A DNA stretch of 64,000 nucleotides. It comes from Brachyspira sp. SAP_772. GTDB lineage: Bacteria > Spirochaetota > Brachyspiria > Brachyspirales > Brachyspiraceae. The notes under the pieces are model-generated. The model was given only the letters and a program-made list of their open reading frames with translations, did not search any database and was not told the DNA's origin. Positions 1-64,000 of this stretch are shown one piece after another (positions within the stretch are counted from its first letter, which is position 1; every line of letters begins with the position of its first letter). Where the stretch lies: the NCBI RefSeq assembly GCF_009755885.1, contig NZ_VYIX01000001.1:663219-727218 (forward strand). Direction: 5' to 3'. Both the position numbers and the translations under genes were made by a program.

Positions 1-1
1 T

Positions 2-500
2 AAAGATACAGACAAAAAAGATAAAGAAACTTCAAAATTAATTAAAGACTTAGAAAGCAAATTAAAAGCTTTATTAACAGAAAAAGAGAAAATAGAAGCA
101 CAAAACAAAGAGCTTAACTCAAAAATAAAAGAGGCATTGCAAACTAGTAAAGATACAGACAAAAAAGACAAAGAAACTTCAAAATTAATTAAAAACTTAG
201 AAAGTAAATTAAAAGCTTTAGAAACAGAAAAAGAGAAAATAGAAAATCAAAACAAAGAGCTTAACTCAAAAATTAAAGAAGCACTACAAGCAAATAAAGA
301 TACAGACAAGAAGGACAAAGAAACTTCAAAACTTATAAAAGATTTAGAAAGCAAATTAAAGACTCTAGAAGCAGAAAAAGAGAAAATAGAAAATCAAAAT
401 AAAGAGCTTAACTCAAAAATTAAAGAAGCATTACAGGCAAATAAAGATACAGACAAGAAGGACAAAGAAAGTTCAAAACTTATAAAAGATTTAGAAAGCA
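2..500 (+). repeat. 147-bp in-frame tandem repeats
   Basis: Units of exactly 147 bp start at 2, 149, 296 and 443. The first three are complete in the window and very similar. The fourth follows the unit for about 60 bp (to near 'KDLESKLK') and then diverges. More units may lie beyond the left edge. The period equals 49 codons, or seven coiled-coil heptads, so gain or loss of a unit keeps both the reading frame and the heptad register. Confidence 0.9.
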
Positions 501-1744
501 AGTTAAAAGAATCAGAGAATCAAAAAAGTAAAATTGAAGCTAACAATATAAAATTAAGTGAACAGATAGAATCATTAAAAGAAGAAAATAAAGGCTCTAA
601 AGGTAATGCAAAAGAAATAAATGATTTAAAAAAGAGATTAGAACAGTCTGAAGCTTTAAGAAAAGAAGTTACTGAGAAATTAAAAAATGCAATACAACAA
701 TTAAAAGAAAACAAAAAAAATGCTAATAAACTTTCAAAAGAAGATAAAGAAAAATTTAGAGAAAATTTAAAAATATTAAAAAGAATAAAAAAAGAAAGAG
801 AGTTATTAGACAAAAAAAGAGAGCACCTCAAAAAAGAAGAAGAGAAATTAAGACTAATAAGAAGCAATATACAAAGTTCAGCAAAAGACATAGCTTCAAC
901 TATTAAAAACAGTCAAGTTAATTATTATAATAATCCAAACATGCCAGAAAACCCATTAGACCCTAATGGAACCACTGATACTTTGAACATACAAGAAGAT
1001 AAAGCTTTTGATATAGACCCCGCAACAGAAGAAGGTATAAAAAAAATGGCAGGCATAATGTGTGCTGCTATGGACGATTATAGGGAACAAAAAGAAAAAG
1101 AAAATAAAAAAGAAACTATAACAGAAGGAGAAGATAGATTAAACAAAGCATCAGAACAATTAGAAGATTTGGTGGAAAGCAGATTAGAAGACACATACCA
1201 AAATGATAATGCTCAAAAACGTCCATTTACAATAATAGATAAAATTGAAAACAGCAGAGTTGAAATAAATGAAGGTTACAGCCCTCAATCTGCAGGTCAA
1301 ACAATAGTTACAAACAATGAAGATGGAAGCAAACAAACTATAACAACATCATCTCCAAATCAGCAAGTTCCAAATATCACAGTAAAAGTAGAAGCTCCAA
1401 AAGAAACAAGTAAATTATCAAAACCAGAAACTCAATTAAGACCTGCTAGTGAAACTCCTACTATGAGAATGAAACTTCTCGATGATACTGATGATTATGA
1501 AAAGAAACTTGTTATTACTTATGGCTTTGATAATATGCCTGAAAATATGTATTATTCAAAATACAAAAAAATATTAAGAAATGCTGCTAGAATAAGTTTG
1601 CTTGGTAATTTGCAAGAAGGTCTTGATATGTTTAAGCTTATAAGAGATCAAAATATACCAGATGAATATAAACAAATGATAGATAAAAACATACAAGATA
1701 TAACTTATTATCTTAGAGGTTTACATAGAGTTAGATTGGAATAG
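2..1744 (+). CDS. Coiled-coil repeat protein, 5' end outside window
   Basis: The frame is open to the left edge, so the true start lies outside the window; a TTG at 137 is only an internal codon. The N-terminal part is a Lys/Glu-rich coiled coil made of 49-residue units (seven heptads). Each unit begins with KDTDKKDKE and they start at 2, 149, 296 and 443, the last one diverging. A further coiled coil of lower repetition runs to about 890. After it comes an acidic, low-complexity linker, and the last 80 or so residues look globular and helical (ending LRGLHRVRLE). No signal peptide can be judged because the N-terminus is missing. The stop lies 9 bp before the lipoprotein gene, suggesting co-transcription. 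I do not recognise the family; a structural or cell-envelope scaffold role is a guess. Confidence 0.85.
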   Translation, partial: KDTDKKDKETSKLIKDLESKLKALLTEKEKIEAQNKELNSKIKEALQTSKDTDKKDKETSKLIKNLESKLKALETEKEKIENQNKELNSKIKEALQANKDTDKKDKETSKLIKDLESKLKTLEAEKEKIENQNKELNSKIKEALQANKDTDKKDKESSKLIKDLESKLKESENQKSKIEANNIKLSEQIESLKEENKGSKGNAKEINDLKKRLEQSEALRKEVTEKLKNAIQQLKENKKNANKLSKEDKEKFRENLKILKRIKKERELLDKKREHLKKEEEKLRLIRSNIQSSAKDIASTIKNSQVNYYNNPNMPENPLDPNGTTDTLNIQEDKAFDIDPATEEGIKKMAGIMCAAMDDYREQKEKENKKETITEGEDRLNKASEQLEDLVESRLEDTYQNDNAQKRPFTIIDKIENSRVEINEGYSPQSAGQTIVTNNEDGSKQTITTSSPNQQVPNITVKVEAPKETSKLSKPETQLRPASETPTMRMKLLDDTDDYEKKLVITYGFDNMPENMYYSKYKKILRNAARISLLGNLQEGLDMFKLIRDQNIPDEYKQMIDKNIQDITYYLRGLHRVRLE

Positions 1745-1753
1745 AAGTTTTTT

Positions 1754-4480
1754 ATGTATTTATTTTTTATTTTTATTATTATTATAAACATAATCTCTTG
1801 TTCATCAAAAAATGTTACTGTTGGAGAGATAAATGCAGTTTATAATAAAAAAGAAGATTCATATACTATAACTTTTCCTGAATATAATAAAATATATCCT
1901 AAATACATAGAATTAGAAATGAATAAAAAAATAAAAAATGGTATTATGTTAAGTTATAATATAGAAACTGATAATATACCAACCCTACTAGATATATGTG
2001 TTGAAGAAGATAATATAAAAAAAAGATATTCTATTGTAAACCCAGTTGTTAATCAAACTATTAATGTAGAATTATACGCCACAAATTTTACTCCGTATTT
2101 ATCTAATGAAAAAATAAAAAATATAGAAATAAGCTTAGAGAGTGTTGGAAGTTATGATACAAAAGAAAAAGTTACAATTTCTCTAAATGAAAAAATAAAT
2201 GAATATAAAAACATTAATACAATGGTATTAGTTTTACCTGAAAGCGGTCATATAGCAAGAAGCAATCCGCCTTTTTTTATGATTAATAAAAAATTGAATT
2301 TGTTTAGAGTGTATTTATCACAAGACTTATCTTTTAATAATTCATATGAATATACAATTAGAAATAATAATTTTTTTGATATTACAAATAAACTAGATTA
2401 TGGAAAATGGTATATTGCTTTAGATGAAAATGGAGATACTAATTTAAGAAAAATATATCACTTTTTTATAACCGATAAAACTAAAGATATTAATACTATA
2501 ACAAATACAAGAGCTAATACTCAAAGACCTTTTATTTTTACAGATGCTGCCACTCTAAATTTGTTAAATAATATATATAATTCTAAAAAAATGCCTCAAT
2601 CAGCATTTTTAAGAAATTTTAATTATTTTAAGCTATACACTTCAAACAATGTAGGTAAATGGTATTTAGATAATATATCATACACTAATGAAAATAATAA
2701 TAAAATATATTTTGCTAGTCTTCCATCACATATAATGCTTATGAGCTTAAGAGCTTATTTAGAAAAAGAGAATAACACATTTCAGTATGATATAAAACAA
2801 ATAATAAAAGATATTACACTTCTAAATGAAAACAGCATAGAAAACTTTAATAATATAGAAGCATCATACATATTAGCAAATTCCTTATTAATGCCTTTTG
2901 ATATATTATACAATGAATTATCATCTGAAGAGATAGTGTTAATAAAACAGAAATTTATAGATTATGGAAACATATTATATAAATACATAATTAATAATCC
3001 TTCATTATATAGAGATGCTAACAACATAAAATATATAACAACATTAGGTTTAATATCATTAAATATGCTAAATGAAAACCTATATCAAGAAGAAGTGAGA
3101 AGCTGGTATTTATTTTCTCTTAAATATATAAACTCTGTAATATTTAGCATGTTTGAAGATGATGGAAGTTTAAAAGCTTCTTTGGATAATTCTTTTGAAA
3201 TTATTTTTAATATTTTTATATATGCTAATGCTTTAAAAAATGCTGGTATTGTTAATGCTTTTGAATATGAATCATTTAGAAATATAGGCAAATATTTATC
3301 TATTGTAGGATACCCATCAGGATATACTTTACCTGTTGGATACACATTGATAGACGGCAGAAGTAAAATGCGTTTTGATAATGGTGCAAGAAGTGCAATT
3401 ATGGAGCTATTAAGCAAAACATATAACAATGCACTTTATAAAAACTATTCTGTATTTGGACAAAGCGAAGCTATTGATATAAAGTATTTGCCTTATATGC
3501 TTTTATGGAATAATCATTCTATAAAAGATGATGCTATTAGTGCTTTAAATAACGACTATCAAAGTGCCTATTTTAGAAATATAGAAACTGCGATATACAA
3601 TAGAGATATAAAATCATTAAGCAGTCAATATTTAGGAGTATATGCTAAAGGTTATAATGCATATAATTCCTATGGTCTTAATCATAATGACAGAATGAGT
3701 TTTGTTTATTATAATTATGGGGACAGCATAATAGATGAACTTGGATATTTTTATTATAATGATGATAAAGAAATATTTGCATATGCTGATTTTCATAATA
3801 CTATAATAATATCTGATACCACTAATGAATATAGAATAGAAGAAAAACCATCAAGTTTTTCAAAAATAATAAGCACAACTAATAACAATAAACTATTTTT
3901 TGTTAAAGCTAAAGCAAATAATGTTTATACTTATAAAACAACACTCAGAAACTTTGAAAGAACATTTTATTATTTAAAACCAAATGTATTAGTAATAAAA
4001 GAAGATATAGAAGCCTTGCCTAATATAAATAATGAAAACTATATTAACGGCTATAAATATAAATGGAATATAAATAGCAAACTTCCTATTAGTAATAATA
4101 ATGATGGTTTTGTTATTGATGGTAAATATTCTACAAGTTATATAAAACTTTTATCAGAAGATAAATTAAACTATGAAGTATCAGAAACTAATATAGGAAA
4201 TCAAAAGTTATATACAGCAAAAGTTTCAACTATAGATAATACAAAAAGATTTAGTCCTTGGGTAATGGTTATAACAATGCCTAAAAATAATGTGGATATA
4301 AAAGAACGAAGAAATATTATTAATACAAATATATCAATAAATAGTTTTAATTATACAAATTTATCATTTAAAGCAGGATATAAAGACTATAATATAATTT
4401 ATCAATCTTCTTCTACAAATAATAATGATAAAATAGTATATACAGAAAATAGAGAAAGTGTTATAATAAGCCCGCATTAA
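1754..4480 (+). CDS. Heparinase II/III-family polysaccharide lyase-like lipoprotein
   Basis: A 908-residue protein with a short hydrophobic leader ending in a lipobox (NIISC, Cys about residue 16), so probably a lipid-anchored envelope protein. The N-terminal 200 or so residues are beta-rich, the middle (about 260-560) is helical as in the alpha/alpha toroid of this superfamily, and the C-terminal half is a beta-sandwich. The clearest family signature is near residues 635-690: NHNDRMSFVYYNYG, then D-x-LGYF and later FHNTIIIS, matching the heparinase II/III pattern of a His/Asn-rich segment, 'yyG...iD.G' and 'HNT'. The family cleaves uronic-acid polysaccharides such as heparin, chondroitin or alginate by beta-elimination. 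It lies just upstream of amino-sugar phosphate genes, which fits use of host glycosaminoglycans or mucin. The exact substrate is not readable. Confidence 0.7.
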   Translation: MYLFFIFIIIINIISCSSKNVTVGEINAVYNKKEDSYTITFPEYNKIYPKYIELEMNKKIKNGIMLSYNIETDNIPTLLDICVEEDNIKKRYSIVNPVVNQTINVELYATNFTPYLSNEKIKNIEISLESVGSYDTKEKVTISLNEKINEYKNINTMVLVLPESGHIARSNPPFFMINKKLNLFRVYLSQDLSFNNSYEYTIRNNNFFDITNKLDYGKWYIALDENGDTNLRKIYHFFITDKTKDINTITNTRANTQRPFIFTDAATLNLLNNIYNSKKMPQSAFLRNFNYFKLYTSNNVGKWYLDNISYTNENNNKIYFASLPSHIMLMSLRAYLEKENNTFQYDIKQIIKDITLLNENSIENFNNIEASYILANSLLMPFDILYNELSSEEIVLIKQKFIDYGNILYKYIINNPSLYRDANNIKYITTLGLISLNMLNENLYQEEVRSWYLFSLKYINSVIFSMFEDDGSLKASLDNSFEIIFNIFIYANALKNAGIVNAFEYESFRNIGKYLSIVGYPSGYTLPVGYTLIDGRSKMRFDNGARSAIMELLSKTYNNALYKNYSVFGQSEAIDIKYLPYMLLWNNHSIKDDAISALNNDYQSAYFRNIETAIYNRDIKSLSSQYLGVYAKGYNAYNSYGLNHNDRMSFVYYNYGDSIIDELGYFYYNDDKEIFAYADFHNTIIISDTTNEYRIEEKPSSFSKIISTTNNNKLFFVKAKANNVYTYKTTLRNFERTFYYLKPNVLVIKEDIEALPNINNENYINGYKYKWNINSKLPISNNNDGFVIDGKYSTSYIKLLSEDKLNYEVSETNIGNQKLYTAKVSTIDNTKRFSPWVMVITMPKNNVDIKERRNIINTNISINSFNYTNLSFKAGYKDYNIIYQSSSTNNNDKIVYTENRESVIISPH

Positions 4481-4513
4481 TTTTAATTAAATTGTTGAGG
4501 ACTTATTTTTTTT

Positions 4514-5281
4514 ATGAATATATATATAGCAGATTCTTATAAGGATTATACATATTTCACAGCAAATCATATTTTGCATTTTTTGGAAAAGAAACAAAAA
4601 ATGAAAGAAAAACTCTATATTTCCGTATCCAGCGAATATGATACAAAAGATATTTATAAAGCAATAATAGAAAACGTAAAAAATTATAATATTAATTTTA
4701 AAAATATATTTATATTTCAGCAATCAGAATATGTTGGATTATCTCAAGATGATAAAAATAGTAAAGCATATTTTTTAAAAGAGAACTTACTTTCAAAATT
4801 AGATATCCCCAAAAAAAATCAATTTTTATTTGACGGAAGTAAAGATGAAAGTCAAATGGACAATCAATTAGAAATAATAAAAAAAATAGGCAGATTCGAT
4901 GTTGTATGGTATTCACTAACCCCAGATTCTACTTCAGCAGGAAATGAGAGAATGTCATCATTATCATCATTATTTAGATTAAAAACATTAAGCGAACATT
5001 CCATAAAAGCAATTAAAACAAAATTTGAAAAAGAAGTGCCAACTATGGTATTTAGTATGGGAATGGGCATTATAGATATAGTTGATACAATTTTACTCAC
5101 ATCATCTGGTATAGAAAATTCTTGCTCTCTTAGAGATTGCCTAGAATGCGGTATAAGTAACTCTTCGCCTTTAAGCAAATTGCAAAAACATAGTGATGTT
5201 ACTGTAATAGCAGATTATGAATCATCTTTGAGATTATCAAGTCAAACAGTATCAATGAAGATAAAACAAAAATTATTTTAA
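4514..5281 (+). CDS. NagB-like protein with altered catalytic residues
   Basis: A 255-residue protein with the overall layout of glucosamine-6-phosphate deaminase. SEYVGLSQDD matches the NagB 'DEYxGLxxDH' segment, the stretch ending in FRLKTL matches '(G.DGHIAFNEPxSS)..R.KTL', and the C-terminal part matches 'VEG.......LQ.H....V.D......VK'. Key residues differ. By eye alignment the Asp of DEY (D72 in E. coli) is Ser and the catalytic His (H143) is Thr, while the D141 and E148 equivalents seem kept. It may be a sugar-phosphate binding or regulatory relative rather than an active deaminase. It is preceded by a TTGAGG Shine-Dalgarno and followed after 9 bp by the NagB/NagA fusion, which suggests the two work as a pair. 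Confidence 0.65.
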   Translation: MNIYIADSYKDYTYFTANHILHFLEKKQKMKEKLYISVSSEYDTKDIYKAIIENVKNYNINFKNIFIFQQSEYVGLSQDDKNSKAYFLKENLLSKLDIPKKNQFLFDGSKDESQMDNQLEIIKKIGRFDVVWYSLTPDSTSAGNERMSSLSSLFRLKTLSEHSIKAIKTKFEKEVPTMVFSMGMGIIDIVDTILLTSSGIENSCSLRDCLECGISNSSPLSKLQKHSDVTVIADYESSLRLSSQTVSMKIKQKLF

Positions 5282-5290
5282 GGAGGATAT

Positions 5291-7255
5291 ATGAGAATAA
5301 TTATAACTAATGAAAGCGTTTATGAATGGGCAGCATATTATACTGTAAAATGTATATTAGATTATTCTGACAGAAAAAAGCCTTTTGTATTGTCTTTTCC
5401 TTTAAGATATGTAGATAAAGCTTATTATGACAAACTATTATCTTTTTATAATGATAATATAGTATCATTTAAAAATATACATATAGTCTCTTCTGGTGAA
5501 TATATAGACTCAGACATATCACAAAACTATTTAGAAGAAAACTTTTTAAAATACATAGACATTCCTAAAGAAAATGTGCACTTATTTAACAGTAAAGTTA
5601 CAGACAGAAAAAAAGAAGCAAGGAGAATGTCAAACATAATAAAAAAACTAGGAAACATAACATTACTAATAGACAATTTAGCAGAAGATGGAAGTTTTTT
5701 ACTTAATACTCCAAGTTCATCATTAGAAGGAAGTGTGAGGGATAAAAAGATAAGTGAGATAATTAGAAGCTATGAGGCAAAAAAATTCAATATGCCTGTA
5801 GAAATGTTTCCGAGAGAAGGATTTACTCTTGGATTTGAAGAGGCTTTTAATGCAAGATATGTGCTTGTTATGGCTAATGGTTATGATGTATCTGATGCAT
5901 TGTCTCATTGTGTTGAAGGAGCAATAAGTCAGTTCTACCCTACTTCTGTTTTACAGGAACATAAAAAACTTATAATTGTAGCAGATGAAGAGTCAAGCAG
6001 CGATTTAAAAGTAAAAACTTATAAATATGCTAAGAGCTTAGAGAGTAAGAGCCTTCATCCTAAAGAGCTTATTAAAGGGCTTTATAAATCCTATTATGCT
6101 CTTACAAACATTAGAATATTTGATGGAGAGAAGTTTATAGATGGGCATTGTATAATAATAGAAAACAATATTATAAAAAGCGTAGAGAAAGAAATAGATG
6201 TTGATGCTGTAATTACAAGAATAGATTTGGGAGGAAAAATAGTAGCTCCCGGATATATAGATTTGCAAGTTAATGGCATAGGAGGCTATGATATTAACTC
6301 TACTCCAACAGTTGATACTTTAAAAAATATGAATGAAGTTTGCCAGAGATATGGCTGTACTTCTTATTTGCCTACAGTAATTACAAACGGTGATGAATAT
6401 ATGTTAAAGATTATAGACCTATTTAACAGAATAGAAGATTTATCTGTTATAGGTGTACTTGGCATACATTTTGAAGGTCCTTATATATCTCATGAAAAAC
6501 GAGGTATTCATAATGATAAGTTTATAAGAGAAGCAGATATGAATATGATAAAAAAGATTAATGCTTCAAAATGTGTTATGGTAACATTAGCTCCAGAGAT
6601 GGTAGACGGTAAAGTAATTGAGGCATTTGCTAAAGCTGGAAAGGTGGTATCTGTAGGACACACTAACGGTACTTACAGTGAAATAAAAGAGAAAATCCCT
6701 TATGGAATAACTTTTGCTACTCACTTATTTAATGCTATGCGTCCTTGGGGTTCTAGAGAGCCCGGCGCTGTGGGTGCTGTGCTTGAAACTAAGGATATGT
6801 ATGCTGGTTTAATATGTGATGGGGTGCATTGTGATTTTGCTTCTGTGGAGCTTGCTTACAAATTAAAGACAGGGCACATTTGTATTGTAACGGATGCTAT
6901 AGCTCCTGCCGCTGCTCCAGAGATAAAAGAATATAACTGGGCTGGCAAAAAGATACATAGAGATGGAAACAGACTTATAGATGATAATGGTACTTTAGGT
7001 GGGGCTTCTATTACTATGAGTCAGTCTGTAAGAAATATTGTTAATCAAGTTGGTGCTACAGTTGAGGAGGCTTTAAAGATGGCTTCGCTTTATCCTGCTC
7101 AGGTTATGGGTATAGATGATAAATATGGAAGGATAAAAGAGGGATATATTGCTGATTTAGTTATATTAGATGAAAAGTTAGTTGTAAAAGGTGTAGTATT
7201 TAAGGGTAATTATAAAGAATATAATTATGACTATGAATGGGAAAGTAATGTATAA
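5291..7255 (+). CDS. nagA: Fusion of a degenerate NagB domain and N-acetylglucosamine-6-phosphate deacetylase
   Basis: A 654-residue two-domain protein behind a strong AGGAGG site. Residues 1-255 are NagB-like (LEENFLKYIDIPKENVHLF, later CVEGAISQF and LKVKTYKYA), but 'DEY' is GEY and the DGHIAFNEP loop reads DGSFLLNTP, so the catalytic His and Glu are lost. Residues 270-654 form a full amidohydrolase-fold NagA: APGYIDLQVNG near 320, HFEGPYIS near 393, VGHTNG near 457, ATHLFNAM near 476 and the catalytic Asp in TDAIA at about 535. NagA removes acetate from GlcNAc-6-phosphate in the cytoplasm. NagA alone is about 380 residues, so the extra 255 are a true fusion. No canonical NagB lies in the window, so deamination would rely on another locus or on these divergent domains. 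Confidence 0.85.
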   Translation: MRIIITNESVYEWAAYYTVKCILDYSDRKKPFVLSFPLRYVDKAYYDKLLSFYNDNIVSFKNIHIVSSGEYIDSDISQNYLEENFLKYIDIPKENVHLFNSKVTDRKKEARRMSNIIKKLGNITLLIDNLAEDGSFLLNTPSSSLEGSVRDKKISEIIRSYEAKKFNMPVEMFPREGFTLGFEEAFNARYVLVMANGYDVSDALSHCVEGAISQFYPTSVLQEHKKLIIVADEESSSDLKVKTYKYAKSLESKSLHPKELIKGLYKSYYALTNIRIFDGEKFIDGHCIIIENNIIKSVEKEIDVDAVITRIDLGGKIVAPGYIDLQVNGIGGYDINSTPTVDTLKNMNEVCQRYGCTSYLPTVITNGDEYMLKIIDLFNRIEDLSVIGVLGIHFEGPYISHEKRGIHNDKFIREADMNMIKKINASKCVMVTLAPEMVDGKVIEAFAKAGKVVSVGHTNGTYSEIKEKIPYGITFATHLFNAMRPWGSREPGAVGAVLETKDMYAGLICDGVHCDFASVELAYKLKTGHICIVTDAIAPAAAPEIKEYNWAGKKIHRDGNRLIDDNGTLGGASITMSQSVRNIVNQVGATVEEALKMASLYPAQVMGIDDKYGRIKEGYIADLVILDEKLVVKGVVFKGNYKEYNYDYEWESNV

Positions 7256-7268
7256 AGGAAAATAAAAA

Positions 7269-7712
7269 ATGCAAGAGAATATATATAAAAAACTTTCTGA
7301 TGTATTTTATAATCAGGATTTTTTGAATTTTATAGATTGTAAATTAGAAGATGCAGATGTTGGAAGAGTTGTAATATCTTTAGAAAATAAGAAGGAGTTC
7401 TCTCAGGCTTTAGGGTTTATGCATGGGGGTATGGTTGCTACTATGCTTGATACTGCTTCTGGGTTTGCTGCTTTTAGTGTTCTTGAAGAAGGAAAGCATG
7501 TTGTAACATCAGATTTAAAAATTAATTATCTTCGTCCTGTTGTGTGTAAAAAAATAAAATGTATTGGAGAAGTTTTGAAGGCAGGAAAAAGCTTAATAGT
7601 TGTTGAGGCTAATGTTTTAGATGAAGAGAATAAAATATTAGCTAAAATGCTTGGTACTATGGTTGTAGTTCCAAATAGTTATGGAGATGATAATAAAGGA
7701 GATATAAAATGA
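7269..7712 (+). CDS. PaaI-type hotdog thioesterase
   Basis: A 147-residue single hotdog-domain protein. The signature GFMHGGMVATMLDTASGFAA (about residues 49-68) matches the 'HGG...lxDtaxg' active-site helix of PaaI/YbgC-like acyl-CoA thioesterases, and INYLRPV is the usual following strand. Such enzymes release free acids from acyl-CoA or aryl-CoA; the substrate cannot be read. It follows the NagA fusion by 13 bp with an AAAGGA ribosome site and overlaps proC by 4 bp (ATGA), so all these genes are probably one transcript. Confidence 0.8.
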   Translation: MQENIYKKLSDVFYNQDFLNFIDCKLEDADVGRVVISLENKKEFSQALGFMHGGMVATMLDTASGFAAFSVLEEGKHVVTSDLKINYLRPVVCKKIKCIGEVLKAGKSLIVVEANVLDEENKILAKMLGTMVVVPNSYGDDNKGDIK

Positions 7713-8497
7713 TAGGTTTTATTGGTGCTGGTGCTATGGGGTTAGCTCTAATAGAAGGTTTTATTAAAGCTGGTATAAATAAAGATAATATAATAGCAAG
7801 CGTAAAGACAAAAGAAAAAAAAGAACAAATAGAAAAAAATCTTGAAGTAAAAACATTTAATGATAATAAAAAAATAGCAGAAGAAGCAGATATTTTATTT
7901 ATAGCAGTTAAGCCTTATATGGTTAAGGATATTGCTAAAGAGATAGAAAACAATATAAAAAAAGATACTACAATAGTAAGTGTTGCAGCATCAGTTTCTA
8001 TTGCTGAGTTAAAACAATTATTTAATACAGAAAACATTATTAGAATAATGCCGAATACTCCTGTAAAAACTTGTAATGGATTTATATCTATTGTAGAATC
8101 TCAGAATAAAATACTTGAAGCAGCTATAGTTGAACTTTTAAGTAAGGTTGCAATGGTTAAAATAATACCAGAAGAGAAGATACATGCTTATAATGCTATG
8201 GCTGGATGTTCACCTGCTTTTATGTATGTATTAATAGAGTCTATGAGTGATGCTGGAGTATTAATGGGTATAGACAGAAAAAGTGCTATAGAGATTGCAA
8301 GTCAGGTATTTAAAGGTGCGGGTTCTATGGTTTTGGAATCAACAAAGCACCCTGCTGAGCTTAAAGATAATGTTTGTACTCCTGCTGGTATTACTATAAA
8401 AGGTATTGAAGTATTGGAACAAAAGGCTGCAAGAAGTGCTATGATAGAAGCTTTAATAGCTACTTATCAAAAATCTATAGATAGTGAGAGAAAATAG
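7709..8497 (+). CDS. proC: Pyrroline-5-carboxylate reductase
   Basis: A 262-residue protein of normal length for ProC, which reduces 1-pyrroline-5-carboxylate to L-proline with NAD(P)H. The N-terminal Rossmann motif GFIGAGAMGLALIEG (residues 3-17) is followed by AVKPYMVKDI and RIMPNTPV. The C-terminal dimerisation/catalytic helices contain DNVCTPAGITIKGIEVLE, the family signature. The start overlaps the thioesterase stop (ATGA), implying translational coupling. proA lies 14 kb away in this window and proB is absent, so proline genes are scattered. Confidence 0.93.
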   Translation: MIGFIGAGAMGLALIEGFIKAGINKDNIIASVKTKEKKEQIEKNLEVKTFNDNKKIAEEADILFIAVKPYMVKDIAKEIENNIKKDTTIVSVAASVSIAELKQLFNTENIIRIMPNTPVKTCNGFISIVESQNKILEAAIVELLSKVAMVKIIPEEKIHAYNAMAGCSPAFMYVLIESMSDAGVLMGIDRKSAIEIASQVFKGAGSMVLESTKHPAELKDNVCTPAGITIKGIEVLEQKAARSAMIEALIATYQKSIDSERK

Positions 8498-8509
8498 TTA
8501 AAAATAGTA

Positions 8510-8538
8510 TTGACACTTTTGGTAAAATATTGTTATAT
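8510..8538 (+). promoter_or_regulatory. Sigma-70-type promoter for receiver-galT pair
   Basis: TTGACA (8510-8515), 17-bp spacer, TTATAT (8533-8538); TATATT one base on is an alternative -10. It lies about 75 bp before the receiver gene and downstream of proC. Confidence 0.7.
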
Positions 8539-8613
8539 TTATTATGTGAAAATCTATTTGACTTTTTTTATTCTATAATTATAATATAACTAAGATTATT
8601 AAGGAGCATTTAT

Positions 8614-8976
8614 ATGCCTAAGAAAACTATATTAGTGCTTGATGATGAAAAAAGCATCAGAACACTTTTCGAAGAAGAGTTTAAAGATGAGGGATATAAT
8701 GTAGTATCCACAGATAGTGGAGAAGAAGCCCTAGAAATGATTAATAAAGATAATCCACATATAGATTTAATAACATTAGATATAAAGATGCCTAAAATGG
8801 ACGGATTAGACTTTCTCGGAAAGGTTCGTGAAAATCATAGAGAATTACCTATTATAATATGTACTGCCTATAATAATTATAGACATGAGTTTCAAGTATG
8901 GAATGCAGATGGATATATATTAAAATCTGGTAATCTTACAGAAATTAAAGATAAGATTAAAAGGCTTATAGGGTAA
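8614..8976 (+). CDS. Single-domain response regulator (CheY-like receiver)
   Basis: A 120-residue stand-alone receiver domain with no output domain. The acidic pocket D10/D11, phosphoacceptor D56 (in TLDIKMPKMDG), T84 (CTAY) and K104 (KSG) are all present, so it should be phosphorylatable. No histidine kinase lies nearby. It has an AAGGAG ribosome site and its own promoter. Its TAA stop overlaps the galT start (TAATG), so translation of the two is probably coupled. The signal it carries cannot be told. Spirochaetes have several stand-alone receivers besides chemotaxis CheY, and this one is not next to any che gene here. Confidence 0.9.
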   Translation: MPKKTILVLDDEKSIRTLFEEEFKDEGYNVVSTDSGEEALEMINKDNPHIDLITLDIKMPKMDGLDFLGKVRENHRELPIIICTAYNNYRHEFQVWNADGYILKSGNLTEIKDKIKRLIG

Positions 8977-9974
8977 TGCCTCACATAAGAAAAGATCCAA
9001 TTACTAAGCAATCTGTTATTATAGCTTCCGAAAGAATGGGAAGGCCAAGTGATTATATTAATACTGAAGAAAAGCATAGCATATTAACTTCTGAGGCTAC
9101 TTGTCCATTTTGTAAAGGAAATGAGGATAAAACTCCTGAACATTCTACTATAATATTTGATGATAATAAAAATTGGATAGTAAGAATAGTACCAAATAAA
9201 TATCCAATAATTGCACAAAGTAGCCCTAATGAGCTGCCTGATAAAAATAATTTCTTTGAAGCGGATATTTGTAAGGGGTTTCATGATGTTATTATAGAAA
9301 ACCCTAATCATAACTTTAATTATTATAATGCCACAGAAAAAGATTTATTTTTTATTTTTGAAGCTATAATAATGAGATTTCAAGAGTTATCAAAAGAAAA
9401 AGATATGCTATATAGTTTGCTTTTTAAAAACTTTGGAAGGGAAGCTGGAGCTAGTTTAATACATTCACATGCACAGATGATGACTACTCCATTCATACCT
9501 ATTCAAATAATGGAAGAGATATATGGCTCTTTAGAATATTATAATGAAAATAAAAAATGTGTTTATTGTAGTATGATAGAAGAAGAGAAAAAAATTAATG
9601 AAAGAGTGATATGTGAAAACAATGATTTTATAGCTATATCTCCTTTCGCTTCGAAATCACCATATCAAATTTATATACTGCCAAAAAAACATTCAGACAG
9701 TATAGTATATTCTGAAGATTGTATATCTCAATTTGCAAGTATTGTTAAAGATGTATTTAATAGAATTAATAAAGTTCTTGGAGAAATTAGTTTTAATTAT
9801 GTGCTTCATACTCTTACTCCAGCATTAGAAAAAAAATATTCTCATTCAAGTCATTGGTTTTTGGATATAATGCCTAAAATGAGCAAACTTGCAGGGTATG
9901 AACTTGGAAGCGGTGTATTTATAAACTCAATTACGCCAGAAGATGCTACTAATGATTTAAAAAATGCTTTATAA
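8976..9974 (+). CDS. galT: Galactose-1-phosphate uridylyltransferase
   Basis: A 332-residue HIT-superfamily protein. It starts like GalT (MPHIRKDPIT), has the CPFC zinc pair (C43, C46), NKYP, and the active-site triad H163-S-H165-A-Q167 in place of the usual HPHGQ; H165 is the expected uridylylated nucleophile. A second CxxC (VYCSM region) and a C-terminal HSSHWFLD follow. The enzyme exchanges UMP between UDP-glucose and galactose-1-phosphate in the Leloir pathway. Pro to Ser and Gly to Ala in the triad loop also occur in GalT relatives that use other nucleotidyl sugars, so substrate range is open. galK and galE are not in the window. Confidence 0.85.
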   Translation: MPHIRKDPITKQSVIIASERMGRPSDYINTEEKHSILTSEATCPFCKGNEDKTPEHSTIIFDDNKNWIVRIVPNKYPIIAQSSPNELPDKNNFFEADICKGFHDVIIENPNHNFNYYNATEKDLFFIFEAIIMRFQELSKEKDMLYSLLFKNFGREAGASLIHSHAQMMTTPFIPIQIMEEIYGSLEYYNENKKCVYCSMIEEEKKINERVICENNDFIAISPFASKSPYQIYILPKKHSDSIVYSEDCISQFASIVKDVFNRINKVLGEISFNYVLHTLTPALEKKYSHSSHWFLDIMPKMSKLAGYELGSGVFINSITPEDATNDLKNAL

Positions 9975-9989
9975 AAACTTATAAAAAAG

Positions 9990-10847
9990 TTATTTTAAAA
10001 GAAGAGATACCCAATCATTTTTTTGTTTTCTATCTAATATTGTTATATTATTTTCTTTTATAGCTTCATTCATAGAGCTTTCTTTTTCTGATAATATTCC
10101 AGACAATATTAAATGTCCATTTTCTTTTAGTATTTTTTTTAGACTAGGTAATATTTCTATCAATACATCTGTTTCTATATTTGATATTACTAAATCATAT
10201 TGAAAATTACTTAAACTATCAGCACTTCCTAAAAAAACATTATTTAATTTTATATTATTATATTTAGCATTATCTAAAGTGCAATTAACAGCATCAATAT
10301 CTATATCTACAGAAGTAATATTTCTAGCACCCAATTTATAGCAAAATAAAGAAAGTATACCACTTCCGCATCCAATATCCGCTACCATTTTAGAAGAGAT
10401 ATTATTATTTTTAGAATATTGATTAATCATATCTAAAGCTAAAGATGTTGTTTCATGAGTACCTGTACCAAAGGCATATTGCTTAGCTATATATAGAGCA
10501 TCTTCATTAGTATTATTATCATCTTTTAAATTTGGAACTATTGTTATTTCTCCAATTTGAAAAGGTTTTAAAAATGCCATATATGATGTTAAATATTCAT
10601 CTGAGTTTAACTCTTTTATTTCATAATTATATTCTGATATATCATCAATATTTTCTTTTATTATATTTAAATTGTTTTCTAATTTTTCTTGATTCTCATT
10701 ATATATATTAACTACAGCAATATTATTGTTGTTTATAGGAAACTCTATATTATAGCCTAATATATCTAATATTCCGCTTTCTATAGTAGCTTCTATTATG
10801 TCCTCAAAACCTATATTTATATTTATTGAAAGTGAATATATTTTCAT
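9990..10847 (-). CDS. prmA: Ribosomal protein L11 methyltransferase
   Basis: A 285-residue class I SAM-dependent methyltransferase. FGTGTHETT (residues 126-134) is the PrmA hallmark; the SAM loop DIGCGSG is at 157-163 and SNIETDVL is the NPPY-like motif IV region. The N-terminal 100 or so residues form the substrate-recognition domain. PrmA trimethylates ribosomal protein L11. It follows the DUF4954 gene by 6 bp on the reverse strand and converges on galT with only 15 bp between the stops. Confidence 0.9.
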   Translation of the reverse strand: MKIYSLSININIGFEDIIEATIESGILDILGYNIEFPINNNNIAVVNIYNENQEKLENNLNIIKENIDDISEYNYEIKELNSDEYLTSYMAFLKPFQIGEITIVPNLKDDNNTNEDALYIAKQYAFGTGTHETTSLALDMINQYSKNNNISSKMVADIGCGSGILSLFCYKLGARNITSVDIDIDAVNCTLDNAKYNNIKLNNVFLGSADSLSNFQYDLVISNIETDVLIEILPSLKKILKENGHLILSGILSEKESSMNEAIKENNITILDRKQKNDWVSLLLK

Positions 10848-10853
10848 CGTTTA

Positions 10854-12833
10854 TTAATTTCCTAACTTTTTTATTAATTTATTTATCTCTTCTATCTTTG
10901 TTTCTACATCATTTTTATACTTAATAACAAAAGCATTATCTTTAGCAGTTCCTCTTATAGCTTTAAAATCTTCTTCCATTGCAGTTTTATCGTCTATTCC
11001 ACAGCTAACCATCTTTGCTAAATCATATTCTTTTTTTACATCTCTATAAAATATTTCATATGAAGTAGTAAGAAGTGATAAATGTTCTTTGAGTATTTTT
11101 AATATAGCATCTGTATTAATAGTATTTATATTGTATCTTTTTTTAATAATATTTATAACCCAAGATTTTTCATCTATACTATAATCATTATATAGTTTTT
11201 CAAAAGATTGTACTAAATCTTGAACATTATTAATATTATTATGTTCTATGTCTAATATAACATTATCTAACTTCTCTTTTGCACATATAAGCCCGCCAAC
11301 ATCAACCCAAGTTTCATAAAATTTATTTGTATCATTAAAAATATCATTTAAATTATCAGATTTTTTTATATATTCAAGAAGTTTATTGTACAAATACAAA
11401 TCTATTGCAATGGAATATCTGTTTGAATATTTATTTAGAGATGATGTTTTTATAATCATATTTTTGTATTTGATATATTCAACATCTTCATTTACAATTT
11501 CTTTTTTTATATTATTTAATATTTCTTCTGCTTTAAGCATTTTTGAAACAGTATAAGGACTAAAAACATCAAATATAATTAAATCTTTTTTATCCCCTAC
11601 TCTTCTATCTCTTTCTTTCCATTTGTTTTCATCTCTAGAAAGCCCAACACCAAATAAATTTAAAGCAGGAATAAGTCTTGTCTGATGATAACCATGTTCT
11701 GTAATGTATGAAAAAGGAAAATCAGAAGTATCAACATTATCATAATGAGAACCTATAACTGTAGTGAAAGCACCAATATGAGAAGGCCATAATATATATG
11801 AATTACTTCCTGTTTTGCATCCTCTCTCCATAAAACCATGATGGTAAGGACCCAATTTATACATATGGTTGCTTTGATTGGTGCCACTTCCTGCATTAAA
11901 AAATGAGAAATGACTAGCTATTAAAAGTGTTGCTTTATGATGTGTAACTGTATAAGGACCAGCAAATATAGAAAACATCTCTCCATGTTCTCCTTCACAA
12001 TTTGCAAATAGTAATGAATCCTCACAAGAAAATTGTCTTCCTAATTTAACCCCCTCTCCAATGAATGCTTTTTTTATAACAGTGCCATCAACTATATGAG
12101 CTCCCTTTAATACAATAGAATCTTTTAATATGACAGATGTGCCTATATATGATGGACATTCTTTTGTGCTTATTACAGTGGTGTTATTTATTTCATCTGT
12201 ATTTTCTATTGTAGCATAAGGGTCTATGAGAGAATTTTTTATTATTCTTGCATTAATTATTTGAGCATGCTTTTTTATCTTTCCAAATTTCTTAGTTTTA
12301 CTTTTAGCATAATCATCTATTATTTTGTTTATATTATCACGCATTAATTTTTTATGTCTATACATTGCAACTATATAAGCTATATGTGAGTTTAGCCTAT
12401 AAAATATTTTTACGCTTCTTCCATCTCCTTCCATTATAGGAGAAGTTTCTACTCCGTTTCCAAAACTACTCTCCCCTTCCATATATATAGCACCAGCGTT
12501 TTCTATTATAACCCCATTTTGTATTTTATAATTTGCAATAAAGCGTCCTATATTATTTATATAAACATTACCATTTATTGATACATTTATTAAAGTAGCT
12601 CTATTTATTGATGCAAGTACTTTTAGTTTATTATAATATCTTACATTTCCATTAAGCTCGTTAATCTTTATTTTCCCATGAAAAGTAACATCTTTTATTC
12701 TAGTTAAATCAACATTCTTTATTAATATCTTATCCCAGTTTTGAGAAGAGCATCCTTGGCTTTTTAAGAAATCAATTTCATTTTCTTTTAATTTTCTAAA
12801 CTCTTTATCTTCTTTTACAAAAAAATAACTCAT
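10854..12833 (-). CDS. DUF4954 family left-handed beta-helix protein
   Basis: A 659-residue cytoplasmic protein. Residues about 30-330 contain hexapeptide-like repeats (isoleucine/valine spaced turns such as IGTSVILKDSIVLKGAHIV) typical of a left-handed beta helix. A conserved stretch around 330-420 (GTNQSNHMYKLGPYHHG, then GSHYDNVDTSDFPFS) marks the DUF4954 family I recall from Bacteroidetes and spirochaetes. The C-terminal 200 residues are helical. The fold is shared with sugar-nucleotide acyl- and nucleotidyltransferases, so an enzymatic role in nucleotide-sugar chemistry is possible but unproven. The start has a good AAAGGA site. It leads a two-gene unit with prmA. Confidence 0.75.
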   Translation of the reverse strand: MSYFFVKEDKEFRKLKENEIDFLKSQGCSSQNWDKILIKNVDLTRIKDVTFHGKIKINELNGNVRYYNKLKVLASINRATLINVSINGNVYINNIGRFIANYKIQNGVIIENAGAIYMEGESSFGNGVETSPIMEGDGRSVKIFYRLNSHIAYIVAMYRHKKLMRDNINKIIDDYAKSKTKKFGKIKKHAQIINARIIKNSLIDPYATIENTDEINNTTVISTKECPSYIGTSVILKDSIVLKGAHIVDGTVIKKAFIGEGVKLGRQFSCEDSLLFANCEGEHGEMFSIFAGPYTVTHHKATLLIASHFSFFNAGSGTNQSNHMYKLGPYHHGFMERGCKTGSNSYILWPSHIGAFTTVIGSHYDNVDTSDFPFSYITEHGYHQTRLIPALNLFGVGLSRDENKWKERDRRVGDKKDLIIFDVFSPYTVSKMLKAEEILNNIKKEIVNEDVEYIKYKNMIIKTSSLNKYSNRYSIAIDLYLYNKLLEYIKKSDNLNDIFNDTNKFYETWVDVGGLICAKEKLDNVILDIEHNNINNVQDLVQSFEKLYNDYSIDEKSWVINIIKKRYNINTINTDAILKILKEHLSLLTTSYEIFYRDVKKEYDLAKMVSCGIDDKTAMEEDFKAIRGTAKDNAFVIKYKNDVETKIEEINKLIKKLGN

Positions 12834-13080
12834 AACTATTCCTTTGTTTAAAACATAATTTCATAATTATGTAAAAAAATTAAAAATTATAATTATTATA
12901 TATCAATTTAAAATAATTGTAAATATTATGTTTATTAATATTTTAGTTGAAAGTATATTAGCATTTTTTATTATCATCATATTGAATTTGGTGCATTGTG
13001 TAAAATTATTGCTTTAATATTCTAAAATGTTCTATTATAAAAGTATACCTTATCCAATTTTCATTAAATTTTTATCTCTT

Positions 13081-13094
13081 TTTTCGCACGTTAA
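13081..13094. promoter_or_regulatory. Degenerate copy of the glnN upstream palindrome
   Basis: TTTTCGCACGTTAA agrees at 11 of 14 positions with the reverse-read palindrome TTACCGCACGGTAA at 13154. Centre-to-centre distance is 73 bp, about seven helical turns, as for a pair of sites bridged by one regulator. Confidence 0.45.
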
Positions 13095-13153
13095 ACTAAC
13101 TTATTAACATAATTAAAACTATATTTTCACTTTATTTGTATATTAAATTTCTT

Positions 13154-13167
13154 TTACCGTGCGGTAA
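13154..13167. promoter_or_regulatory. Perfect 14-bp palindrome upstream of glnN promoter
   Basis: TTACCGTGCGGTAA is a perfect inverted repeat (six-base arms around TG) in otherwise nearly GC-free DNA. Its centre is about 115 bp before the predicted glnN transcription start, a distance more typical of an activator or distal operator than of a repressor covering the promoter. Confidence 0.55.
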
Positions 13168-13239
13168 GTATATATAAAAAAATATAAATTTATTATAAAA
13201 AAAAACAAAAAAAAATTAATTTAACTGTATATAGTAATG

Positions 13240-13268
13240 TTGAAATTATTTCTATATAGTGTTATAAT
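13240..13268 (+). promoter_or_regulatory. glnN promoter
   Basis: TTGAAA (13240-13245), 17-bp spacer, TATAAT (13263-13268). Transcription should start near 13275, which rules out the upstream ATG at 13237 as the start codon and supports 13309. Confidence 0.85.
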
Positions 13269-13308
13269 ATTTAATTTAAAATATATAATTTCTTTTTGGG
13301 AGAAGAAT

Positions 13309-15396
13309 ATGGATAAATTACCTGATATATTTGAAAGTTATGTATTTAATGATAATGTAATGCAGGAAAAACTTCCTAAAGACATTTACAAAAAGTTAAT
13401 AAAAACAATCAAAAATGGTGAGAGATTGGATTTAGAGTTGGCAAATGTTGTAGCACATGCGATGAAAGAATGGGCTATAGAAAAGGGAGCAACACATTTT
13501 ACTCACTGGTTTCAGCCTATGACAGGTGTAACTGCAGAAAAGCATACTTGTTTTATAACTCAAACTAAAGACGGAAAAGTTCGTATGGAGTTTACAGGTA
13601 AAGAGCTTGTTCAAGGAGAGCCTGATGCTTCAAGTTTCCCTTCTGGAGGATTAAGAAGTACTTTTGAAGCTAGAGGATATACTGCTTGGGACCCTACTTC
13701 TTATGCTTTTATTAAAGATAATACTTTATGCATACCAAGTGCTTTTTGTTCTTATAGCGGAGAATCTTTAGACAAAAAAACACCTCTGCTTCGCTCTATG
13801 CAGGTTTTAGAAAAAGAAGCAAAGAGAATATTAAAATTATTTGGTCATAATGATATTAATAGAGTATATACAACAGTAGGTGCAGAACAAGAATATTTTT
13901 TAATAGATAGAGATTTATATTTACAAAGACCAGATTTAAGATATTGTAAGAGAACATTATTTGGTGCTTGTCCTCCAAAGGGTCAGGAATTGGAAGATCA
14001 TTATTTTGGTGCTATAAAGCCAAGAGTTTTAGAGTTTATGAAAGAGTTGGATAATGAACTTTGGAAACTTGGTATAATTGCAAAAACAGAACATAATGAA
14101 GTAGCACCCGGTCAATATGAACTTGCTCCAGAGTTTACAATAACTAATATGGCAACAGATCAAAACCAAATTACAATGGAGCTTATGAAGGTAATAGCAG
14201 AAAAACATAATTTAGCTTGTATTTTGCATGAAAAACCTTTCGCTGGAGTTAATGGAAGCGGAAAACATAATAACTGGTCTATAGGTACAGATACAGGTCT
14301 TAATTTGTTAGAACCCGGTAAAACACCTTCAGAAAATAAGCAGTTTTTATTATTTGTAGTTGCAATAATGAAAGCTATTGATGAATATCAGGACTTGTTA
14401 AGAGCAACAACTGCAAGTGCAAGTAATGATCATCGTTTGGGAGCATCTGAAGCACCTCCTGCTATCATATCAATATTTCTTGGAGATGAACTTACTGAAA
14501 TAATAGAGTCTATGGAAAACTCAAAAAAATACAAAAAAAGAGAAGCGGTAGAAATGGAAATGGGAGTACCATCTCTTGCTAGATTCACAAAAGATTCAAC
14601 AGATAGAAACAGAACTTCTCCTTTAGCTTTTACTGGAAATAAATTTGAGTTTAGAATGGTGGGTTCTAGTTTATCAGTATCTGGTCCTAATATTGTATTA
14701 AATACAATAGTAGCTGAAGCATTATCTCAATTTGCTGATATATTAGAAAAGTCTTCAGATTTTGATAAAGATTTAGAAGAGCTATTAAAAGAAAACATTA
14801 AAAAACATAAAAGAATAGTTTATAATGGAAACAATTATTCTGATGAATGGGTAAAAGAAGCTTCTAAAAGAGGTTTATGTAATTTAAAAACAACTCCTGA
14901 AGCACTTGAAACATTTATAGCTCAAAAAAATATAGACTTGTTTACAAAACATAATGTTCTAACAAAAGCTGAAGTTCTTTCAAGATATGAAATAAGCTTA
15001 GAAGAATATAGTAAAGTAATTAATATTGAAGCACTTACTTTAATAGATATGATTAATAAATATATTATTCCATTCTCTTTAGATTATACCGAAGAGCTTG
15101 TTAATATATGTGAGAAAAAGAAAGATTTAAAAATAAAATATGATATAGAAAAAGATTTGTTAGATAAAATAACTAATTTAACTAATAATCTCTATAAGAA
15201 ATTAAAAACTTTAGAAGATTATTTATCTGAATCAAAAAAGATAAAGAATGTATCAAAGTCTAGTGTATTTTTTAGAGATAAAGTATTAGCTTGTATAGAG
15301 GAAATGCGTCCTATAATTGATGAGCTAGAGAAAACTGTTTCTAGAAAACATTGGAAACTTCCAACTTATGGAGATATGTTATATAGCTTAGCTTAA
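13309..15396 (+). CDS. glnN: Glutamine synthetase type III
   Basis: A 695-residue protein from the ATG at 13309, chosen because GGGAGAAG sits just before it and the promoter lies between 13240 and 13268; the longer frame from 13237 would start inside the promoter. The sequence matches the large GSIII family: HWFQPMTG near residue 65, the substrate loop [31 protein letters not shown], and the C-terminal helical part with [11 protein letters not shown] and [18 protein letters not shown] condenses ammonia with glutamate using ATP and forms double hexamers. A strong terminator follows. The twin palindromes upstream suggest nitrogen-responsive control by an unidentified regulator. Confidence 0.95.
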
Positions 15397-15414
15397 AGAT
15401 TATAATATCTTTTT

Positions 15415-15454
15415 AAAAAGGCTTGCAAAATTACATTGTTTTGCAAGCCTTTTT
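15415..15454. terminator. Bidirectional terminator between glnN and the PepSY-like gene
   Basis: A perfect 16-bp stem (15415-15430 with 15439-15454, core GGCTTGCAA) around an 8-nt loop, flanked by A-run and T-run so that it can end transcripts from both sides. Confidence 0.93.
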
Positions 15455-15463
15455 GTTATAAAA

Positions 15464-15706
15464 TTAATAATCTATATCAACAATTCTTCCTCTTCTAGTT
15501 ACTTCTAACTCTATACCATTACTAAGTTCCACATGATACAACCCATCGTCCATCTCTACTTTCCAAATTCTTGCTCTTGGATAATTTCTTTTTACAGCGT
15601 TTTTAACTGCAGCAGGAACTTTACTAAGAGGAACAATCCAATCAGCAAAAAGAGAAGAACTTCCAATTATAGAAAAAGCAAATAATAAACAAAATAATTT
15701 TTTCAT
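15464..15706 (-). CDS. Small secreted PepSY-like (DUF2874) protein
   Basis: An 80-residue protein with a clear signal peptide (MKKLFCLLFAFSIIGSSSLFA) leaving about 58 mature residues. The mature part reads as one beta-lactamase-inhibitor/PepSY-like domain: PAAVKNAVKRNYPRARI, then paired strands (YHVELSNGIELEV) and the closing GRIVDID. Members usually occur as tandem domains in periplasmic proteins; here there is one. Function is unknown. It has a near-consensus promoter and an AAAGGAG ribosome site, so it is probably well expressed. Confidence 0.75.
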   Translation of the reverse strand: MKKLFCLLFAFSIIGSSSLFADWIVPLSKVPAAVKNAVKRNYPRARIWKVEMDDGLYHVELSNGIELEVTRRGRIVDIDY

Positions 15707-15756
15707 AAATTTACTCCTTTGTTTTATTTATCCTTATTAAGTTATCTTATAATTAT

Positions 15757-15785
15757 ATTATAATACAATTTTAGAGTAATGTCAA
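15757..15785 (-). promoter_or_regulatory. Promoter of the PepSY-like gene
   Basis: On the reverse strand TTGACA (15785-15780), 17-bp spacer and TATAAT (15762-15757), a full consensus match, about 50 bp before the start codon. Confidence 0.85.
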
Positions 15786-15876
15786 TTTATTTTACAAAAA
15801 AATAACAATTTTTTTACAATTTTTTATTATTTTTTAAAAAATATAGGTAAAACTTTACATTTTGACTATATATAAT

Positions 15877-15913
15877 AAAAAAGGTTTACAAATATTTATT
15901 TGCAAACCTTTTT
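15877..15913 (-). terminator. Terminator after the activase gene
   Basis: GGTTTGCAAATA pairs with TATTTGTAAACC when read on the reverse strand. The single non-Watson-Crick position is a G-U only in that orientation, and a T-rich run follows. It lies 25 bp past the stop of the gene ending at 15938. Confidence 0.8.
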
Positions 15914-15937
15914 ATATTTACATTCTTATTTTACTAA

Positions 15938-18900
15938 TTATTTATGATATGCTCCGATAGCCTCTTTTATATCATCATCAACCATAATAGAGTTCATACT
16001 GTCTTTAGCAGAGCGAGCAAAGAACTCTAATCTGTTTACAGTATTAACTTCACTAGCACCAGCATCCATATCCAAATAAAGAAGATTCAAATTAGGATAT
16101 ATAGTTTTAAGTCTGGTTTCAATACCTCGAGCTATAATATGGTTAGCAATACAACCAAAAGGCTGTAAACAAAGCACATTATTGATATTCTCTTCAGCAA
16201 AAGTAGCTATCTCACCGGGTAAAAGCCAAGCTTCACCAAATTGGTTAGTCATAGCAGTAACCTTAGCAGCATTCTCAGCAATCTGTCTTATATGGTGTAC
16301 AGGTCTAAATCCTTTAAACTTAGACATTATTTGGTTTATAGAATCTATTCTAGCATCTATAACCTTCTCAGACAATTTAGAACCATAATAGCCAAGTAAA
16401 GATACATCCCTAGCATTAGTTTCTCTGTTTACTTGCTCACTTATAACCTTTTGTACAAAGAAGTCAAATACAGGAGGAACTATAACTTCTATTCCCTTAG
16501 CCATAAGCCAATCACAAACATCCCCATTAGCAAAGTTATTGTATTTTACATATATCTCACCAACAAGACCTGCCTTAGGCAATAATAAGTCTTTAGTTTC
16601 AATAGCATTAAACTCTTTAACTGCCTGCTTTAATAATTTGTCAGTATCACCGAGGTTAAAATCTTTTGGATGTAAAGCTATATATTTATTAGCAAGAGCC
16701 AAAGATTCTCCCCTATTAACCTCACGCACAGCAGTATAATAATACATTGTAGATATAGCATCAGCATAAGGCATAGCAATAATACCTTCTTTCATCATAT
16801 CTATTTTTGAAAGCTTAAATCCGGGCTGATCATTAATAACAGTTAAACCCACAGTAATAACAGGCACATTAGGATAACCAGCATTAATTAGGCCTCTTTT
16901 TATAAGCGAAGCATAGTTACTAGCACGGCACTGTCCGCCTGTTTGAGTGATACCAGCAGCTATTTTGTCAGGGTCATAATTACCGCTTTGTACAGCTTTT
17001 ATAATATCTCCTACTACTATTGTTGCTGGATAACATATATCTTGGTTAGCATATCTTAAACCTGTTTCTACAGAATCTATATCTGGCTCTGGAAGAGGTA
17101 TTGTATCATATCCGCTTCTTTGAAGCAGAGTTAAAATCATAGGGTCATAGAATTGTGCGAATTTAGGAACAAGTATTGCACGTCTATCATTTTTCTCATA
17201 TCTTTTAATAATAGTTCTTTCTGGTTTTTCTTTTGGTATAAAATCACCTTTCATCTTCATACTTTCTATCATAGAACGTATTCTAAGTCTTATGCTTCCG
17301 GGGCTTGAAATCTCATCAACTTTTACCAAAGTAGGATTTTTACCATAAGCATTAAGTATTGATTTTATTTCATCAGAAGTAGTAGCATCAGGACCGCAGC
17401 CGAAACTATTAATTTGTACAACTTCAAGTTTTATATCTTTTTGTTTAGCTGCCCACAAAACTGCTCTAAACATCTTGTTAGGATAAGACCATTGAGTTAA
17501 TACTTGAACATCAGCAAGAGATTCATCAATATCAAGACCATCTTCTGTAAGTACATTAATACCAAATGAAGCAATAGTTTCAGGTATTTTATGATTGATT
17601 AGCGGGTCTATATGATAAGGTCTGCTTACTATAAGTATAACAGGTGTTTGAGTTTCTTTAGCATGCTCTATTATTTTTTTGCCTTCTTCTTTTAATTCTG
17701 CTTTTACTCTCTCTTGTTCTTTTAGAGCTAATTTGAATGCTCTGTCGAAATCTTTTTTATCTATACCGAGTGTTTTTACAAAATAAGCTTTACAGCCTTT
17801 ATAAAGTAAATCTTCATTTAAGAAAGAGATTGTTGGAGCATCAAAAGCTATACCATATTTAGTTAATGGGCTTATAGAACTGTCTATTACATCAGGATAA
17901 CCTGTTACAACAGGACAGTTATAGCTATTATCACTACCATCATTTTCTTTTTTTTCTAAAACAACAGAAGGATAGAATATTCTGTCTACATTAGATTCTA
18001 TTAAATCATATATATGTCCATTAGCTATTTTAGCAGGGAAACATATATTATCACTCATAACAGTACCAGAACCCTTCTCAGCAACAGCCATGCTTGAAGG
18101 TGATGATAATTGTACTCTATATCCGCATTCTACAAGTATAGTAGCCCAGAATGGGAAGTTTTGATACATATTAAGTACTCTAGGTATTCCTATAACGCCT
18201 TTTACATCATCTGAAACAGGGGCTAAAGGTCTGTCAAATAGTAAAGAAAGTTTTTTCTGAGTAATATCCATTCCATAATTTCTTTCTTTAGAGCCTTTAT
18301 TAGTGAATATTCTTTCACATTTATTTCCTGTGTAGAATGATTTACTGTCTTTGAATTTTAATCTTGTAACAGTACAAAGGTTTTCACAGCCCTTACAAGT
18401 AAGCTGTTTTCTCTCATAATCATTAGCTTCTTGTAAATTATCTAAACCTATAAATGTTGTATCTTCTTTTTCTTTATTGTAAGTATCCAAAGCAAGCAAA
18501 GCACAACCATAAGCTCCCATAAGTTCAGAGATATCAGGACGAATAACTTTTTTGTTTAAGAACTTTTCTACAGAACGAAGCACTGCAGCATTCTTAAAAG
18601 TACCGCCTTGAACAACTATATGTTCACCCAAAATAGAAGTGTCTGTAATTTTTAATACTTTAGTAAAACAGTTTAATGTAACACTCTTAGCAAGACCAGC
18701 AGAAATATCAGCAACTGAAGAGCCCTCTCTTAAAGATTGTTTTACTTTACTATTCATAAATACTGTACAGCGGCTTCCCAAATCACAAGGGCTAGCAGAT
18801 TCGCAAGCAATATTAGCAAAATCAGCTACTTTATAACCCATGCCGCGTGCAAATGTTTCTATAAATGAACCACAGCCTGATGAACAAGCCTCATTTATTT

Positions 18901-20242
18901 CAATGTTTTCTATAATGCCGTCTTTAATAAATATAGCTTTCATATCCTGTCCGCCTATATCAAGAATGAAGCTTACATCTTTATCAAAAGCCTTAGCACC
19001 TCTGTAGTGAGCCATAGTTTCAACAATACCTTCATCCATGTTGAAAGCAGCTTTTATTAAATCTTCTCCATATCCTGTAACAGCAGTTCTTGCTATATTT
19101 ATTTTTATATTTTTTTCATCTAATTCTTTTTTAATCTCTGTAAGTCCCTCTGTAACAGCACCTACTGGATTACCGTTATTGTTTCTATAGTGTCTTAATA
19201 CCACTTGTCCTTTATCATCAATAATAACGATTTTTGTAGTAGTAGAACCAGAGTCTATACCTAAGAATGTGTTTTTACCATTAACAGTTGAGGCATCAGC
19301 AGATTTTACTTTGTCTTTGCTATGTTCCTCTAGCCATTTTTCATATTCTTCTTGTCCGCTGAATAATGCTTCTCTATGTTTAGAATTAGTTATTTTTACA
19401 TCAGAAGAAATGTTTTCTACCAAGTTTATAAAATCAGAAACTTTTATTTCTGTTTGCTCTTCATCTTCACCAAAAGCAGCTCCTATTGCAGCAGTTAATT
19501 CTGGGTGATCAACTGTATACATATCATCTTCTGTAGCATTCAAAAGAGTTAAAAATGTTCTTCTTAATTCTGGAAGGAATGTTAAAGGTCCGCCTGTAAA
19601 TAATATTTTAGGCTTAATTTCAAAACCTTTAGCGAGAGTATTAATTGTTTGAACAGCCACTGCTTGGAATATACTTTTAGCAATATCAGTTTTTGGTATG
19701 TCGCGGCTAATAAGAGTTTGTACATCTGTTTTAGCAAATACACCGCACCTGCTTGCCATTGGGTAAATAGAAGTAGACTCTTCTGCAAGTGTTGAAAGCT
19801 CTGATGGATGAACATTAAGAAGTGTAGCCATTTGGTCTATAAAGGCACCGGTTCCGCCTGCACAGTTACCATTCATTCTTATATCAGCTTTGAAGTTGTC
19901 ATCGAATACTATGATTTTTGCATCCTCTCCGCCTATATCTATCAATGTTCTTCCATAAGGATAAATCTTTCTAATAGCTGTTGAAGAAGCAATTACCTCT
20001 TGTACAAAACTAATGCCTGTTTTTTCACTAATACCCATACCAGCAGTACCTGTCATAGATACTAATAACTCTATATCTCCATGATTGGTTTTTAAATCTC
20101 TTAATATAGAAAGTAATGTTTCTTTGACATCAGCATTGTGTCTAGTATAAGTTTTAAATATCATATTGTTTTTATTATCATATACAACCATTTTTGCAGT
20201 AGTTGAACCAATATCAATACCAGCCTTATAAATAATTTTCAT
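15938..20242 (-). CDS. Fused acyl-CoA dehydratase activase (BadF/HgdC-like) with DUF2229 and HgdB-like domains
   Basis: About 1434 residues from the second Met, chosen because GGAGAG sits 5 bp before that ATG and overlaps the first possible ATG at 20254. Two ASKHA ATPase domains come first: IDIGSTTAKM near residue 10 and IDSGSTTTKI near 325. Each has the two cysteines used in this family for a 4Fe-4S cluster (NCAGGTG and SRCGVF; ACSSGCG and SRCTVF). A CxxCxxxC cluster (CKGCENLC) is near 625, a DUF2229 region (GIPRVLNMYQNFPFW) begins near 690, and an HgdB-like part with CYPATIVVGD and TGGQCRASNY ends the protein. The relatives HgdC/BadF use ATP to inject an electron into radical dehydratases. 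Large fusions of this kind are common in anaerobes, but their substrate is unknown. Confidence 0.85.
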   Translation of the reverse strand: MKIIYKAGIDIGSTTAKMVVYDNKNNMIFKTYTRHNADVKETLLSILRDLKTNHGDIELLVSMTGTAGMGISEKTGISFVQEVIASSTAIRKIYPYGRTLIDIGGEDAKIIVFDDNFKADIRMNGNCAGGTGAFIDQMATLLNVHPSELSTLAEESTSIYPMASRCGVFAKTDVQTLISRDIPKTDIAKSIFQAVAVQTINTLAKGFEIKPKILFTGGPLTFLPELRRTFLTLLNATEDDMYTVDHPELTAAIGAAFGEDEEQTEIKVSDFINLVENISSDVKITNSKHREALFSGQEEYEKWLEEHSKDKVKSADASTVNGKNTFLGIDSGSTTTKIVIIDDKGQVVLRHYRNNNGNPVGAVTEGLTEIKKELDEKNIKINIARTAVTGYGEDLIKAAFNMDEGIVETMAHYRGAKAFDKDVSFILDIGGQDMKAIFIKDGIIENIEINEACSSGCGSFIETFARGMGYKVADFANIACESASPCDLGSRCTVFMNSKVKQSLREGSSVADISAGLAKSVTLNCFTKVLKITDTSILGEHIVVQGGTFKNAAVLRSVEKFLNKKVIRPDISELMGAYGCALLALDTYNKEKEDTTFIGLDNLQEANDYERKQLTCKGCENLCTVTRLKFKDSKSFYTGNKCERIFTNKGSKERNYGMDITQKKLSLLFDRPLAPVSDDVKGVIGIPRVLNMYQNFPFWATILVECGYRVQLSSPSSMAVAEKGSGTVMSDNICFPAKIANGHIYDLIESNVDRIFYPSVVLEKKENDGSDNSYNCPVVTGYPDVIDSSISPLTKYGIAFDAPTISFLNEDLLYKGCKAYFVKTLGIDKKDFDRAFKLALKEQERVKAELKEEGKKIIEHAKETQTPVILIVSRPYHIDPLINHKIPETIASFGINVLTEDGLDIDESLADVQVLTQWSYPNKMFRAVLWAAKQKDIKLEVVQINSFGCGPDATTSDEIKSILNAYGKNPTLVKVDEISSPGSIRLRIRSMIESMKMKGDFIPKEKPERTIIKRYEKNDRRAILVPKFAQFYDPMILTLLQRSGYDTIPLPEPDIDSVETGLRYANQDICYPATIVVGDIIKAVQSGNYDPDKIAAGITQTGGQCRASNYASLIKRGLINAGYPNVPVITVGLTVINDQPGFKLSKIDMMKEGIIAMPYADAISTMYYYTAVREVNRGESLALANKYIALHPKDFNLGDTDKLLKQAVKEFNAIETKDLLLPKAGLVGEIYVKYNNFANGDVCDWLMAKGIEVIVPPVFDFFVQKVISEQVNRETNARDVSLLGYYGSKLSEKVIDARIDSINQIMSKFKGFRPVHHIRQIAENAAKVTAMTNQFGEAWLLPGEIATFAEENINNVLCLQPFGCIANHIIARGIETRLKTIYPNLNLLYLDMDAGASEVNTVNRLEFFARSAKDSMNSIMVDDDIKEAIGAYHK

Positions 20243-20296
20243 ATATCTCTCCATAAATAAAAATTAAATATCTATATTAAAAGCCATAAACTCTAT

Positions 20297-20647
20297 TTAG
20301 TCTATAACCATATTATGCATATTTACTTGAATAATATTTGTAATATGTTTTTTTATATGCTCTTCTGGTATATTGCCATAAGATAATACAACTATTACAT
20401 CATCTTTTTTAGCTAGATGAACATACTTGCCATTTATGCTTATTATACCAGTATTTGCTATACCTTTTATCACCTCAGCTTCGAATCTATTATCATTGCT
20501 AAGGTTTATTACAGATACTATATCCCCCTCAAGTATATCAGATTTATCCATTAAAGTTTCATCTATGGTAATTGAATCTTTGAAATTAAGATCAGTTCTA
20601 GTTACAGTCAATCTATTTATTTTAGATTTTATTACTTCACGCATCAT
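20297..20647 (-). CDS. Aspartate 1-decarboxylase (PanD)-like protein with altered active site
   Basis: A 116-residue protein that aligns end to end with PanD and keeps its numbering: K9, S25 (the residue that becomes the pyruvoyl group), R54, N72 and G73 are present. Several key positions differ: Gly24 is Asp (FKDS instead of YxGS), Tyr22 is Phe, His11 is Asn, Thr57 is Ala, Tyr58 is Glu, and the AAA after NG is KYV. In PanD, G24-S25 is the self-cleavage bond and Y58 the proton donor, so beta-alanine synthesis is doubtful. It sits 54 bp before the activase gene in the same direction with its own promoter, suggesting a link to that system rather than to pantothenate; no panB or panC is near. 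Confidence 0.75.
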   Translation of the reverse strand: MMREVIKSKINRLTVTRTDLNFKDSITIDETLMDKSDILEGDIVSVINLSNDNRFEAEVIKGIANTGIISINGKYVHLAKKDDVIVVLSYGNIPEEHIKKHITNIIQVNMHNMVID

Positions 20648-20683
20648 AATAAAAATAATGTTCCATAAATAAAACTTACAAAT

Positions 20684-20711
20684 ATTTTACTTTTATGGTG
20701 AAAAAAGTCAA
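20684..20711 (-). promoter_or_regulatory. Promoter of the PanD-like/activase pair
   Basis: Reverse strand TTGACT (20711-20706), 16-bp spacer, TAAAAT (20689-20684), about 36 bp before the PanD-like start. It lies back to back with a forward TTGACA at 20720. Confidence 0.5.
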
Positions 20712-20719
20712 TATAAGAT

Positions 20720-20748
20720 TTGACACTATTCAATTATAATAGTTAATA
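20720..20748 (+). promoter_or_regulatory. Possible promoter of the YedE-like gene
   Basis: TTGACA (20720-20725) with TTAATA 17 bp on (20743-20748), or TAATAT at 18 bp. The -10 is imperfect and the leader would be about 150 nt, so this is tentative. Confidence 0.4.
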
Positions 20749-20908
20749 TACACTATTGTATTTTTGTATATTGTTATACATTTAATACATATTTTAATAA
20801 ACATAACTATTGAAAAACGCATAAAAATTCTCTATAATTAACTACATAAAAATACTATTTATATTTAAATAAAAATAGTATGAAAAAATTTTATTAAAGG
20901 AGTTGAAA

Positions 20909-21988
20909 ATGAACAAAAACATTTTCACAAGCTCCATTGGCATTATAGTATCTGGTGCCATTATTGGAGCTTTAGCGGCTTGGCTTTCTGTAATGGGAAA
21001 CCCTGCCAATATGGGAATATGCGTTGCATGTTTCACTAGGGATTTAGCTGGGGCTTTGGGATTGCATAGAGCAGCTGCTGTGCAGTATATAAGACCTGAA
21101 CTTATAGGGCTTGTTATTGGTGCTACAGTATCTGCTTTAATCTCTAAAGAATATTCTCCTAAAGGCGGAAGTTCTCCTATTATAAGATTTATTTTAGGTT
21201 TCTTCGCTATGATTGGTGCTTTAGTTTTCTTGGGTTGTCCTTGGAGAACATTATTAAGAATAGCTGGCGGAGATATTAATGCTATATTTGGATTAATAGG
21301 TATTATTATAGGCGGAGGAATTGGTGTTTTCTTCTGGAAACAAAATTTCTCTTTGGGTCAGCCAAAAGCATATAATAATAAATTAGTAGGATTCATACCT
21401 CTAATAATATCAATAATACTATTAATATTATTATTAAAACAAACAAAATTCTCTGAAGGCGGAGCTATATTTTTCTCTGAGTCTGGTCCCGGAAGCATGA
21501 AAGCTCCTTTAATTGTAGCCTTAATAGTTTCTATTATAATAGGTTTCATAGCTCAAAAATCAAGATTTTGTACTGTTGGCGGTGTTAGAGATGGAATATT
21601 TATGAAAGATTTCCATATGACTAAAGGTGTTATAGCTTTTATTGTTGCTGCTTTAGTAGTAAACATAATAACAAGCAGATTTAATGTTTCTATGGAAAAT
21701 CAGCCTATAGCTCATACTAACATATTGTGGAACACTGTATCAATGATTCTTACAGGTTTGGCATTTACCTTAGGTGCTGGTTGTCCGGGAAGACAGTTTA
21801 TACAATCTGCTGAAGGAAATATGGATAGTTTTGTATTTGTTATAGGAATGCTTGTTGGTGCTGGATTTGCTCATAATTTTAATTTGGCAAGTTCTACTGC
21901 TGGCCCTACAATATATGGTATGTTTGCTGTTATTTTAGGTTTAGTATTCTGTGTTATTATAGGATTTACTATGAAAGAAAATCAATGA
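20909..21988 (+). CDS. yedE: YedE/YeeE-family membrane transporter (putative selenium transport)
   Basis: A 359-residue polytopic protein; ATG 20909 is chosen because AAAGGAG lies 6 bp before it (a TTG at 20903 is too close). About ten hydrophobic helices are visible, with the family cysteine motifs GNPANMGICVACFTRD (about 30-46), GALVFLGCPWR (about 110), KSRFCTVGGVRD (about 220) and TLGAGCPGRQF (about 290). This pattern is the YedE branch linked by comparative genomics to selenium metabolism; the wider YeeE family moves thiosulfate-like sulfur. A TusA-like gene follows, as in yedE-yedF pairs. The TGA at 21986 may be a read-through selenocysteine codon (see findings); otherwise the protein ends at TMKENQ. 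Confidence 0.85.
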   Translation: MNKNIFTSSIGIIVSGAIIGALAAWLSVMGNPANMGICVACFTRDLAGALGLHRAAAVQYIRPELIGLVIGATVSALISKEYSPKGGSSPIIRFILGFFAMIGALVFLGCPWRTLLRIAGGDINAIFGLIGIIIGGGIGVFFWKQNFSLGQPKAYNNKLVGFIPLIISIILLILLLKQTKFSEGGAIFFSESGPGSMKAPLIVALIVSIIIGFIAQKSRFCTVGGVRDGIFMKDFHMTKGVIAFIVAALVVNIITSRFNVSMENQPIAHTNILWNTVSMILTGLAFTLGAGCPGRQFIQSAEGNMDSFVFVIGMLVGAGFAHNFNLASSTAGPTIYGMFAVILGLVFCVIIGFTMKENQ

Positions 21989-22039
21989 TATGTTTCTTAC
22001 TGTGCAGCAGGTTGTTGTCATTATATAATAAGAAATATA
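21989..22039 (+). other. SECIS-like hairpin directly after the yedE UGA
   Basis: Directly after the TGA, 21989-21999 pairs with 22029-22039 (11 bp, one G-U). Inside, GCAGCA (22004-22009) pairs with TGTTGT (22013-22018) around a GGT apex. The apex begins 21 nt after the UGA, close to the spacing in known bacterial SECIS elements, and the CA-GGT-TG tip resembles the fdhF element. No U-run follows, so it is not an ordinary terminator. The frame stays open for 33 codons past the TGA, including CAAGCC, to TAG at 22088. Confidence 0.35.
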
Positions 22040-22065
22040 CCATATAATAAGGATTATATAATGAA

Positions 22066-22127
22066 CTCTACCGCTACGTTATATTATTAGAATATATATA
22101 TTATAGTAATATAAAGTAGCGGTAGAG
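22066..22127. repeat. Long imperfect inverted repeat between yedE and the tusA-like gene
   Basis: Perfect 12-bp arms (CTCTACCGCTAC at 22066-22077, GTAGCGGTAGAG at 22116-22127) continue after one mismatch into a further 8-bp pairing (TTATATTA with TAATATAA), giving a stem of about 21 bp. The arms are much richer in G+C than their surroundings. No U-run follows on either strand. It could be an mRNA stability element or a palindromic repeat. Confidence 0.75.
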
Positions 22128-22243
22128 GTTATAATAACTTAATTAAGAATTTATTGATAAGTTGATTATAATAATTTGATATCCTAATATTATTATGATG
22201 ATATTATCTTACAAAATATCAAAAATACATAAAAGGATTTTTT

Positions 22244-22477
22244 ATGCAAGAGACTATAAAAATAGATACTAGAGGAATGTCTTGTTCGCAGGCATCTTTT
22301 CAGGCTAAATGTGCCGCTATAAACAATACAGAATTAAATACAGTTATAGAAGTTTTAGTTAGCGGGCATTCAAGCTGTGAAAGTGTGATTCGAGGATGCA
22401 TCAAATATGGATATGAAGGAAGTTTTGAACATATAGAAAATGAAGATATATTGGTTACTTTAATAAAAAAGAAATAA
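22244..22477 (+). CDS. TusA/SirA-like small protein (YedF N-terminal type)
   Basis: A 77-residue single-domain protein with the beta-alpha-beta pattern of TusA: IDTRGMSCSQASFQAK (residues 6-21), then VIEVLVSGHSSCESVIRGCIKYGYE and a final strand ILVTLIKK. TusA proteins carry sulfur as a persulfide on the Cys of a CPxP motif. Here the Cys is kept but the motif is CSQA, so both prolines are gone. Next to yedE this is most likely the YedF-type partner in selenium or sulfur handling. Extra cysteines occur at about 24, 46 and 53. It has an AAAGGA ribosome site. Confidence 0.75.
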   Translation: MQETIKIDTRGMSCSQASFQAKCAAINNTELNTVIEVLVSGHSSCESVIRGCIKYGYEGSFEHIENEDILVTLIKKK

Positions 22478-22508
22478 TAAAAATAATAAAAAAGAATAAT
22501 AAACTTTT

Positions 22509-22537
22509 TTGACAATTTAATTATTAACTATTATAAT
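22509..22537 (+). promoter_or_regulatory. proA promoter
   Basis: TTGACA (22509-22514), 17-bp spacer, TATAAT (22532-22537), a full consensus match about 30 bp before the proA start. Confidence 0.9.
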
Positions 22538-22567
22538 ACTTAAACATACTTTTTTTGGAGAGAGATA

Positions 22568-23866
22568 ATGCAATTAATAGACTTGGTAAAAAATGCAAAA
22601 GATTCTACATACAAATTACAATCATTAAATACTGATATAAAAAACAAAGCATTATTAGAAATAGCAGATAAATTAGAAGAAAATAAAAGTATTATATTTG
22701 AAGCAAATAAAAAAGATTTGGAATATGCCAAAAAACTTCTTGATGAAAATAAAATTTCTCTTTCAATGTTTAATCGTTTAAAATTAGACGAAAACAAAAT
22801 GATAGATATTATTTCTGGTATAAAAGATGTTGTAAAATTGGAAGACCCTATTAATAAAGTATTATTAGAAACAGAGCTTGATGATAATTTATTATTAAAA
22901 AAAATATCCTGCCCTATTGGTTTAATTGCTGTAATATTTGAAGCTCGTCCTGATGTTATATCTCAAATATCTTCTTTATGTATAAAATCTTCTAATGCTG
23001 TTATACTTAAAGGCGGTGCTGAGGGAGAGAACACAAACAAAGCAATATTTAACATCATTAACGAAACATTAGAAAGTATTAAAGAGTTTCCAAAGAACTC
23101 TGTTAATTTGGTATTTACAAGAGAGGATATAAAAGAATTATTATCAATGGATAAATATGTTGATCTTATAATACCAAGAGGGGGAAACAGTTTAGTACAA
23201 TATATAAAATCAAACACTAATATACCTGTGCTTGGGCATGCTGATGGCATATGCCATTTATATATAGATGAATCAGCTAATCAAGAAAAAGCATTAAAAA
23301 TATGTTTAGATTCAAAAGCTCAATATCCAAGTGCATGCAATGCTGTTGAAACTATACTTATAAACAAAAACATAGCTAATGAATATTTGCCAAAGCTTTA
23401 TAATCTATTTAAAGAAAATAATATAAAAATGAACGGTTGTAAAGAAGTAAGAAAAATACTTAATCAATCGGATATAGGCGAAGTAAAAGAATGGCATTTA
23501 GAATATGGAGATAAAGAAGTATCATTAAAAATAGTAGAAAACACAGAAGAAGCATATAATCATATAAACCAATACGGCTCTCATCATACAGATTCAATAG
23601 TGTCAGAAAATAAAGACAATATAGAAAAGTTTATGACTTATGTAGATTCTGCTAATGTATACTGCAACACTTCAACAAGATTTTCTGATGGGTTTAGATA
23701 TGGTTTTGGTGCGGAAGTTGGAATATCTACAAACAAAACTCATGCAAGAGGTCCTGTTGGCTTAGAGGGTTTAACTATATACAAATATAAACTTTTTGGC
23801 AATTACCAGATAGTAGATGATTATGTAAACCACAAAGCTAGTTTTAAACATAAAAGAATAAAATAA
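22568..23866 (+). CDS. proA: Gamma-glutamyl phosphate reductase
   Basis: A 432-residue aldehyde-dehydrogenase-fold protein behind a GGAGAG site. CPIGLIAVIFEARPDV near residue 118 and ILKGGAEGENTN near 145 are ProA signatures. The catalytic Cys is in YPSACNAVETIL (near residue 258), and TRFSDGFRYGFGAEVGIST and HARGPVGLEGLT are the conserved C-terminal motifs. ProA reduces gamma-glutamyl phosphate to glutamate semialdehyde in proline synthesis. It stands alone with its own promoter; proB is not beside it and proC is at 7709. Confidence 0.95.
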   Translation: MQLIDLVKNAKDSTYKLQSLNTDIKNKALLEIADKLEENKSIIFEANKKDLEYAKKLLDENKISLSMFNRLKLDENKMIDIISGIKDVVKLEDPINKVLLETELDDNLLLKKISCPIGLIAVIFEARPDVISQISSLCIKSSNAVILKGGAEGENTNKAIFNIINETLESIKEFPKNSVNLVFTREDIKELLSMDKYVDLIIPRGGNSLVQYIKSNTNIPVLGHADGICHLYIDESANQEKALKICLDSKAQYPSACNAVETILINKNIANEYLPKLYNLFKENNIKMNGCKEVRKILNQSDIGEVKEWHLEYGDKEVSLKIVENTEEAYNHINQYGSHHTDSIVSENKDNIEKFMTYVDSANVYCNTSTRFSDGFRYGFGAEVGISTNKTHARGPVGLEGLTIYKYKLFGNYQIVDDYVNHKASFKHKRIK

Positions 23867-23902
23867 TATTAAAAACTAATAATATATATTTAATGTTATT
23901 TT

Positions 23903-24214
23903 TTAGTTTGTAGTCACTTTAAAAACTAAAACAGCCAAAAGAATAATTATCAATATACCTATTATCCCAACAATTAAAAGTCCCCATTTTAAAAATTTAA
24001 TTATTTTCTTTAATGAACTATTATCTTCTAAAACACCATTCTGTATACCGTTAAGTCCTCCTACTATAAGAAATAATGCATCTTCTAACCAGCCTACTAC
24101 AGGTACAACATCAGGCACTAAATCTACAGGTGAAACTGTGTATATAATTGCTAATATTAAAGGTATCCAAGGTGTTATTTTATATTGTGCAGGTTTATTT
24201 GTATATTCGCTCAT
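23903..24214 (-). CDS. DUF1232 small membrane protein
   Basis: A 103-residue protein with the DUF1232 (YkvA-like) core: ITPWIPLILAIIYTVSPVDLVPDVVPVVGWLEDALFL, in which SPVDLVPD is the signature. A second hydrophobic segment at about 73-98 makes a C-terminal membrane anchor. The family is widespread and has no settled function. It is a single reverse gene converging on proA. Confidence 0.8.
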   Translation of the reverse strand: MSEYTNKPAQYKITPWIPLILAIIYTVSPVDLVPDVVPVVGWLEDALFLIVGGLNGIQNGVLEDNSSLKKIIKFLKWGLLIVGIIGILIIILLAVLVFKVTTN

Positions 24215-24316
24215 AAATAACCCCTATTTTTGATAAAAAATATATATAGATTGAAATAATTTAAAGTCATTATATATAAGGATTTTAATTTGTCAACATA
24301 ATTCTATAAAAATATG

Positions 24317-24880
24317 TTAATAAGCCTCAGCAATCTCAAGCATTCTTATTATAAGGCTGTTTCCTGTATCTTTTGCTATGCTGGAAGCTGTTTCACCGTC
24401 TTTTGTTTTAAGATAAATATTTGCTCTTTTATTTATGAGAAGTTTTACCATTTCGGCATTTTCTTTTTTTATTGCCCACATCAAAGCGGTATATCCATTG
24501 TTGTCAGCTATATCAAGTTTAGCACCTTTCTCTACAAAAAGTTTTGCTATTTCTGTGTTGTTATTATTTATTGCCAAAACTAAAGCTGTATATCTGTAAT
24601 TGTTTACTACATTGAGGTCTGCCTTCATATCTATAAGGAATTCTGCTACTTGCATATTTTCTTTAGTAATTGCTTTTGAAGAAGCTATTCTCATAAGCAC
24701 AGTATTACCATCATTATCTTGTACATTTATATGAACTTTCTTGTTATATACATAATCTTTTACTTTATCCATATGTCCATAACTAGCCCAAAATAAAAAC
24801 TCTTCTTCATCTGGAGTTATATTATATAAATTTGATGAAAATAATATCAAAAAAAATAATAGTAAAAAAGTATTTCTCAT
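24317..24880 (-). CDS. Secreted ankyrin-repeat protein
   Basis: A 187-residue protein with a signal peptide (hydrophobic MRNTFLLLFFLILFSSNLY). It then has about four ankyrin repeats, for example INVQDNDGNTVLMRIA, LNVVNNYRYTALVLAI, LDIADNNGYTALMWAI and a final KTKDGETASSIA. Ankyrin repeats mediate protein binding. Brachyspira genomes carry many such exported proteins, and another is at 53902. A GAGGTT ribosome site precedes the ATG. Confidence 0.88.
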   Translation of the reverse strand: MRNTFLLLFFLILFSSNLYNITPDEEEFLFWASYGHMDKVKDYVYNKKVHINVQDNDGNTVLMRIASSKAITKENMQVAEFLIDMKADLNVVNNYRYTALVLAINNNNTEIAKLFVEKGAKLDIADNNGYTALMWAIKKENAEMVKLLINKRANIYLKTKDGETASSIAKDTGNSLIIRMLEIAEAY

Positions 24881-25010
24881 TTTATAACCTCAATAATATA
24901 ATAAGTATAACAAAATATTAATTTTTCTCAATATTTTTTATGATAACATATTATTGAAAATTATTAAATATATGTTATTATAAAGAAAAACAAATATAGT
25001 GAGTTATTGA

Positions 25011-25328
25011 ATGACATTAACTAATGTAGTAACAATTAAAAGTAAAAATGGTATGCATTTAAGACCAGCTGGAGTATTATCACAAATAGCAAGTAAAATA
25101 GAATACTCTGATTTAGGCATATTTTTACTTTATAATGGTGTGAGAGCAGATGCAAAAAGTGTATTTAATATCATGGGGCTTGGTGCTTTTTGCGATGCTA
25201 AATTAATACTTGAAATTGAATATGAAGAAGGAATGGAAGAAGCTGCTAAAAATGCTGAAAAAGAACTTTTGTATTTCTTTGAAGAAGGCTATATTAATGC
25301 AGAAGTTCCAGAAGAAGAAGAAGAGTAA
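25011..25328 (+). CDS. HPr-like phosphocarrier protein with acidic tail
   Basis: A 105-residue protein, longer than ordinary HPr (85-90). SKNGMHLRPAG places the phosphorylatable His at residue 16. DAKSVFNIMGLGA contains the position of the regulatory serine used by HPr kinase. After the HPr fold it ends in a short linker and the acidic tail EVPEEEEE, which I do not know from standard HPr. It may be the general PTS phosphocarrier or a regulatory paralogue. The treP PTS enzyme is in this window; ptsI is not. Confidence 0.85.
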   Translation: MTLTNVVTIKSKNGMHLRPAGVLSQIASKIEYSDLGIFLLYNGVRADAKSVFNIMGLGAFCDAKLILEIEYEEGMEEAAKNAEKELLYFFEEGYINAEVPEEEEE

Positions 25329-25369
25329 ATAATATTCATTTCAAAATAAATACTTTCAGGTTGTAGACT

Positions 25370-26755
25370 ATGATTAGCTATTCAATAATAACCATGCTTA
25401 TAATCTCTATATTAATAGTAATGTTACTTACTATTAAATTTAAAGTGCATCCTTTTATAGCAATGTTAATGGTTGCTATATTTTTATCATTTACTTTGCA
25501 TGTACCTTCAAACAGAAATCCTAATTATATAAATGAAATTGCTTCTCTAATAAGCAAAGGTTTTGGAAATGCTTTGGGAAGTGTTGGAATTATAATAATT
25601 TTGGGAAGTATTATTGGTAATATACTAGAGATGTCTGGAGCTACATATAAGCTTGGTGAGATAATTTTAAAAATAGTTGGAAAATCCCACCCTGCCCTTG
25701 CTATGAATATATTAGGTTTTATTGTTTCTATACCTGTGTTCTGTGATTCTGGATATTTAATATTAACACCATTAAGAAAAGCATTAGCAAAAAAAAGCGG
25801 AGCTTCACCTGTAGCATTATCTGTAGCATTATCAACAGGTTTATATGCTTCTCATGCATTAATACCTCCTACCCCAGGACCTGCTGCTGTTATTAATCTT
25901 TTCAATTTACAAGAGCATTTATTTACTGTTATAGCAATAGGGCTTATTGTAGCTATACCTACTTCTTTAGCTGGTGCTATATATGGTATATTTATATCAA
26001 AATATGTAAAAAAGAAGGAATATAAACAAAATAATTATAGTTATGAAAGTGTTATTGATGATATGGAAAAGCTTCCTTCAGCATTCAAATCATTTGCACC
26101 TATATTTGTACCGATTATACTCATGGCTATAGGGTCTATAGTAAGATTTAATTCTTTGCATTTAGATGAAGATAGCTTTATAAAGAATATGTTTATATTT
26201 CTTGGTGAGCCTACTATGGCATTATTTATAGGATTTTTATTTTCACTACTACTTATACATAATTTTAATAGAGATGAAATGTATATGTGGATTGGTGATG
26301 GGGTAAGAGATTCTGGAAATATATTAGTTATAGTTGGGGCAAGCGGAGCTTTTGCTGAAGTTTTGAAATCTACAGAGCTTACAAACATTATATTTGAACT
26401 TGGAGATGTGTTTGCTTCTGTGAATTTGGGATTAGTACTTCCTTTCTTGCTTGCATCTCTTTTAAAAATTTCTTTAGGCTCTTCAACTATATCGGTTGTT
26501 ACAGTTGCTAGTTTGTTTGCACCATTACTTGATACATTAGGATATACTACTCCAATATCACAAGTTTTAGTGTTAATGTCTATAGGTGCTGGTTCTATGG
26601 TATTTTCTCATATCAATGACAGCTATTTCTGGGTAGTTGTAGAATTATCTGGTTTAAGTGTTCAGGATGCATATAAAGCAAGAACTTTAGCTACTGTAGT
26701 GCAAGGGGCTACTGCTCTAATTATAATTATGATATTCTCATTTTTATTAAAATAA
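25370..26755 (+). CDS. GntP-family gluconate/organic acid permease
   Basis: A 461-residue protein with about 12 membrane segments. IPVFCDSGYLILTPL near residue 121, the segment SHALIPPTPGPAAVI near 163 and the later GAGSMVFSHINDSYFW match GntP transporters, which import gluconate or similar hydroxy acids (glycerate, hydroxybutyrate) with protons. The substrate is not readable and no kinase is adjacent. It lies 41 bp after the HPr-like gene and 17 bp before dut, so the three may be co-transcribed. Confidence 0.85.
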   Translation: MISYSIITMLIISILIVMLLTIKFKVHPFIAMLMVAIFLSFTLHVPSNRNPNYINEIASLISKGFGNALGSVGIIIILGSIIGNILEMSGATYKLGEIILKIVGKSHPALAMNILGFIVSIPVFCDSGYLILTPLRKALAKKSGASPVALSVALSTGLYASHALIPPTPGPAAVINLFNLQEHLFTVIAIGLIVAIPTSLAGAIYGIFISKYVKKKEYKQNNYSYESVIDDMEKLPSAFKSFAPIFVPIILMAIGSIVRFNSLHLDEDSFIKNMFIFLGEPTMALFIGFLFSLLLIHNFNRDEMYMWIGDGVRDSGNILVIVGASGAFAEVLKSTELTNIIFELGDVFASVNLGLVLPFLLASLLKISLGSSTISVVTVASLFAPLLDTLGYTTPISQVLVLMSIGAGSMVFSHINDSYFWVVVELSGLSVQDAYKARTLATVVQGATALIIIMIFSFLLK

Positions 26756-26772
26756 ATATAAAGAAGGTGAAA

Positions 26773-27207
26773 ATGTTAAAAATAAAAGTAATCAATAAAT
26801 CAAAAAATCCACTTCCTAAATATCAAACACTTGGAGCTTCAGGTTTAGATTTACATGCCAATATAGATGAGCCTATTACATTAAATAAAAATGACATAGT
26901 TTTAGTGCCTACAGGCTTATATATAGAAATACCAGAAGGTTATGAAGCTCAGATTAGAAGCAGAAGTTCATTAGCTTTAAAACATGGAATATTTTGTTTG
27001 AACTCTCCCGCTACTATTGATAGCGATTATAGAGGGGAATTAAAAATTATATTAGCTGCTCTAACAGATAAACCTTTTACTATTAATGCAGGTGATAGAA
27101 TTGCACAGATGGTATTTGCAAAGGTAGAAAAAGCAGAGTTTGAAGAGGTTCTAGAGCTTTCTGACTCTATTAGAGGAGAAGGTGGTTTTGGAAGCACAAG
27201 TATATAA
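26773..27207 (+). CDS. dut: Deoxyuridine 5'-triphosphate nucleotidohydrolase
   Basis: 144 residues from ATG 26773, preceded by AAGAAGG at the right distance; a GTG at 26767 overlaps that site. The trimeric dUTPase motifs appear in order: GASGLDLHAN, RSRSSLALKHG, ATIDSDYRGEL (with the catalytic Asp and Tyr; the usual leading Gly is Ala), GDRIAQMVF and the C-terminal arm RGEGGFGSTS. It hydrolyses dUTP to dUMP and keeps uracil out of DNA. Confidence 0.95.
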   Translation: MLKIKVINKSKNPLPKYQTLGASGLDLHANIDEPITLNKNDIVLVPTGLYIEIPEGYEAQIRSRSSLALKHGIFCLNSPATIDSDYRGELKIILAALTDKPFTINAGDRIAQMVFAKVEKAEFEEVLELSDSIRGEGGFGSTSI

Positions 27208-27235
27208 TTAATATGATTTTTACATTTTTATTTAA

Positions 27236-27275
27236 AATAAAAATAGGATGCACTTAAGCACCCTATTTTTTATTT
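27236..27275. terminator. Terminator between dut and ackA
   Basis: AATAGG-A-TGC pairs with GCA-C-CCTATT around a six-base loop. A T-rich run lies on each side, so it can serve both convergent genes. The one mismatch becomes a G-U pair on the reverse strand. Confidence 0.75.
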
Positions 27276-27295
27276 TAAACTTTTTTATTTAATTA

Positions 27296-28486
27296 TTATT
27301 TCAAAGCAATATTGTAAGTGTCCATTGCTATAGCTTTTTCTTCATCTGTAGCTATAACATAAAGTTTAATAGGAGCACCATCTTTTTCAAAACTAGCACA
27401 ACCTCTAGCCTTAGCATTTTTATCAGCATCACATTTAATGCCAAGTTCATCTAAACCTTCAAGTATTCTAGCTCTTACAGAAGCACTGTTTTCACCAATA
27501 CCACCAGTAAATACTATACCGTCAAGATGTCCAAGTGCTGCCATATAAGAACCTATATATTTTTTTACTCTATAAGCAAACATTTTTATAGCAAGCTCAG
27601 CTTTAGGGTTAGTTTTAGAAGCTTCTTCCAAGTTTCTCATATCATTACTAACACCAGAAACACCTAAAAGTCCGCTTTTTTTATTTAAAATATTATCAAT
27701 TTCTTTAGCAGATAAATTTTCTTTACCCATCATGAAAGTAACAACAGCAGGGTCCATATCACCAGACCTAGTACCCATTACTAAACCTTCTAATGGAGTT
27801 AAACCCATACTAGTATCAACAGATTCTCCATTTTTTACAGCAGTTACACTAGCACCATTACCTAAATGGCAAACTATAACATTAGCATTAGGTTTATTGG
27901 TCGCCTTACAGAATTCACCATATACATATTTATGAGAAGTACCATGGAAACCATAACGGCGAACTTTATATTTATCATACCATTCATGAGGCACTGCATA
28001 CATATAAGCATGTTCAGGTATAGTTTGATGGAAGCTTGTATCAAATACAGCAACCATTTTTACATCTTTTAATATTTCTTGACAAGCTCTTATACCTTGT
28101 AAACCTGCTGGGTTATGTAAAGGAGCAATTTCACAGCAAGCTTCTATAGCTTTTATAGCTTCATCTGTTATTAAAGTACTTTTGCTGAATGCTTCTCCGC
28201 CATGTACTACTCTATGCCCTACTCCAGATATTTCACTCATATCAGATATTACGCCTACTTCTTTATCTGTTAAAAGAGAAAAAATTAAACTCATACCTGC
28301 TTTATGATCAGGAACTTTTTGTTCTATCTTTTTTTCTTTGCCTTTTTCTACTGCTGTGTGTTTTAAAGCACTTGTCTCTTCGCCTATTTTTTCTAATAGA
28401 CCTTTTGCTAATACTTTTGCTTCAGGCATAGAAAATAATTGATATTTAATACTAGAACTACCAGAATTTATCACTAATACATTCAT
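27296..28486 (-). CDS. ackA: Acetate kinase
   Basis: A 396-residue ASKHA-fold kinase of standard length. MNVLVINSGSSSIKYQL starts the protein. GVGHRVVHGGEAF, VFDTSFHQT, YGFHGTSHKYV, HLGNGASV, the TRSGDMDP loop and FTGGIGENS follow in the expected order. It makes ATP from acetyl phosphate, the main energy-yielding step of acetate-forming fermenters. No pta is adjacent. It has a GGAGTT ribosome site and its own promoter. Confidence 0.96.
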   Translation of the reverse strand: MNVLVINSGSSSIKYQLFSMPEAKVLAKGLLEKIGEETSALKHTAVEKGKEKKIEQKVPDHKAGMSLIFSLLTDKEVGVISDMSEISGVGHRVVHGGEAFSKSTLITDEAIKAIEACCEIAPLHNPAGLQGIRACQEILKDVKMVAVFDTSFHQTIPEHAYMYAVPHEWYDKYKVRRYGFHGTSHKYVYGEFCKATNKPNANVIVCHLGNGASVTAVKNGESVDTSMGLTPLEGLVMGTRSGDMDPAVVTFMMGKENLSAKEIDNILNKKSGLLGVSGVSNDMRNLEEASKTNPKAELAIKMFAYRVKKYIGSYMAALGHLDGIVFTGGIGENSASVRARILEGLDELGIKCDADKNAKARGCASFEKDGAPIKLYVIATDEEKAIAMDTYNIALK

Positions 28487-28519
28487 AAAAATAACTCCAT
28501 TATTATTTATAATTGACTC

Positions 28520-28547
28520 ATTATAACATACTAATTATATTTATCAA
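28520..28547 (-). promoter_or_regulatory. ackA promoter
   Basis: Reverse strand TTGATA (28547-28542), 16-bp spacer, TATAAT (28525-28520), about 35 bp before the start codon. Confidence 0.75.
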
Positions 28548-28654
28548 TAAAACTTAAATATTTTTTGATTTTAAAATAGCATAAACATATAAAAAGAAGT
28601 TATTAAATAATATATTTATTACTATGTAAAAATATTTTTTATTTATAATTAATC

Positions 28655-28683
28655 TTTACAAGGATATAATTTTGTATTATAAT
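28655..28683 (+). promoter_or_regulatory. treR promoter
   Basis: TTTACA (28655-28660), 17-bp spacer, TATAAT (28678-28683), about 27 bp before the treR start. Confidence 0.78.
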
Positions 28684-28709
28684 ACCTTAATTTTAAATAG
28701 AGGTTTTTA

Positions 28710-29420
28710 ATGGCATCGAAGTACGAAGATATTTATAATAGTTTACTTGATAAAATAAAATTTGGATACTACAAAAAAGGAGATATACTTCCAAGCGAAC
28801 ATGACTTGATGAAAGAATATGATGCTTCAAGAGACACTATAAGAAAATCTCTTCAGCTTTTATCTAATAATGGATGTATTCAAAAACATAAAGGCAAGGG
28901 CTCTATAGTTATTAATTCTAATATATATAATTTTGAATTTGGAGGAATATTTAGTTTTAAAGAAGTTGCTTCAAAGATGTATGGTAAAAAAGTAAAAACT
29001 ATAGTTAATAAATGTGAATGTATAAAGCCCGATGCATTAATAAAAAAAGCATTAAAACTAAATGATAATGATAAAGTATGGTCTATAGAGAGAATAAGAA
29101 ATATAGACGGTGAAAATATTATACTTGATATAGATTTTATCAATGCTACAATTATACCATTCATAGATGAAAATATTTTAAAAGATTCTTTATATGAACA
29201 TATAGAAAATAATTTGCAATTAAAAATATCTTATGCCGAAAGAGAAATATCCTGTGAAAAAATAACCTCAAATGATAAACAACTTTTGGATTTAAAAGAT
29301 TATGATATGATAATAAATGTAGCTTCAAAAACATTTTTATCAGATACTAGAGTGTTTCAAATAACTTCAGCAAGGCATAGACCAGATAAGTTTAAATTCA
29401 GAGATTTTGCAAGAAGATAA
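28710..29420 (+). CDS. treR: GntR/UTRA-family trehalose operon repressor
   Basis: A 236-residue HutC-type GntR regulator. The winged helix-turn-helix is at residues 5-70 (DILPSEHDLMKEYDASRDTIRKS, then KHKGKGSIV), and a UTRA effector domain spans about 90-230. The C-terminus RHRPDKFKFRDFARR resembles that of Bacillus TreR, which binds trehalose-6-phosphate. The downstream treP and treA genes, with palindromic sites over their promoters, support the name. It has its own promoter and is followed by a reverse NERD-domain gene, so it is not in one transcript with treP. Confidence 0.88.
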   Translation: MASKYEDIYNSLLDKIKFGYYKKGDILPSEHDLMKEYDASRDTIRKSLQLLSNNGCIQKHKGKGSIVINSNIYNFEFGGIFSFKEVASKMYGKKVKTIVNKCECIKPDALIKKALKLNDNDKVWSIERIRNIDGENIILDIDFINATIIPFIDENILKDSLYEHIENNLQLKISYAEREISCEKITSNDKQLLDLKDYDMIINVASKTFLSDTRVFQITSARHRPDKFKFRDFARR

Positions 29421-29434
29421 TTGACACACTACTA

Positions 29435-30154
29435 TTATTTCTTTATTGTAAATCTACAATTTGTATAATTACTACATCCGTAAAATTCTCCATATTTTCC
29501 TTCTCTTAAAATTAATTGCCCCTTACATCTTGGACATATATTATTACTTATTTCTTGTTTTGTATAATTTATATTTTTTATATGTTCTGAATTTAAAATG
29601 TTATTATGATTTGATATTAGTTTATCATAAATATAATTCATTTCGTCAGTAGTATAATTATTTCCTTCATTAAAATTATTTAAATAATTTTTTAAATCAT
29701 ACAAATTAATTACATTATTTATATTTATTTTATCCGCATTATTTTGAGTAAATACAATTAATGAATAAATATTATATTTATTATCCAATATCTTTTTTAA
29801 ATGAAATATATGAGATTTATTTTGTTTTATTGGATTATAAAAATAATTCCTTTTTCCATATCTTAAATATTGAGTCCATTTTTTATCTTTTTCACTACCA
29901 AATATAAGCCCGCTATAATTTTTTGTTTCTATGCAAAATATTCCATTTGTTCTTATTTCTATATGATCTATCTGATGGCTCTTTCCATTACTATCAATTA
30001 TTACTAAATTATTTATCTGTCTATGCTCTGCTTTACCAAAAAATAATGGATTTAAAGCGGAATTAACTTCAAATTCTCCAACTTGTCCTTTAAGTGAATC
30101 AGTATATAAAAAATTAGGAATAAGTTTTTTGGTAAAATAATTTAATAAACCCAT
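29435..30154 (-). CDS. NERD-domain protein with C-terminal topoisomerase-type zinc finger
   Basis: 239 residues from ATG 30154 (a TTG at 30178 is possible but less likely). Residues about 20-130 are a NERD nuclease-related domain (LKGQVGEFEVNSAL, then HQIDHIEI and GIFCIETKNYSG, the last matching the ExK nuclease core). The C-terminal 40 residues form a topoisomerase-type C4 zinc finger (CPRCKGQLILREGKYGEFYGCSNYTNC). Such proteins are thought to act on DNA but are poorly studied. The gene lies in reverse orientation between treR and treP, interrupting the usual tre cluster. Confidence 0.85.
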   Translation of the reverse strand: MGLLNYFTKKLIPNFLYTDSLKGQVGEFEVNSALNPLFFGKAEHRQINNLVIIDSNGKSHQIDHIEIRTNGIFCIETKNYSGLIFGSEKDKKWTQYLRYGKRNYFYNPIKQNKSHIFHLKKILDNKYNIYSLIVFTQNNADKININNVINLYDLKNYLNNFNEGNNYTTDEMNYIYDKLISNHNNILNSEHIKNINYTKQEISNNICPRCKGQLILREGKYGEFYGCSNYTNCRFTIKK

Positions 30155-30250
30155 GATTATTATAACCTTATTATACAAATATGAAATTATTATAATATTA
30201 TGTAAGTATTTATCAATACCAAAAAATTATAAAAAAATGAAATTATATAA

Positions 30251-30292
30251 TTGACAAACTTGTACGTATATGTTAATATGTACGTACAAGTT
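30251..30292 (+). promoter_or_regulatory. treP promoter with overlapping TreR-type operator
   Basis: TTGACA (30251-30256), 17-bp spacer and TAATAT (30274-30279). Perfect 12-bp inverted arms AACTTGTACGTA (30257-30268) and TACGTACAAGTT (30281-30292) cover the spacer and the region just past the -10. Each arm resembles the GntR-type half-palindrome TTGTAnnTACAA recalled for Bacillus TreR. A bound repressor would block RNA polymerase. Confidence 0.82.
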
Positions 30293-30334
30293 AATGATAA
30301 TAAAAATACAATAAATATATGGAGGTATATATTT

Positions 30335-32248
30335 ATGGGAAAGTTCACCGAAGATGCTGCACTTCTATTAAAATATGTGGGTGGAAAAGAGAATATTAAA
30401 GCAATAACTCATTGTGTTACAAGAATGCGTTTTGTTTTAGCAGACCCTAAAAAAGCAGATATTAAAGCAATAGAGAATTTAAAATCTACTAAAGGCACTT
30501 TCACTCAATCAGGACAATTTCAAGTAATAATAGGAAATGAGGTTTCAGAATATTATAATGAATTTGTTAAGATTTCTGGTATAGAGGGAGTTAGTAAAGA
30601 TGCTGTAAAAGAATCAGCAAAAGGCAATCAAACATTCTTACAGCGTTTAATGTCTAATATAGCAGAAATATTTTCACCGCTTATTCCTGCAATTATATGC
30701 GGAGGTTTTATATTAGGTTTTAGAAGCATAATATCTGACATTAAATTTTTTGAAGAAGGTACAAAAAGTTTAACTCAAATATCACAGTTCTGGGCTGGAA
30801 CAAATGATTTTTTATGGTTAATAGGTGAAGCAATTTTCCATTTCCTCCCTGTAGGTATAACATGGTCTATCACTAGAAAAATGGGTACTACTCAAATATT
30901 GGGTATTGTTTTAGGTATAACATTAGTTTCGCCTCAGCTTGTTAATGCTTATTTGGTTGGAAGTGTTGATCCTAAGTTTTATGATTTTGGAATATTTCAA
31001 ATGCCTATGGTTGGTTATCAAGCACAGGTTATACCAGCTATAATGGCAGGATTTATATTAGTTTATCTTGAAAAATTTTGGAGAAAGGTGGTTCCTGAAT
31101 ATATATCTATGGTTGTAATACCATTTGCTTCACTCATACCTACAGTTATTATAGCACATGCAATTGTTGGTCCTATAGGATGGAAAATAGGTGAAGCGGT
31201 TTCTTATGTTGTATACACTGGACTAACATCAAAGTTTGGAGTTTTATTTGCTGGTGTATTTGGTTTCTTCTATGCTCCTTTAGTTATCACAGGTCTTCAT
31301 CACATGTCTAATGCTATTGACTTGCAGCTTATGAGTCAATTTGGAGGCACTATGTTATGGCCTATGATAGCTTTATCAAATATAGCACAAGGTTCTGCAG
31401 TAGTTGCTATGTCTATACTTCAGAAAAGAAATAACAAAGCTAAACAGATAAATATACCTGCATTTATATCATGTTATTTAGGAGTAACAGAGCCTGCATT
31501 GTTTGGTGTAAACTTAAAATATGGTTTTCCATTTATATGTGCTTTAATAGGTTCTTGTGTGGCGGCAATTATATCTGTTGGTTCTAAGGTTATGGCTACA
31601 TCTATTGGTATTGGCGGTATACCGGGAATACTTTCAATACAGCCTCAGCATATGTTGATGTTTGCTGTTGCTATGGTTTTTGCTATAGCTATACCATTAG
31701 TATTAACTCTAATAGTTGGAAAGAAAAAATTAAAAGCAGAAGATTTAGTTGATGATGCAGAAAATTTAGAAACTAACACATCTATTACAATAACTTTAGA
31801 TGATGATAATTTTGTTTCTCCTATGAATGGAAAAGTTTATAAATTATCAGATATAGCAGACGAAGCATTTTCTTCTGGTGCCATGGGAGATGGTTTTGCA
31901 ATAGAGTTAGCTGACAGTTTAGTTATATCTCCTTGCGACGGTGAAATTATAGCAGCATTTCCTACAAAACATGCATACGGCATAGAAACTGCAGACGGAA
32001 AAGAAATACTTATTCATATAGGTATGGATACAGTTGAACTTAATGGAGAGGGTTTTGAATCTTTTGTAAAACTGGGAGATAAAGTAAAAAAAGGAGATAA
32101 GTTAGCTAAAGTTGATTTAGAGTATATAAAAAGTAAGGGAAAGTCTTTAGTATCTCCTGTTGTATTTACAGACGGCACTAAGATTAATTTATTAAAAGAA
32201 AGTATTATCATAAAAAATGGAGAAGGAAAAATTATAGAGATAAAATAA
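30335..32248 (+). CDS. treP: Trehalose-specific PTS enzyme IIBCA
   Basis: 637 residues from ATG 30335, which has GGAGG before it; an upstream in-frame TTG at 30251 lies in the promoter and is rejected. The IIB domain comes first with the phosphorylated Cys27 in ITHCVTRMRF, then IIC with about ten membrane helices, including GLHHMSNAIDLQL and the GVTEPALFGVNLKYGFP loop. A glucose-type IIA domain ends the protein from about residue 500 (SPMNGKVYKLSDI, PTKHAYGIET, active His in EILIHIGMDTV). Bacillus and E. coli trehalose enzymes are IIBC only, so here IIA is built in. It imports trehalose as trehalose-6-phosphate for TreA. The trehalose call rests on the flanking treR and treA. Confidence 0.9.
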   Translation: MGKFTEDAALLLKYVGGKENIKAITHCVTRMRFVLADPKKADIKAIENLKSTKGTFTQSGQFQVIIGNEVSEYYNEFVKISGIEGVSKDAVKESAKGNQTFLQRLMSNIAEIFSPLIPAIICGGFILGFRSIISDIKFFEEGTKSLTQISQFWAGTNDFLWLIGEAIFHFLPVGITWSITRKMGTTQILGIVLGITLVSPQLVNAYLVGSVDPKFYDFGIFQMPMVGYQAQVIPAIMAGFILVYLEKFWRKVVPEYISMVVIPFASLIPTVIIAHAIVGPIGWKIGEAVSYVVYTGLTSKFGVLFAGVFGFFYAPLVITGLHHMSNAIDLQLMSQFGGTMLWPMIALSNIAQGSAVVAMSILQKRNNKAKQINIPAFISCYLGVTEPALFGVNLKYGFPFICALIGSCVAAIISVGSKVMATSIGIGGIPGILSIQPQHMLMFAVAMVFAIAIPLVLTLIVGKKKLKAEDLVDDAENLETNTSITITLDDDNFVSPMNGKVYKLSDIADEAFSSGAMGDGFAIELADSLVISPCDGEIIAAFPTKHAYGIETADGKEILIHIGMDTVELNGEGFESFVKLGDKVKKGDKLAKVDLEYIKSKGKSLVSPVVFTDGTKINLLKESIIIKNGEGKIIEIK

Positions 32249-32348
32249 TAAAAAAGATATGACGGCAATTAAATATATATTACTTACCTGCTGTTATACA
32301 GCTAAATAATTACATTTTGTCAATTTTTATATTTTATAAATGTATTAT

Positions 32349-32535
32349 CAACTTTTTTGTCGCTCTCGCTGTGCGGACTTCGTCAAAAAGTTGCAAAAAA
32401 CGCATATACTACAGCTTAATATTTTAAGAATATGTGTTAAATATAAATAATACCATGATCTTATGTAAAAAATGCAGTTCTTTTGGTTCTTTTATACCAA
32501 TAAAAGAACTGGGGGTTCGGGGGCTAGTCCCCGAA
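32349..32535. repeat. Cluster of GC-rich palindromic blocks, probable dispersed repeat
   Basis: Three inverted repeats lie in an island of higher G+C. CAACTTTTTTG/CAAAAAGTTG encloses a GC-rich loop (32349-32393); AGTTCTTTT/AAAAGAACT encloses a nested TTGGT/ACCAA (32477-32510); TTCGGGG/CCCCGAA is at 32516-32535. The composition is unlike any other spacer in the window and the last block looks like a small REP-type palindrome. No second copy is in this window, so the dispersed nature is inferred. Confidence 0.5.
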
Positions 32536-32561
32536 AATAATAAAAAATATAAAAACTAATT

Positions 32562-32592
32562 TTGACAAACTTAAAAATTTTTAGTATATACT
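32562..32592 (+). promoter_or_regulatory. treA promoter with palindrome over the -10
   Basis: TTGACA (32562-32567), 17-bp spacer, TATATA (32585-32590). The palindrome AGTATATACT (32583-32592) covers the -10 and shares the GTATATAC core of the Bacillus tre operator, so TreR probably acts here too. Confidence 0.7.
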
Positions 32593-32631
32593 CAAGAATT
32601 TATTATAAATCTAATTGAATAGGACTCATTT

Positions 32632-34293
32632 ATGAATTTTAAAAATAAAGTTGTTTATCAAATATATCCTAAATCTTTTATGGATAGCAACAATGACGGG
32701 TTTGGAGATATAAAAGGAATAATATCAAAATTAGACTATTTACAAAACTTAGGTGTAGATATTATTTGGAGCACTCCTTTCTTTGTTTCTCCTCAAAAAG
32801 ATAATGGTTATGATGTTACTGATTATTATAATGTTGATCCTTCTTATGGCACTATGGAAGATGTTGAAGAACTTATAAAAGAAGCTAAAAAAAGAAATAT
32901 AGATATAATGTTTGATATGGTATTCAATCACACTTCTACAGAGCATGAATGGTTTAAGAGGGCTATGAATGGAGAAGAGAAATACAAAAATTATTATATA
33001 TTCAAAAAAGGAAGAGTAGTTGATGGCAAAAAAGAACCTCCTACTAATTGGGCATCTAAATTTGGTGGCAATGCTTGGCAGTATGTAGAAAAATTTGATG
33101 AGTATTATTTGCATTTATTTGATGTGAGTCAGGCTGATTTAAATTGGGACAATGAAGAGGTAAGAAAAGAGATTTTTGATATAGTTAATTTCTGGATAAA
33201 AAAAGGAGTTTACGGATTTAGATTTGATGTAATAAACCTTATATCAAAGCCAAAAATTTTTGAAGATGATTTTCAAGGAGACGGAAGGAGATTTTATACT
33301 GACGGAATAAATATACATAAATATTTAAAAGAGTTAAATAAAAACACATTTGGAAAATATGATAATGCAATCACTGTAGGAGAGATGTCATCAACAAGTA
33401 TAGAAAACTGCATTAAATATTCTGGTGAAAAAGAAAATGAACTTAGCATGATATTTAGTTTTCATCATCTTAAAGTTGACTATAAAAATAATGATAAATG
33501 GCAGCTCATGGATTTTAATTTTCAAGAACTAAAAAAACTTTTATTTACTTGGCAGAAGGGAATGCAAAACAATGATGCATGGTCAGCTTTGTTTTGGTGC
33601 AATCATGATCAGCCAAGAATTGTGTCAAGATTTGGTGGTGATAAAAAATATCATAAAGAATCCTCTAAAATGCTTGCTACAGTTATTCATTGTTTGAGGG
33701 GTACTCCTTATATTTATCAAGGCGAAGAGATAGGCATGACAAATGCTTATTTTGATAATATCAATAGTTATAAAGATGTTGAATCAATAAACTATTTCAA
33801 TATACTTAAAAATAATGGTATAGAAGAAAAAGAAATATATAAAATACTTCAAGCAAGGTCAAGAGACAATTCAAGAACTCCTATGCAATGGAATGATAAA
33901 GAAAATGCAGGTTTTTCAAATGCTAAACCTTGGATAGAAGTTATTTATAATTATAAAGAGATAAACGTAGAAAAGAGTCTTAAAGATGAAAACTCTATAT
34001 TTAATCATTATAAAAAATTAATAAAATTAAGAAAAGATTATAAAGTTATTTCAGAAGGTAAAACTATACCTATATTAGAAGACGATAAAAATGTATTTGC
34101 TTTTATAAGAGAATACGAGAGTGAAAAACTTTTAGTAATAAATAATTTTTATGCCAATGAGTGCACTATAGATTTAAGCAGTATTGATTTTGATATAAAA
34201 ACTTCAAAGTGTCTTCTTTCAAATTATGATACAGCAGCACTTGATAATATTATAAAATTAAAACCTTATGAGTCTATAGTGTTATATAAATAA
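32632..34293 (+). CDS. treA: Trehalose-6-phosphate hydrolase (GH13 family)
   Basis: A 553-residue GH13 enzyme. It begins FKNKVVYQIYPKSFMDSNNDGFGDI, as in TreA/oligo-1,6-glucosidases. The four GH13 regions are visible: FDMVFNHTS, then GFRFDVINL with the nucleophile Asp (about 200), the acid Glu in VGEMSS (about 252), and FWCNHDQPR (about 320). It splits trehalose-6-phosphate from TreP into glucose and glucose-6-phosphate. The oligo-1,6-glucosidase alternative is less likely given treR and treP. It has its own promoter and a likely operator. Confidence 0.9.
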   Translation: MNFKNKVVYQIYPKSFMDSNNDGFGDIKGIISKLDYLQNLGVDIIWSTPFFVSPQKDNGYDVTDYYNVDPSYGTMEDVEELIKEAKKRNIDIMFDMVFNHTSTEHEWFKRAMNGEEKYKNYYIFKKGRVVDGKKEPPTNWASKFGGNAWQYVEKFDEYYLHLFDVSQADLNWDNEEVRKEIFDIVNFWIKKGVYGFRFDVINLISKPKIFEDDFQGDGRRFYTDGINIHKYLKELNKNTFGKYDNAITVGEMSSTSIENCIKYSGEKENELSMIFSFHHLKVDYKNNDKWQLMDFNFQELKKLLFTWQKGMQNNDAWSALFWCNHDQPRIVSRFGGDKKYHKESSKMLATVIHCLRGTPYIYQGEEIGMTNAYFDNINSYKDVESINYFNILKNNGIEEKEIYKILQARSRDNSRTPMQWNDKENAGFSNAKPWIEVIYNYKEINVEKSLKDENSIFNHYKKLIKLRKDYKVISEGKTIPILEDDKNVFAFIREYESEKLLVINNFYANECTIDLSSIDFDIKTSKCLLSNYDTAALDNIIKLKPYESIVLYK

Positions 34294-34337
34294 TCTGCAG
34301 ATTCATCCTTCATATAAATTTTTATTATCATTAAAAA

Positions 34338-34365
34338 AGCCTTGTATAATAATATATGCAAGGCT
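34338..34365. terminator. Terminator between treA and the nik-like operon
   Basis: AGCCTTG pairs with CAAGGCT around a short AT loop. On the reverse strand a run of six T follows, ending the long operon; it can also stop treA transcripts from the other side. Confidence 0.8.
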
Positions 34366-34405
34366 AATTTATATTAAAAAATTTTTATAAAAGTTAATAT
34401 CAAAC

Positions 34406-35398
34406 TTATTTTTTTATTTCTTCTATTTCATTTATCTCTATTAAAGAATCCCCTATTTGCAAAGATGGATTTGTCTTTAAAATACAAACAACACCGTCAT
34501 AATCTGATATTACATCTTTAATTTTTTTTCCAAAATAATCTTTTATCTCTCCAACCTTATCTCCTTTTTTAATAATATCTTCTGTTTTTACAGTAGGATA
34601 CCACATTCCATAACAATCAGCCTTTATAGAAGCAGTATAATTTAATATAACTCTCTCTTCTGTATCTTTTATTTTTTCATCGCATAACATATTCAAATAA
34701 ATCATAACATTTTTTATTCCATCATAATGAACTTGAACATTCTCTTCATCTAATATCCCATTTCCTCCTGCTTCAGTGAGTATAGAAGGAACGCCTCTAA
34801 AAGCTAATCTGCTATAAGCTCCCCCATATTTATTGTCTTTGTTCATTTTAGTGTGTATTATATATTTTATATTATATACTTCTATATATTTTATATTATA
34901 TACTTCAGCCATTTTTCTTGATATATTATCTGTTTCTTCTATGCCAACTATAGGAACATAAATGCAATTAGCTATTGATTCAGGTATATCTCCACCATGA
35001 AGTTCTATACAATATTGAGCATCTTTTAATACTTCATTCCAAAAATAATAATCCATAGCTTCAGTATAACTTCCATTCTCTTCACCCGGAAAAAGTCTTA
35101 ATGGATTTTTATTATCATTAGGCACAATAAAAGCTCTATTTTCTCTAAAAGCAGGTATATTAAATATTGTAGTTATTATTAGTCTTCCTTTAACTTGCAA
35201 TTTATTTGATTCTATATCATTTAACAATCTTATAGCAGCCTCTATTCCTGCAAATTCACTTCCATGCATTCCGCCTATAATAGCTAAAGTTTTATCATTG
35301 TTACTAGTGTCTCCTTCTACATATGCAACAGGAAAAATTATTTCTTCTCCTGTAGCCTTACATATAAACTTTTTAATTTCTTTTTTTACTTTATTCAT
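34406..35398 (-). CDS. Succinylglutamate desuccinylase/aspartoacylase-family metallohydrolase
   Basis: A 330-residue zinc-hydrolase-like protein of the AstE/AspA group (M14-like fold). IIGGMHGSEFAGIEAA at about 38-54 gives the zinc His and Glu, ELHGGD near 138 gives the third ligand, and TEAGG carries the likely catalytic region. A beta-rich C-terminal domain (KKGDKVGEIKDYFGKKI) follows. The family removes acyl groups from N-acyl amino acids. As the last gene of a metal/peptide ABC importer operon it may process an imported acyl-amino-acid ligand; this is inference. A GGAG site precedes it, and it overlaps the MATE gene by 8 bp. An 8-residue tandem duplication lies near residues 165-180. Confidence 0.75.
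   Translation of the reverse strand: MNKVKKEIKKFICKATGEEIIFPVAYVEGDTSNNDKTLAIIGGMHGSEFAGIEAAIRLLNDIESNKLQVKGRLIITTIFNIPAFRENRAFIVPNDNKNPLRLFPGEENGSYTEAMDYYFWNEVLKDAQYCIELHGGDIPESIANCIYVPIVGIEETDNISRKMAEVYNIKYIEVYNIKYIIHTKMNKDNKYGGAYSRLAFRGVPSILTEAGGNGILDEENVQVHYDGIKNVMIYLNMLCDEKIKDTEERVILNYTASIKADCYGMWYPTVKTEDIIKKGDKVGEIKDYFGKKIKDVISDYDGVVCILKTNPSLQIGDSLIEINEIEEIKK
34859..34906 (-). repeat. Perfect 24-bp tandem duplication inside the metallohydrolase gene
   Basis: Two identical 24-bp copies (34859-34882 and 34883-34906) encode EVYNIKYI twice in a row. The frame is kept, as expected from replication slippage in AT-rich DNA. Confidence 0.9.
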
Positions 35399-36728
35399 TT
35401 TTTACTCCATTATCAATTTTTTTAAATAAACTTTTTATAAAAGGTAATATAAAAATACTTCTGCCAAAATAAAAAGAAAGCAGTGCAATCCAAAGCCCAT
35501 TATTGTTTAAATAATCAAAACTTATAAAAAGCACAGCTAAAAATAATATTAAACTCAAAAAAGTAGATATGAACACTGCCCTATTAAAAGAAGCCCCTGT
35601 AAATATTCCATAAAGAGTAAGCCCCAAAGCAGAAATAGTAGGATATAATGCCACCCAAAAATAATATTTATAAGTATAATTTAAAACTTCAATATTATCT
35701 GTAAATAAATTAATAAAAGTTTTATTAAAAATTAAATATAAAGTTGTTAATAATATTACAAATATAAATCCATATTTAATATTTTTTATTATTGCAGATT
35801 TTAATAAAGCAGAGTTTTTTAATCCAAAAGCTCTTCCACTATAAACACTTGAAGTATTAGCAATTCCATCAAACATATATGATATTATTGATTGTATTTG
35901 AAGAAGTATAGAGTTTGATGAAATTAATATAGTTCCTAATGAGGCACTTTTTGATGTAAAAATATTTATTTGAATTAGTAAACATATTGTTCTAAGCATA
36001 AGATATAAATTTGAAATTAAAGAAGTTTTCATTTTAGATAAATCAGTGAAATCTTTTAAATTAACTTTTCCAAAATTTCCATATCTTACAATAAAAAACA
36101 CACCAATAAAAAAAGAAGTTAACTGAGATATTAAAGTTGCAATTGCTATACCAAATACACCCATAGATAATGATAAAGCAAATATTACATCCAATATCAT
36201 ATTTAATAAATTTCCGCTTATCTGCATTATTAAAGAAGCCTTAACTTTTCTCTGCCCCATAAGCCAGCCCAACATCACATAATTAGATAATAAAAATGGA
36301 GCCCCCCATATAAGCACATTATAATATATATTAAAAGCCTCTAATGCCCCTATTTCCAAATCAAAAGTATTTTTTGCATAAAAGCTAATAACTCTTTGAA
36401 ATATTAGTATTATAAATGATATTGATAATGCAATATATAAAGGCTGAAAAAAAGCAAAAGCTCTATCTTCTTTTTTTCCTGTACCTAATGCAATAGCACT
36501 AAATGAAGTAGTATTTACTCTAAGAAAACCAAACACCCAATATATAGTATTAAAAACAACACTTCCCACCGATACACCAGCTATATATATAGGGTCCCCT
36601 AGCCTTCCAGCAACAGCTGTGTCTACTGCCCCTAAAAGAGGCTGCGTCATTGTGGATATTACAAAAGGTATTAATATTTTTATATAGTCTGAATCTTTTA
36701 TTAATTGTTTTGTATTATTATTATTCAT
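35391..36728 (-). CDS. MATE-family efflux transporter
   Basis: A 445-residue membrane protein with 12 hydrophobic segments; ATG 36728 is preferred over a TTG at 36764 that overlaps the preceding ATPase gene. The N-terminal motif TQPLLGAVDTAVAGRLGD is the MATE/DinF signature, and GWLMGQRKVKASLIMQISGNLLNMILD matches the second-half motif. MATE proteins export drugs or metabolites using Na+ or H+. Its place between a NikE-like ATPase gene and a deacylase gene in one operon is unusual and suggests export of a small ligand related to the importer. Confidence 0.88.
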   Translation of the reverse strand: MNNNNTKQLIKDSDYIKILIPFVISTMTQPLLGAVDTAVAGRLGDPIYIAGVSVGSVVFNTIYWVFGFLRVNTTSFSAIALGTGKKEDRAFAFFQPLYIALSISFIILIFQRVISFYAKNTFDLEIGALEAFNIYYNVLIWGAPFLLSNYVMLGWLMGQRKVKASLIMQISGNLLNMILDVIFALSLSMGVFGIAIATLISQLTSFFIGVFFIVRYGNFGKVNLKDFTDLSKMKTSLISNLYLMLRTICLLIQINIFTSKSASLGTILISSNSILLQIQSIISYMFDGIANTSSVYSGRAFGLKNSALLKSAIIKNIKYGFIFVILLTTLYLIFNKTFINLFTDNIEVLNYTYKYYFWVALYPTISALGLTLYGIFTGASFNRAVFISTFLSLILFLAVLFISFDYLNNNGLWIALLSFYFGRSIFILPFIKSLFKKIDNGVKNE

Positions 36729-36753
36729 TTTATAATTTTTATAATCGCAAAAA

Positions 36754-37614
36754 TTATATTGCAATATATTTTTCTTCTCTTAGTTCTCTTGCTATATTTA
36801 CTATATCAAATGTTTTTACACTATTAAGAAGCTCTATGGCATATTCTGTTTTTACATTATTAAGATTTTTTATATCATCTATTTCTTCTACAATATTTCC
36901 GCTATTAAAAAACAAAACCCTATCACATAAATATGTTATAGTAGATAAATCATGTGTAATAAATATATAAGAAAAACCATATATATTTCTTAACTTTATT
37001 AAATAATCCATAAGCTGAGTTTGTGTGGAAACATCTAATGAACTTACCGCTTCATCTAATAAAATTATTTTTGGGTGAACTGCAACTGCTCTAGCTATAC
37101 AAATTCTTTGCAATTGCCCTCCGCTTAATTCATGAGGATATCTTTGCAAAAAACTTTCATCTAACCCTACATTATTTAAAAGCTCTATAGCCATATTTCT
37201 TCTATTTATCTTATCAAGCTGCTCTCCTGTATTGATAGTGTGAACATTAATAGCTTCATCTAAAGTTCTCATAACCGTAAATCTAGGATTAACAGAAGAT
37301 ACATAATCTTGAAACACAACACTTATATCATATCTTAATTTTTTATTCATTTTGTTTTTATATTTATAAAGGTCTATATTATCTATAATAACTTTCCCAT
37401 TCTCAGGTCTTTGAAGTCCTAATATAACCTTTCCTAATGTGCTTTTACCGCTTCCGCTCTCTCCTATAATACCAAGACATTCTCCCTTTTTTAAATAAAA
37501 AGAAACATTATTTAATACAGTCTGTCTTTCTTTACCAAAAACTTTTTTTTGATTTTCTTTTCTAAAACTCACTTTGATATTTTTTGCTTCTAATATTATT
37601 TTATCATTTGTCAT
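36754..37614 (-). CDS. nikE: Nickel/peptide ABC transporter ATPase (NikE type)
   Basis: A 286-residue ATPase of the Opp/Dpp/Nik family. Walker A GESGSGKST, Q-loop VFQDYVSSVNPR, signature LSGGQLQR, Walker B IILLDEAVSSLD and H-loop ITHD are intact. It starts in a one-base TAATG overlap with the nikD stop. The gene name follows from the NikA-like binding protein of the operon; oligopeptide transport is the alternative. Confidence 0.82.
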   Translation of the reverse strand: MTNDKIILEAKNIKVSFRKENQKKVFGKERQTVLNNVSFYLKKGECLGIIGESGSGKSTLGKVILGLQRPENGKVIIDNIDLYKYKNKMNKKLRYDISVVFQDYVSSVNPRFTVMRTLDEAINVHTINTGEQLDKINRRNMAIELLNNVGLDESFLQRYPHELSGGQLQRICIARAVAVHPKIILLDEAVSSLDVSTQTQLMDYLIKLRNIYGFSYIFITHDLSTITYLCDRVLFFNSGNIVEEIDDIKNLNNVKTEYAIELLNSVKTFDIVNIARELREEKYIAI

Positions 37615-38438
37615 TATATTGCATCTCCATAAACTATTTCATTAAACTTTTTCATAACAGACATTCTTTTTGATACTAGAGAAGTTGTATATTCATCTTT
37701 GCTGTTAAATATAATATCTCCTACAGAAGCATTTTCTAATATTCTTCCCTTTTTCATCACTATCATTTTGTTTGATATTTTGGATAATATTCCTAAATCA
37801 TGCGATATAAAAAGCATAGAAACTTTATTTTCTTTTTTTATTCTCAAAAATTCATTCATAATAGTATTTTGACTAATAGAATCTATTGCCGTAGTAGGTT
37901 CATCAGCTATTATAAGTCTAGGGTTTAATGATAATGCTAATCCTATCATTATTCTTTGAAGCATTCCTCCGCTAAGCTGATGAGGATATTTTTTTATTGT
38001 ATCTTCCGGATTTCTTATTTTCATTATATTTAGAGTGTCTATACGTTTTTGATATATTTGTTTTTTATTTAAATCTGTATGCTCTAAAAAAGTTTCCTGC
38101 ATTTGATTGTATATTCTATACAAAGGGTCAAAACATGTCATAGGATTTTGAAGTATCATACATATTTTATTTCCCCTTAATTTTCTTATGTTTCCAGAAC
38201 TCTCTTTTATTAAATCAATATTATTAAAAAGAGCCTCTCCCTCTACACGAAAATTATTGTCAAGCAAACGAAGTATTGATTTTATGGTCATACTTTTGCC
38301 GCTTCCGCTTTCTCCTAATATGCCTAAACATTCTCCTTCTTTAATAGAAAAAGAAACATCATCTATTATTTTTATATTATTATTTTTTTCTCTAAAATAA
38401 ACATTAAGATTTTTTACTTCTAAAATATTTTCATTCAT
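37614..38438 (-). CDS. nikD: Nickel/peptide ABC transporter ATPase (NikD type)
   Basis: A 274-residue ATPase with Walker A GESGSGKSM, Q-loop ILQNPMTCFDPLYRI (typical of NikD/DppD), signature LSGGMLQR, Walker B LIIADEPTTAID and ISHD. It couples ATP hydrolysis to import together with NikE. It lies 28 bp after the second permease. Confidence 0.82.
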   Translation of the reverse strand: MNENILEVKNLNVYFREKNNNIKIIDDVSFSIKEGECLGILGESGSGKSMTIKSILRLLDNNFRVEGEALFNNIDLIKESSGNIRKLRGNKICMILQNPMTCFDPLYRIYNQMQETFLEHTDLNKKQIYQKRIDTLNIMKIRNPEDTIKKYPHQLSGGMLQRIMIGLALSLNPRLIIADEPTTAIDSISQNTIMNEFLRIKKENKVSMLFISHDLGILSKISNKMIVMKKGRILENASVGDIIFNSKDEYTTSLVSKRMSVMKKFNEIVYGDAI

Positions 38439-38466
38439 ATTTAATCCTATTTAATAAATAATAAAA

Positions 38467-39291
38467 TTATGCTCTGCTTTCTTTAGGGTCAAGAACATCT
38501 CTTAAAGCATCTCCAAGAAGATTGAATGAAGCTACTAAAAATACTATTGCAACTCCTGGCACTATCATCTGCTTAGGATTTGTAGTCATTACATTTTTTG
38601 CTTCATTAAGCATAGCACCCCATTCAGGTATAGGAGCCTGCACACCTAGTCCCAAAAAAGATAATGTTGAAATGTTTAATATGGCCCATCCTGTATCTAA
38701 AGTTGCAAGCACTATCATTTCTGATGATATTGAAGGAATCATATGATTAAATAATATAAATCTTGAAGAGGAGCCTATAGTTTTTGAAAATAAAACAAAG
38801 TTCTTTTCTCTATATTTAAGCACATTCGTTCTTATCATTCTTGAATACCATGCCCATTTTATAAATACATTCGCTATAATCACATTGGCAATATCAACTC
38901 CTAATAAAGCAACAACTGCAAGTATCATTATCTGACTTGGAAAAGAAAGCATAACATCTACTATTCTCATTATTATCTCATCAACAGCACCCTTAAAATA
39001 TCCAGCAAGTATTCCCATTAAAGTGCCAAGTGCTATAGTTCCAAGCATAGTGAGTAAAGATAAAAATAAAGTATATCTTATTCCATATATCATTCTTGAT
39101 AATATACATCTGCCAAGCTGATCTGTTCCTAATGGATATTCTTTTGATATGCCTGCAAACTTATTTAATATATTATTTGCATAAGGATCATTTGGAGCAA
39201 TTAATGGAGCGAATATTCCTATTAATGCAATAATTAATATAAATACCGTACAGCCTAATGCCATTTTATTTTCTAAAAATCTTTTTAACAT
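38467..39291 (-). CDS. nikC: Nickel/peptide ABC transporter permease (NikC type)
   Basis: A 274-residue inner-membrane permease with about six helices. APNDPYANNILNKFAG followed by YPLGTDQLGRCILSRMIYGIR is the typical N-terminal part of DppC/NikC, and the EAA loop reads LSFLGLGVQAPIPEWGAML. It starts 4 bp after nikB. Confidence 0.82.
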   Translation of the reverse strand: MLKRFLENKMALGCTVFILIIALIGIFAPLIAPNDPYANNILNKFAGISKEYPLGTDQLGRCILSRMIYGIRYTLFLSLLTMLGTIALGTLMGILAGYFKGAVDEIIMRIVDVMLSFPSQIMILAVVALLGVDIANVIIANVFIKWAWYSRMIRTNVLKYREKNFVLFSKTIGSSSRFILFNHMIPSISSEMIVLATLDTGWAILNISTLSFLGLGVQAPIPEWGAMLNEAKNVMTTNPKQMIVPGVAIVFLVASFNLLGDALRDVLDPKESRA

Positions 39292-39295
39292 TTTA

Positions 39296-40234
39296 TTACT
39301 CCCCTATTCTAAGTCTAGGATCAGCTACTCTTTGTATAATATCAAAAATCAAATTGAAAAATACAAATAAAATACCCGTCATTAATATATAAGCTTGTAT
39401 AACAGGATAATCTCTATTAAATATAGAAGCTATGCATAATCTTCCAACACCGGGCCATGCAAATACATTTTCAACAACTATAGTACCAGATATTAATTGA
39501 GGTATACTCATTCCTATCGCTGTAATGCATGATTGAAGAGAGTTTTTTAATATATGTTTTACTAATATTATTCTTTGATTTAGTCCTCTAGCATTTGCAT
39601 ATAACACATAATCTTCTTTCATATTTTCAAGCATATTATTTCTTATAATCCTTATATATGTGGATATGTATGTTATTGATATTGTTATTGCTGGGAGTAT
39701 TGCATGACTCCAAGTTCCGCTTCCGCTTGTAGGGAGCAAATCAAGTTTTATACTAACAAGCCATATTAATAAAAGCCCCACCCAATAAGCAGGCATAGCT
39801 GTTGTTGCAAATACTATAAATCTAATAACTCTATCAAAAATGCTGTCTTTATACACGGCACTAAAAAAACCAATAGGCAAACTCAAAACTACTACAAATA
39901 TCAGAGAAAGAAACGCTAATTGTAATGTTGCAGGTAATGACCTTGCTATTTCTCCAACTACTGTTCTTGAAGGATTAGTATAGCTTACACCCAAATCTAA
40001 TCTTAAAAAATCTAATATCCATCTAAAATATCTAACAAAAAAAGGATCGTTTAACCCCAATTCTTCACGCATTTGTTCTATTGCTTCATCAGATATAATA
40101 GGAATTTGTTGAACTCTTAAAACAACCTCAGCTGGATCTGATGGTATTAGATTGATAAAGAAAAAACTAAGTAAAGTAATTCCAAATAAAAGCGGTATTG
40201 TAACTAATACCCTTTTTATAATATATGCTTTCAT
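39296..40234 (-). CDS. nikB: Nickel/peptide ABC transporter permease (NikB type)
   Basis: A 312-residue permease. The N-terminal MKAYIIKRVLVTIPLLFGITLLSFF, the LGLNDPFFVRYFRWI segment and the closing ENVFAWPGVGRL and DPRLR are characteristic of DppB/NikB. It is separated from nikA by a spacer with a hairpin, while the later genes are nearly contiguous. Confidence 0.82.
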   Translation of the reverse strand: MKAYIIKRVLVTIPLLFGITLLSFFFINLIPSDPAEVVLRVQQIPIISDEAIEQMREELGLNDPFFVRYFRWILDFLRLDLGVSYTNPSRTVVGEIARSLPATLQLAFLSLIFVVVLSLPIGFFSAVYKDSIFDRVIRFIVFATTAMPAYWVGLLLIWLVSIKLDLLPTSGSGTWSHAILPAITISITYISTYIRIIRNNMLENMKEDYVLYANARGLNQRIILVKHILKNSLQSCITAIGMSIPQLISGTIVVENVFAWPGVGRLCIASIFNRDYPVIQAYILMTGILFVFFNLIFDIIQRVADPRLRIGE

Positions 40235-40274
40235 AATGAAAACCTCTTTTTTTATAATAATTAAGAAACTGTAT

Positions 40275-40311
40275 GCTGCAAATTACTAATTATAATTTTA
40301 TAATTTGCAGC
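40275..40311 (-). promoter_or_regulatory. Hairpin between nikA and nikB
   Basis: Perfect 11-bp arms GCTGCAAATTA and TAATTTGCAGC enclose a 15-nt AT loop. Its place just after the binding-protein gene, without a U-run, fits an mRNA-stabilising or partial-attenuation element that lets nikA be made in excess of the membrane parts. Confidence 0.7.
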
Positions 40312-40322
40312 GATGAAATCTA

Positions 40323-41915
40323 TTAATTAAAATACATTAGCCAAAAAGGAACTTCATATTGAGTTTGAGCAAACTTAACATTTTTTAAATCTGATGTATA
40401 AACAGCCTTATTACATTCATAAGTAAGCGGTATATAAACAGCATCTTCATGAAGTCTAGTGAGAACAAAATTATAAAGCTCTTTTCTTTCATTTTCATCT
40501 ACACTTAAAAGAATTTTTGTTATAGCTTCATCAATTTCTTTTTTATCATGCAAACCCTGCTGAGCTGCATAATCACCATATACCCTCTGACGCATAGCTG
40601 CTAATGATGATTGCGGGTCATAAGGAGAGCCCCAGCAAATATTAAATACCATATCAAAATTACCAGCCTTCATATTATCTCTATAAGATTGCTCTTCTTC
40701 GCCTGTAATATTAACTTCAACTCCTATTTTAGCATACTCAGACTGTAAATATTCTGATATTGTTTTTTCTGTTACACTATCACTATTATATAAAAGATTT
40801 AAACTTAATCTTTGACCATCTTTTTCTCTTATTCCATCATCACCAACAACCCAACCAGCTTCTTCTAATAATTGATTTGCCTTATCCATATTATACTCAT
40901 AAGGAGTAAGTTCTATATCGCAATATGCTACAGTTCTTGAGAAAAGTGTATCAGCAGGAGGCTCTAAACCATAAAATATTCCATCTGATATGGCCTTTTT
41001 ATCGGTGGCATGCTGTAATGCTTTTCTAACATTACTATTAGATAATATAGAATGAGTTGTATTTAATACTATTTGTCTTGTTGAAGTAGGTGCTGACAGA
41101 GATGACACAAATTTAGAATCATTTTTATATTTATTGATAGCATCAGAATCTATCATATTTTTTCCAAATATTAAATCTATCTCTCCCTTTTCTAAAGCGA
41201 GCAGTCTAGTTTGATTATCAGGTATAACTTTTACTCTTATTCTTTTAATTTTAGGCTCTTCACCCCAATAATTAGTATTAGCTTCAAAAACAGCATATTT
41301 ATCAGTTTCATATTCTTTTAATACATAAGGACCTGTGCCTATATATTCATTAACTCCATTCTTTGTAGAACCATTTTTCATAGCTTTTGGAGATATCATA
41401 GCAAATGGTCTTGTCACTCCTAATTCTGTAAGCATAGGATAATATGGAGAAGTTAAAGTTATTCTTAAAGTATAATCATCAACAGCCTCAACTTTATCTA
41501 ATATATGCATCATTTCAAGCCATGTATGTCTTTCTTTATTTTCTATAATAGCATCAAAATTAGCCTTTATAGCATTAGCATCACATATCTCACCATCAGA
41601 AAAATAAACATTCTTTCTAATATTAAATGTATATAGTTTTCCATCTTTGCTTATATCCCAGCTTTCAGCAAGACAAGGTTCGTATCCATTCTCTCCTATA
41701 TTAACTAATGTTTCATAAAGCATCTCTTGTGCATACATCTCCCCAGCATATAAATGCGGATTTAAATCTCTTATATCTCTGTAATTTACAAATATTAACT
41801 CTTCATTGTTAAGTTTTCTGTTGCTTTCTGCAGTCTCTGAACTTCCAGAACAGTTTACAAAAAGCATTAATAATAATATGCTAGAAAGCAGATTTTTAAT
41901 TATTTTATTTTTCAT
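40323..41915 (-). CDS. nikA: NikA-like ABC substrate-binding lipoprotein
   Basis: A 530-residue family 5 binding protein with a lipoprotein signal (LLMLFVNC, Cys about 22). It resembles NikA more than DppA: RDIRDLNPHLY, ERHTWLEM, SPYYPMLTELGVTRPF, ADTLFSRTVAY and ITGEEEQSYRDNMKAGNFDM. By recalled alignment the NikA pocket residues R97, W100, R137 and W398 are kept (RHTW, TRPF, CWGSPYDP), but His416, which contacts nickel, is Tyr. The cargo may therefore be a metal bound to a different small chelator. It is the first gene of the seven-gene reverse operon and has a promoter with an overlapping TTAG-N6-CTAA box. Confidence 0.8.
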   Translation of the reverse strand: MKNKIIKNLLSSILLLMLFVNCSGSSETAESNRKLNNEELIFVNYRDIRDLNPHLYAGEMYAQEMLYETLVNIGENGYEPCLAESWDISKDGKLYTFNIRKNVYFSDGEICDANAIKANFDAIIENKERHTWLEMMHILDKVEAVDDYTLRITLTSPYYPMLTELGVTRPFAMISPKAMKNGSTKNGVNEYIGTGPYVLKEYETDKYAVFEANTNYWGEEPKIKRIRVKVIPDNQTRLLALEKGEIDLIFGKNMIDSDAINKYKNDSKFVSSLSAPTSTRQIVLNTTHSILSNSNVRKALQHATDKKAISDGIFYGLEPPADTLFSRTVAYCDIELTPYEYNMDKANQLLEEAGWVVGDDGIREKDGQRLSLNLLYNSDSVTEKTISEYLQSEYAKIGVEVNITGEEEQSYRDNMKAGNFDMVFNICWGSPYDPQSSLAAMRQRVYGDYAAQQGLHDKKEIDEAITKILLSVDENERKELYNFVLTRLHEDAVYIPLTYECNKAVYTSDLKNVKFAQTQYEVPFWLMYFN

Positions 41916-41950
41916 TTTAGAATCTCCATTGTTTTGTTACTAATATTTTT

Positions 41951-41987
41951 TGTTAGTATATTCTAACATATAATATATAAATGTCAA
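41951..41987 (-). promoter_or_regulatory. nik-operon promoter with DtxR-like operator
   Basis: Reverse strand TTGACA (41987-41982), 16-bp spacer, TAGAAT (41965-41960). The inverted repeat TGTTAG-TATATT-CTAACA (41951-41968) covers the -10. TTAG-N6-CTAA is the core layout of DtxR/MntR/TroR-type boxes, so metal-dependent repression is likely; the regulator itself is not in the window. Confidence 0.65.
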
Positions 41988-42142
41988 CATATTATTAGTG
42001 ATACAGAACAAATTTTTAGATGTTTAAAATAGATAAAATACTACATAATATATATATAATATAACTCAATTGATATAAAAAACTTTAGCGATAGTTTAAT
42101 ATTTATTACAAAATAAAATATATACCTTAAAATTACAAAAAC

Positions 42143-42553
42143 TTAATATTTTATCTCTTCATATATTAAAGGCTCATCTCTAAATGTTGTGTATATTGTT
42201 AATATATTGTCTGTTATATTAAAAGAATATGCTGTTTGGAGAATAGACAAATATTCCCCCTCTGCATTTCTCCTTTTGGCATCAGCAGTTTTTCTTGTGG
42301 TATTTATCATGGATATTGAAATTTTATCATTTTCTATTTGGCAATCTGCCCAATATTCATTAACAGAAGACTGACCGTATATTTTATTTTTATAAATACT
42401 TATAGTAATATTCATATAACTATACATATTGACAAGTTTATATACTTTTATCTTTTCAACTTCTTTAGAATCTTCCTGCACAAAAACCATACTATGTTTG
42501 CAAGAAATAAAAATTATAGAAAATAATATTATTATAATATTTTTTAAAATAAT
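42143..42553 (-). CDS. Small lipoprotein, apparent ATT start codon
   Basis: 136 residues if begun at the ATT at 42553. There is no ATG, GTG or TTG in frame until 42490, which would leave a protein without SD or leader. Reading from the ATT gives a textbook lipoprotein signal: M-ILKNIIIILFSIIFISC with Lys at 4 and Cys at 18. GGAGAG lies exactly 5 bp upstream, inside the end of the preceding gene (10-bp overlap). The mature part has short beta-strand-like segments (MNITISIYKNKIYGQSSVN, then a Cys) somewhat like META-domain proteins, but I do not claim the family. Alternatives are a mutated start codon or a sequencing error. Confidence 0.65.
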   Translation of the reverse strand: MILKNIIIILFSIIFISCKHSMVFVQEDSKEVEKIKVYKLVNMYSYMNITISIYKNKIYGQSSVNEYWADCQIENDKISISMINTTRKTADAKRRNAEGEYLSILQTAYSFNITDNILTIYTTFRDEPLIYEEIKY

Positions 42554-43035
42554 GTAAGCTCTCCTTCTTTGCTTGAACCAGAATCATCAAATGAATCCAT
42601 ACTGTTAGCAGCATCCAATGAAGATAAATTACCTTTAAGAGCATCTTCAAATAATGGTGAACTTATAAGTCTATTATAACCTTGATTTGTTCCTTTATCA
42701 AATGTGATATCTGGGTGAAGTTTTATTGCATGCAAAAGAAGAAGCTTACCAAATCCTCCCCTTCTATATGGAAAGCTTATATATATATATTTAAGCATAT
42801 TATCTTTATCTACATAATAATAACCTTCTATTCTTCCATCTATTGTTAGAAGTCCAACATTTTGATTGTTATTATTAATTATTTTATAGAAAAAATTATC
42901 AGTATATACAACTTCTTTATTATCTTTTATCTTAATATTTTTTATAAAATTAATTAACTCATTTTTATATAAACTATTATATTCAATAACAATTACTGAA
43001 GGATATTCTTCATGATCTATTGTTAAAACAGGCAT
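42544..43035 (-). CDS. GNAT-like acetyltransferase
   Basis: A 163-residue protein. YIYISFPYRRGGFGKLLLLHAI (about 86-107) fits GNAT motif A, with RRGGFG as the acetyl-CoA pyrophosphate loop, preceded by the beta-strand pair of motif D (VGLLTIDGRIEGYYYV). The rest is divergent and the acidic Ser-rich tail (SLDAANSMDSFDDSGSS) is probably disordered. The substrate is unknown. It has a clear AGGAG site and overlaps the downstream lipoprotein gene. Confidence 0.6.
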   Translation of the reverse strand: MPVLTIDHEEYPSVIVIEYNSLYKNELINFIKNIKIKDNKEVVYTDNFFYKIINNNNQNVGLLTIDGRIEGYYYVDKDNMLKYIYISFPYRRGGFGKLLLLHAIKLHPDITFDKGTNQGYNRLISSPLFEDALKGNLSSLDAANSMDSFDDSGSSKEGELTLF

Positions 43036-43167
43036 ATAAAATTCTCCTAAAAATATAAAAAATCTCTATTATAATATCGGAAAATATTATTAATATATAT
43101 ACTAATTAATTGACTTAAAAAATTAATAGCTATATATTATTAATATAATAAATATTTAGGAGAATTT

Positions 43168-43845
43168 ATGAAAAAAACTATAATTTTCTTATTTTTGTTT
43201 TCAGTGAGTAATTTGTTTGCAGCCCCGGGTTTTTTTAGTTTAGGATATGTTATAACCCTAGCTGGAAGTTTACCTGAATATAAAATAGAAAATAATGGAG
43301 GAAGTTTAAATAAAAATGACTATCAAAGTCAATCATATTTTGAAGGCGGTATAATATTACAAACAGCCTATAATTTTATACTTAGTTCAAGAGTACCATC
43401 TGCTATAACACTTGGAATTGATTTTGGATATCATAGAGATGCTTTTAGTTTTATAGATTATAATATCAAGAGAAAATATGCTAATTTATTTGATAGCATA
43501 CTTGTAGGAGGATATTTAGAATCTACTATATATGGTTTTATGCTTGGAGTTGGTGGAGGAGTAAAAATAGCTTTAGGTGGAAACTATAGATATGATAATA
43601 TAATAGAGCTTCTTAATTATAGTAGGCTAAAAGATAGATTTGATGATTTATATATACCGTATATAAAATTTGTAGTTGGTTATAAATTCTATAAATATTA
43701 TTCAAGCAGCAGTTTGAGTTTTTATTTTAACTATGATTTTCCTAATGTTAAAGTAAAAGGAGTCTCTCCAGATGTTCAAAAATTAGCAGCAATAGATTTA
43801 GGTGTTCAAATAGCAGCACATTTTAATTTTATAGAAGAGTATTAA
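43168..43845 (+). CDS. Secreted protein, probable outer-membrane beta-barrel
   Basis: A 225-residue protein with a signal peptide (MKKTIIFLFLFSVSNLFA, cleavage near 18). The mature part shows repeated amphipathic strands with aromatic ends (SYFEGGIILQTAYNFIL, AITLGIDFGYH, YGFMLGVGGGVKIALGG, SLSFYFNYDF), consistent with a small outer-membrane barrel. The family is not recognised. It has an AGGAG site and lies 28 bp before tenA in the same direction, though a functional link is not obvious. Confidence 0.6.
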   Translation: MKKTIIFLFLFSVSNLFAAPGFFSLGYVITLAGSLPEYKIENNGGSLNKNDYQSQSYFEGGIILQTAYNFILSSRVPSAITLGIDFGYHRDAFSFIDYNIKRKYANLFDSILVGGYLESTIYGFMLGVGGGVKIALGGNYRYDNIIELLNYSRLKDRFDDLYIPYIKFVVGYKFYKYYSSSSLSFYFNYDFPNVKVKGVSPDVQKLAAIDLGVQIAAHFNFIEEY

Positions 43846-43873
43846 TTAATAAAACTAATTAAAGGAATTAACA

Positions 43874-44533
43874 ATGGATTTTTCTAAAAAAGTATGGAAC
43901 AAAAATATAAAAAACTATCAAAAAATAAAAGATATGCCATTTAACAAAGAATTAATGTTAGGCACTTTAGATAAAAATAAATTTGCCTACTATATAGAAC
44001 AAGATGCTTACTACTTAAAATATTATTCAAAAGTTTTAGCAATAATATCTTCAAAAATAGATAGTGCAGATACTGCAATTACATTTTTAAAATCTTCTAT
44101 TAATTCATATATAGTTGAAGAAGAAGTAGTGCATAAATATTTTAGAGAGTTATTTAATTTTAAAAATACAAATAATATAACAACTGCCTATTTAGGCTAT
44201 ACTAGTTTTTTAATAAATACAGCACATACTGAATCTGTAGAAGTTGCAGCAGCAGCCATACTTCCTTGTTTTTGGATATACAATGAAATAGGCAAATACA
44301 TAAAAGAAAATGCTGTTACAAAAAATAACCCATATAAAAAATGGATAGATACTTATGCAGATGAAGAGTTTTCTAAGGCAACTGACAATATGATTTGCAT
44401 TATTGACAATATGTACTCAAAAGCTTCCAAAACAAATAAAGAAAAAATGATTAAATCTTTTGATACCGCTTTTATTTGGGAATATAGATTTTGGAATGAT
44501 GCTTACAATTTAGAAGTATTTAATAAAATATAA
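43874..44533 (+). CDS. tenA: TenA-family thiaminase II/aminopyrimidine aminohydrolase
   Basis: A 219-residue all-helical protein of TenA size. The active-site residues line up with Bacillus TenA: D44 (IEQDAYYL), the nucleophile Cys at 132 (ILPCFWIYNEIG) and the Glu at 203 (WEYRFWNDAY). It hydrolyses the amino group of aminomethyl-pyrimidine salvaged from degraded thiamine. No thiamine riboswitch or other thi gene is beside it. Its stop is directly next to the stop of the convergent methyltransferase gene. Confidence 0.88.
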   Translation: MDFSKKVWNKNIKNYQKIKDMPFNKELMLGTLDKNKFAYYIEQDAYYLKYYSKVLAIISSKIDSADTAITFLKSSINSYIVEEEVVHKYFRELFNFKNTNNITTAYLGYTSFLINTAHTESVEVAAAAILPCFWIYNEIGKYIKENAVTKNNPYKKWIDTYADEEFSKATDNMICIIDNMYSKASKTNKEKMIKSFDTAFIWEYRFWNDAYNLEVFNKI

Positions 44534-45754
44534 TTATTTTTTAATTTTTATTGGAAGCAATCTTTCTAATTCTGTTTTAGATACTTGAGTGTTGCCTGTT
44601 ATTAAACTTAGCACTTTTATATTTGTTTCATCATTTAATGCATTATAAATATATTCTAGACTATAATTTTTCTTATAATTGCTTAATGGATATATTATAT
44701 TAACATGATTTTCACATACAAACTCTCTCTCTTTGACTATTGCTGACTTTATATTAATATTTTCATGAGAGCCTGTTATTCTATTAACTGCTATCACCTC
44801 TTCTCTTATTATTAAATCTTCTGAAATATTTTTTATATACTGAAGTTTTCTTTTATTTGGTATAACAATTTTTCCCTTTACTATATTAGATGAATATATT
44901 AAAGGGATTGCATTATTTTTATTTTCTGTAAGATTTTCTTTAAATTTATTCCAAGCGACACTTCCTGTTTTTACAGCATATCCTATTTCTTTCAAGCTAA
45001 TAGTATCTTTATATGCTCTATTTAAAAATACTTTATCTTCTGTAAATATTGTAATATCATTTTTTGAGAATATGTATTTTTTATTTTTTTTAGCATTAGT
45101 TTTTTTTAGTATTAAAAGCATTACTTTTTGATTTGCCATATAAAAGTTATCAGAGCCTTCTACTATATGCATATACTCAATACTGCTATTATTTATTATA
45201 TATTCTCTCAATTTAGAAAAGAATGCTCCGTTATTCATTGAAGGAGGCACTACATAGGCTAAATATCCTCCCTCGTTAAGAAGCTCTAAACCTATTTTTA
45301 TGAATAAAGAAAATATATTAACCCTTCCGCTTATAATATCTTTAAATCTTAATTTTTGCTCTTTATCTAATTTAAACTCAAAATATGGCGGATTTCCTAT
45401 TATGTAATCATATTTAATAGATTTCTCAGTGTCAATTTTTAAAGTATCCAAGCATTTAATATCTGCATTATTTATTAGTTTTTTTGATATAGATACCAAA
45501 CTCTCATCAATATCAAATCCATAAATCTCAGCATTATTAAAATACTCATTACAAGATAAAAGAAACTCTCCGCTTCCGCATGCTGGGTCTAATATTTTTA
45601 CATTATCTTTTTTTTCTGCAATATTTACTAATTCTTTTAAAAGTAAATCTCTTATACTTTTTGGAGTAAAGTACTGGCCGAGTTTTTTTCTTTTTTCTAT
45701 ATTCGTATTTTTTAAATAATCTATACTTTCTTTTGTGTACTCTTTTATCATCAT
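44534..45754 (-). CDS. Type II restriction-modification N6-adenine methyltransferase
   Basis: A 406-residue TaqI-like (gamma-order) DNA methyltransferase. KKLGQYFTP is near residue 23, the SAM motif I reads DPACGSG (56-62) and the catalytic motif IV is NPPY (121-124). The C-terminal 180 residues would be the target-recognition domain. It methylates adenine at the recognition site to protect the chromosome. The upstream nuclease-like gene is 7 bp away, giving an R-then-M order. The recognition sequence cannot be read. Confidence 0.88.
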   Translation of the reverse strand: MMIKEYTKESIDYLKNTNIEKRKKLGQYFTPKSIRDLLLKELVNIAEKKDNVKILDPACGSGEFLLSCNEYFNNAEIYGFDIDESLVSISKKLINNADIKCLDTLKIDTEKSIKYDYIIGNPPYFEFKLDKEQKLRFKDIISGRVNIFSLFIKIGLELLNEGGYLAYVVPPSMNNGAFFSKLREYIINNSSIEYMHIVEGSDNFYMANQKVMLLILKKTNAKKNKKYIFSKNDITIFTEDKVFLNRAYKDTISLKEIGYAVKTGSVAWNKFKENLTENKNNAIPLIYSSNIVKGKIVIPNKRKLQYIKNISEDLIIREEVIAVNRITGSHENINIKSAIVKEREFVCENHVNIIYPLSNYKKNYSLEYIYNALNDETNIKVLSLITGNTQVSKTELERLLPIKIKK

Positions 45755-45761
45755 CTCTCTC

Positions 45762-46466
45762 TTACAAACTATTACAAAACTCTATAACATTATCTTCGCA
45801 TTTTTCTCTATCTTCATGTAAAAAATAATCTATCTTAGCATTGTCATTTATTGTTTTATTTTGTTCATAAGCACGCCTCACATAAACATTAAAGCCTCTA
45901 TCAAACTTATATGCAAATAAATTATTTTTATTATTCTTTTTAATTTTCTTTTTAAAACTATCTTCAAGTTTTTTTATCTCTTCAAAAAAATCTATTAGCT
46001 CATCTCTCTCATTCATAGGAAGCACATCATTACCCATAAAAAAAGTAACATCTCCTCTCCCATAGGAGCCAAATATATAAATAGAATTCGCTTTAGGAAG
46101 ATTGCTGTTCCACATTGGCTTTGAAGATACATTGCTGCTATATTTTATCTCTATAGATATAATTTTTTTGCTTGTAAATACAAGAAAATCAGGGAAATTC
46201 TGACTTCCATAAGGCTGCGATACAAAACAATTTTCAAAACTCTTATCTTCTGAAGCATAAATATTATCAATAATCTTATCAGACTTTTTATCTAAAATAT
46301 CAGTTTTCAAAAGAGAAAGTACTTTTTTTATTTCTATATCATTTCTTCTATTGAAACCAACCTTTTTTAAAGCAGTCTCAAATCTATCTTCAAACTCAAT
46401 TCCCTTTTTACTCTTGAGCCACTCTTTTTTATTGTTTCTTATATCTATAAATATATCTCTAAGCAT
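45762..46466 (-). CDS. Probable type II restriction endonuclease (PD-(D/E)XK)
   Basis: A 234-residue protein with a PD-(D/E)XK core: P92-D93 in FPDFLVF, then E106-I-K108 in IISIEIKYSS. A tight pairing with an adenine methyltransferase makes it the cognate endonuclease. The family is otherwise not recognised. No obvious ribosome site precedes the ATG at 46466, which may keep its translation low compared with the methyltransferase. Confidence 0.75.
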   Translation of the reverse strand: MLRDIFIDIRNNKKEWLKSKKGIEFEDRFETALKKVGFNRRNDIEIKKVLSLLKTDILDKKSDKIIDNIYASEDKSFENCFVSQPYGSQNFPDFLVFTSKKIISIEIKYSSNVSSKPMWNSNLPKANSIYIFGSYGRGDVTFFMGNDVLPMNERDELIDFFEEIKKLEDSFKKKIKKNNKNNLFAYKFDRGFNVYVRRAYEQNKTINDNAKIDYFLHEDREKCEDNVIEFCNSL

Positions 46467-46509
46467 TGTAATAATATATTTGAAAAAATAATATTGTCAA
46501 TATTAATAA

Positions 46510-47115
46510 TTATTCTAATTTACAAATATTACTAAACCCAGCAACAGGAACTCCGAGTCCTCTTATAAGCCTAGCCCAATAATTAACCTGTGCAGCTGTT
46601 GCAACTAATATCAATATAGCCCTTTCAGAATATTCTCTTTTTACATCATTTATTAATTCTTCTGATATTATAACTGGAGTTTTTGTTATGGCAGATATAT
46701 ATTTTAATGCTATTTTCTCTTTTTTTGATAAAGAAAGACAATTGTCTATATCTTTATTTTGTAATGCTTTAATCTCTTCATCTGTCACATTTTCTTTATC
46801 ATACTCAAAACTGTTCATATCTATACAAAAAGGACAAGATACATCTATAGATATTTGTATTCTTATAAGCTTTAATAGTCTTTTAGGCACTTCTTTATCA
46901 TCATGCGTTATTAAAGATTCTAATATACCAGAACTAATAGCTGTTTTTGGATTCCAAGCTAAAACCTTTGCAAGAAGTAAATCTTTTTTTAACTTTTTGC
47001 TTGCTATCCATATTGGAAATCTTAAAAAAAAAGGTATTCTTTTAGGAGGGTTAATATATGCTTTATCTTGAGATTCAAAATAATTATTTTTGTCTTTAAT
47101 ATTAAATTTAAACAT
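46510..47115 (-). CDS. AhpD-like carboxymuconolactone decarboxylase-family protein
   Basis: A 201-residue helical protein with the CMD signature: SCPFCIDMNSFE, the redox CxxC being C94 and C97, followed by KEKIALKYISAI and an ILILVATAAQVNYWARLIRGLGVP tail. Relatives act as alkylhydroperoxidase or disulfide-based antioxidants. It has an AAGGAA site and lies 20 bp after the AddA-type gene. Confidence 0.82.
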   Translation of the reverse strand: MFKFNIKDKNNYFESQDKAYINPPKRIPFFLRFPIWIASKKLKKDLLLAKVLAWNPKTAISSGILESLITHDDKEVPKRLLKLIRIQISIDVSCPFCIDMNSFEYDKENVTDEEIKALQNKDIDNCLSLSKKEKIALKYISAITKTPVIISEELINDVKREYSERAILILVATAAQVNYWARLIRGLGVPVAGFSNICKLE

Positions 47116-47135
47116 TATTCATTCCTTAATAAAAA

Positions 47136-50100
47136 TTATCCTAAAAATATTAAATCTATATATACTTCACTATTAATATTAAATGCTTTTTTTACAATAT
47201 TTCTATACATTTCAAGCTGTTTTGTATATTTCTCTTCTTTTTCTTTAGAATATTTTGTAGCTTTATAATCCAAAACAAAATATTCTTCGTTTGTGTTTTT
47301 TGTAATTAAATCTATTTTAGCATTAATAACTTCAGTTCTATTTTTAATTAATTTTCTCTCTTGAAACTTATGCTCCCTTGAAACTATTAATTCTTCTTCA
47401 TTTATAATATTTGTTATATGTTTATTGTTTATGAAGTTTGTAAAATATTTATCTAACTTGTTTTTTAAATCTTTTTCATCATAATGTTTATTTTGTTTTA
47501 TAGTATCATTTTTTATTTTTTCTATATAATTTTCTTTATTTGTTTTATATTTATTAAAATCAAAATGTTCAAGCAAGTCATGCATTAAAATACCCATATC
47601 TATTGCTTCTATTGTTTCATGATTCTCTATGTCAAAACTTTTATTATCATCTAATGATATAGAAATATTTTTATTTAATAATCTGCTAATAACACTTTTA
47701 TCAAAATCAGCATCAGATGATTCTGAAGGATTGACATACTTTATTTTTTGTATTTTCTCTTCTATAATATTATTTATATTTATAGAATCTATTTTTTTAT
47801 TTATTTTTTCTAAATTATTAATATATAATTCATTTAAATCATAATTAGCATTTTTTAATATACCATAAGAATAATAGTCCATAAACTCATTAGTATTATC
47901 ATCTATATGAACTAAATCATCTGTTGTATTATTTACACAATCTTCTATATTAAAATTATGATAAGAATCTATATAATTTCTATATGATTTAGGGTCTTCT
48001 AAGTTTTTATATCTACTCTCACCAGATACTATTAATCTTTCTTTTGCTCTTGTTAAAGCAACATATAATAGCCTTTTCTTTTCAGATTTATCTGCTAAAG
48101 AATTGTAATTATTATCTTTAGAAAAGAATTTTAATTTTTCTTCTATTTCTCCATGTATAGGAATCTCTATATATGGATAGTTTTCAACAAAATCAAACAT
48201 ATTGTTTTGAAGAGTTCTATAATGTCCAGCTCCCGCTAAAAAGACATTATTAAACTCTAACCCCTTAGATTTATGTATAGTCATTATTCTAATAGCATCA
48301 ACTGATAATTTTGGTATTGTGGCATATGATATATCTTTAGCATTCATATCCAAACTAATGACAAAATCATAAATATTAACCCCCGCCCTATTTTCAAAAT
48401 CATAAGCTAGTTTTTTTAATTTTTCTATATTTGCATAAGAAATCTCTGCATCTTCTTTAAGCATCAAATAATTATAATAATTTGTTTCAGTGCATATTGT
48501 CTCTATTGCATCATAAGAAGACATCGTGCTGATTTTTAATTCTATATTATTTAATAACTCTTTTGCCTTTTTTAGTTCATCATAATATTTTTTCTTCTTA
48601 GCTATTTCTATAGTCTTTTCTTTGCAATCATTTAGTGAAAAATAATCATATAAATTATAATTTTCATCTTCGTTCAATTTTAATTCTATTGAAAAATCAT
48701 ATAAATTGGCAATCTTTATATCAAATAATTCAGACATTAATAAATTTTGCAATAGGGAATAATCTTTTAAAACTAAATATCTAAGGCATATTATTAAATT
48801 AGATATTTCAACTCTCTCATAAAAACCATTTCCGCCATCAACATAATAAGGTATTTTCTCTTCTGCAAATACTGATAAATAAATATTTAATCTGCTAAAT
48901 GTTTGTAGAAGCATTGCTGTATTTTTATAATCATTTTTTAAATTTGTTTTTATAAACTTAGCTATAGCATATGCTTCTAATATGGTTTTAGAATCACTAT
49001 TTAACTTTATATCATCATCAATATTGTTATTAAAAACTAATAAAGAAACTAATTTATTTTTTGCATTATCATTTTGTCCTGAAATTAAATTATCATCTTT
49101 TTTATATTTTATATTATCATCTTTAAATATTGTATTTTCAAAAATATCATTAAAGAAGTTTATGAGCATTCCTTTGCTTCTGTAATTATCCTGCAAATAT
49201 CTTACATAATCTTTAAAAATATCTTGAGCATTTGTAAATACATTTAAATCAGCATTTCTAAATCTATATATGGATTGTTTTCTATCTCCAACTATTAGTA
49301 TTTTTTTATCTTTTATGGTAGTTTCTTTTTTAATTTCTCTATTTCCAAATACTATTAAATTAATAAAAGAAAATTGAAGTTTGCTAGTATCTTGAGCTTC
49401 ATCTAATATTACTGTATTAATATTGTCTCTTATTTCTTTGCTTATTGTTTCATTTTCTAATGCTTCTATCGCCTTTGATATCATATCTTCATGAGAATAT
49501 ACACCCATTTGTCTTTTAATGTTTTCTAATCTGTTATAGGCTTCTTTTATAAAATTAATGAGGGATATATAGATATTTTTATTTTTTTGTATTTTTATAT
49601 ACTTTTCAAAATTTGGTATAAGAATATCTTTTAATTCATCAAAAGCAGTTTTAAAATCTGTGTGCTTTGTCTTTCCAAGTTTTCTATTATTTTTTACTAT
49701 ACTTAATGATTTTAATATATTATCATATAAATCATCATTTTCTATATTTTTAATTTCTTTTGATTTTTTTATAATATCTATAGAATCATTAATAGAATCT
49801 AATATGTTTTTTATAGTAACACCTTCATTTTTTTCAGGTTTATTATCTATTAAATAATTTATATTTTCAAACATTGTATTATAAGCATTATTATAAAGTT
49901 CTATCTCTAAAATATTATTAGCTTCTTCTTCAAATGCTTCTATAGTTTCTAATCTTGGTTTTATTTTTATTAGAAAATTAAATATATCGTTTATGAATTT
50001 ATCTTTTGATTCATCTGTAAATATTCTATAATTTTTTCTAATCTCTTCTGAAAACTCACTATCATTTAATAATTCTAAAAATTCATTATAAATTACTTCA

Positions 50101-50516
50101 TAAAAATCATTATTCTCTTCAAGTATTGTTATTTTAGGCGGCATATTAAGATAAATAGAATATTCTTTAACAATAGAATTAGCAAATGAATGTATAGTAG
50201 ATATTTTTGCATTAGTTAATATTTCTTTATAAATATCCTTCCAATACTCAATATCTTTACCTTCATTAATTTTTTCTCTAATTTTTCTTCTTATTCTAAT
50301 TAGCATTTCATTAGCAGCTGCTTTAGTAAATGTAATAACAACTATATTAGAACCTTTTTGTTTTTTATTTTCTAATAGTTTTAAATATGCTTCTGTGATA
50401 GTTGTTGTTTTACCAGTACCTGCAGATGCACTAACAAAACAGATTCCTTTATTTAAAAATAAATCTATTATTTCTTGTTGTTTATCATTAAGCTTCATAG
50501 TAAAATATAATAACAT
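47136..50516 (-). CDS. UvrD/AddA-type helicase-nuclease
   Basis: About 1126 residues; the second Met (50498, MKLNDKQQ) may be the true start, and neither has a clear ribosome site. SF1 helicase motifs: the Q-motif at DKQQEI, Walker A SASAGTGKTTT (29-39), VITFTKAAANEM (Ia), STIHSFA, ILDEAQDTSKLQ (II), VGDRKQSIYRFR (III), TIHKSKGLEFNNVFL (V) and YVALTRAKERL (VI). The C-terminus carries a RecB-type nuclease core, INAKIDLI then VLDYKATKYS, about 60 residues from the end. This is the AddA layout; the AddB partner is not in the window. Role: double-strand-break end resection. Confidence 0.88.
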   Translation of the reverse strand: MLLYFTMKLNDKQQEIIDLFLNKGICFVSASAGTGKTTTITEAYLKLLENKKQKGSNIVVITFTKAAANEMLIRIRRKIREKINEGKDIEYWKDIYKEILTNAKISTIHSFANSIVKEYSIYLNMPPKITILEENNDFYEVIYNEFLELLNDSEFSEEIRKNYRIFTDESKDKFINDIFNFLIKIKPRLETIEAFEEEANNILEIELYNNAYNTMFENINYLIDNKPEKNEGVTIKNILDSINDSIDIIKKSKEIKNIENDDLYDNILKSLSIVKNNRKLGKTKHTDFKTAFDELKDILIPNFEKYIKIQKNKNIYISLINFIKEAYNRLENIKRQMGVYSHEDMISKAIEALENETISKEIRDNINTVILDEAQDTSKLQFSFINLIVFGNREIKKETTIKDKKILIVGDRKQSIYRFRNADLNVFTNAQDIFKDYVRYLQDNYRSKGMLINFFNDIFENTIFKDDNIKYKKDDNLISGQNDNAKNKLVSLLVFNNNIDDDIKLNSDSKTILEAYAIAKFIKTNLKNDYKNTAMLLQTFSRLNIYLSVFAEEKIPYYVDGGNGFYERVEISNLIICLRYLVLKDYSLLQNLLMSELFDIKIANLYDFSIELKLNEDENYNLYDYFSLNDCKEKTIEIAKKKKYYDELKKAKELLNNIELKISTMSSYDAIETICTETNYYNYLMLKEDAEISYANIEKLKKLAYDFENRAGVNIYDFVISLDMNAKDISYATIPKLSVDAIRIMTIHKSKGLEFNNVFLAGAGHYRTLQNNMFDFVENYPYIEIPIHGEIEEKLKFFSKDNNYNSLADKSEKKRLLYVALTRAKERLIVSGESRYKNLEDPKSYRNYIDSYHNFNIEDCVNNTTDDLVHIDDNTNEFMDYYSYGILKNANYDLNELYINNLEKINKKIDSININNIIEEKIQKIKYVNPSESSDADFDKSVISRLLNKNISISLDDNKSFDIENHETIEAIDMGILMHDLLEHFDFNKYKTNKENYIEKIKNDTIKQNKHYDEKDLKNKLDKYFTNFINNKHITNIINEEELIVSREHKFQERKLIKNRTEVINAKIDLITKNTNEEYFVLDYKATKYSKEKEEKYTKQLEMYRNIVKKAFNINSEVYIDLIFLG

Positions 50517-50566
50517 AAATATAAATAATTAAAATATTTAATTAAAATTTTAGTAAAAATAAAAAA

Positions 50567-50593
50567 TAAAAATAATTGTATAATATCCGATAA
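50567..50593 (+). promoter_or_regulatory. Possible sigma-28 promoter before acylphosphatase gene
   Basis: TAAA (50567-50570), 15-bp spacer, TCCGATAA (50586-50593) fits the FliA/sigma-28 consensus TAAA-N15-GCCGATAA at seven of eight -10 positions. A TATAAT (50579-50584) overlaps it. Either would start transcription within about 10 nt of the ATG, so the mRNA would be nearly leaderless. Confidence 0.45.
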
Positions 50594-50600
50594 AATATTT

Positions 50601-50879
50601 ATGTTTAGAGTTAATATTTTATTAAAAGGCAGAGTTCAAGGCGTAGGTTTCAGATACTATGCCAAAAAAACAGCGGATGCTATGAATATAGTAGGAAAAG
50701 TCTGGAATAATTATGATGGTTCAGTTGAAATAGAAGCATATATAAAAACAAAAAATGATATAGAAGAGTTTGTTTCAAAAATGAAAAAAGGATCTCCTAT
50801 GTCTAGTGTTAAGGAATCTAATGTTGTTGTATTAGCTTGCGATCCTCCTGTAGAAGAAAGTTTTGAAGTAGATAATTAA
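50601..50879 (+). CDS. acyP: Acylphosphatase
   Basis: A 92-residue protein of standard size. KGRVQGVGFRYYAKKTA (9-25) carries the phosphate-binding loop with the catalytic Arg, and GKVWNNYDGSVEIEAY (36-51) the catalytic Asn. It hydrolyses carboxyl-phosphate bonds such as those in acetyl phosphate. No ribosome site precedes the ATG, consistent with a nearly leaderless message. It lies 24 bp before the LysM gene. Confidence 0.93.
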   Translation: MFRVNILLKGRVQGVGFRYYAKKTADAMNIVGKVWNNYDGSVEIEAYIKTKNDIEEFVSKMKKGSPMSSVKESNVVVLACDPPVEESFEVDN

Positions 50880-50903
50880 ATTATATGAATATTAGGCGGT
50901 GTT

Positions 50904-53024
<2,121 letters not shown>

Positions 53025-53104
53025 TAATGATTAAGTTATATAAATAAGAACTATACATTTAGTTTAATTAATGTTGTAACAAATAAAGATATAAGAAATA
53101 TATA

Positions 53105-53872
53105 TTATAAACTATTCAAATTTACTTTTTCATTCATATAGTTTAATTTTTTTATAATCTTTATATTTGAATTAATAAAAATTCTTTCTATATTTTCATC
53201 ATCTAAACTAGGCACAAATATATGTATTTTGCTTATTATGTTTGGAAGTTCATTTTCATTTTCTTTGCATTTATTTTCTTTCCAGCCTACAATTTTAAAC
53301 CTCATAATTTTTATGCCAAATTTATCTATTTCACTTTCAATATCAATTTTATTATTATATTCTATCAAATATATAATAGAATGATTTTTATGAGCCAAAA
53401 AATAAGGTACTCTATAAATTGATGTACTTAAAAATATACAAAAACAACCAATAGCAGAAAGTATCCATTCTCCAGAACCTATAACTATACCCAAACAAGC
53501 AGTAACCCAAACAATAGCAGCAGTAGTTATTCCATGCAATTTACCTCTGTTTTGTATAATCATACCAGCACCTAAGAAACCAATGCCAGAAACAATTTGT
53601 GCTGTAATTCTGCTGTAATCAGGCATAGTATATAATAACTTGCTTCCTATCTCCATTAATTGACTATTTTGAATTAGTATAGTTTTTGCAAATACTTCTT
53701 CATAGCAAGATAATATAGCAGCCCCCATACATACAATGCTTGTAGTTCTGCTTCCTATAGGCTTTTTATGTTGAGCCCTTTCCCACCCTATCAAAGCACC
53801 AACCACATAAGCTGCTAATATTCTTGTTGTTATCTCTAATATATTATAATTCTCAGCTATAGTCTTTATCAT
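53105..53872 (-). CDS. MgtC/SapB-family membrane protein
   Basis: A 255-residue protein with about five membrane helices in the first 155 residues. ILAAYVVGALIGWERAQHKKPIGSRTTSIVCMGAA and IVSGIGFLGAGMIIQNRGKLHGITTAAIVW are the MgtC/SapB signatures. The C-terminal 90 residues are soluble and ACT-like. MgtC proteins help survival in low magnesium or acid stress. It is a single reverse gene. Confidence 0.9.
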   Translation of the reverse strand: MIKTIAENYNILEITTRILAAYVVGALIGWERAQHKKPIGSRTTSIVCMGAAILSCYEEVFAKTILIQNSQLMEIGSKLLYTMPDYSRITAQIVSGIGFLGAGMIIQNRGKLHGITTAAIVWVTACLGIVIGSGEWILSAIGCFCIFLSTSIYRVPYFLAHKNHSIIYLIEYNNKIDIESEIDKFGIKIMRFKIVGWKENKCKENENELPNIISKIHIFVPSLDDENIERIFINSNIKIIKKLNYMNEKVNLNSL

Positions 53873-53901
53873 TAAGTATTTCCTATTTTCAAAATTGCTT
53901 A

Positions 53902-54945
53902 CTATTTCTTTTCAATGTAAGAGTCAAATAATTCTATTACATCTTTTCTATTTTTTCTTGCAGCTAGTCTGTATGCTGTATTGTCATAATTATTTCTATC
54001 TGTAGGATTTGCTCCTGCTTTTAATAGCTCTTCTATAATGTTAATATCTGTGCCGAATGTTTTGTAAATTGTTTTATTATACTCTTCTACCTTTTTATCA
54101 TATTGATACATTACAGAACGTATTAAAACACTGTTTCCATTTCTGTCTCTCGCTTGAACATCTGCCCCTAATTCTATTAATTTTTTGATACTGTCTAAAT
54201 TAGCATCTTCTCTCTCTATTGAATACATTAAAACGCTCTTTCCGCTATTAGTTTCATAAGAGTTTACATCAGCTCCTAGTTCTATTAAATCAAATACCAT
54301 ATTAGTATTATTGTTTTTTGCATTATAAATTAAAGCATCATTTAAATTAGTTGCTCCCGCTTCTATTAACCTTTTTGTAATATCTAAATCTTTTGATGCT
54401 GATAAAGGAGATTTTCTTATAGCGCCTTCATAATTCCTATATACAACTAATAGAGTTTCAGCATTAACATTAGCTCCCATATCTATTAAATAATTTATAG
54501 TGTTAATATCTCCGCCCTCGCAAGCACTAACCAAAGCACTATTAATGTCTTTTGCCCCAATATTAATAAGCTCTTGAACAATATCCAATTTACCCCCAAA
54601 AGCAGCATAACTAATAGCAATATTATAATTACTAGCACCAGCATTATTTAACTCTTTAGCTATATCCCAATAACCCTCCATGCATGAAATATAAAAAGCC
54701 ATATCAATATCTTTCGCACCAAAATTGATAAGCTCTCTTACAATATCAATATTGCCATTTTTAGCAGCATACATCAAAGGCGTCATATTATATTTAGAGT
54801 CAAATATATCTAAATTATACCCGTCCCTTATTATATTTTTTACTTCTTCTATATTGTTATCATTTATACTTTGCATTAAATCATTACTGCTCTGTGAAAA
54901 TAGAATTGAAACATTAATTAAAATCAATACAATTAGTTTTTTCAT
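53902..54945 (-). CDS. Secreted ankyrin-repeat protein
   Basis: 347 residues from the ATG at 54945, which gives a typical signal peptide (MKKLIVLILINVSILFSQ); an ATG five codons upstream is possible. About nine ankyrin repeats follow, such as NMTPLMYAAKNGNIDIVRELI, and the last ones read GNSVLIRSV and DNTAYRLAARKNRKDVIELF. An exported protein-binding role is likely. A TTTCCGATA element lies 32 bp upstream of the ATG. Confidence 0.88.
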   Translation of the reverse strand: MKKLIVLILINVSILFSQSSNDLMQSINDNNIEEVKNIIRDGYNLDIFDSKYNMTPLMYAAKNGNIDIVRELINFGAKDIDMAFYISCMEGYWDIAKELNNAGASNYNIAISYAAFGGKLDIVQELINIGAKDINSALVSACEGGDINTINYLIDMGANVNAETLLVVYRNYEGAIRKSPLSASKDLDITKRLIEAGATNLNDALIYNAKNNNTNMVFDLIELGADVNSYETNSGKSVLMYSIEREDANLDSIKKLIELGADVQARDRNGNSVLIRSVMYQYDKKVEEYNKTIYKTFGTDINIIEELLKAGANPTDRNNYDNTAYRLAARKNRKDVIELFDSYIEKK

Positions 54946-55074
54946 AATACACTTATCCATTATATACTGTTATAATTATCGGAAAATAAACATAATATTA
55001 AAAAATATTTTTATTTGTAATAAGTACTTACAGAAATATCTTGTAATATGTATTATATATTTTATAATAAAAAA

Positions 55075-55716
55075 ATGATTAATATTGTTTATGAAGATGA
55101 ATATTTTTTGATAATTAATAAAGAAGCCGGCATAGAAGTAGATGATTCAATAATAGATATAATAAAAAAAGATTATCCAAATATAAAAGAGCTTTTTTTG
55201 GTGCATAGATTAGATAAATATACTTCTGGTATACTCATACTTGCTAAAGATAATAACACAAAAACATATTTTGAAAATGCATTCAAAAACAAGGAAATTA
55301 ATAAAGTGTATCATGCCATAGTTGAAGGGATACCAAAAAATATTAAAGGAACTATAGATATACAAATAGCAAAAGATACAAATAATCCAAATAGGAGAAT
55401 AGTGGTAAAAAAAGGCGGAGAGAAAGCCATAACACATTATAAAGTATTAAAAAAATTCAAATTGCATTCTCTATTAGAGCTTAAACCAATTACAGGAAGA
55501 ACTCATCAAATAAGAGTGCATTTATCATATTTAGGAAACCCTATAATAGGTGATAAAATATATTCTAAAAATGCAAAACTTTATAATATCAAAAGCTTTG
55601 CATTAATAGCTAAAGAAATACATTTTATACACCCAATAACCAAAAAAAATATAGATATAGAAATAAAATACAATAAAGAATTTTTAAATAGTTTAAAAAT
55701 TTTATCTAGTAAATAA
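55075..55716 (+). CDS. RluA-family pseudouridine synthase
   Basis: 213 residues from ATG 55075 (a start at 55048 adds nine unlikely residues). LVHRLDKYTSGILILAKD holds the catalytic Asp, and the family motifs ITGRTHQIRVHLSYLGNPIIGDKIY and the C-terminal HP follow. No S4 domain is present. It isomerises uridine in rRNA or tRNA; the site cannot be told. Its stop abuts the stop of hom with no spacer. Confidence 0.9.
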   Translation: MINIVYEDEYFLIINKEAGIEVDDSIIDIIKKDYPNIKELFLVHRLDKYTSGILILAKDNNTKTYFENAFKNKEINKVYHAIVEGIPKNIKGTIDIQIAKDTNNPNRRIVVKKGGEKAITHYKVLKKFKLHSLLELKPITGRTHQIRVHLSYLGNPIIGDKIYSKNAKLYNIKSFALIAKEIHFIHPITKKNIDIEIKYNKEFLNSLKILSSK

Positions 55717-56976
55717 TTAATGTCTTATTTTTGCTATAAATATATTTTCTATATCCTCAATAGTTTTTATAGAATTAACTATATTATTAATAGTAGTTTT
55801 TCTTAATACAAACATCATATTATTATCTTTATTAAGAGTTTTATCTACATTAATTGAAGCGTTATTAAAAGCATTAACAAAAGAATCTATTTTGTTTTTC
55901 AAAGATTTAAATCTTACATAAAAATCTTCTTCTTTATCTCTAAAATCTTTTATTATTAAATCATTATTATAATGGGTAAAGCCCAAAATTGGAGATAGAA
56001 GTTCATTGCTAATAGCCTTATTTCTTGCAATAGATATAATATCTGAAACTATAGCACTGCTAGTAGTAACTCCTCCAGCACCTGCCCCATAAAATACATT
56101 ATCTCCAGCAATATCGCTAGTAACTTTAATAGCATTAAAACTATAACTTGTCCTAGCTAAAAAATTCCTATCTTTTATAAAACTAGGTATAACATAAACA
56201 TATACATTATTATCTTTATCTATACTAGCATCAGCAACAAGCTTAACAGTGTATCCCAATCCCATAGCAAATATAATATCATCTAATAAAATATTTCTTA
56301 TTCCTCTAATATAAATATCTTTCATATTAATAATATTACAAAAAGCAATAGATGCTAAAATACATATCTTATGAGCAGTGTCTATACCATCTATATCAAA
56401 TGTAGGGTCAGCTTCAGCATATCCCCTATCTTGTGCCTCTTTAAGAACAACATTAAAATCTATCTTTTGTTTGGTCATATTAGTAAGTATATAGTTACAA
56501 GTACCATTTAATATGCCAGTAATAGATTCTATATTATCAGCGGTTAAACTTTCTTTCATAGCTCTTATTATAGGAATAGCACCTGCAACAGAAGCTTCAA
56601 ACTCAATATCTGCTTTTCTATTTTTTATTAACTCTTCAAAACTATTTGCTAATAATGCTTTATTTGCAGTAACAACAGGTTTATTAGATTTTAGTATTAA
56701 CTCTTTTGCTGTAGTCATTCCGCCAAGAACTTCTACAATAATATCTATATCATTATCATTTAATATATCATTTAAATTTTCTGTTTTATTTTCTACAGTA
56801 TCAAGATATTCATCATGCTTTTCTTTAATATTTCTGCTGAATATTGTTTTTACTATTAATTTAAATCCGCTTCTTCTCTCTATATTTTTATTATTAGTTA
56901 TAATAGTTTTTAAAGTAGCCTTTCCAACATTACCATATCCAGCTATAGCTATTTTTATTTCTTTACTTTCACTCAT
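55717..56976 (-). CDS. hom: Homoserine dehydrogenase
   Basis: A 419-residue protein. The NAD(P) site IAGYGNVGKATLK is at 10-22, VEVLGGMTTAKELI near 80, and the catalytic part ILNGTCNYILTNM through AQDRGYAEADPTFDIDGIDTAHKI (about 155-195) is well conserved. A C-terminal ACT-like domain (about 340-419) suggests feedback control by threonine. It reduces aspartate semialdehyde to homoserine, the branch next to the DAP/lysine genes at 60-63 kb. Confidence 0.93.
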   Translation of the reverse strand: MSESKEIKIAIAGYGNVGKATLKTIITNNKNIERRSGFKLIVKTIFSRNIKEKHDEYLDTVENKTENLNDILNDNDIDIIVEVLGGMTTAKELILKSNKPVVTANKALLANSFEELIKNRKADIEFEASVAGAIPIIRAMKESLTADNIESITGILNGTCNYILTNMTKQKIDFNVVLKEAQDRGYAEADPTFDIDGIDTAHKICILASIAFCNIINMKDIYIRGIRNILLDDIIFAMGLGYTVKLVADASIDKDNNVYVYVIPSFIKDRNFLARTSYSFNAIKVTSDIAGDNVFYGAGAGGVTTSSAIVSDIISIARNKAISNELLSPILGFTHYNNDLIIKDFRDKEEDFYVRFKSLKNKIDSFVNAFNNASINVDKTLNKDNNMMFVLRKTTINNIVNSIKTIEDIENIFIAKIRH

Positions 56977-57111
56977 ATAATAATCTCACTTTAAGAAATG
57001 TATTAGTTAATTTTTGAGTATACAAGACTATATAAAAAAAATCAAGTTACTATATACAGTTTTTTATACTAAATAATGAAGTATTTTTTTTAGTGATGAA
57101 ATATTTATAAA

Positions 57112-58962
57112 TTAATCAAAAAAATTATTTATTGTCTCTTTTAAGCCTTCTTTATCTAATTTATAAATATTAAGTAACTCATCTCTAGAAGCAACTTCAA
57201 AAAACTTATTTGGAAGAGCATGTATTTTTATTTTTTTATTATATATTTCATTGTCTGAGAGAATGTTTAATATTGCAGCACCAACTCCTCCCCTTTTTAC
57301 ACTCTCTTCAATTATTAGAATATTGTCTGATTTTTTTGCAACATCAATTATAGTTTTTTCGTCTAAAGGATTTAATGTGCATAAGTTAATAATAGTAGTA
57401 TCTAGATTAATTTCATTTACTGCATCAACAATATCAATCAAAGTTTGTCCATAACTTATAATGCAATTTGTTTTGCCTTCTCTAATAATATGAGCCTTAC
57501 CAATCTCAAAATTATCAGGTATTATATTTTTATCGCATTCTCTTACAGAAGACTTATTATATCTTATCACTGTAGGACCATTATAATTATAAGAAGTTAT
57601 AAACATATCCCTAAAATCTTTTTCTGCCACAGGAGCCATTATAACAATATTTGGAACAATGCTTAAAAAAGAAATATCATATACGCCCTGATGAGTATCC
57701 CCATCTTCTGGCACCAAACCAGCCCTATCAATCATAAACTTAACATTAGCATTCATTATACCAACATCATGTATAACTTGGTCATAAGCCCTTTGCAAGA
57801 ATGTTGAATATAAATAAACATAAGGTATAAGCCCGCTCTCTGCAAGACCAACAGCAAATGTAACAGCATGCTGCTCTGCTATTCCAACGTCAAAATACCT
57901 ATCTTTAAAAAGTTTAGCATATTCAGTAAGCCCTGTTCCAGATTCCATTGCTGCAGTTATTGCAATTATTCTTTTATCTTCTTTTGCAATATCTACTATG
58001 CACTCACCTGCAAGATTAGAAAAAGTTTTTGATGATTTCTTTTTTAACTCTCCCGTTTCTACATTGAAAGGAGCAATTCCATGAAACTTTGTAGGGTTTT
58101 CTTCTGCTTTACTATATCCCTTGCCTTTTATTGTATTTACCTGCACAAATCTAAGACCTCGCATAGATTTTACTTTTTCAAATGTTTCAATAAGCTCTTC
58201 ATAATTATGACCATCTACAGGACCAAAATATTTAAATCCAAGTCCGCTAAATGCTATACCCGGAGCAACAAAACTTCTTATAGCACCTTTACCTCTATCT
58301 ATAAACTCGTTTGCAATGTCTCCAAATGGAAGCGTGGAAACTAAATTTTTTAATTTGTATGATGCATCTTGAACAAGGCTGTCGTTTAAAGTGGTATTTA
58401 GAAACTTTGAAATGGCACCAATATTTTTACCAATAGACATTTCATTGTTGTTTAATATTATTATCATGTCTTTGTCGGTATGTGCTATATTATTCATAGC
58501 TTCTAAAGCCATCCCTCCTGTCATAGCACCATCACCTATAATAGCTATCACTTCCCCGCTATAGCCTAAAATATTTTTGGCACTTGCTACTCCATAAGAA
58601 AATGAAAGCGAAGTTGAAGAATGCCCTGTCTCTTCTATATCATGCTCTGACTCTTCTCTTTTTGGAAAGCCTGATAAGCCTTTATATTTTCTTAAAGTGC
58701 TGAATCTATCTTTTCTTCCTGTGAGAATCTTATGCGTATAAGCCTGATGCCCAACATCAAAAATAAAAGCATCTCTTGGAGAATTAAACAAATAATGCAA
58801 AACTATAGTTAAATCAACCACCCCCAAATTGCTTCCTAAATGCCCGCCAGTTTCTGCAACACTTTTTATTAAAAACTCTCTTATCTCTGAAGCTAAAATT
58901 GGAAGCTCTTCTATACTAAGTTTTTTTAAATCATCTATAGAGTTAATGTTTTCTAAATACAT
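57112..58962 (-). CDS. dxs: 1-deoxy-D-xylulose-5-phosphate synthase
   Basis: A 616-residue thiamine-diphosphate enzyme. GGHLGSNLGVVDLT near 38, FDVGHQAYTHKILTGR near 68, the ThDP motif GDGAMTGGMALEAMNN near 142, the pyrimidine-domain DVGIAEQHAVTFA near 360 and DGDTHQGVYD near 420 are all typical. It makes DXP from pyruvate and glyceraldehyde-3-phosphate, the first step of the MEP isoprenoid pathway. A good GAGAGGA site precedes the ATG. Confidence 0.96.
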   Translation of the reverse strand: MYLENINSIDDLKKLSIEELPILASEIREFLIKSVAETGGHLGSNLGVVDLTIVLHYLFNSPRDAFIFDVGHQAYTHKILTGRKDRFSTLRKYKGLSGFPKREESEHDIEETGHSSTSLSFSYGVASAKNILGYSGEVIAIIGDGAMTGGMALEAMNNIAHTDKDMIIILNNNEMSIGKNIGAISKFLNTTLNDSLVQDASYKLKNLVSTLPFGDIANEFIDRGKGAIRSFVAPGIAFSGLGFKYFGPVDGHNYEELIETFEKVKSMRGLRFVQVNTIKGKGYSKAEENPTKFHGIAPFNVETGELKKKSSKTFSNLAGECIVDIAKEDKRIIAITAAMESGTGLTEYAKLFKDRYFDVGIAEQHAVTFAVGLAESGLIPYVYLYSTFLQRAYDQVIHDVGIMNANVKFMIDRAGLVPEDGDTHQGVYDISFLSIVPNIVIMAPVAEKDFRDMFITSYNYNGPTVIRYNKSSVRECDKNIIPDNFEIGKAHIIREGKTNCIISYGQTLIDIVDAVNEINLDTTIINLCTLNPLDEKTIIDVAKKSDNILIIEESVKRGGVGAAILNILSDNEIYNKKIKIHALPNKFFEVASRDELLNIYKLDKEGLKETINNFFD

Positions 58963-59037
58963 GCATCCTCTCTAAATTTGTTTTTTGTTTTATTATATTA
59001 ATATTATGATTTTTTTCAACAAATTATATAATACTAA

Positions 59038-59943
59038 TTATCTAATACTAAAAGGATTAAGTAAATAGCCGTTTCTAATATAATTAATAGGTGTTAATAT
59101 TATATAAGAAATTAGCATATTAAACATAGATATTATAAAAGAAAATATTAACAAAAGAGTATAAGCATCAATACAATTATTTATAAATATTAAAATATTT
59201 TTTGGAATACCTATATTAAATAACATTTTAATAAGTATTAAAAAAGTGTTTAATATAAGAATGCAGGCAAATAACACAATAACTCCTTTCCAAGCATGAG
59301 ATATATCTGCAGGGCTTAATTCCATATGAGAAGCTATTGATATTGAAAGATAAAGAAATATCCAAAAACTTAATTGTTTTAATGATGAATTAACTATAAT
59401 ATTATTTATAATGTTTTTTGATATATAATAAACTGAATTAAATACATTAAAAAACTCATTAATAAAAAAAGAAAAAACTCCATATTTATTGTTGTAGCTA
59501 ATTTTTGGTATATTAAAAATATTTTCTTTAAGCTCTGGCTGTAAAACTATAAAAAGCAAATAAACAATAAAACTTCCAACTATAATTGGTGCTATGCCTA
59601 TAAAAAAATTTCCAAGCTGCTGATACCAACTGCGTGAATCATAGCTATGAAGAACATATCCTATTGTGTCAGATTTTGTATTAAAGAGTTTTATATCATC
59701 AATTCTATGCCTAAATATAATACAAAATAAAGCATGAGAAATTTCATGTATTGGGGTTCCTATCCACCCTGTTATATATAATTCTGCCTTGCTTCCTAAA
59801 GTTTTAGCAAATAGTCTTCTTGTTATATAGGAAATAAAATAAAGCAAAAATCCAAATATTATAACATTGCCGAATAATCTAATTAAATCTACTAAAGTCT
59901 TTGAAACTATTATAAACAAAAAATAAAATACATCTTTAATCAT
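59038..59943 (-). CDS. M50-like integral membrane metallopeptidase homologue
   Basis: A 301-residue protein with about seven hydrophobic segments. GTPIHEISHALFCII (about 61-75) contains an HExxH zinc motif within a membrane helix, as in site-2-type M50 proteases. NFFIGIAPIIVGS (about 111-123) lies where these have their second motif, though no clear third zinc ligand (LDG) is seen. Activity is therefore uncertain. No family name is claimed. A TTTCCGATA element lies 12 bp before the ATG and no ribosome site is present. Confidence 0.6.
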   Translation of the reverse strand: MIKDVFYFLFIIVSKTLVDLIRLFGNVIIFGFLLYFISYITRRLFAKTLGSKAELYITGWIGTPIHEISHALFCIIFRHRIDDIKLFNTKSDTIGYVLHSYDSRSWYQQLGNFFIGIAPIIVGSFIVYLLFIVLQPELKENIFNIPKISYNNKYGVFSFFINEFFNVFNSVYYISKNIINNIIVNSSLKQLSFWIFLYLSISIASHMELSPADISHAWKGVIVLFACILILNTFLILIKMLFNIGIPKNILIFINNCIDAYTLLLIFSFIISMFNMLISYIILTPINYIRNGYLLNPFSIR

Positions 59944-59954
59944 TACTATGTTTA

Positions 59955-59963
59955 TATCGGAAA
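59955..59963 (-). promoter_or_regulatory. TTTCCGATA element upstream of the M50-like gene
   Basis: One of four such elements found just before genes (others at 43075-43083, 54977-54985 and, as TATCCGATA, 50584-50592). It resembles the sigma-28 -10 box CCGATAT. Only the 50567 copy also has a TAAA at the right distance. Confidence 0.35.
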
Positions 59964-60038
59964 TAATAGTGCTTATAGTGAAAGAAAATTAAATATCATA
60001 AAAAATAAAAAAATATGTAAAAAAGTTTATTATTTTGT

Positions 60039-60066
60039 TTGACATTTATAATTTTTTGAATATAAT
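60039..60066 (+). promoter_or_regulatory. Promoter of the lysine/DAP operon
   Basis: TTGACA (60039-60044), 16-bp spacer, TATAAT (60061-60066). Transcription would begin near 60073, leaving about 255 nt before the first enzyme gene, which includes the leader ORF. Confidence 0.85.
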
Positions 60067-60099
60067 AACTATATATAGAAATATTAAAAGGAGTAAAAA

Positions 60100-60192
60100 A
60101 TGTGTTTATCGTATAACACCTGTCAAACTAATTTAACTTCAAATATTCATTTCCAACTTTCTAAATTCTATAAATCTTTCAAACGTAAGTAA
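60100..60192 (+). CDS. 30-residue leader peptide before M20-dapA-dapB
   Basis: A short ORF, MCLSYNTCQTNLTSNIHFQL followed by SKFYKSFKRK, with an AAAAGGAG site 6 bp before the ATG and a consensus promoter 33 bp upstream. Four of the last nine residues are Lys and one is Arg, as in amino-acid attenuation leaders, and the operon downstream makes the lysine precursor. No typical U-run terminator follows. A perfect palindrome TTATAAAA-A-TTTTATAA lies at 60228-60244. Confidence 0.55.
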   Translation: MCLSYNTCQTNLTSNIHFQLSKFYKSFKRK

Positions 60193-60328
60193 TTCTAAAC
60201 ATTTCTTAATTAAAGATAATAAAAAAATTATAAAAATTTTATAAAAAAATTAACTTAGTACTATATTTAAAAATTAACATATTATATTATTATTAATTTG
60301 TAGTATTGTAGTTAAAGGTTATGGCTGT

Positions 60329-61534
60329 ATGCAAAAAGATAGTAAATATTTAATATTGGATGATAAACTTAATTCTATTGAAAAATATTTAATAGATTTA
60401 AGGCGAGACTTGCACAAACACCCAGAATTAGGTTTTGAGGAGTTTTACACATCAAAAAAGATTTCTTCTATATTAAAAAGTTTAAATATCAAACATAAAG
60501 TAAAAGTAGCAGAAACTGGAATAGTAGCAGATATAGAGGGAGAAGACAAAAGTTTTACAGTGGCATTTAGGGCTGATATGGACGCTTTGCCTATGGAAGA
60601 CTTAAAAAAATGTGAATACTCTTCAATAAATAAAGGTAAATGTCATTCTTGCGGACATGATGTTCACACTGCTATATTAACAGGCATAGCAAAATATTTT
60701 TCTGAAATAAAACCTCCATGCAATATAAGGCTAATATATCAGCCTGCAGAAGAGACTACAGGCGGTGCTTTGCCAATGATTAAAAAAAATGCATTAAAAA
60801 ATGTTGATGTAATATATGGGCTTCATGTTAATCCTGAATTAAAAGTAGGAAGCATTGGAGTAAAATATGGTGCAATGTATGCTAGTTCAAATATGTTTGA
60901 TGTAAAAGTGTATGGTAAATCTGCCCACGGAGCAAAATCATATAATGGAATAGACAGCATATTAATAGCTAGTCATATATTAACTCAAATGCATAGCTAC
61001 ACTTCATCATTTACAGACGGAAGTATGAGGCTTCATGTTGGTTTGATGAATGGAGGAAGTGCAAGAAATATCGTTGCTGATTTTACAAAAATGGAAGGCA
61101 TTATAAGAATGCTTTGCGATGATAAAAAAAGAAAAGAAAGATTAACTGCAATAGAAAAAATTGTTAAAAACACAGCATATAGTTTTAATGCTAAAGCAGA
61201 GTTTATAAATATGCCTTCATATCCTGCTTTGATTAATCATAGCAATGCTGTAGATATAGTAAGAGAATCTGCTAACAATATAAAATTAAATATTGTAGAA
61301 GAAAATGCCAATATGACAACAGAAGATTTTAGCTATTATCTTCAAAACATAAGCGGGGCTTTTTTTAGCTTGGGAGTTGCAAACAAAAAAATAAACTACC
61401 CTATTCATAATAGTATGTTTGATATAGATGAAAGGGCTATTAATATAGGCGTGAAAATGCAGATAGCTAACGTTTATGAAAGTTATTTAAAAAAAGATTT
61501 ATTTAAAAAAATAAAAACAACTAATAATAAATAA
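60329..61534 (+). CDS. M20D-family amidohydrolase, possible N-acetyl-diaminopimelate deacetylase
   Basis: A 401-residue M20 zinc hydrolase. LRRDLHKHPELGFEE (28-42), FRADMDALPM (about 89), HSCGHDVHTAILTG (about 109), YQPAEETTGGALPM (about 141) and the C-terminal MTTEDFSYY and YPIHNSMFDIDE motifs give all metal ligands. Such proteins are annotated as hippurate hydrolases, but co-location with dapA and dapB suggests deacylation of an acyl-DAP intermediate. Start ATG 60329 has AAAGG 10 bp upstream. dapD and dapH are not in the window, so the acyl group is unknown. Confidence 0.8.
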   Translation: MQKDSKYLILDDKLNSIEKYLIDLRRDLHKHPELGFEEFYTSKKISSILKSLNIKHKVKVAETGIVADIEGEDKSFTVAFRADMDALPMEDLKKCEYSSINKGKCHSCGHDVHTAILTGIAKYFSEIKPPCNIRLIYQPAEETTGGALPMIKKNALKNVDVIYGLHVNPELKVGSIGVKYGAMYASSNMFDVKVYGKSAHGAKSYNGIDSILIASHILTQMHSYTSSFTDGSMRLHVGLMNGGSARNIVADFTKMEGIIRMLCDDKKRKERLTAIEKIVKNTAYSFNAKAEFINMPSYPALINHSNAVDIVRESANNIKLNIVEENANMTTEDFSYYLQNISGAFFSLGVANKKINYPIHNSMFDIDERAINIGVKMQIANVYESYLKKDLFKKIKTTNNK

Positions 61535-61549
61535 AAAAGGAGAAAAATT

Positions 61550-62431
61550 ATGTCATTATTCGAAGGAGCTGGTGTAGCTTTAATAACACCATTTACAAAA
61601 GATGGAGAAATCAATTATAAAAAACTTGCTGAACTTATAGAATATCAAATAGCAAATAAAACAGACGCTATAATAGCAGCAGGAACAACAGCAGAAAGTG
61701 CTACACTTACAAGGGAAGAGAGGATAGAAGTAATAAAATTCTGTATAGAAGTTACAAATAAAAGAACAATGCTTATAGCAGGTACAGGAACCAATGTCAC
61801 CAAAACAGCAGTAGAACTCACACAAAAATCATGCGAATATGGTGCTGATGCTATAATGGCAGTAACTCCATACTACAACAAAGGTAATGAAAGCGGACTT
61901 ATAGACTACTACACACAAATAGCCAATGCATCAAAAGTGCCTGTTATAATGTATAATGTGCCTTCAAGAACAGGCGTAAAACTTCCGCTTAATGTTATTA
62001 AAAAATTATCTGAAGTATCTAATATAGTTGCAATTAAAGAAGCTAGCGGAGATATGAGCTATACCGCTGATATTGCCAATATTGCTCCAAACTTAGACTT
62101 ATATTCTGGAAATGATGATATGGTTACACCTATACTTGCTTTAGGAGGTAAAGGAGTAATATCTGTTACAAGCAATATTATACCTAAAGAAAATCATGAT
62201 ATGGTAATGAACTTCCTTAATGGTAAAGTAGAAGAAGCCATAAAAGCACAAATACATTATATAGATTTAGTAAGGGCTATGTTTATAGAGGTTAATCCTG
62301 TGCCTATAAAAGAAGCTATGAATATAATGGGCTTTGATGTTGGACCTTGCCGTTCTCCTCTTGGACCTTTAAGCGAAAAAAATAGAGAACATGTAGCTCA
62401 AATAATAAACAAATATGGGATTAAAAAATGA
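61550..62431 (+). CDS. dapA: 4-hydroxy-tetrahydrodipicolinate synthase
   Basis: A 293-residue TIM-barrel lyase. GTTAESATL (about 43-51), the catalytic Tyr in MYNVPSRTG (about 133-141) and the Schiff-base Lys in AIKEASGDM (about 161-169) are all present. It condenses pyruvate with aspartate semialdehyde. An AAGGAG site precedes it, and it overlaps dapB by 4 bp. Confidence 0.96.
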   Translation: MSLFEGAGVALITPFTKDGEINYKKLAELIEYQIANKTDAIIAAGTTAESATLTREERIEVIKFCIEVTNKRTMLIAGTGTNVTKTAVELTQKSCEYGADAIMAVTPYYNKGNESGLIDYYTQIANASKVPVIMYNVPSRTGVKLPLNVIKKLSEVSNIVAIKEASGDMSYTADIANIAPNLDLYSGNDDMVTPILALGGKGVISVTSNIIPKENHDMVMNFLNGKVEEAIKAQIHYIDLVRAMFIEVNPVPIKEAMNIMGFDVGPCRSPLGPLSEKNREHVAQIINKYGIKK

Positions 62432-63132
62432 AAACAACTAAAATAATAATACATGGTATTGGAACAATGGCAACTATATTAAAAGATATAGTTGAAAAAG
62501 ATGACAGTTTAGAGTTAGCTGGTTTTGCTGACAATCTCACTAATGAAAAAGGTGATGTAATAGTAGATTTTTCTCATTTTTCATTAATTGAAGATATGCT
62601 TGATTATGGAGTAAAAAATAATATACCTATTGTGATATGTACTACAGGTTATGATGATAAAATATTAGAAAAGATAAATGAAGCATCAAAAAAGATCCCT
62701 ATAGTACTATCTTCAAATACTTCTATAGGTGTTACATTAATGAATGAGATAGTATCAAAAGTTGCAAGTGTGTTAAATGATTTTGATATAGAGATAGTAG
62801 AAACTCATCATAATAAAAAGATAGATTCTCCAAGCGGTACGGCTAAAACTTTATATAACACTATTAACAATACATTAAATAATGAAATGCATTTAGTTAA
62901 TGGAAGAAGCGGTACACACAAAAGAGAAAAGAAAGAGATAGGCATGCATTCATTGAGAGGTGGAAGTGTGGTTGGAGAACATAGTGTTATATTTTATGGA
63001 GATGATGAGGCTATAGAGATTACTCATAAGGCTATGTCAAAAAAGATATTTGCTCATGGTGCTATTAAATCAGCTAAATTTATTGTTGGTAAAGCACCTA
63101 AACTTTACAACATGAAAGAAGTATTATCTTAA
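62428..63132 (+). CDS. dapB: 4-hydroxy-tetrahydrodipicolinate reductase
   Basis: A 234-residue protein, a little shorter than the E. coli enzyme (273). IIIHGIGTMATI is the nucleotide-binding start, VIVDFSHF and VICTTGYDD follow, then SSNTSIGVTLMNEI. The catalytic segment ETHHNKKIDSPSGTA (about 131-145) and the RSGTHKREKKEIGMHSLRGG loop complete it. Start overlaps the dapA stop (ATGA). A terminator follows, so it ends the operon. Confidence 0.95.
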   Translation: MKTTKIIIHGIGTMATILKDIVEKDDSLELAGFADNLTNEKGDVIVDFSHFSLIEDMLDYGVKNNIPIVICTTGYDDKILEKINEASKKIPIVLSSNTSIGVTLMNEIVSKVASVLNDFDIEIVETHHNKKIDSPSGTAKTLYNTINNTLNNEMHLVNGRSGTHKREKKEIGMHSLRGGSVVGEHSVIFYGDDEAIEITHKAMSKKIFAHGAIKSAKFIVGKAPKLYNMKEVLS

Positions 63133-63144
63133 ATTATAAAAAAT

Positions 63145-63204
63145 AAAACTATGAGTATTGTATAAAAAAATTATAATAATAATTTATATAATCCTCATAG
63201 TTTT
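63145..63204 (+). terminator. Terminator after dapB
   Basis: AAAACTATGAG (63145-63155) pairs with CTCATAGTTTT (63194-63204). The stem continues inside with TTGTATAAA/TTTATATAA, about 20 bp in all, and a T-rich stretch follows. Confidence 0.82.
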
Positions 63205-63256
63205 TATTATAATATTTGTTTTAATAAAAAGTAAATAAAATTAAATATTTTTTATA

Positions 63257-63284
63257 TTGACAAAAGATAAAAATAAATTATAAT
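63257..63284 (+). promoter_or_regulatory. Promoter of leader peptide and amidinotransferase
   Basis: TTGACA (63257-63262), 16-bp spacer, TATAAT (63279-63284). The 5' leader to the amidinotransferase would be about 225 nt and contains a short ORF. Confidence 0.85.
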
Positions 63285-63331
63285 TTTTGTTAAAGAAATA
63301 AAAATATTTATTTCTAAATTAGGATTTCAAA

Positions 63332-63397
63332 ATGAAAAATAAATTAATCAATCTTTTTTCTTATTCTTCTATTTCTTCTAGCCTCTTTTTGAGGTGA
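63332..63397 (+). CDS. 21-residue Ser-rich leader peptide before the amidinotransferase
   Basis: MKNKLINLFSYSSISSSLFL plus R, with an AGGA site 7 bp upstream and a consensus promoter. Six of eight consecutive residues (SYSSISSS) are Ser, encoded mainly by TCT. The stop codon follows a small hairpin (CCTC-TTTTT-GAGG, 63382-63394), and an AAAAACT/AGTTTTT pair followed by T lies downstream near 63437-63467, which could be an attenuator. A run of one amino acid next to such structures is typical of attenuation leaders. Confidence 0.5.
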   Translation: MKNKLINLFSYSSISSSLFLR

Positions 63398-63516
63398 CTC
63401 TTAATTTTCTATTTTAATCTAAATAATCAAAAAACAAAAACTGCAAATATAGTATGATAGTTTTTTCTATTATGCATTATTTTATACATTTATTAACTAT
63501 TTAAGGAGATTTCGTT

Positions 63517-64000
63517 ATGAAAATCGTAAATTCTTGGAATGATTTCGACCCATTAAAACATGTTATAGTAGGTAGAGCTGATAACTGCTGTATAGCACCA
63601 TCAGAACCAGCATCAAAAGCTAAAGTACCATTAGACAGCCCAATGAGAGGTATGACAGGACCAAGACCATTAGATACTGTAGAAAAAGCAAATGCTCAAC
63701 TAGACAATCTTTGTAAAATCTTAGAGCAGCACGGTGTTAAAGTTGATAGACCTACTCCTCTACAATGGAATCAGGCTGTTGTAACACCTCATTTTATGAC
63801 TGGAAGTATGTTTGGATGTATGCCTCCTAGAGATGTACTTTTAACTATTGGTAATGAAATAATTGCTGCTCCTATGTCTTTTAGATCAAGATATTTTGAG
63901 TATTTGGCTTATTCACCTATACTTAGAAAATATTTTGATGAAGACCCTGATTTTAAATGGATATCTGCTCCTCGTCCAGAACTTGGAGATGCAAGCTATG
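63517..64000 (+). CDS. Amidinotransferase (glycine amidinotransferase-like), 3' end outside window
   Basis: The first 161 residues of a protein cut by the right edge, behind a strong AAGGAG. VNSWNDFDPLKHVIVGRADN and the following CCIAPSEPA, then TPHFMTGSMFGCMPPRDVLLTIGNEIIAAPMSFRSRYFEY, match the L-arginine:glycine amidinotransferase group, which moves the amidino group of arginine to glycine or another amine. The catalytic Cys and His lie beyond the window, so activity cannot be checked. Other family members act on inosamine phosphates. A leader-peptide ORF precedes it on the same transcript. Confidence 0.82.
   Translation, partial: MKIVNSWNDFDPLKHVIVGRADNCCIAPSEPASKAKVPLDSPMRGMTGPRPLDTVEKANAQLDNLCKILEQHGVKVDRPTPLQWNQAVVTPHFMTGSMFGCMPPRDVLLTIGNEIIAAPMSFRSRYFEYLAYSPILRKYFDEDPDFKWISAPRPELGDASY

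Follow-up and report, generated by a model that had tools for sequence, protein, structure and literature searches.

The only NagA found in the genome of Brachyspira sp. SAP_772 carries at its N-terminus a NagB-like domain (P2N) in which the deaminase site has been lost, and a second, free-standing NagB-like protein of the same kind (P1) is encoded directly upstream of the fusion (P2). From the pattern of residues lost and kept, we propose that these dead NagB domains may have been kept to regulate NagA, as a module that senses GlcNAc6P and oligomerises, a reading to which we assign a probability of about 0.5.

A pseudo-deaminase gene and a fusion to NagA

The locus lies on contig C1 of the 3.04-Mb genome, within the 64,000-nucleotide stretch that was analysed as a whole (the window). 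P1 and P2 are on the same strand with a gap of 9 bp. A preliminary description of this DNA had spoken of a tandem of degenerate domains attached to a deacetylase: the second unit is indeed fused, but the first is encoded separately and ends at a stop codon of its own. The nearest named relatives are B. pilosicoli strains, 97% identical over the first 290 residues of the fusion. The parts of the locus are as follows, with residues in E. coli NagB numbering where they are called catalytic or allosteric.

1754..4480, + strand: gene 5' of P1, predicted lipoprotein of 908 aa with a heparinase II/III C-terminal domain
4514..5281, + strand: P1, stand-alone NagB-like pseudo-deaminase of 255 aa (open reading frame; TIGR00502 below cut-off)
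4718..4732, + strand: P1 'QQSEY', Ser71 in place of catalytic Asp72 (alignment)
4925..4948, + strand: P1 'DSTSAGNE', Thr140 in place of catalytic His143, equivalents of Asp141 and Glu148 retained (alignment)
4955..4987, + strand: P1 'SSLSSLFRLKT', kept face-A allosteric residues, equivalents of Ser151, Ser152, Arg158, Lys160 and Thr161 (alignment, conservation)
5282..5286, + strand: Shine-Dalgarno sequence GGAGG of P2, which sets Met1 of P2 at the E. coli position
5291..7255, + strand: P2, NagB-like pseudo-domain and NagA in one protein of 654 aa (open reading frame, profile matches)
5291..6052, + strand: P2N, NagB-like pseudo-deaminase domain of P2, residues 1-254 (TIGR00502; V. cholerae NagB)
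5495..5503, + strand: P2 'GEY', Gly69 in place of catalytic Asp72 (Gly in 41/41)
5687..5710, + strand: P2 'DGSFLLNT', Ser135 for His143 and Thr140 for Glu148 (alignment)
5717..5746, + strand: P2 'SSLEGSVRDK', kept allosteric residues, equivalents of Ser151, Ser152, Arg158 and Lys160 (alignment, conservation)
6026..6028, + strand: P2 Tyr246, equivalent of allosteric Tyr254 (Tyr in 41/41)
6053..6100, + strand: conserved interdomain linker of P2 (SLHPKELIKGLYKSYYA)
6092..7252, + strand: NagA domain of P2, metal/catalytic residues Glu395, His457, His478 and Asp535 (profile match, motifs)

The lipoprotein gene ends 33 bp before P1, is syntenic in Brachyspira and in a second Brachyspiraceae genus, and is a probable operon partner of P1-P2; it may tie the operon to the degradation of polysaccharides. 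Further upstream (137-1744) lies a 535-aa protein of tandem coiled-coil-like repeats (TDKKDKE...SKLIK-LESKLK) without a Pfam match. An Rfam search of the window returned no RNA element.

The nagB profile TIGR00502 matches P1 (124.7 bits) and residues 1-251 of P2 (148.4 bits) over nearly its full length, in both cases under the cut-off of 236.9, and P2N matches V. cholerae NagB by sequence (E=7e-39). The AF2 model of P1 (pLDDT 86.6) superimposes on NagB structures with a TM of about 0.82-0.89, its best PDB matches being mostly hexameric NagBs. The model of full-length P2 is weak (pLDDT 55, pTM 0.41, shallow alignment) and was left out for domain geometry, so that the domains of P2 are assigned by sequence. 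P1, by its model, and P2N, by sequence, are thus NagB-fold domains. The NagA part had been called complete, and so it is: residues 268-640 of P2 match TIGR00221 over its full length with 353.5 bits (cut-off 225.65), and the metal and catalytic motifs are intact in 24/24 full-length P2 proteins. The best solved relative is V. cholerae 3EGJ, and P2 differs from the NagA family in the added pseudo-NagB domain and the conserved linker.

Some of these elements belong to kinds that are already known, namely pseudoenzyme regulators, NagB-fold sensors and NagB-LmbE fusions. The latter (PRK02122/NF002557) likewise join a NagB-like domain to an amino-sugar deacetylase-type domain, but LmbE is unrelated to NagA, the C-terminus of P2 is NagA and not the LmbE domain by which PRK02122 is defined, and in two examples, recognised by eye from their motifs, the NagB part retains both Asp72 and His143. 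In the CggR/SorC effector-binding domains (2OKG, 3BXE), which match P1 weakly, the NagB-like fold is reused as a sugar-phosphate sensor, although attached to a DNA-binding domain and with a different ligand site. Among the titles and abstracts that our literature search covered, none dealt with a pseudoenzyme of the NagB family, a fusion of NagB to NagA or the biochemistry of the Brachyspira protein.

The rest of the GlcNAc pathway is encoded elsewhere in the genome. A search for a further NagA found none. A different contig carries a complete class II NagB (NLDEY, GVGPNGHIAFNEP) beside an mtlD-like gene, which answers the search for a true nagB proposed in the preliminary description and rules out a genome without any NagB. 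Together with a GlcNAc-specific PTS IIBC (NagE) and NagA, this enzyme covers import, deacetylation and deamination of GlcNAc, and the degenerate copies are extra. A Brachyspira proteome paper lists NagA and NagB peptides, its NagB entry (D8IEE0) possibly being any NagB-type gene. In a B. catarrhinii-type genome (G006; L136:488-2566) the active NagB and the MtlD-like enzyme share one open frame with a Lys/Glu/Asn-rich linker, whereas in other genomes the two genes are adjacent and separate. Three Brevinema-type genomes have extra stand-alone NagA-like genes (G129:C133, G089:C7, G111:C80, G111:C1), 36-39% identical to the fusion.

Fate of the catalytic and allosteric residues

We compared 37 P1 and 41 P2N sequences with E. 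coli NagB, using a reference identical to 1CD5, for which the Catalytic Site Atlas lists His143, Glu148, Asp141 and Asp72 (PMC3234256). Asp72 is gone from 37/37 P1 and 41/41 P2N across Brachyspiraceae and Brevinema; P1 has Ser, Thr or Phe in its place (Gly in Brevinema), and P2N has Gly throughout, in both lineages. No P1 and no Brachyspiraceae P2N has His143, which in this family is replaced by Thr/Ile in P1 and by Ser/Thr in P2. Glu148 is Thr in Brachyspiraceae P2 and is retained in Brachyspira P1, and Asp141 is retained in Brachyspira P1 and P2. The absence of the DEY Asp and of the catalytic His, already read from both units of the single stretch, therefore extends to the whole alignment for Asp72, and to all P1 and the Brachyspiraceae P2N for His143. 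Because the Glu and Tyr of DEY are still in register and the neighbourhood of position 143 contains no His, these residues have been replaced, and the idea that they are displaced but still present is ruled out.

The damage goes further than the preliminary description had noticed: in Brachyspiraceae P1 and P2N the Thr41-Gly-Gly-Thr44 loop is lost and Arg172 and Lys208 are usually lost too, which we take to be the substrate-phosphate site of E. coli NagB. The entropy of former active-site positions tends to lie above that of the rest of the protein in Brachyspiraceae P1, and in P2N their conservation is only average (p=0.59). As judged from the alignments, it is well supported that P1 and P2N are pseudoenzymes whose deaminase site has been lost. 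Brevinema P2N retains His143, Glu148, Asp141 and Lys208 and shares Gly72 with Brachyspiraceae, so that Asp72 was probably the first to go, with erosion of the remaining site following in Brachyspiraceae. The Brevinema P1 and P2 pass the TIGR00502 cut-off (247.6 and 288.1 bits, run on locus L083) despite having Gly for Asp72, and automatic annotation would likely name them active deaminases.

The allosteric site has fared differently. E. coli NagB is activated by GlcNAc6P bound in a cleft between subunits, to which one face contributes Ser151, Arg158 and Lys160 and the other Tyr254 and the amino group of the N-terminus (PMC4281351, PMC4008608). Every P2N retains Met1, Ser151, Ser152, Arg158, Lys160 and Tyr254. 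P1 keeps Ser151, Ser152 (one Ala), Arg158 and Lys160, as well as Met1 (a GTG start or a gap in some Brevinema). Thr161, presumably also of the allosteric site, is kept by 37/37 P1 and lost by 41/41 P2, and Tyr254 shows the opposite. P1 and P2N resemble the hexameric, GlcNAc6P-activated class I NagBs (E. coli 1DEA/1CD5, V. cholerae 4R7T, B. burgdorferi 3HN6) in fold, length, start position and these allosteric residues, and differ from them in the lost catalytic and substrate-phosphate residues and in the fusion of one copy to NagA.

The sites are few, and P1 and P2N share a history and are not independent; read with this in mind, P2N keeps 5/5 allosteric positions among those conserved in class I NagB, against 1/8 active-site positions (Fisher p=0.005) and 40/91 other conserved positions (p=0.02), and P1 keeps 4/5 against 2/8 (p=0.09). 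Met1, being only a start codon, was left out of these five-position counts. In the true NagB the pattern is reversed, with 0/5 allosteric and 7/8 active-site positions kept, the single change (Asp141 to Asn) being common to B. subtilis NagB. A local control within segment 137-170 gives the same picture: Ser151, Ser152, Arg158 and Lys160 are kept 4/4 in both proteins, compared with 5/15 (P1, p=0.03) and 4/15 (P2N, p=0.02) of the other class-I-conserved residues. Across Brachyspira and Brevinema, 4/5 face-A positions of P1 and 6/7 allosteric positions of P2N (Met1 included) are invariant, above expectation (p=4e-4 each), whereas active-site positions are not, and P1 has no invariant one.

Positions 158 and 160 are His and Val in the non-allosteric, monomeric NagBs of B. 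subtilis and S. mutans, whose structures are known. Four other spirochaete class II NagBs also keep Ser151, Ser152, Arg158 and Lys160, and these four residues are therefore not exclusive to proven allosteric enzymes. Tyr121 and Glu148, which appear on one paper's allosteric list, are lost in Brachyspiraceae and in P2, respectively. Moreover, the allosteric residues sit at the subunit interface and may be retained for structure alone.

Distribution and selection

P2 occurs in the sampled Brachyspira genomes (in one it is cut by the contig end) and in 1/2 genomes of the second Brachyspiraceae genus, mostly accompanied by P1; both are also present in four Brevinema-type genomes, from another class. 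B. catarrhinii and one other species have no P1, and in Brachyspira sp. G79 and one further genome (G013) the P1 gene is interrupted, with P2 intact in each of them, and no broken P2 was seen in the sampled genomes. P1 is dispensable and P2 is not, and this natural loss or breakage in four species excludes an obligate P1-P2 complex. A linker-based scan of 84,980 species, which fusions with another linker would escape, found fusions only in Brachyspira, its relatives and Brevinema. Matches in Fusobacterium and Bacteroidales (34-35% identity, ending at residue 261-265) look like ordinary NagB.

P1 (97/84) and P2N (96/93) each form a clade of their own, and both fall on the class I side of the tree (100/98); some branches are long and the placement within class I is tentative. 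Since each clade holds both Brachyspiraceae and Brevinema, the duplication predates the split of these lineages, or the two genes moved together. Within Brachyspira the median dN/dS rises from 0.04 in P2N through 0.05 in the NagA part and 0.10 in P1 to 0.13 in the true NagB (0.18 for close pairs, with few sequences). P2N is thus under stronger purifying selection than its own NagA or the true NagB. In one Brevinema locus (L082:4519-12888) a PTS IIA gene on the opposite strand is followed by P1, P2 and ptsI, with a glucose/GlcNAc-type PTS IIBC some way beyond; the position of P1-P2 directly before ptsI is consistent with a coupling to sugar-phosphate entry.

A proposed regulatory module for NagA

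GlcNAc6P is the substrate of NagA. The known ligand of the retained pocket is therefore the substrate of the very enzyme to which the pocket is fused, and a regulatory domain that senses the substrate and oligomerises is the most economical reading of the domain identities, the losses, the retained residues, the selection, the sole NagA and the separate active-type NagB. P1 and P2N would descend from a hexameric, GlcNAc6P-activated class I NagB, P1 being a second, free-standing dead copy of similar age to P2N, and both would have lost the deaminase site and kept the inter-subunit GlcNAc6P site. GlcNAc6P arriving through the PTS would bind there, and a conformational change of the NagB type could then tune the assembly or activity of NagA. 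P1 may join the same oligomer as P2 and modulate NagA; the complementary loss of Thr161 in all P2N and of Tyr254 in all P1 suggests a composite site, in which Thr161 of P1 would complement Tyr254 of P2. Deamination itself would fall to the separate class II NagB, which lacks an allosteric site. Taken to its full extent, this would mean that the catalysis and the allostery of one family have been split between genes, with an unregulated class II NagB deaminating and the dead class I NagBs keeping only the GlcNAc6P sensor and gating NagA as a mixed P1/P2N oligomer, whose only complete site would lie between face A of P1 and face NC of P2. We consider this extended version rather unlikely.

The main rival is a pure scaffold. 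The dead domains might only oligomerise NagA, or hold it close to the true NagB or to PTS proteins for channelling, with no ligand sensed and the retained residues being part of the interface structure. P2 keeps a NagB sequence of the hexameric type, also in the region of the C-terminal helix, purifying selection is strong over the whole P2N domain and not just its pocket, and the four motif residues persist in other class II NagBs. Nonetheless, the ligand residues are unchanged while other class-I-conserved residues of the same segment have changed, and P2 also keeps Tyr254 and an un-extended Met1. We give a scaffold a clearly lower probability than the sensor. An allosteric or scaffolding role was one of two options raised in the preliminary description, and it is much the better one given the retained allosteric residues and active-site positions that are average at most, although regulation as such is only inferred.

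The other option, a new reaction, finds little support. The former P2N active site may have been remodelled to bind a new ligand or to carry out a new reaction with an amino-sugar phosphate, as could be read from its invariant Arg42, Gly72, Asp141, Thr148 and Val208 in Brachyspiraceae and from His143, Glu148, Asp141 and Lys208 in Brevinema. With the average conservation of these positions in P2N, their tendency to vary more in P1 and the absence of Asp72 everywhere, we find this improbable. It is less probable still that P1 and P2N, together or with the true NagB, build working deaminase sites: Asp141 and Glu148 in Brachyspira P1 and the His143/Asp141/Glu148 set in Brevinema P2N speak for it, yet Asp72 is absent from every P1 and P2N, in Brachyspira both units have in addition lost His143, the phosphate loop and Arg172, the active site of E. 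coli NagB is contained in one subunit, and the genome has a complete NagB. Equally far-fetched is that the copies are decaying relics heading for loss, as the loss or interruption of P1 in four species might suggest, given their dN/dS, clades that both span Brachyspira and Brevinema and the lack of broken P2, for which this idea is already disfavoured.

One practical consequence regards annotation, in which P1, P2N and the related Brevinema proteins are easily labelled as deaminases. Since NagB is a textbook allosteric enzyme, ligands and mutations that are already known allow a direct test of the sensor idea. The feature concerns the sole NagA found in this genome, and the genus comprises both pathogens and commensals of the gut. 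If the proposal is true, it would provide a clear natural case in which an enzyme has been reduced to its allosteric site and placed, as a regulator, on the enzyme that acts just before it in the pathway, where the molecule sensed would be the substrate of the enzyme regulated.
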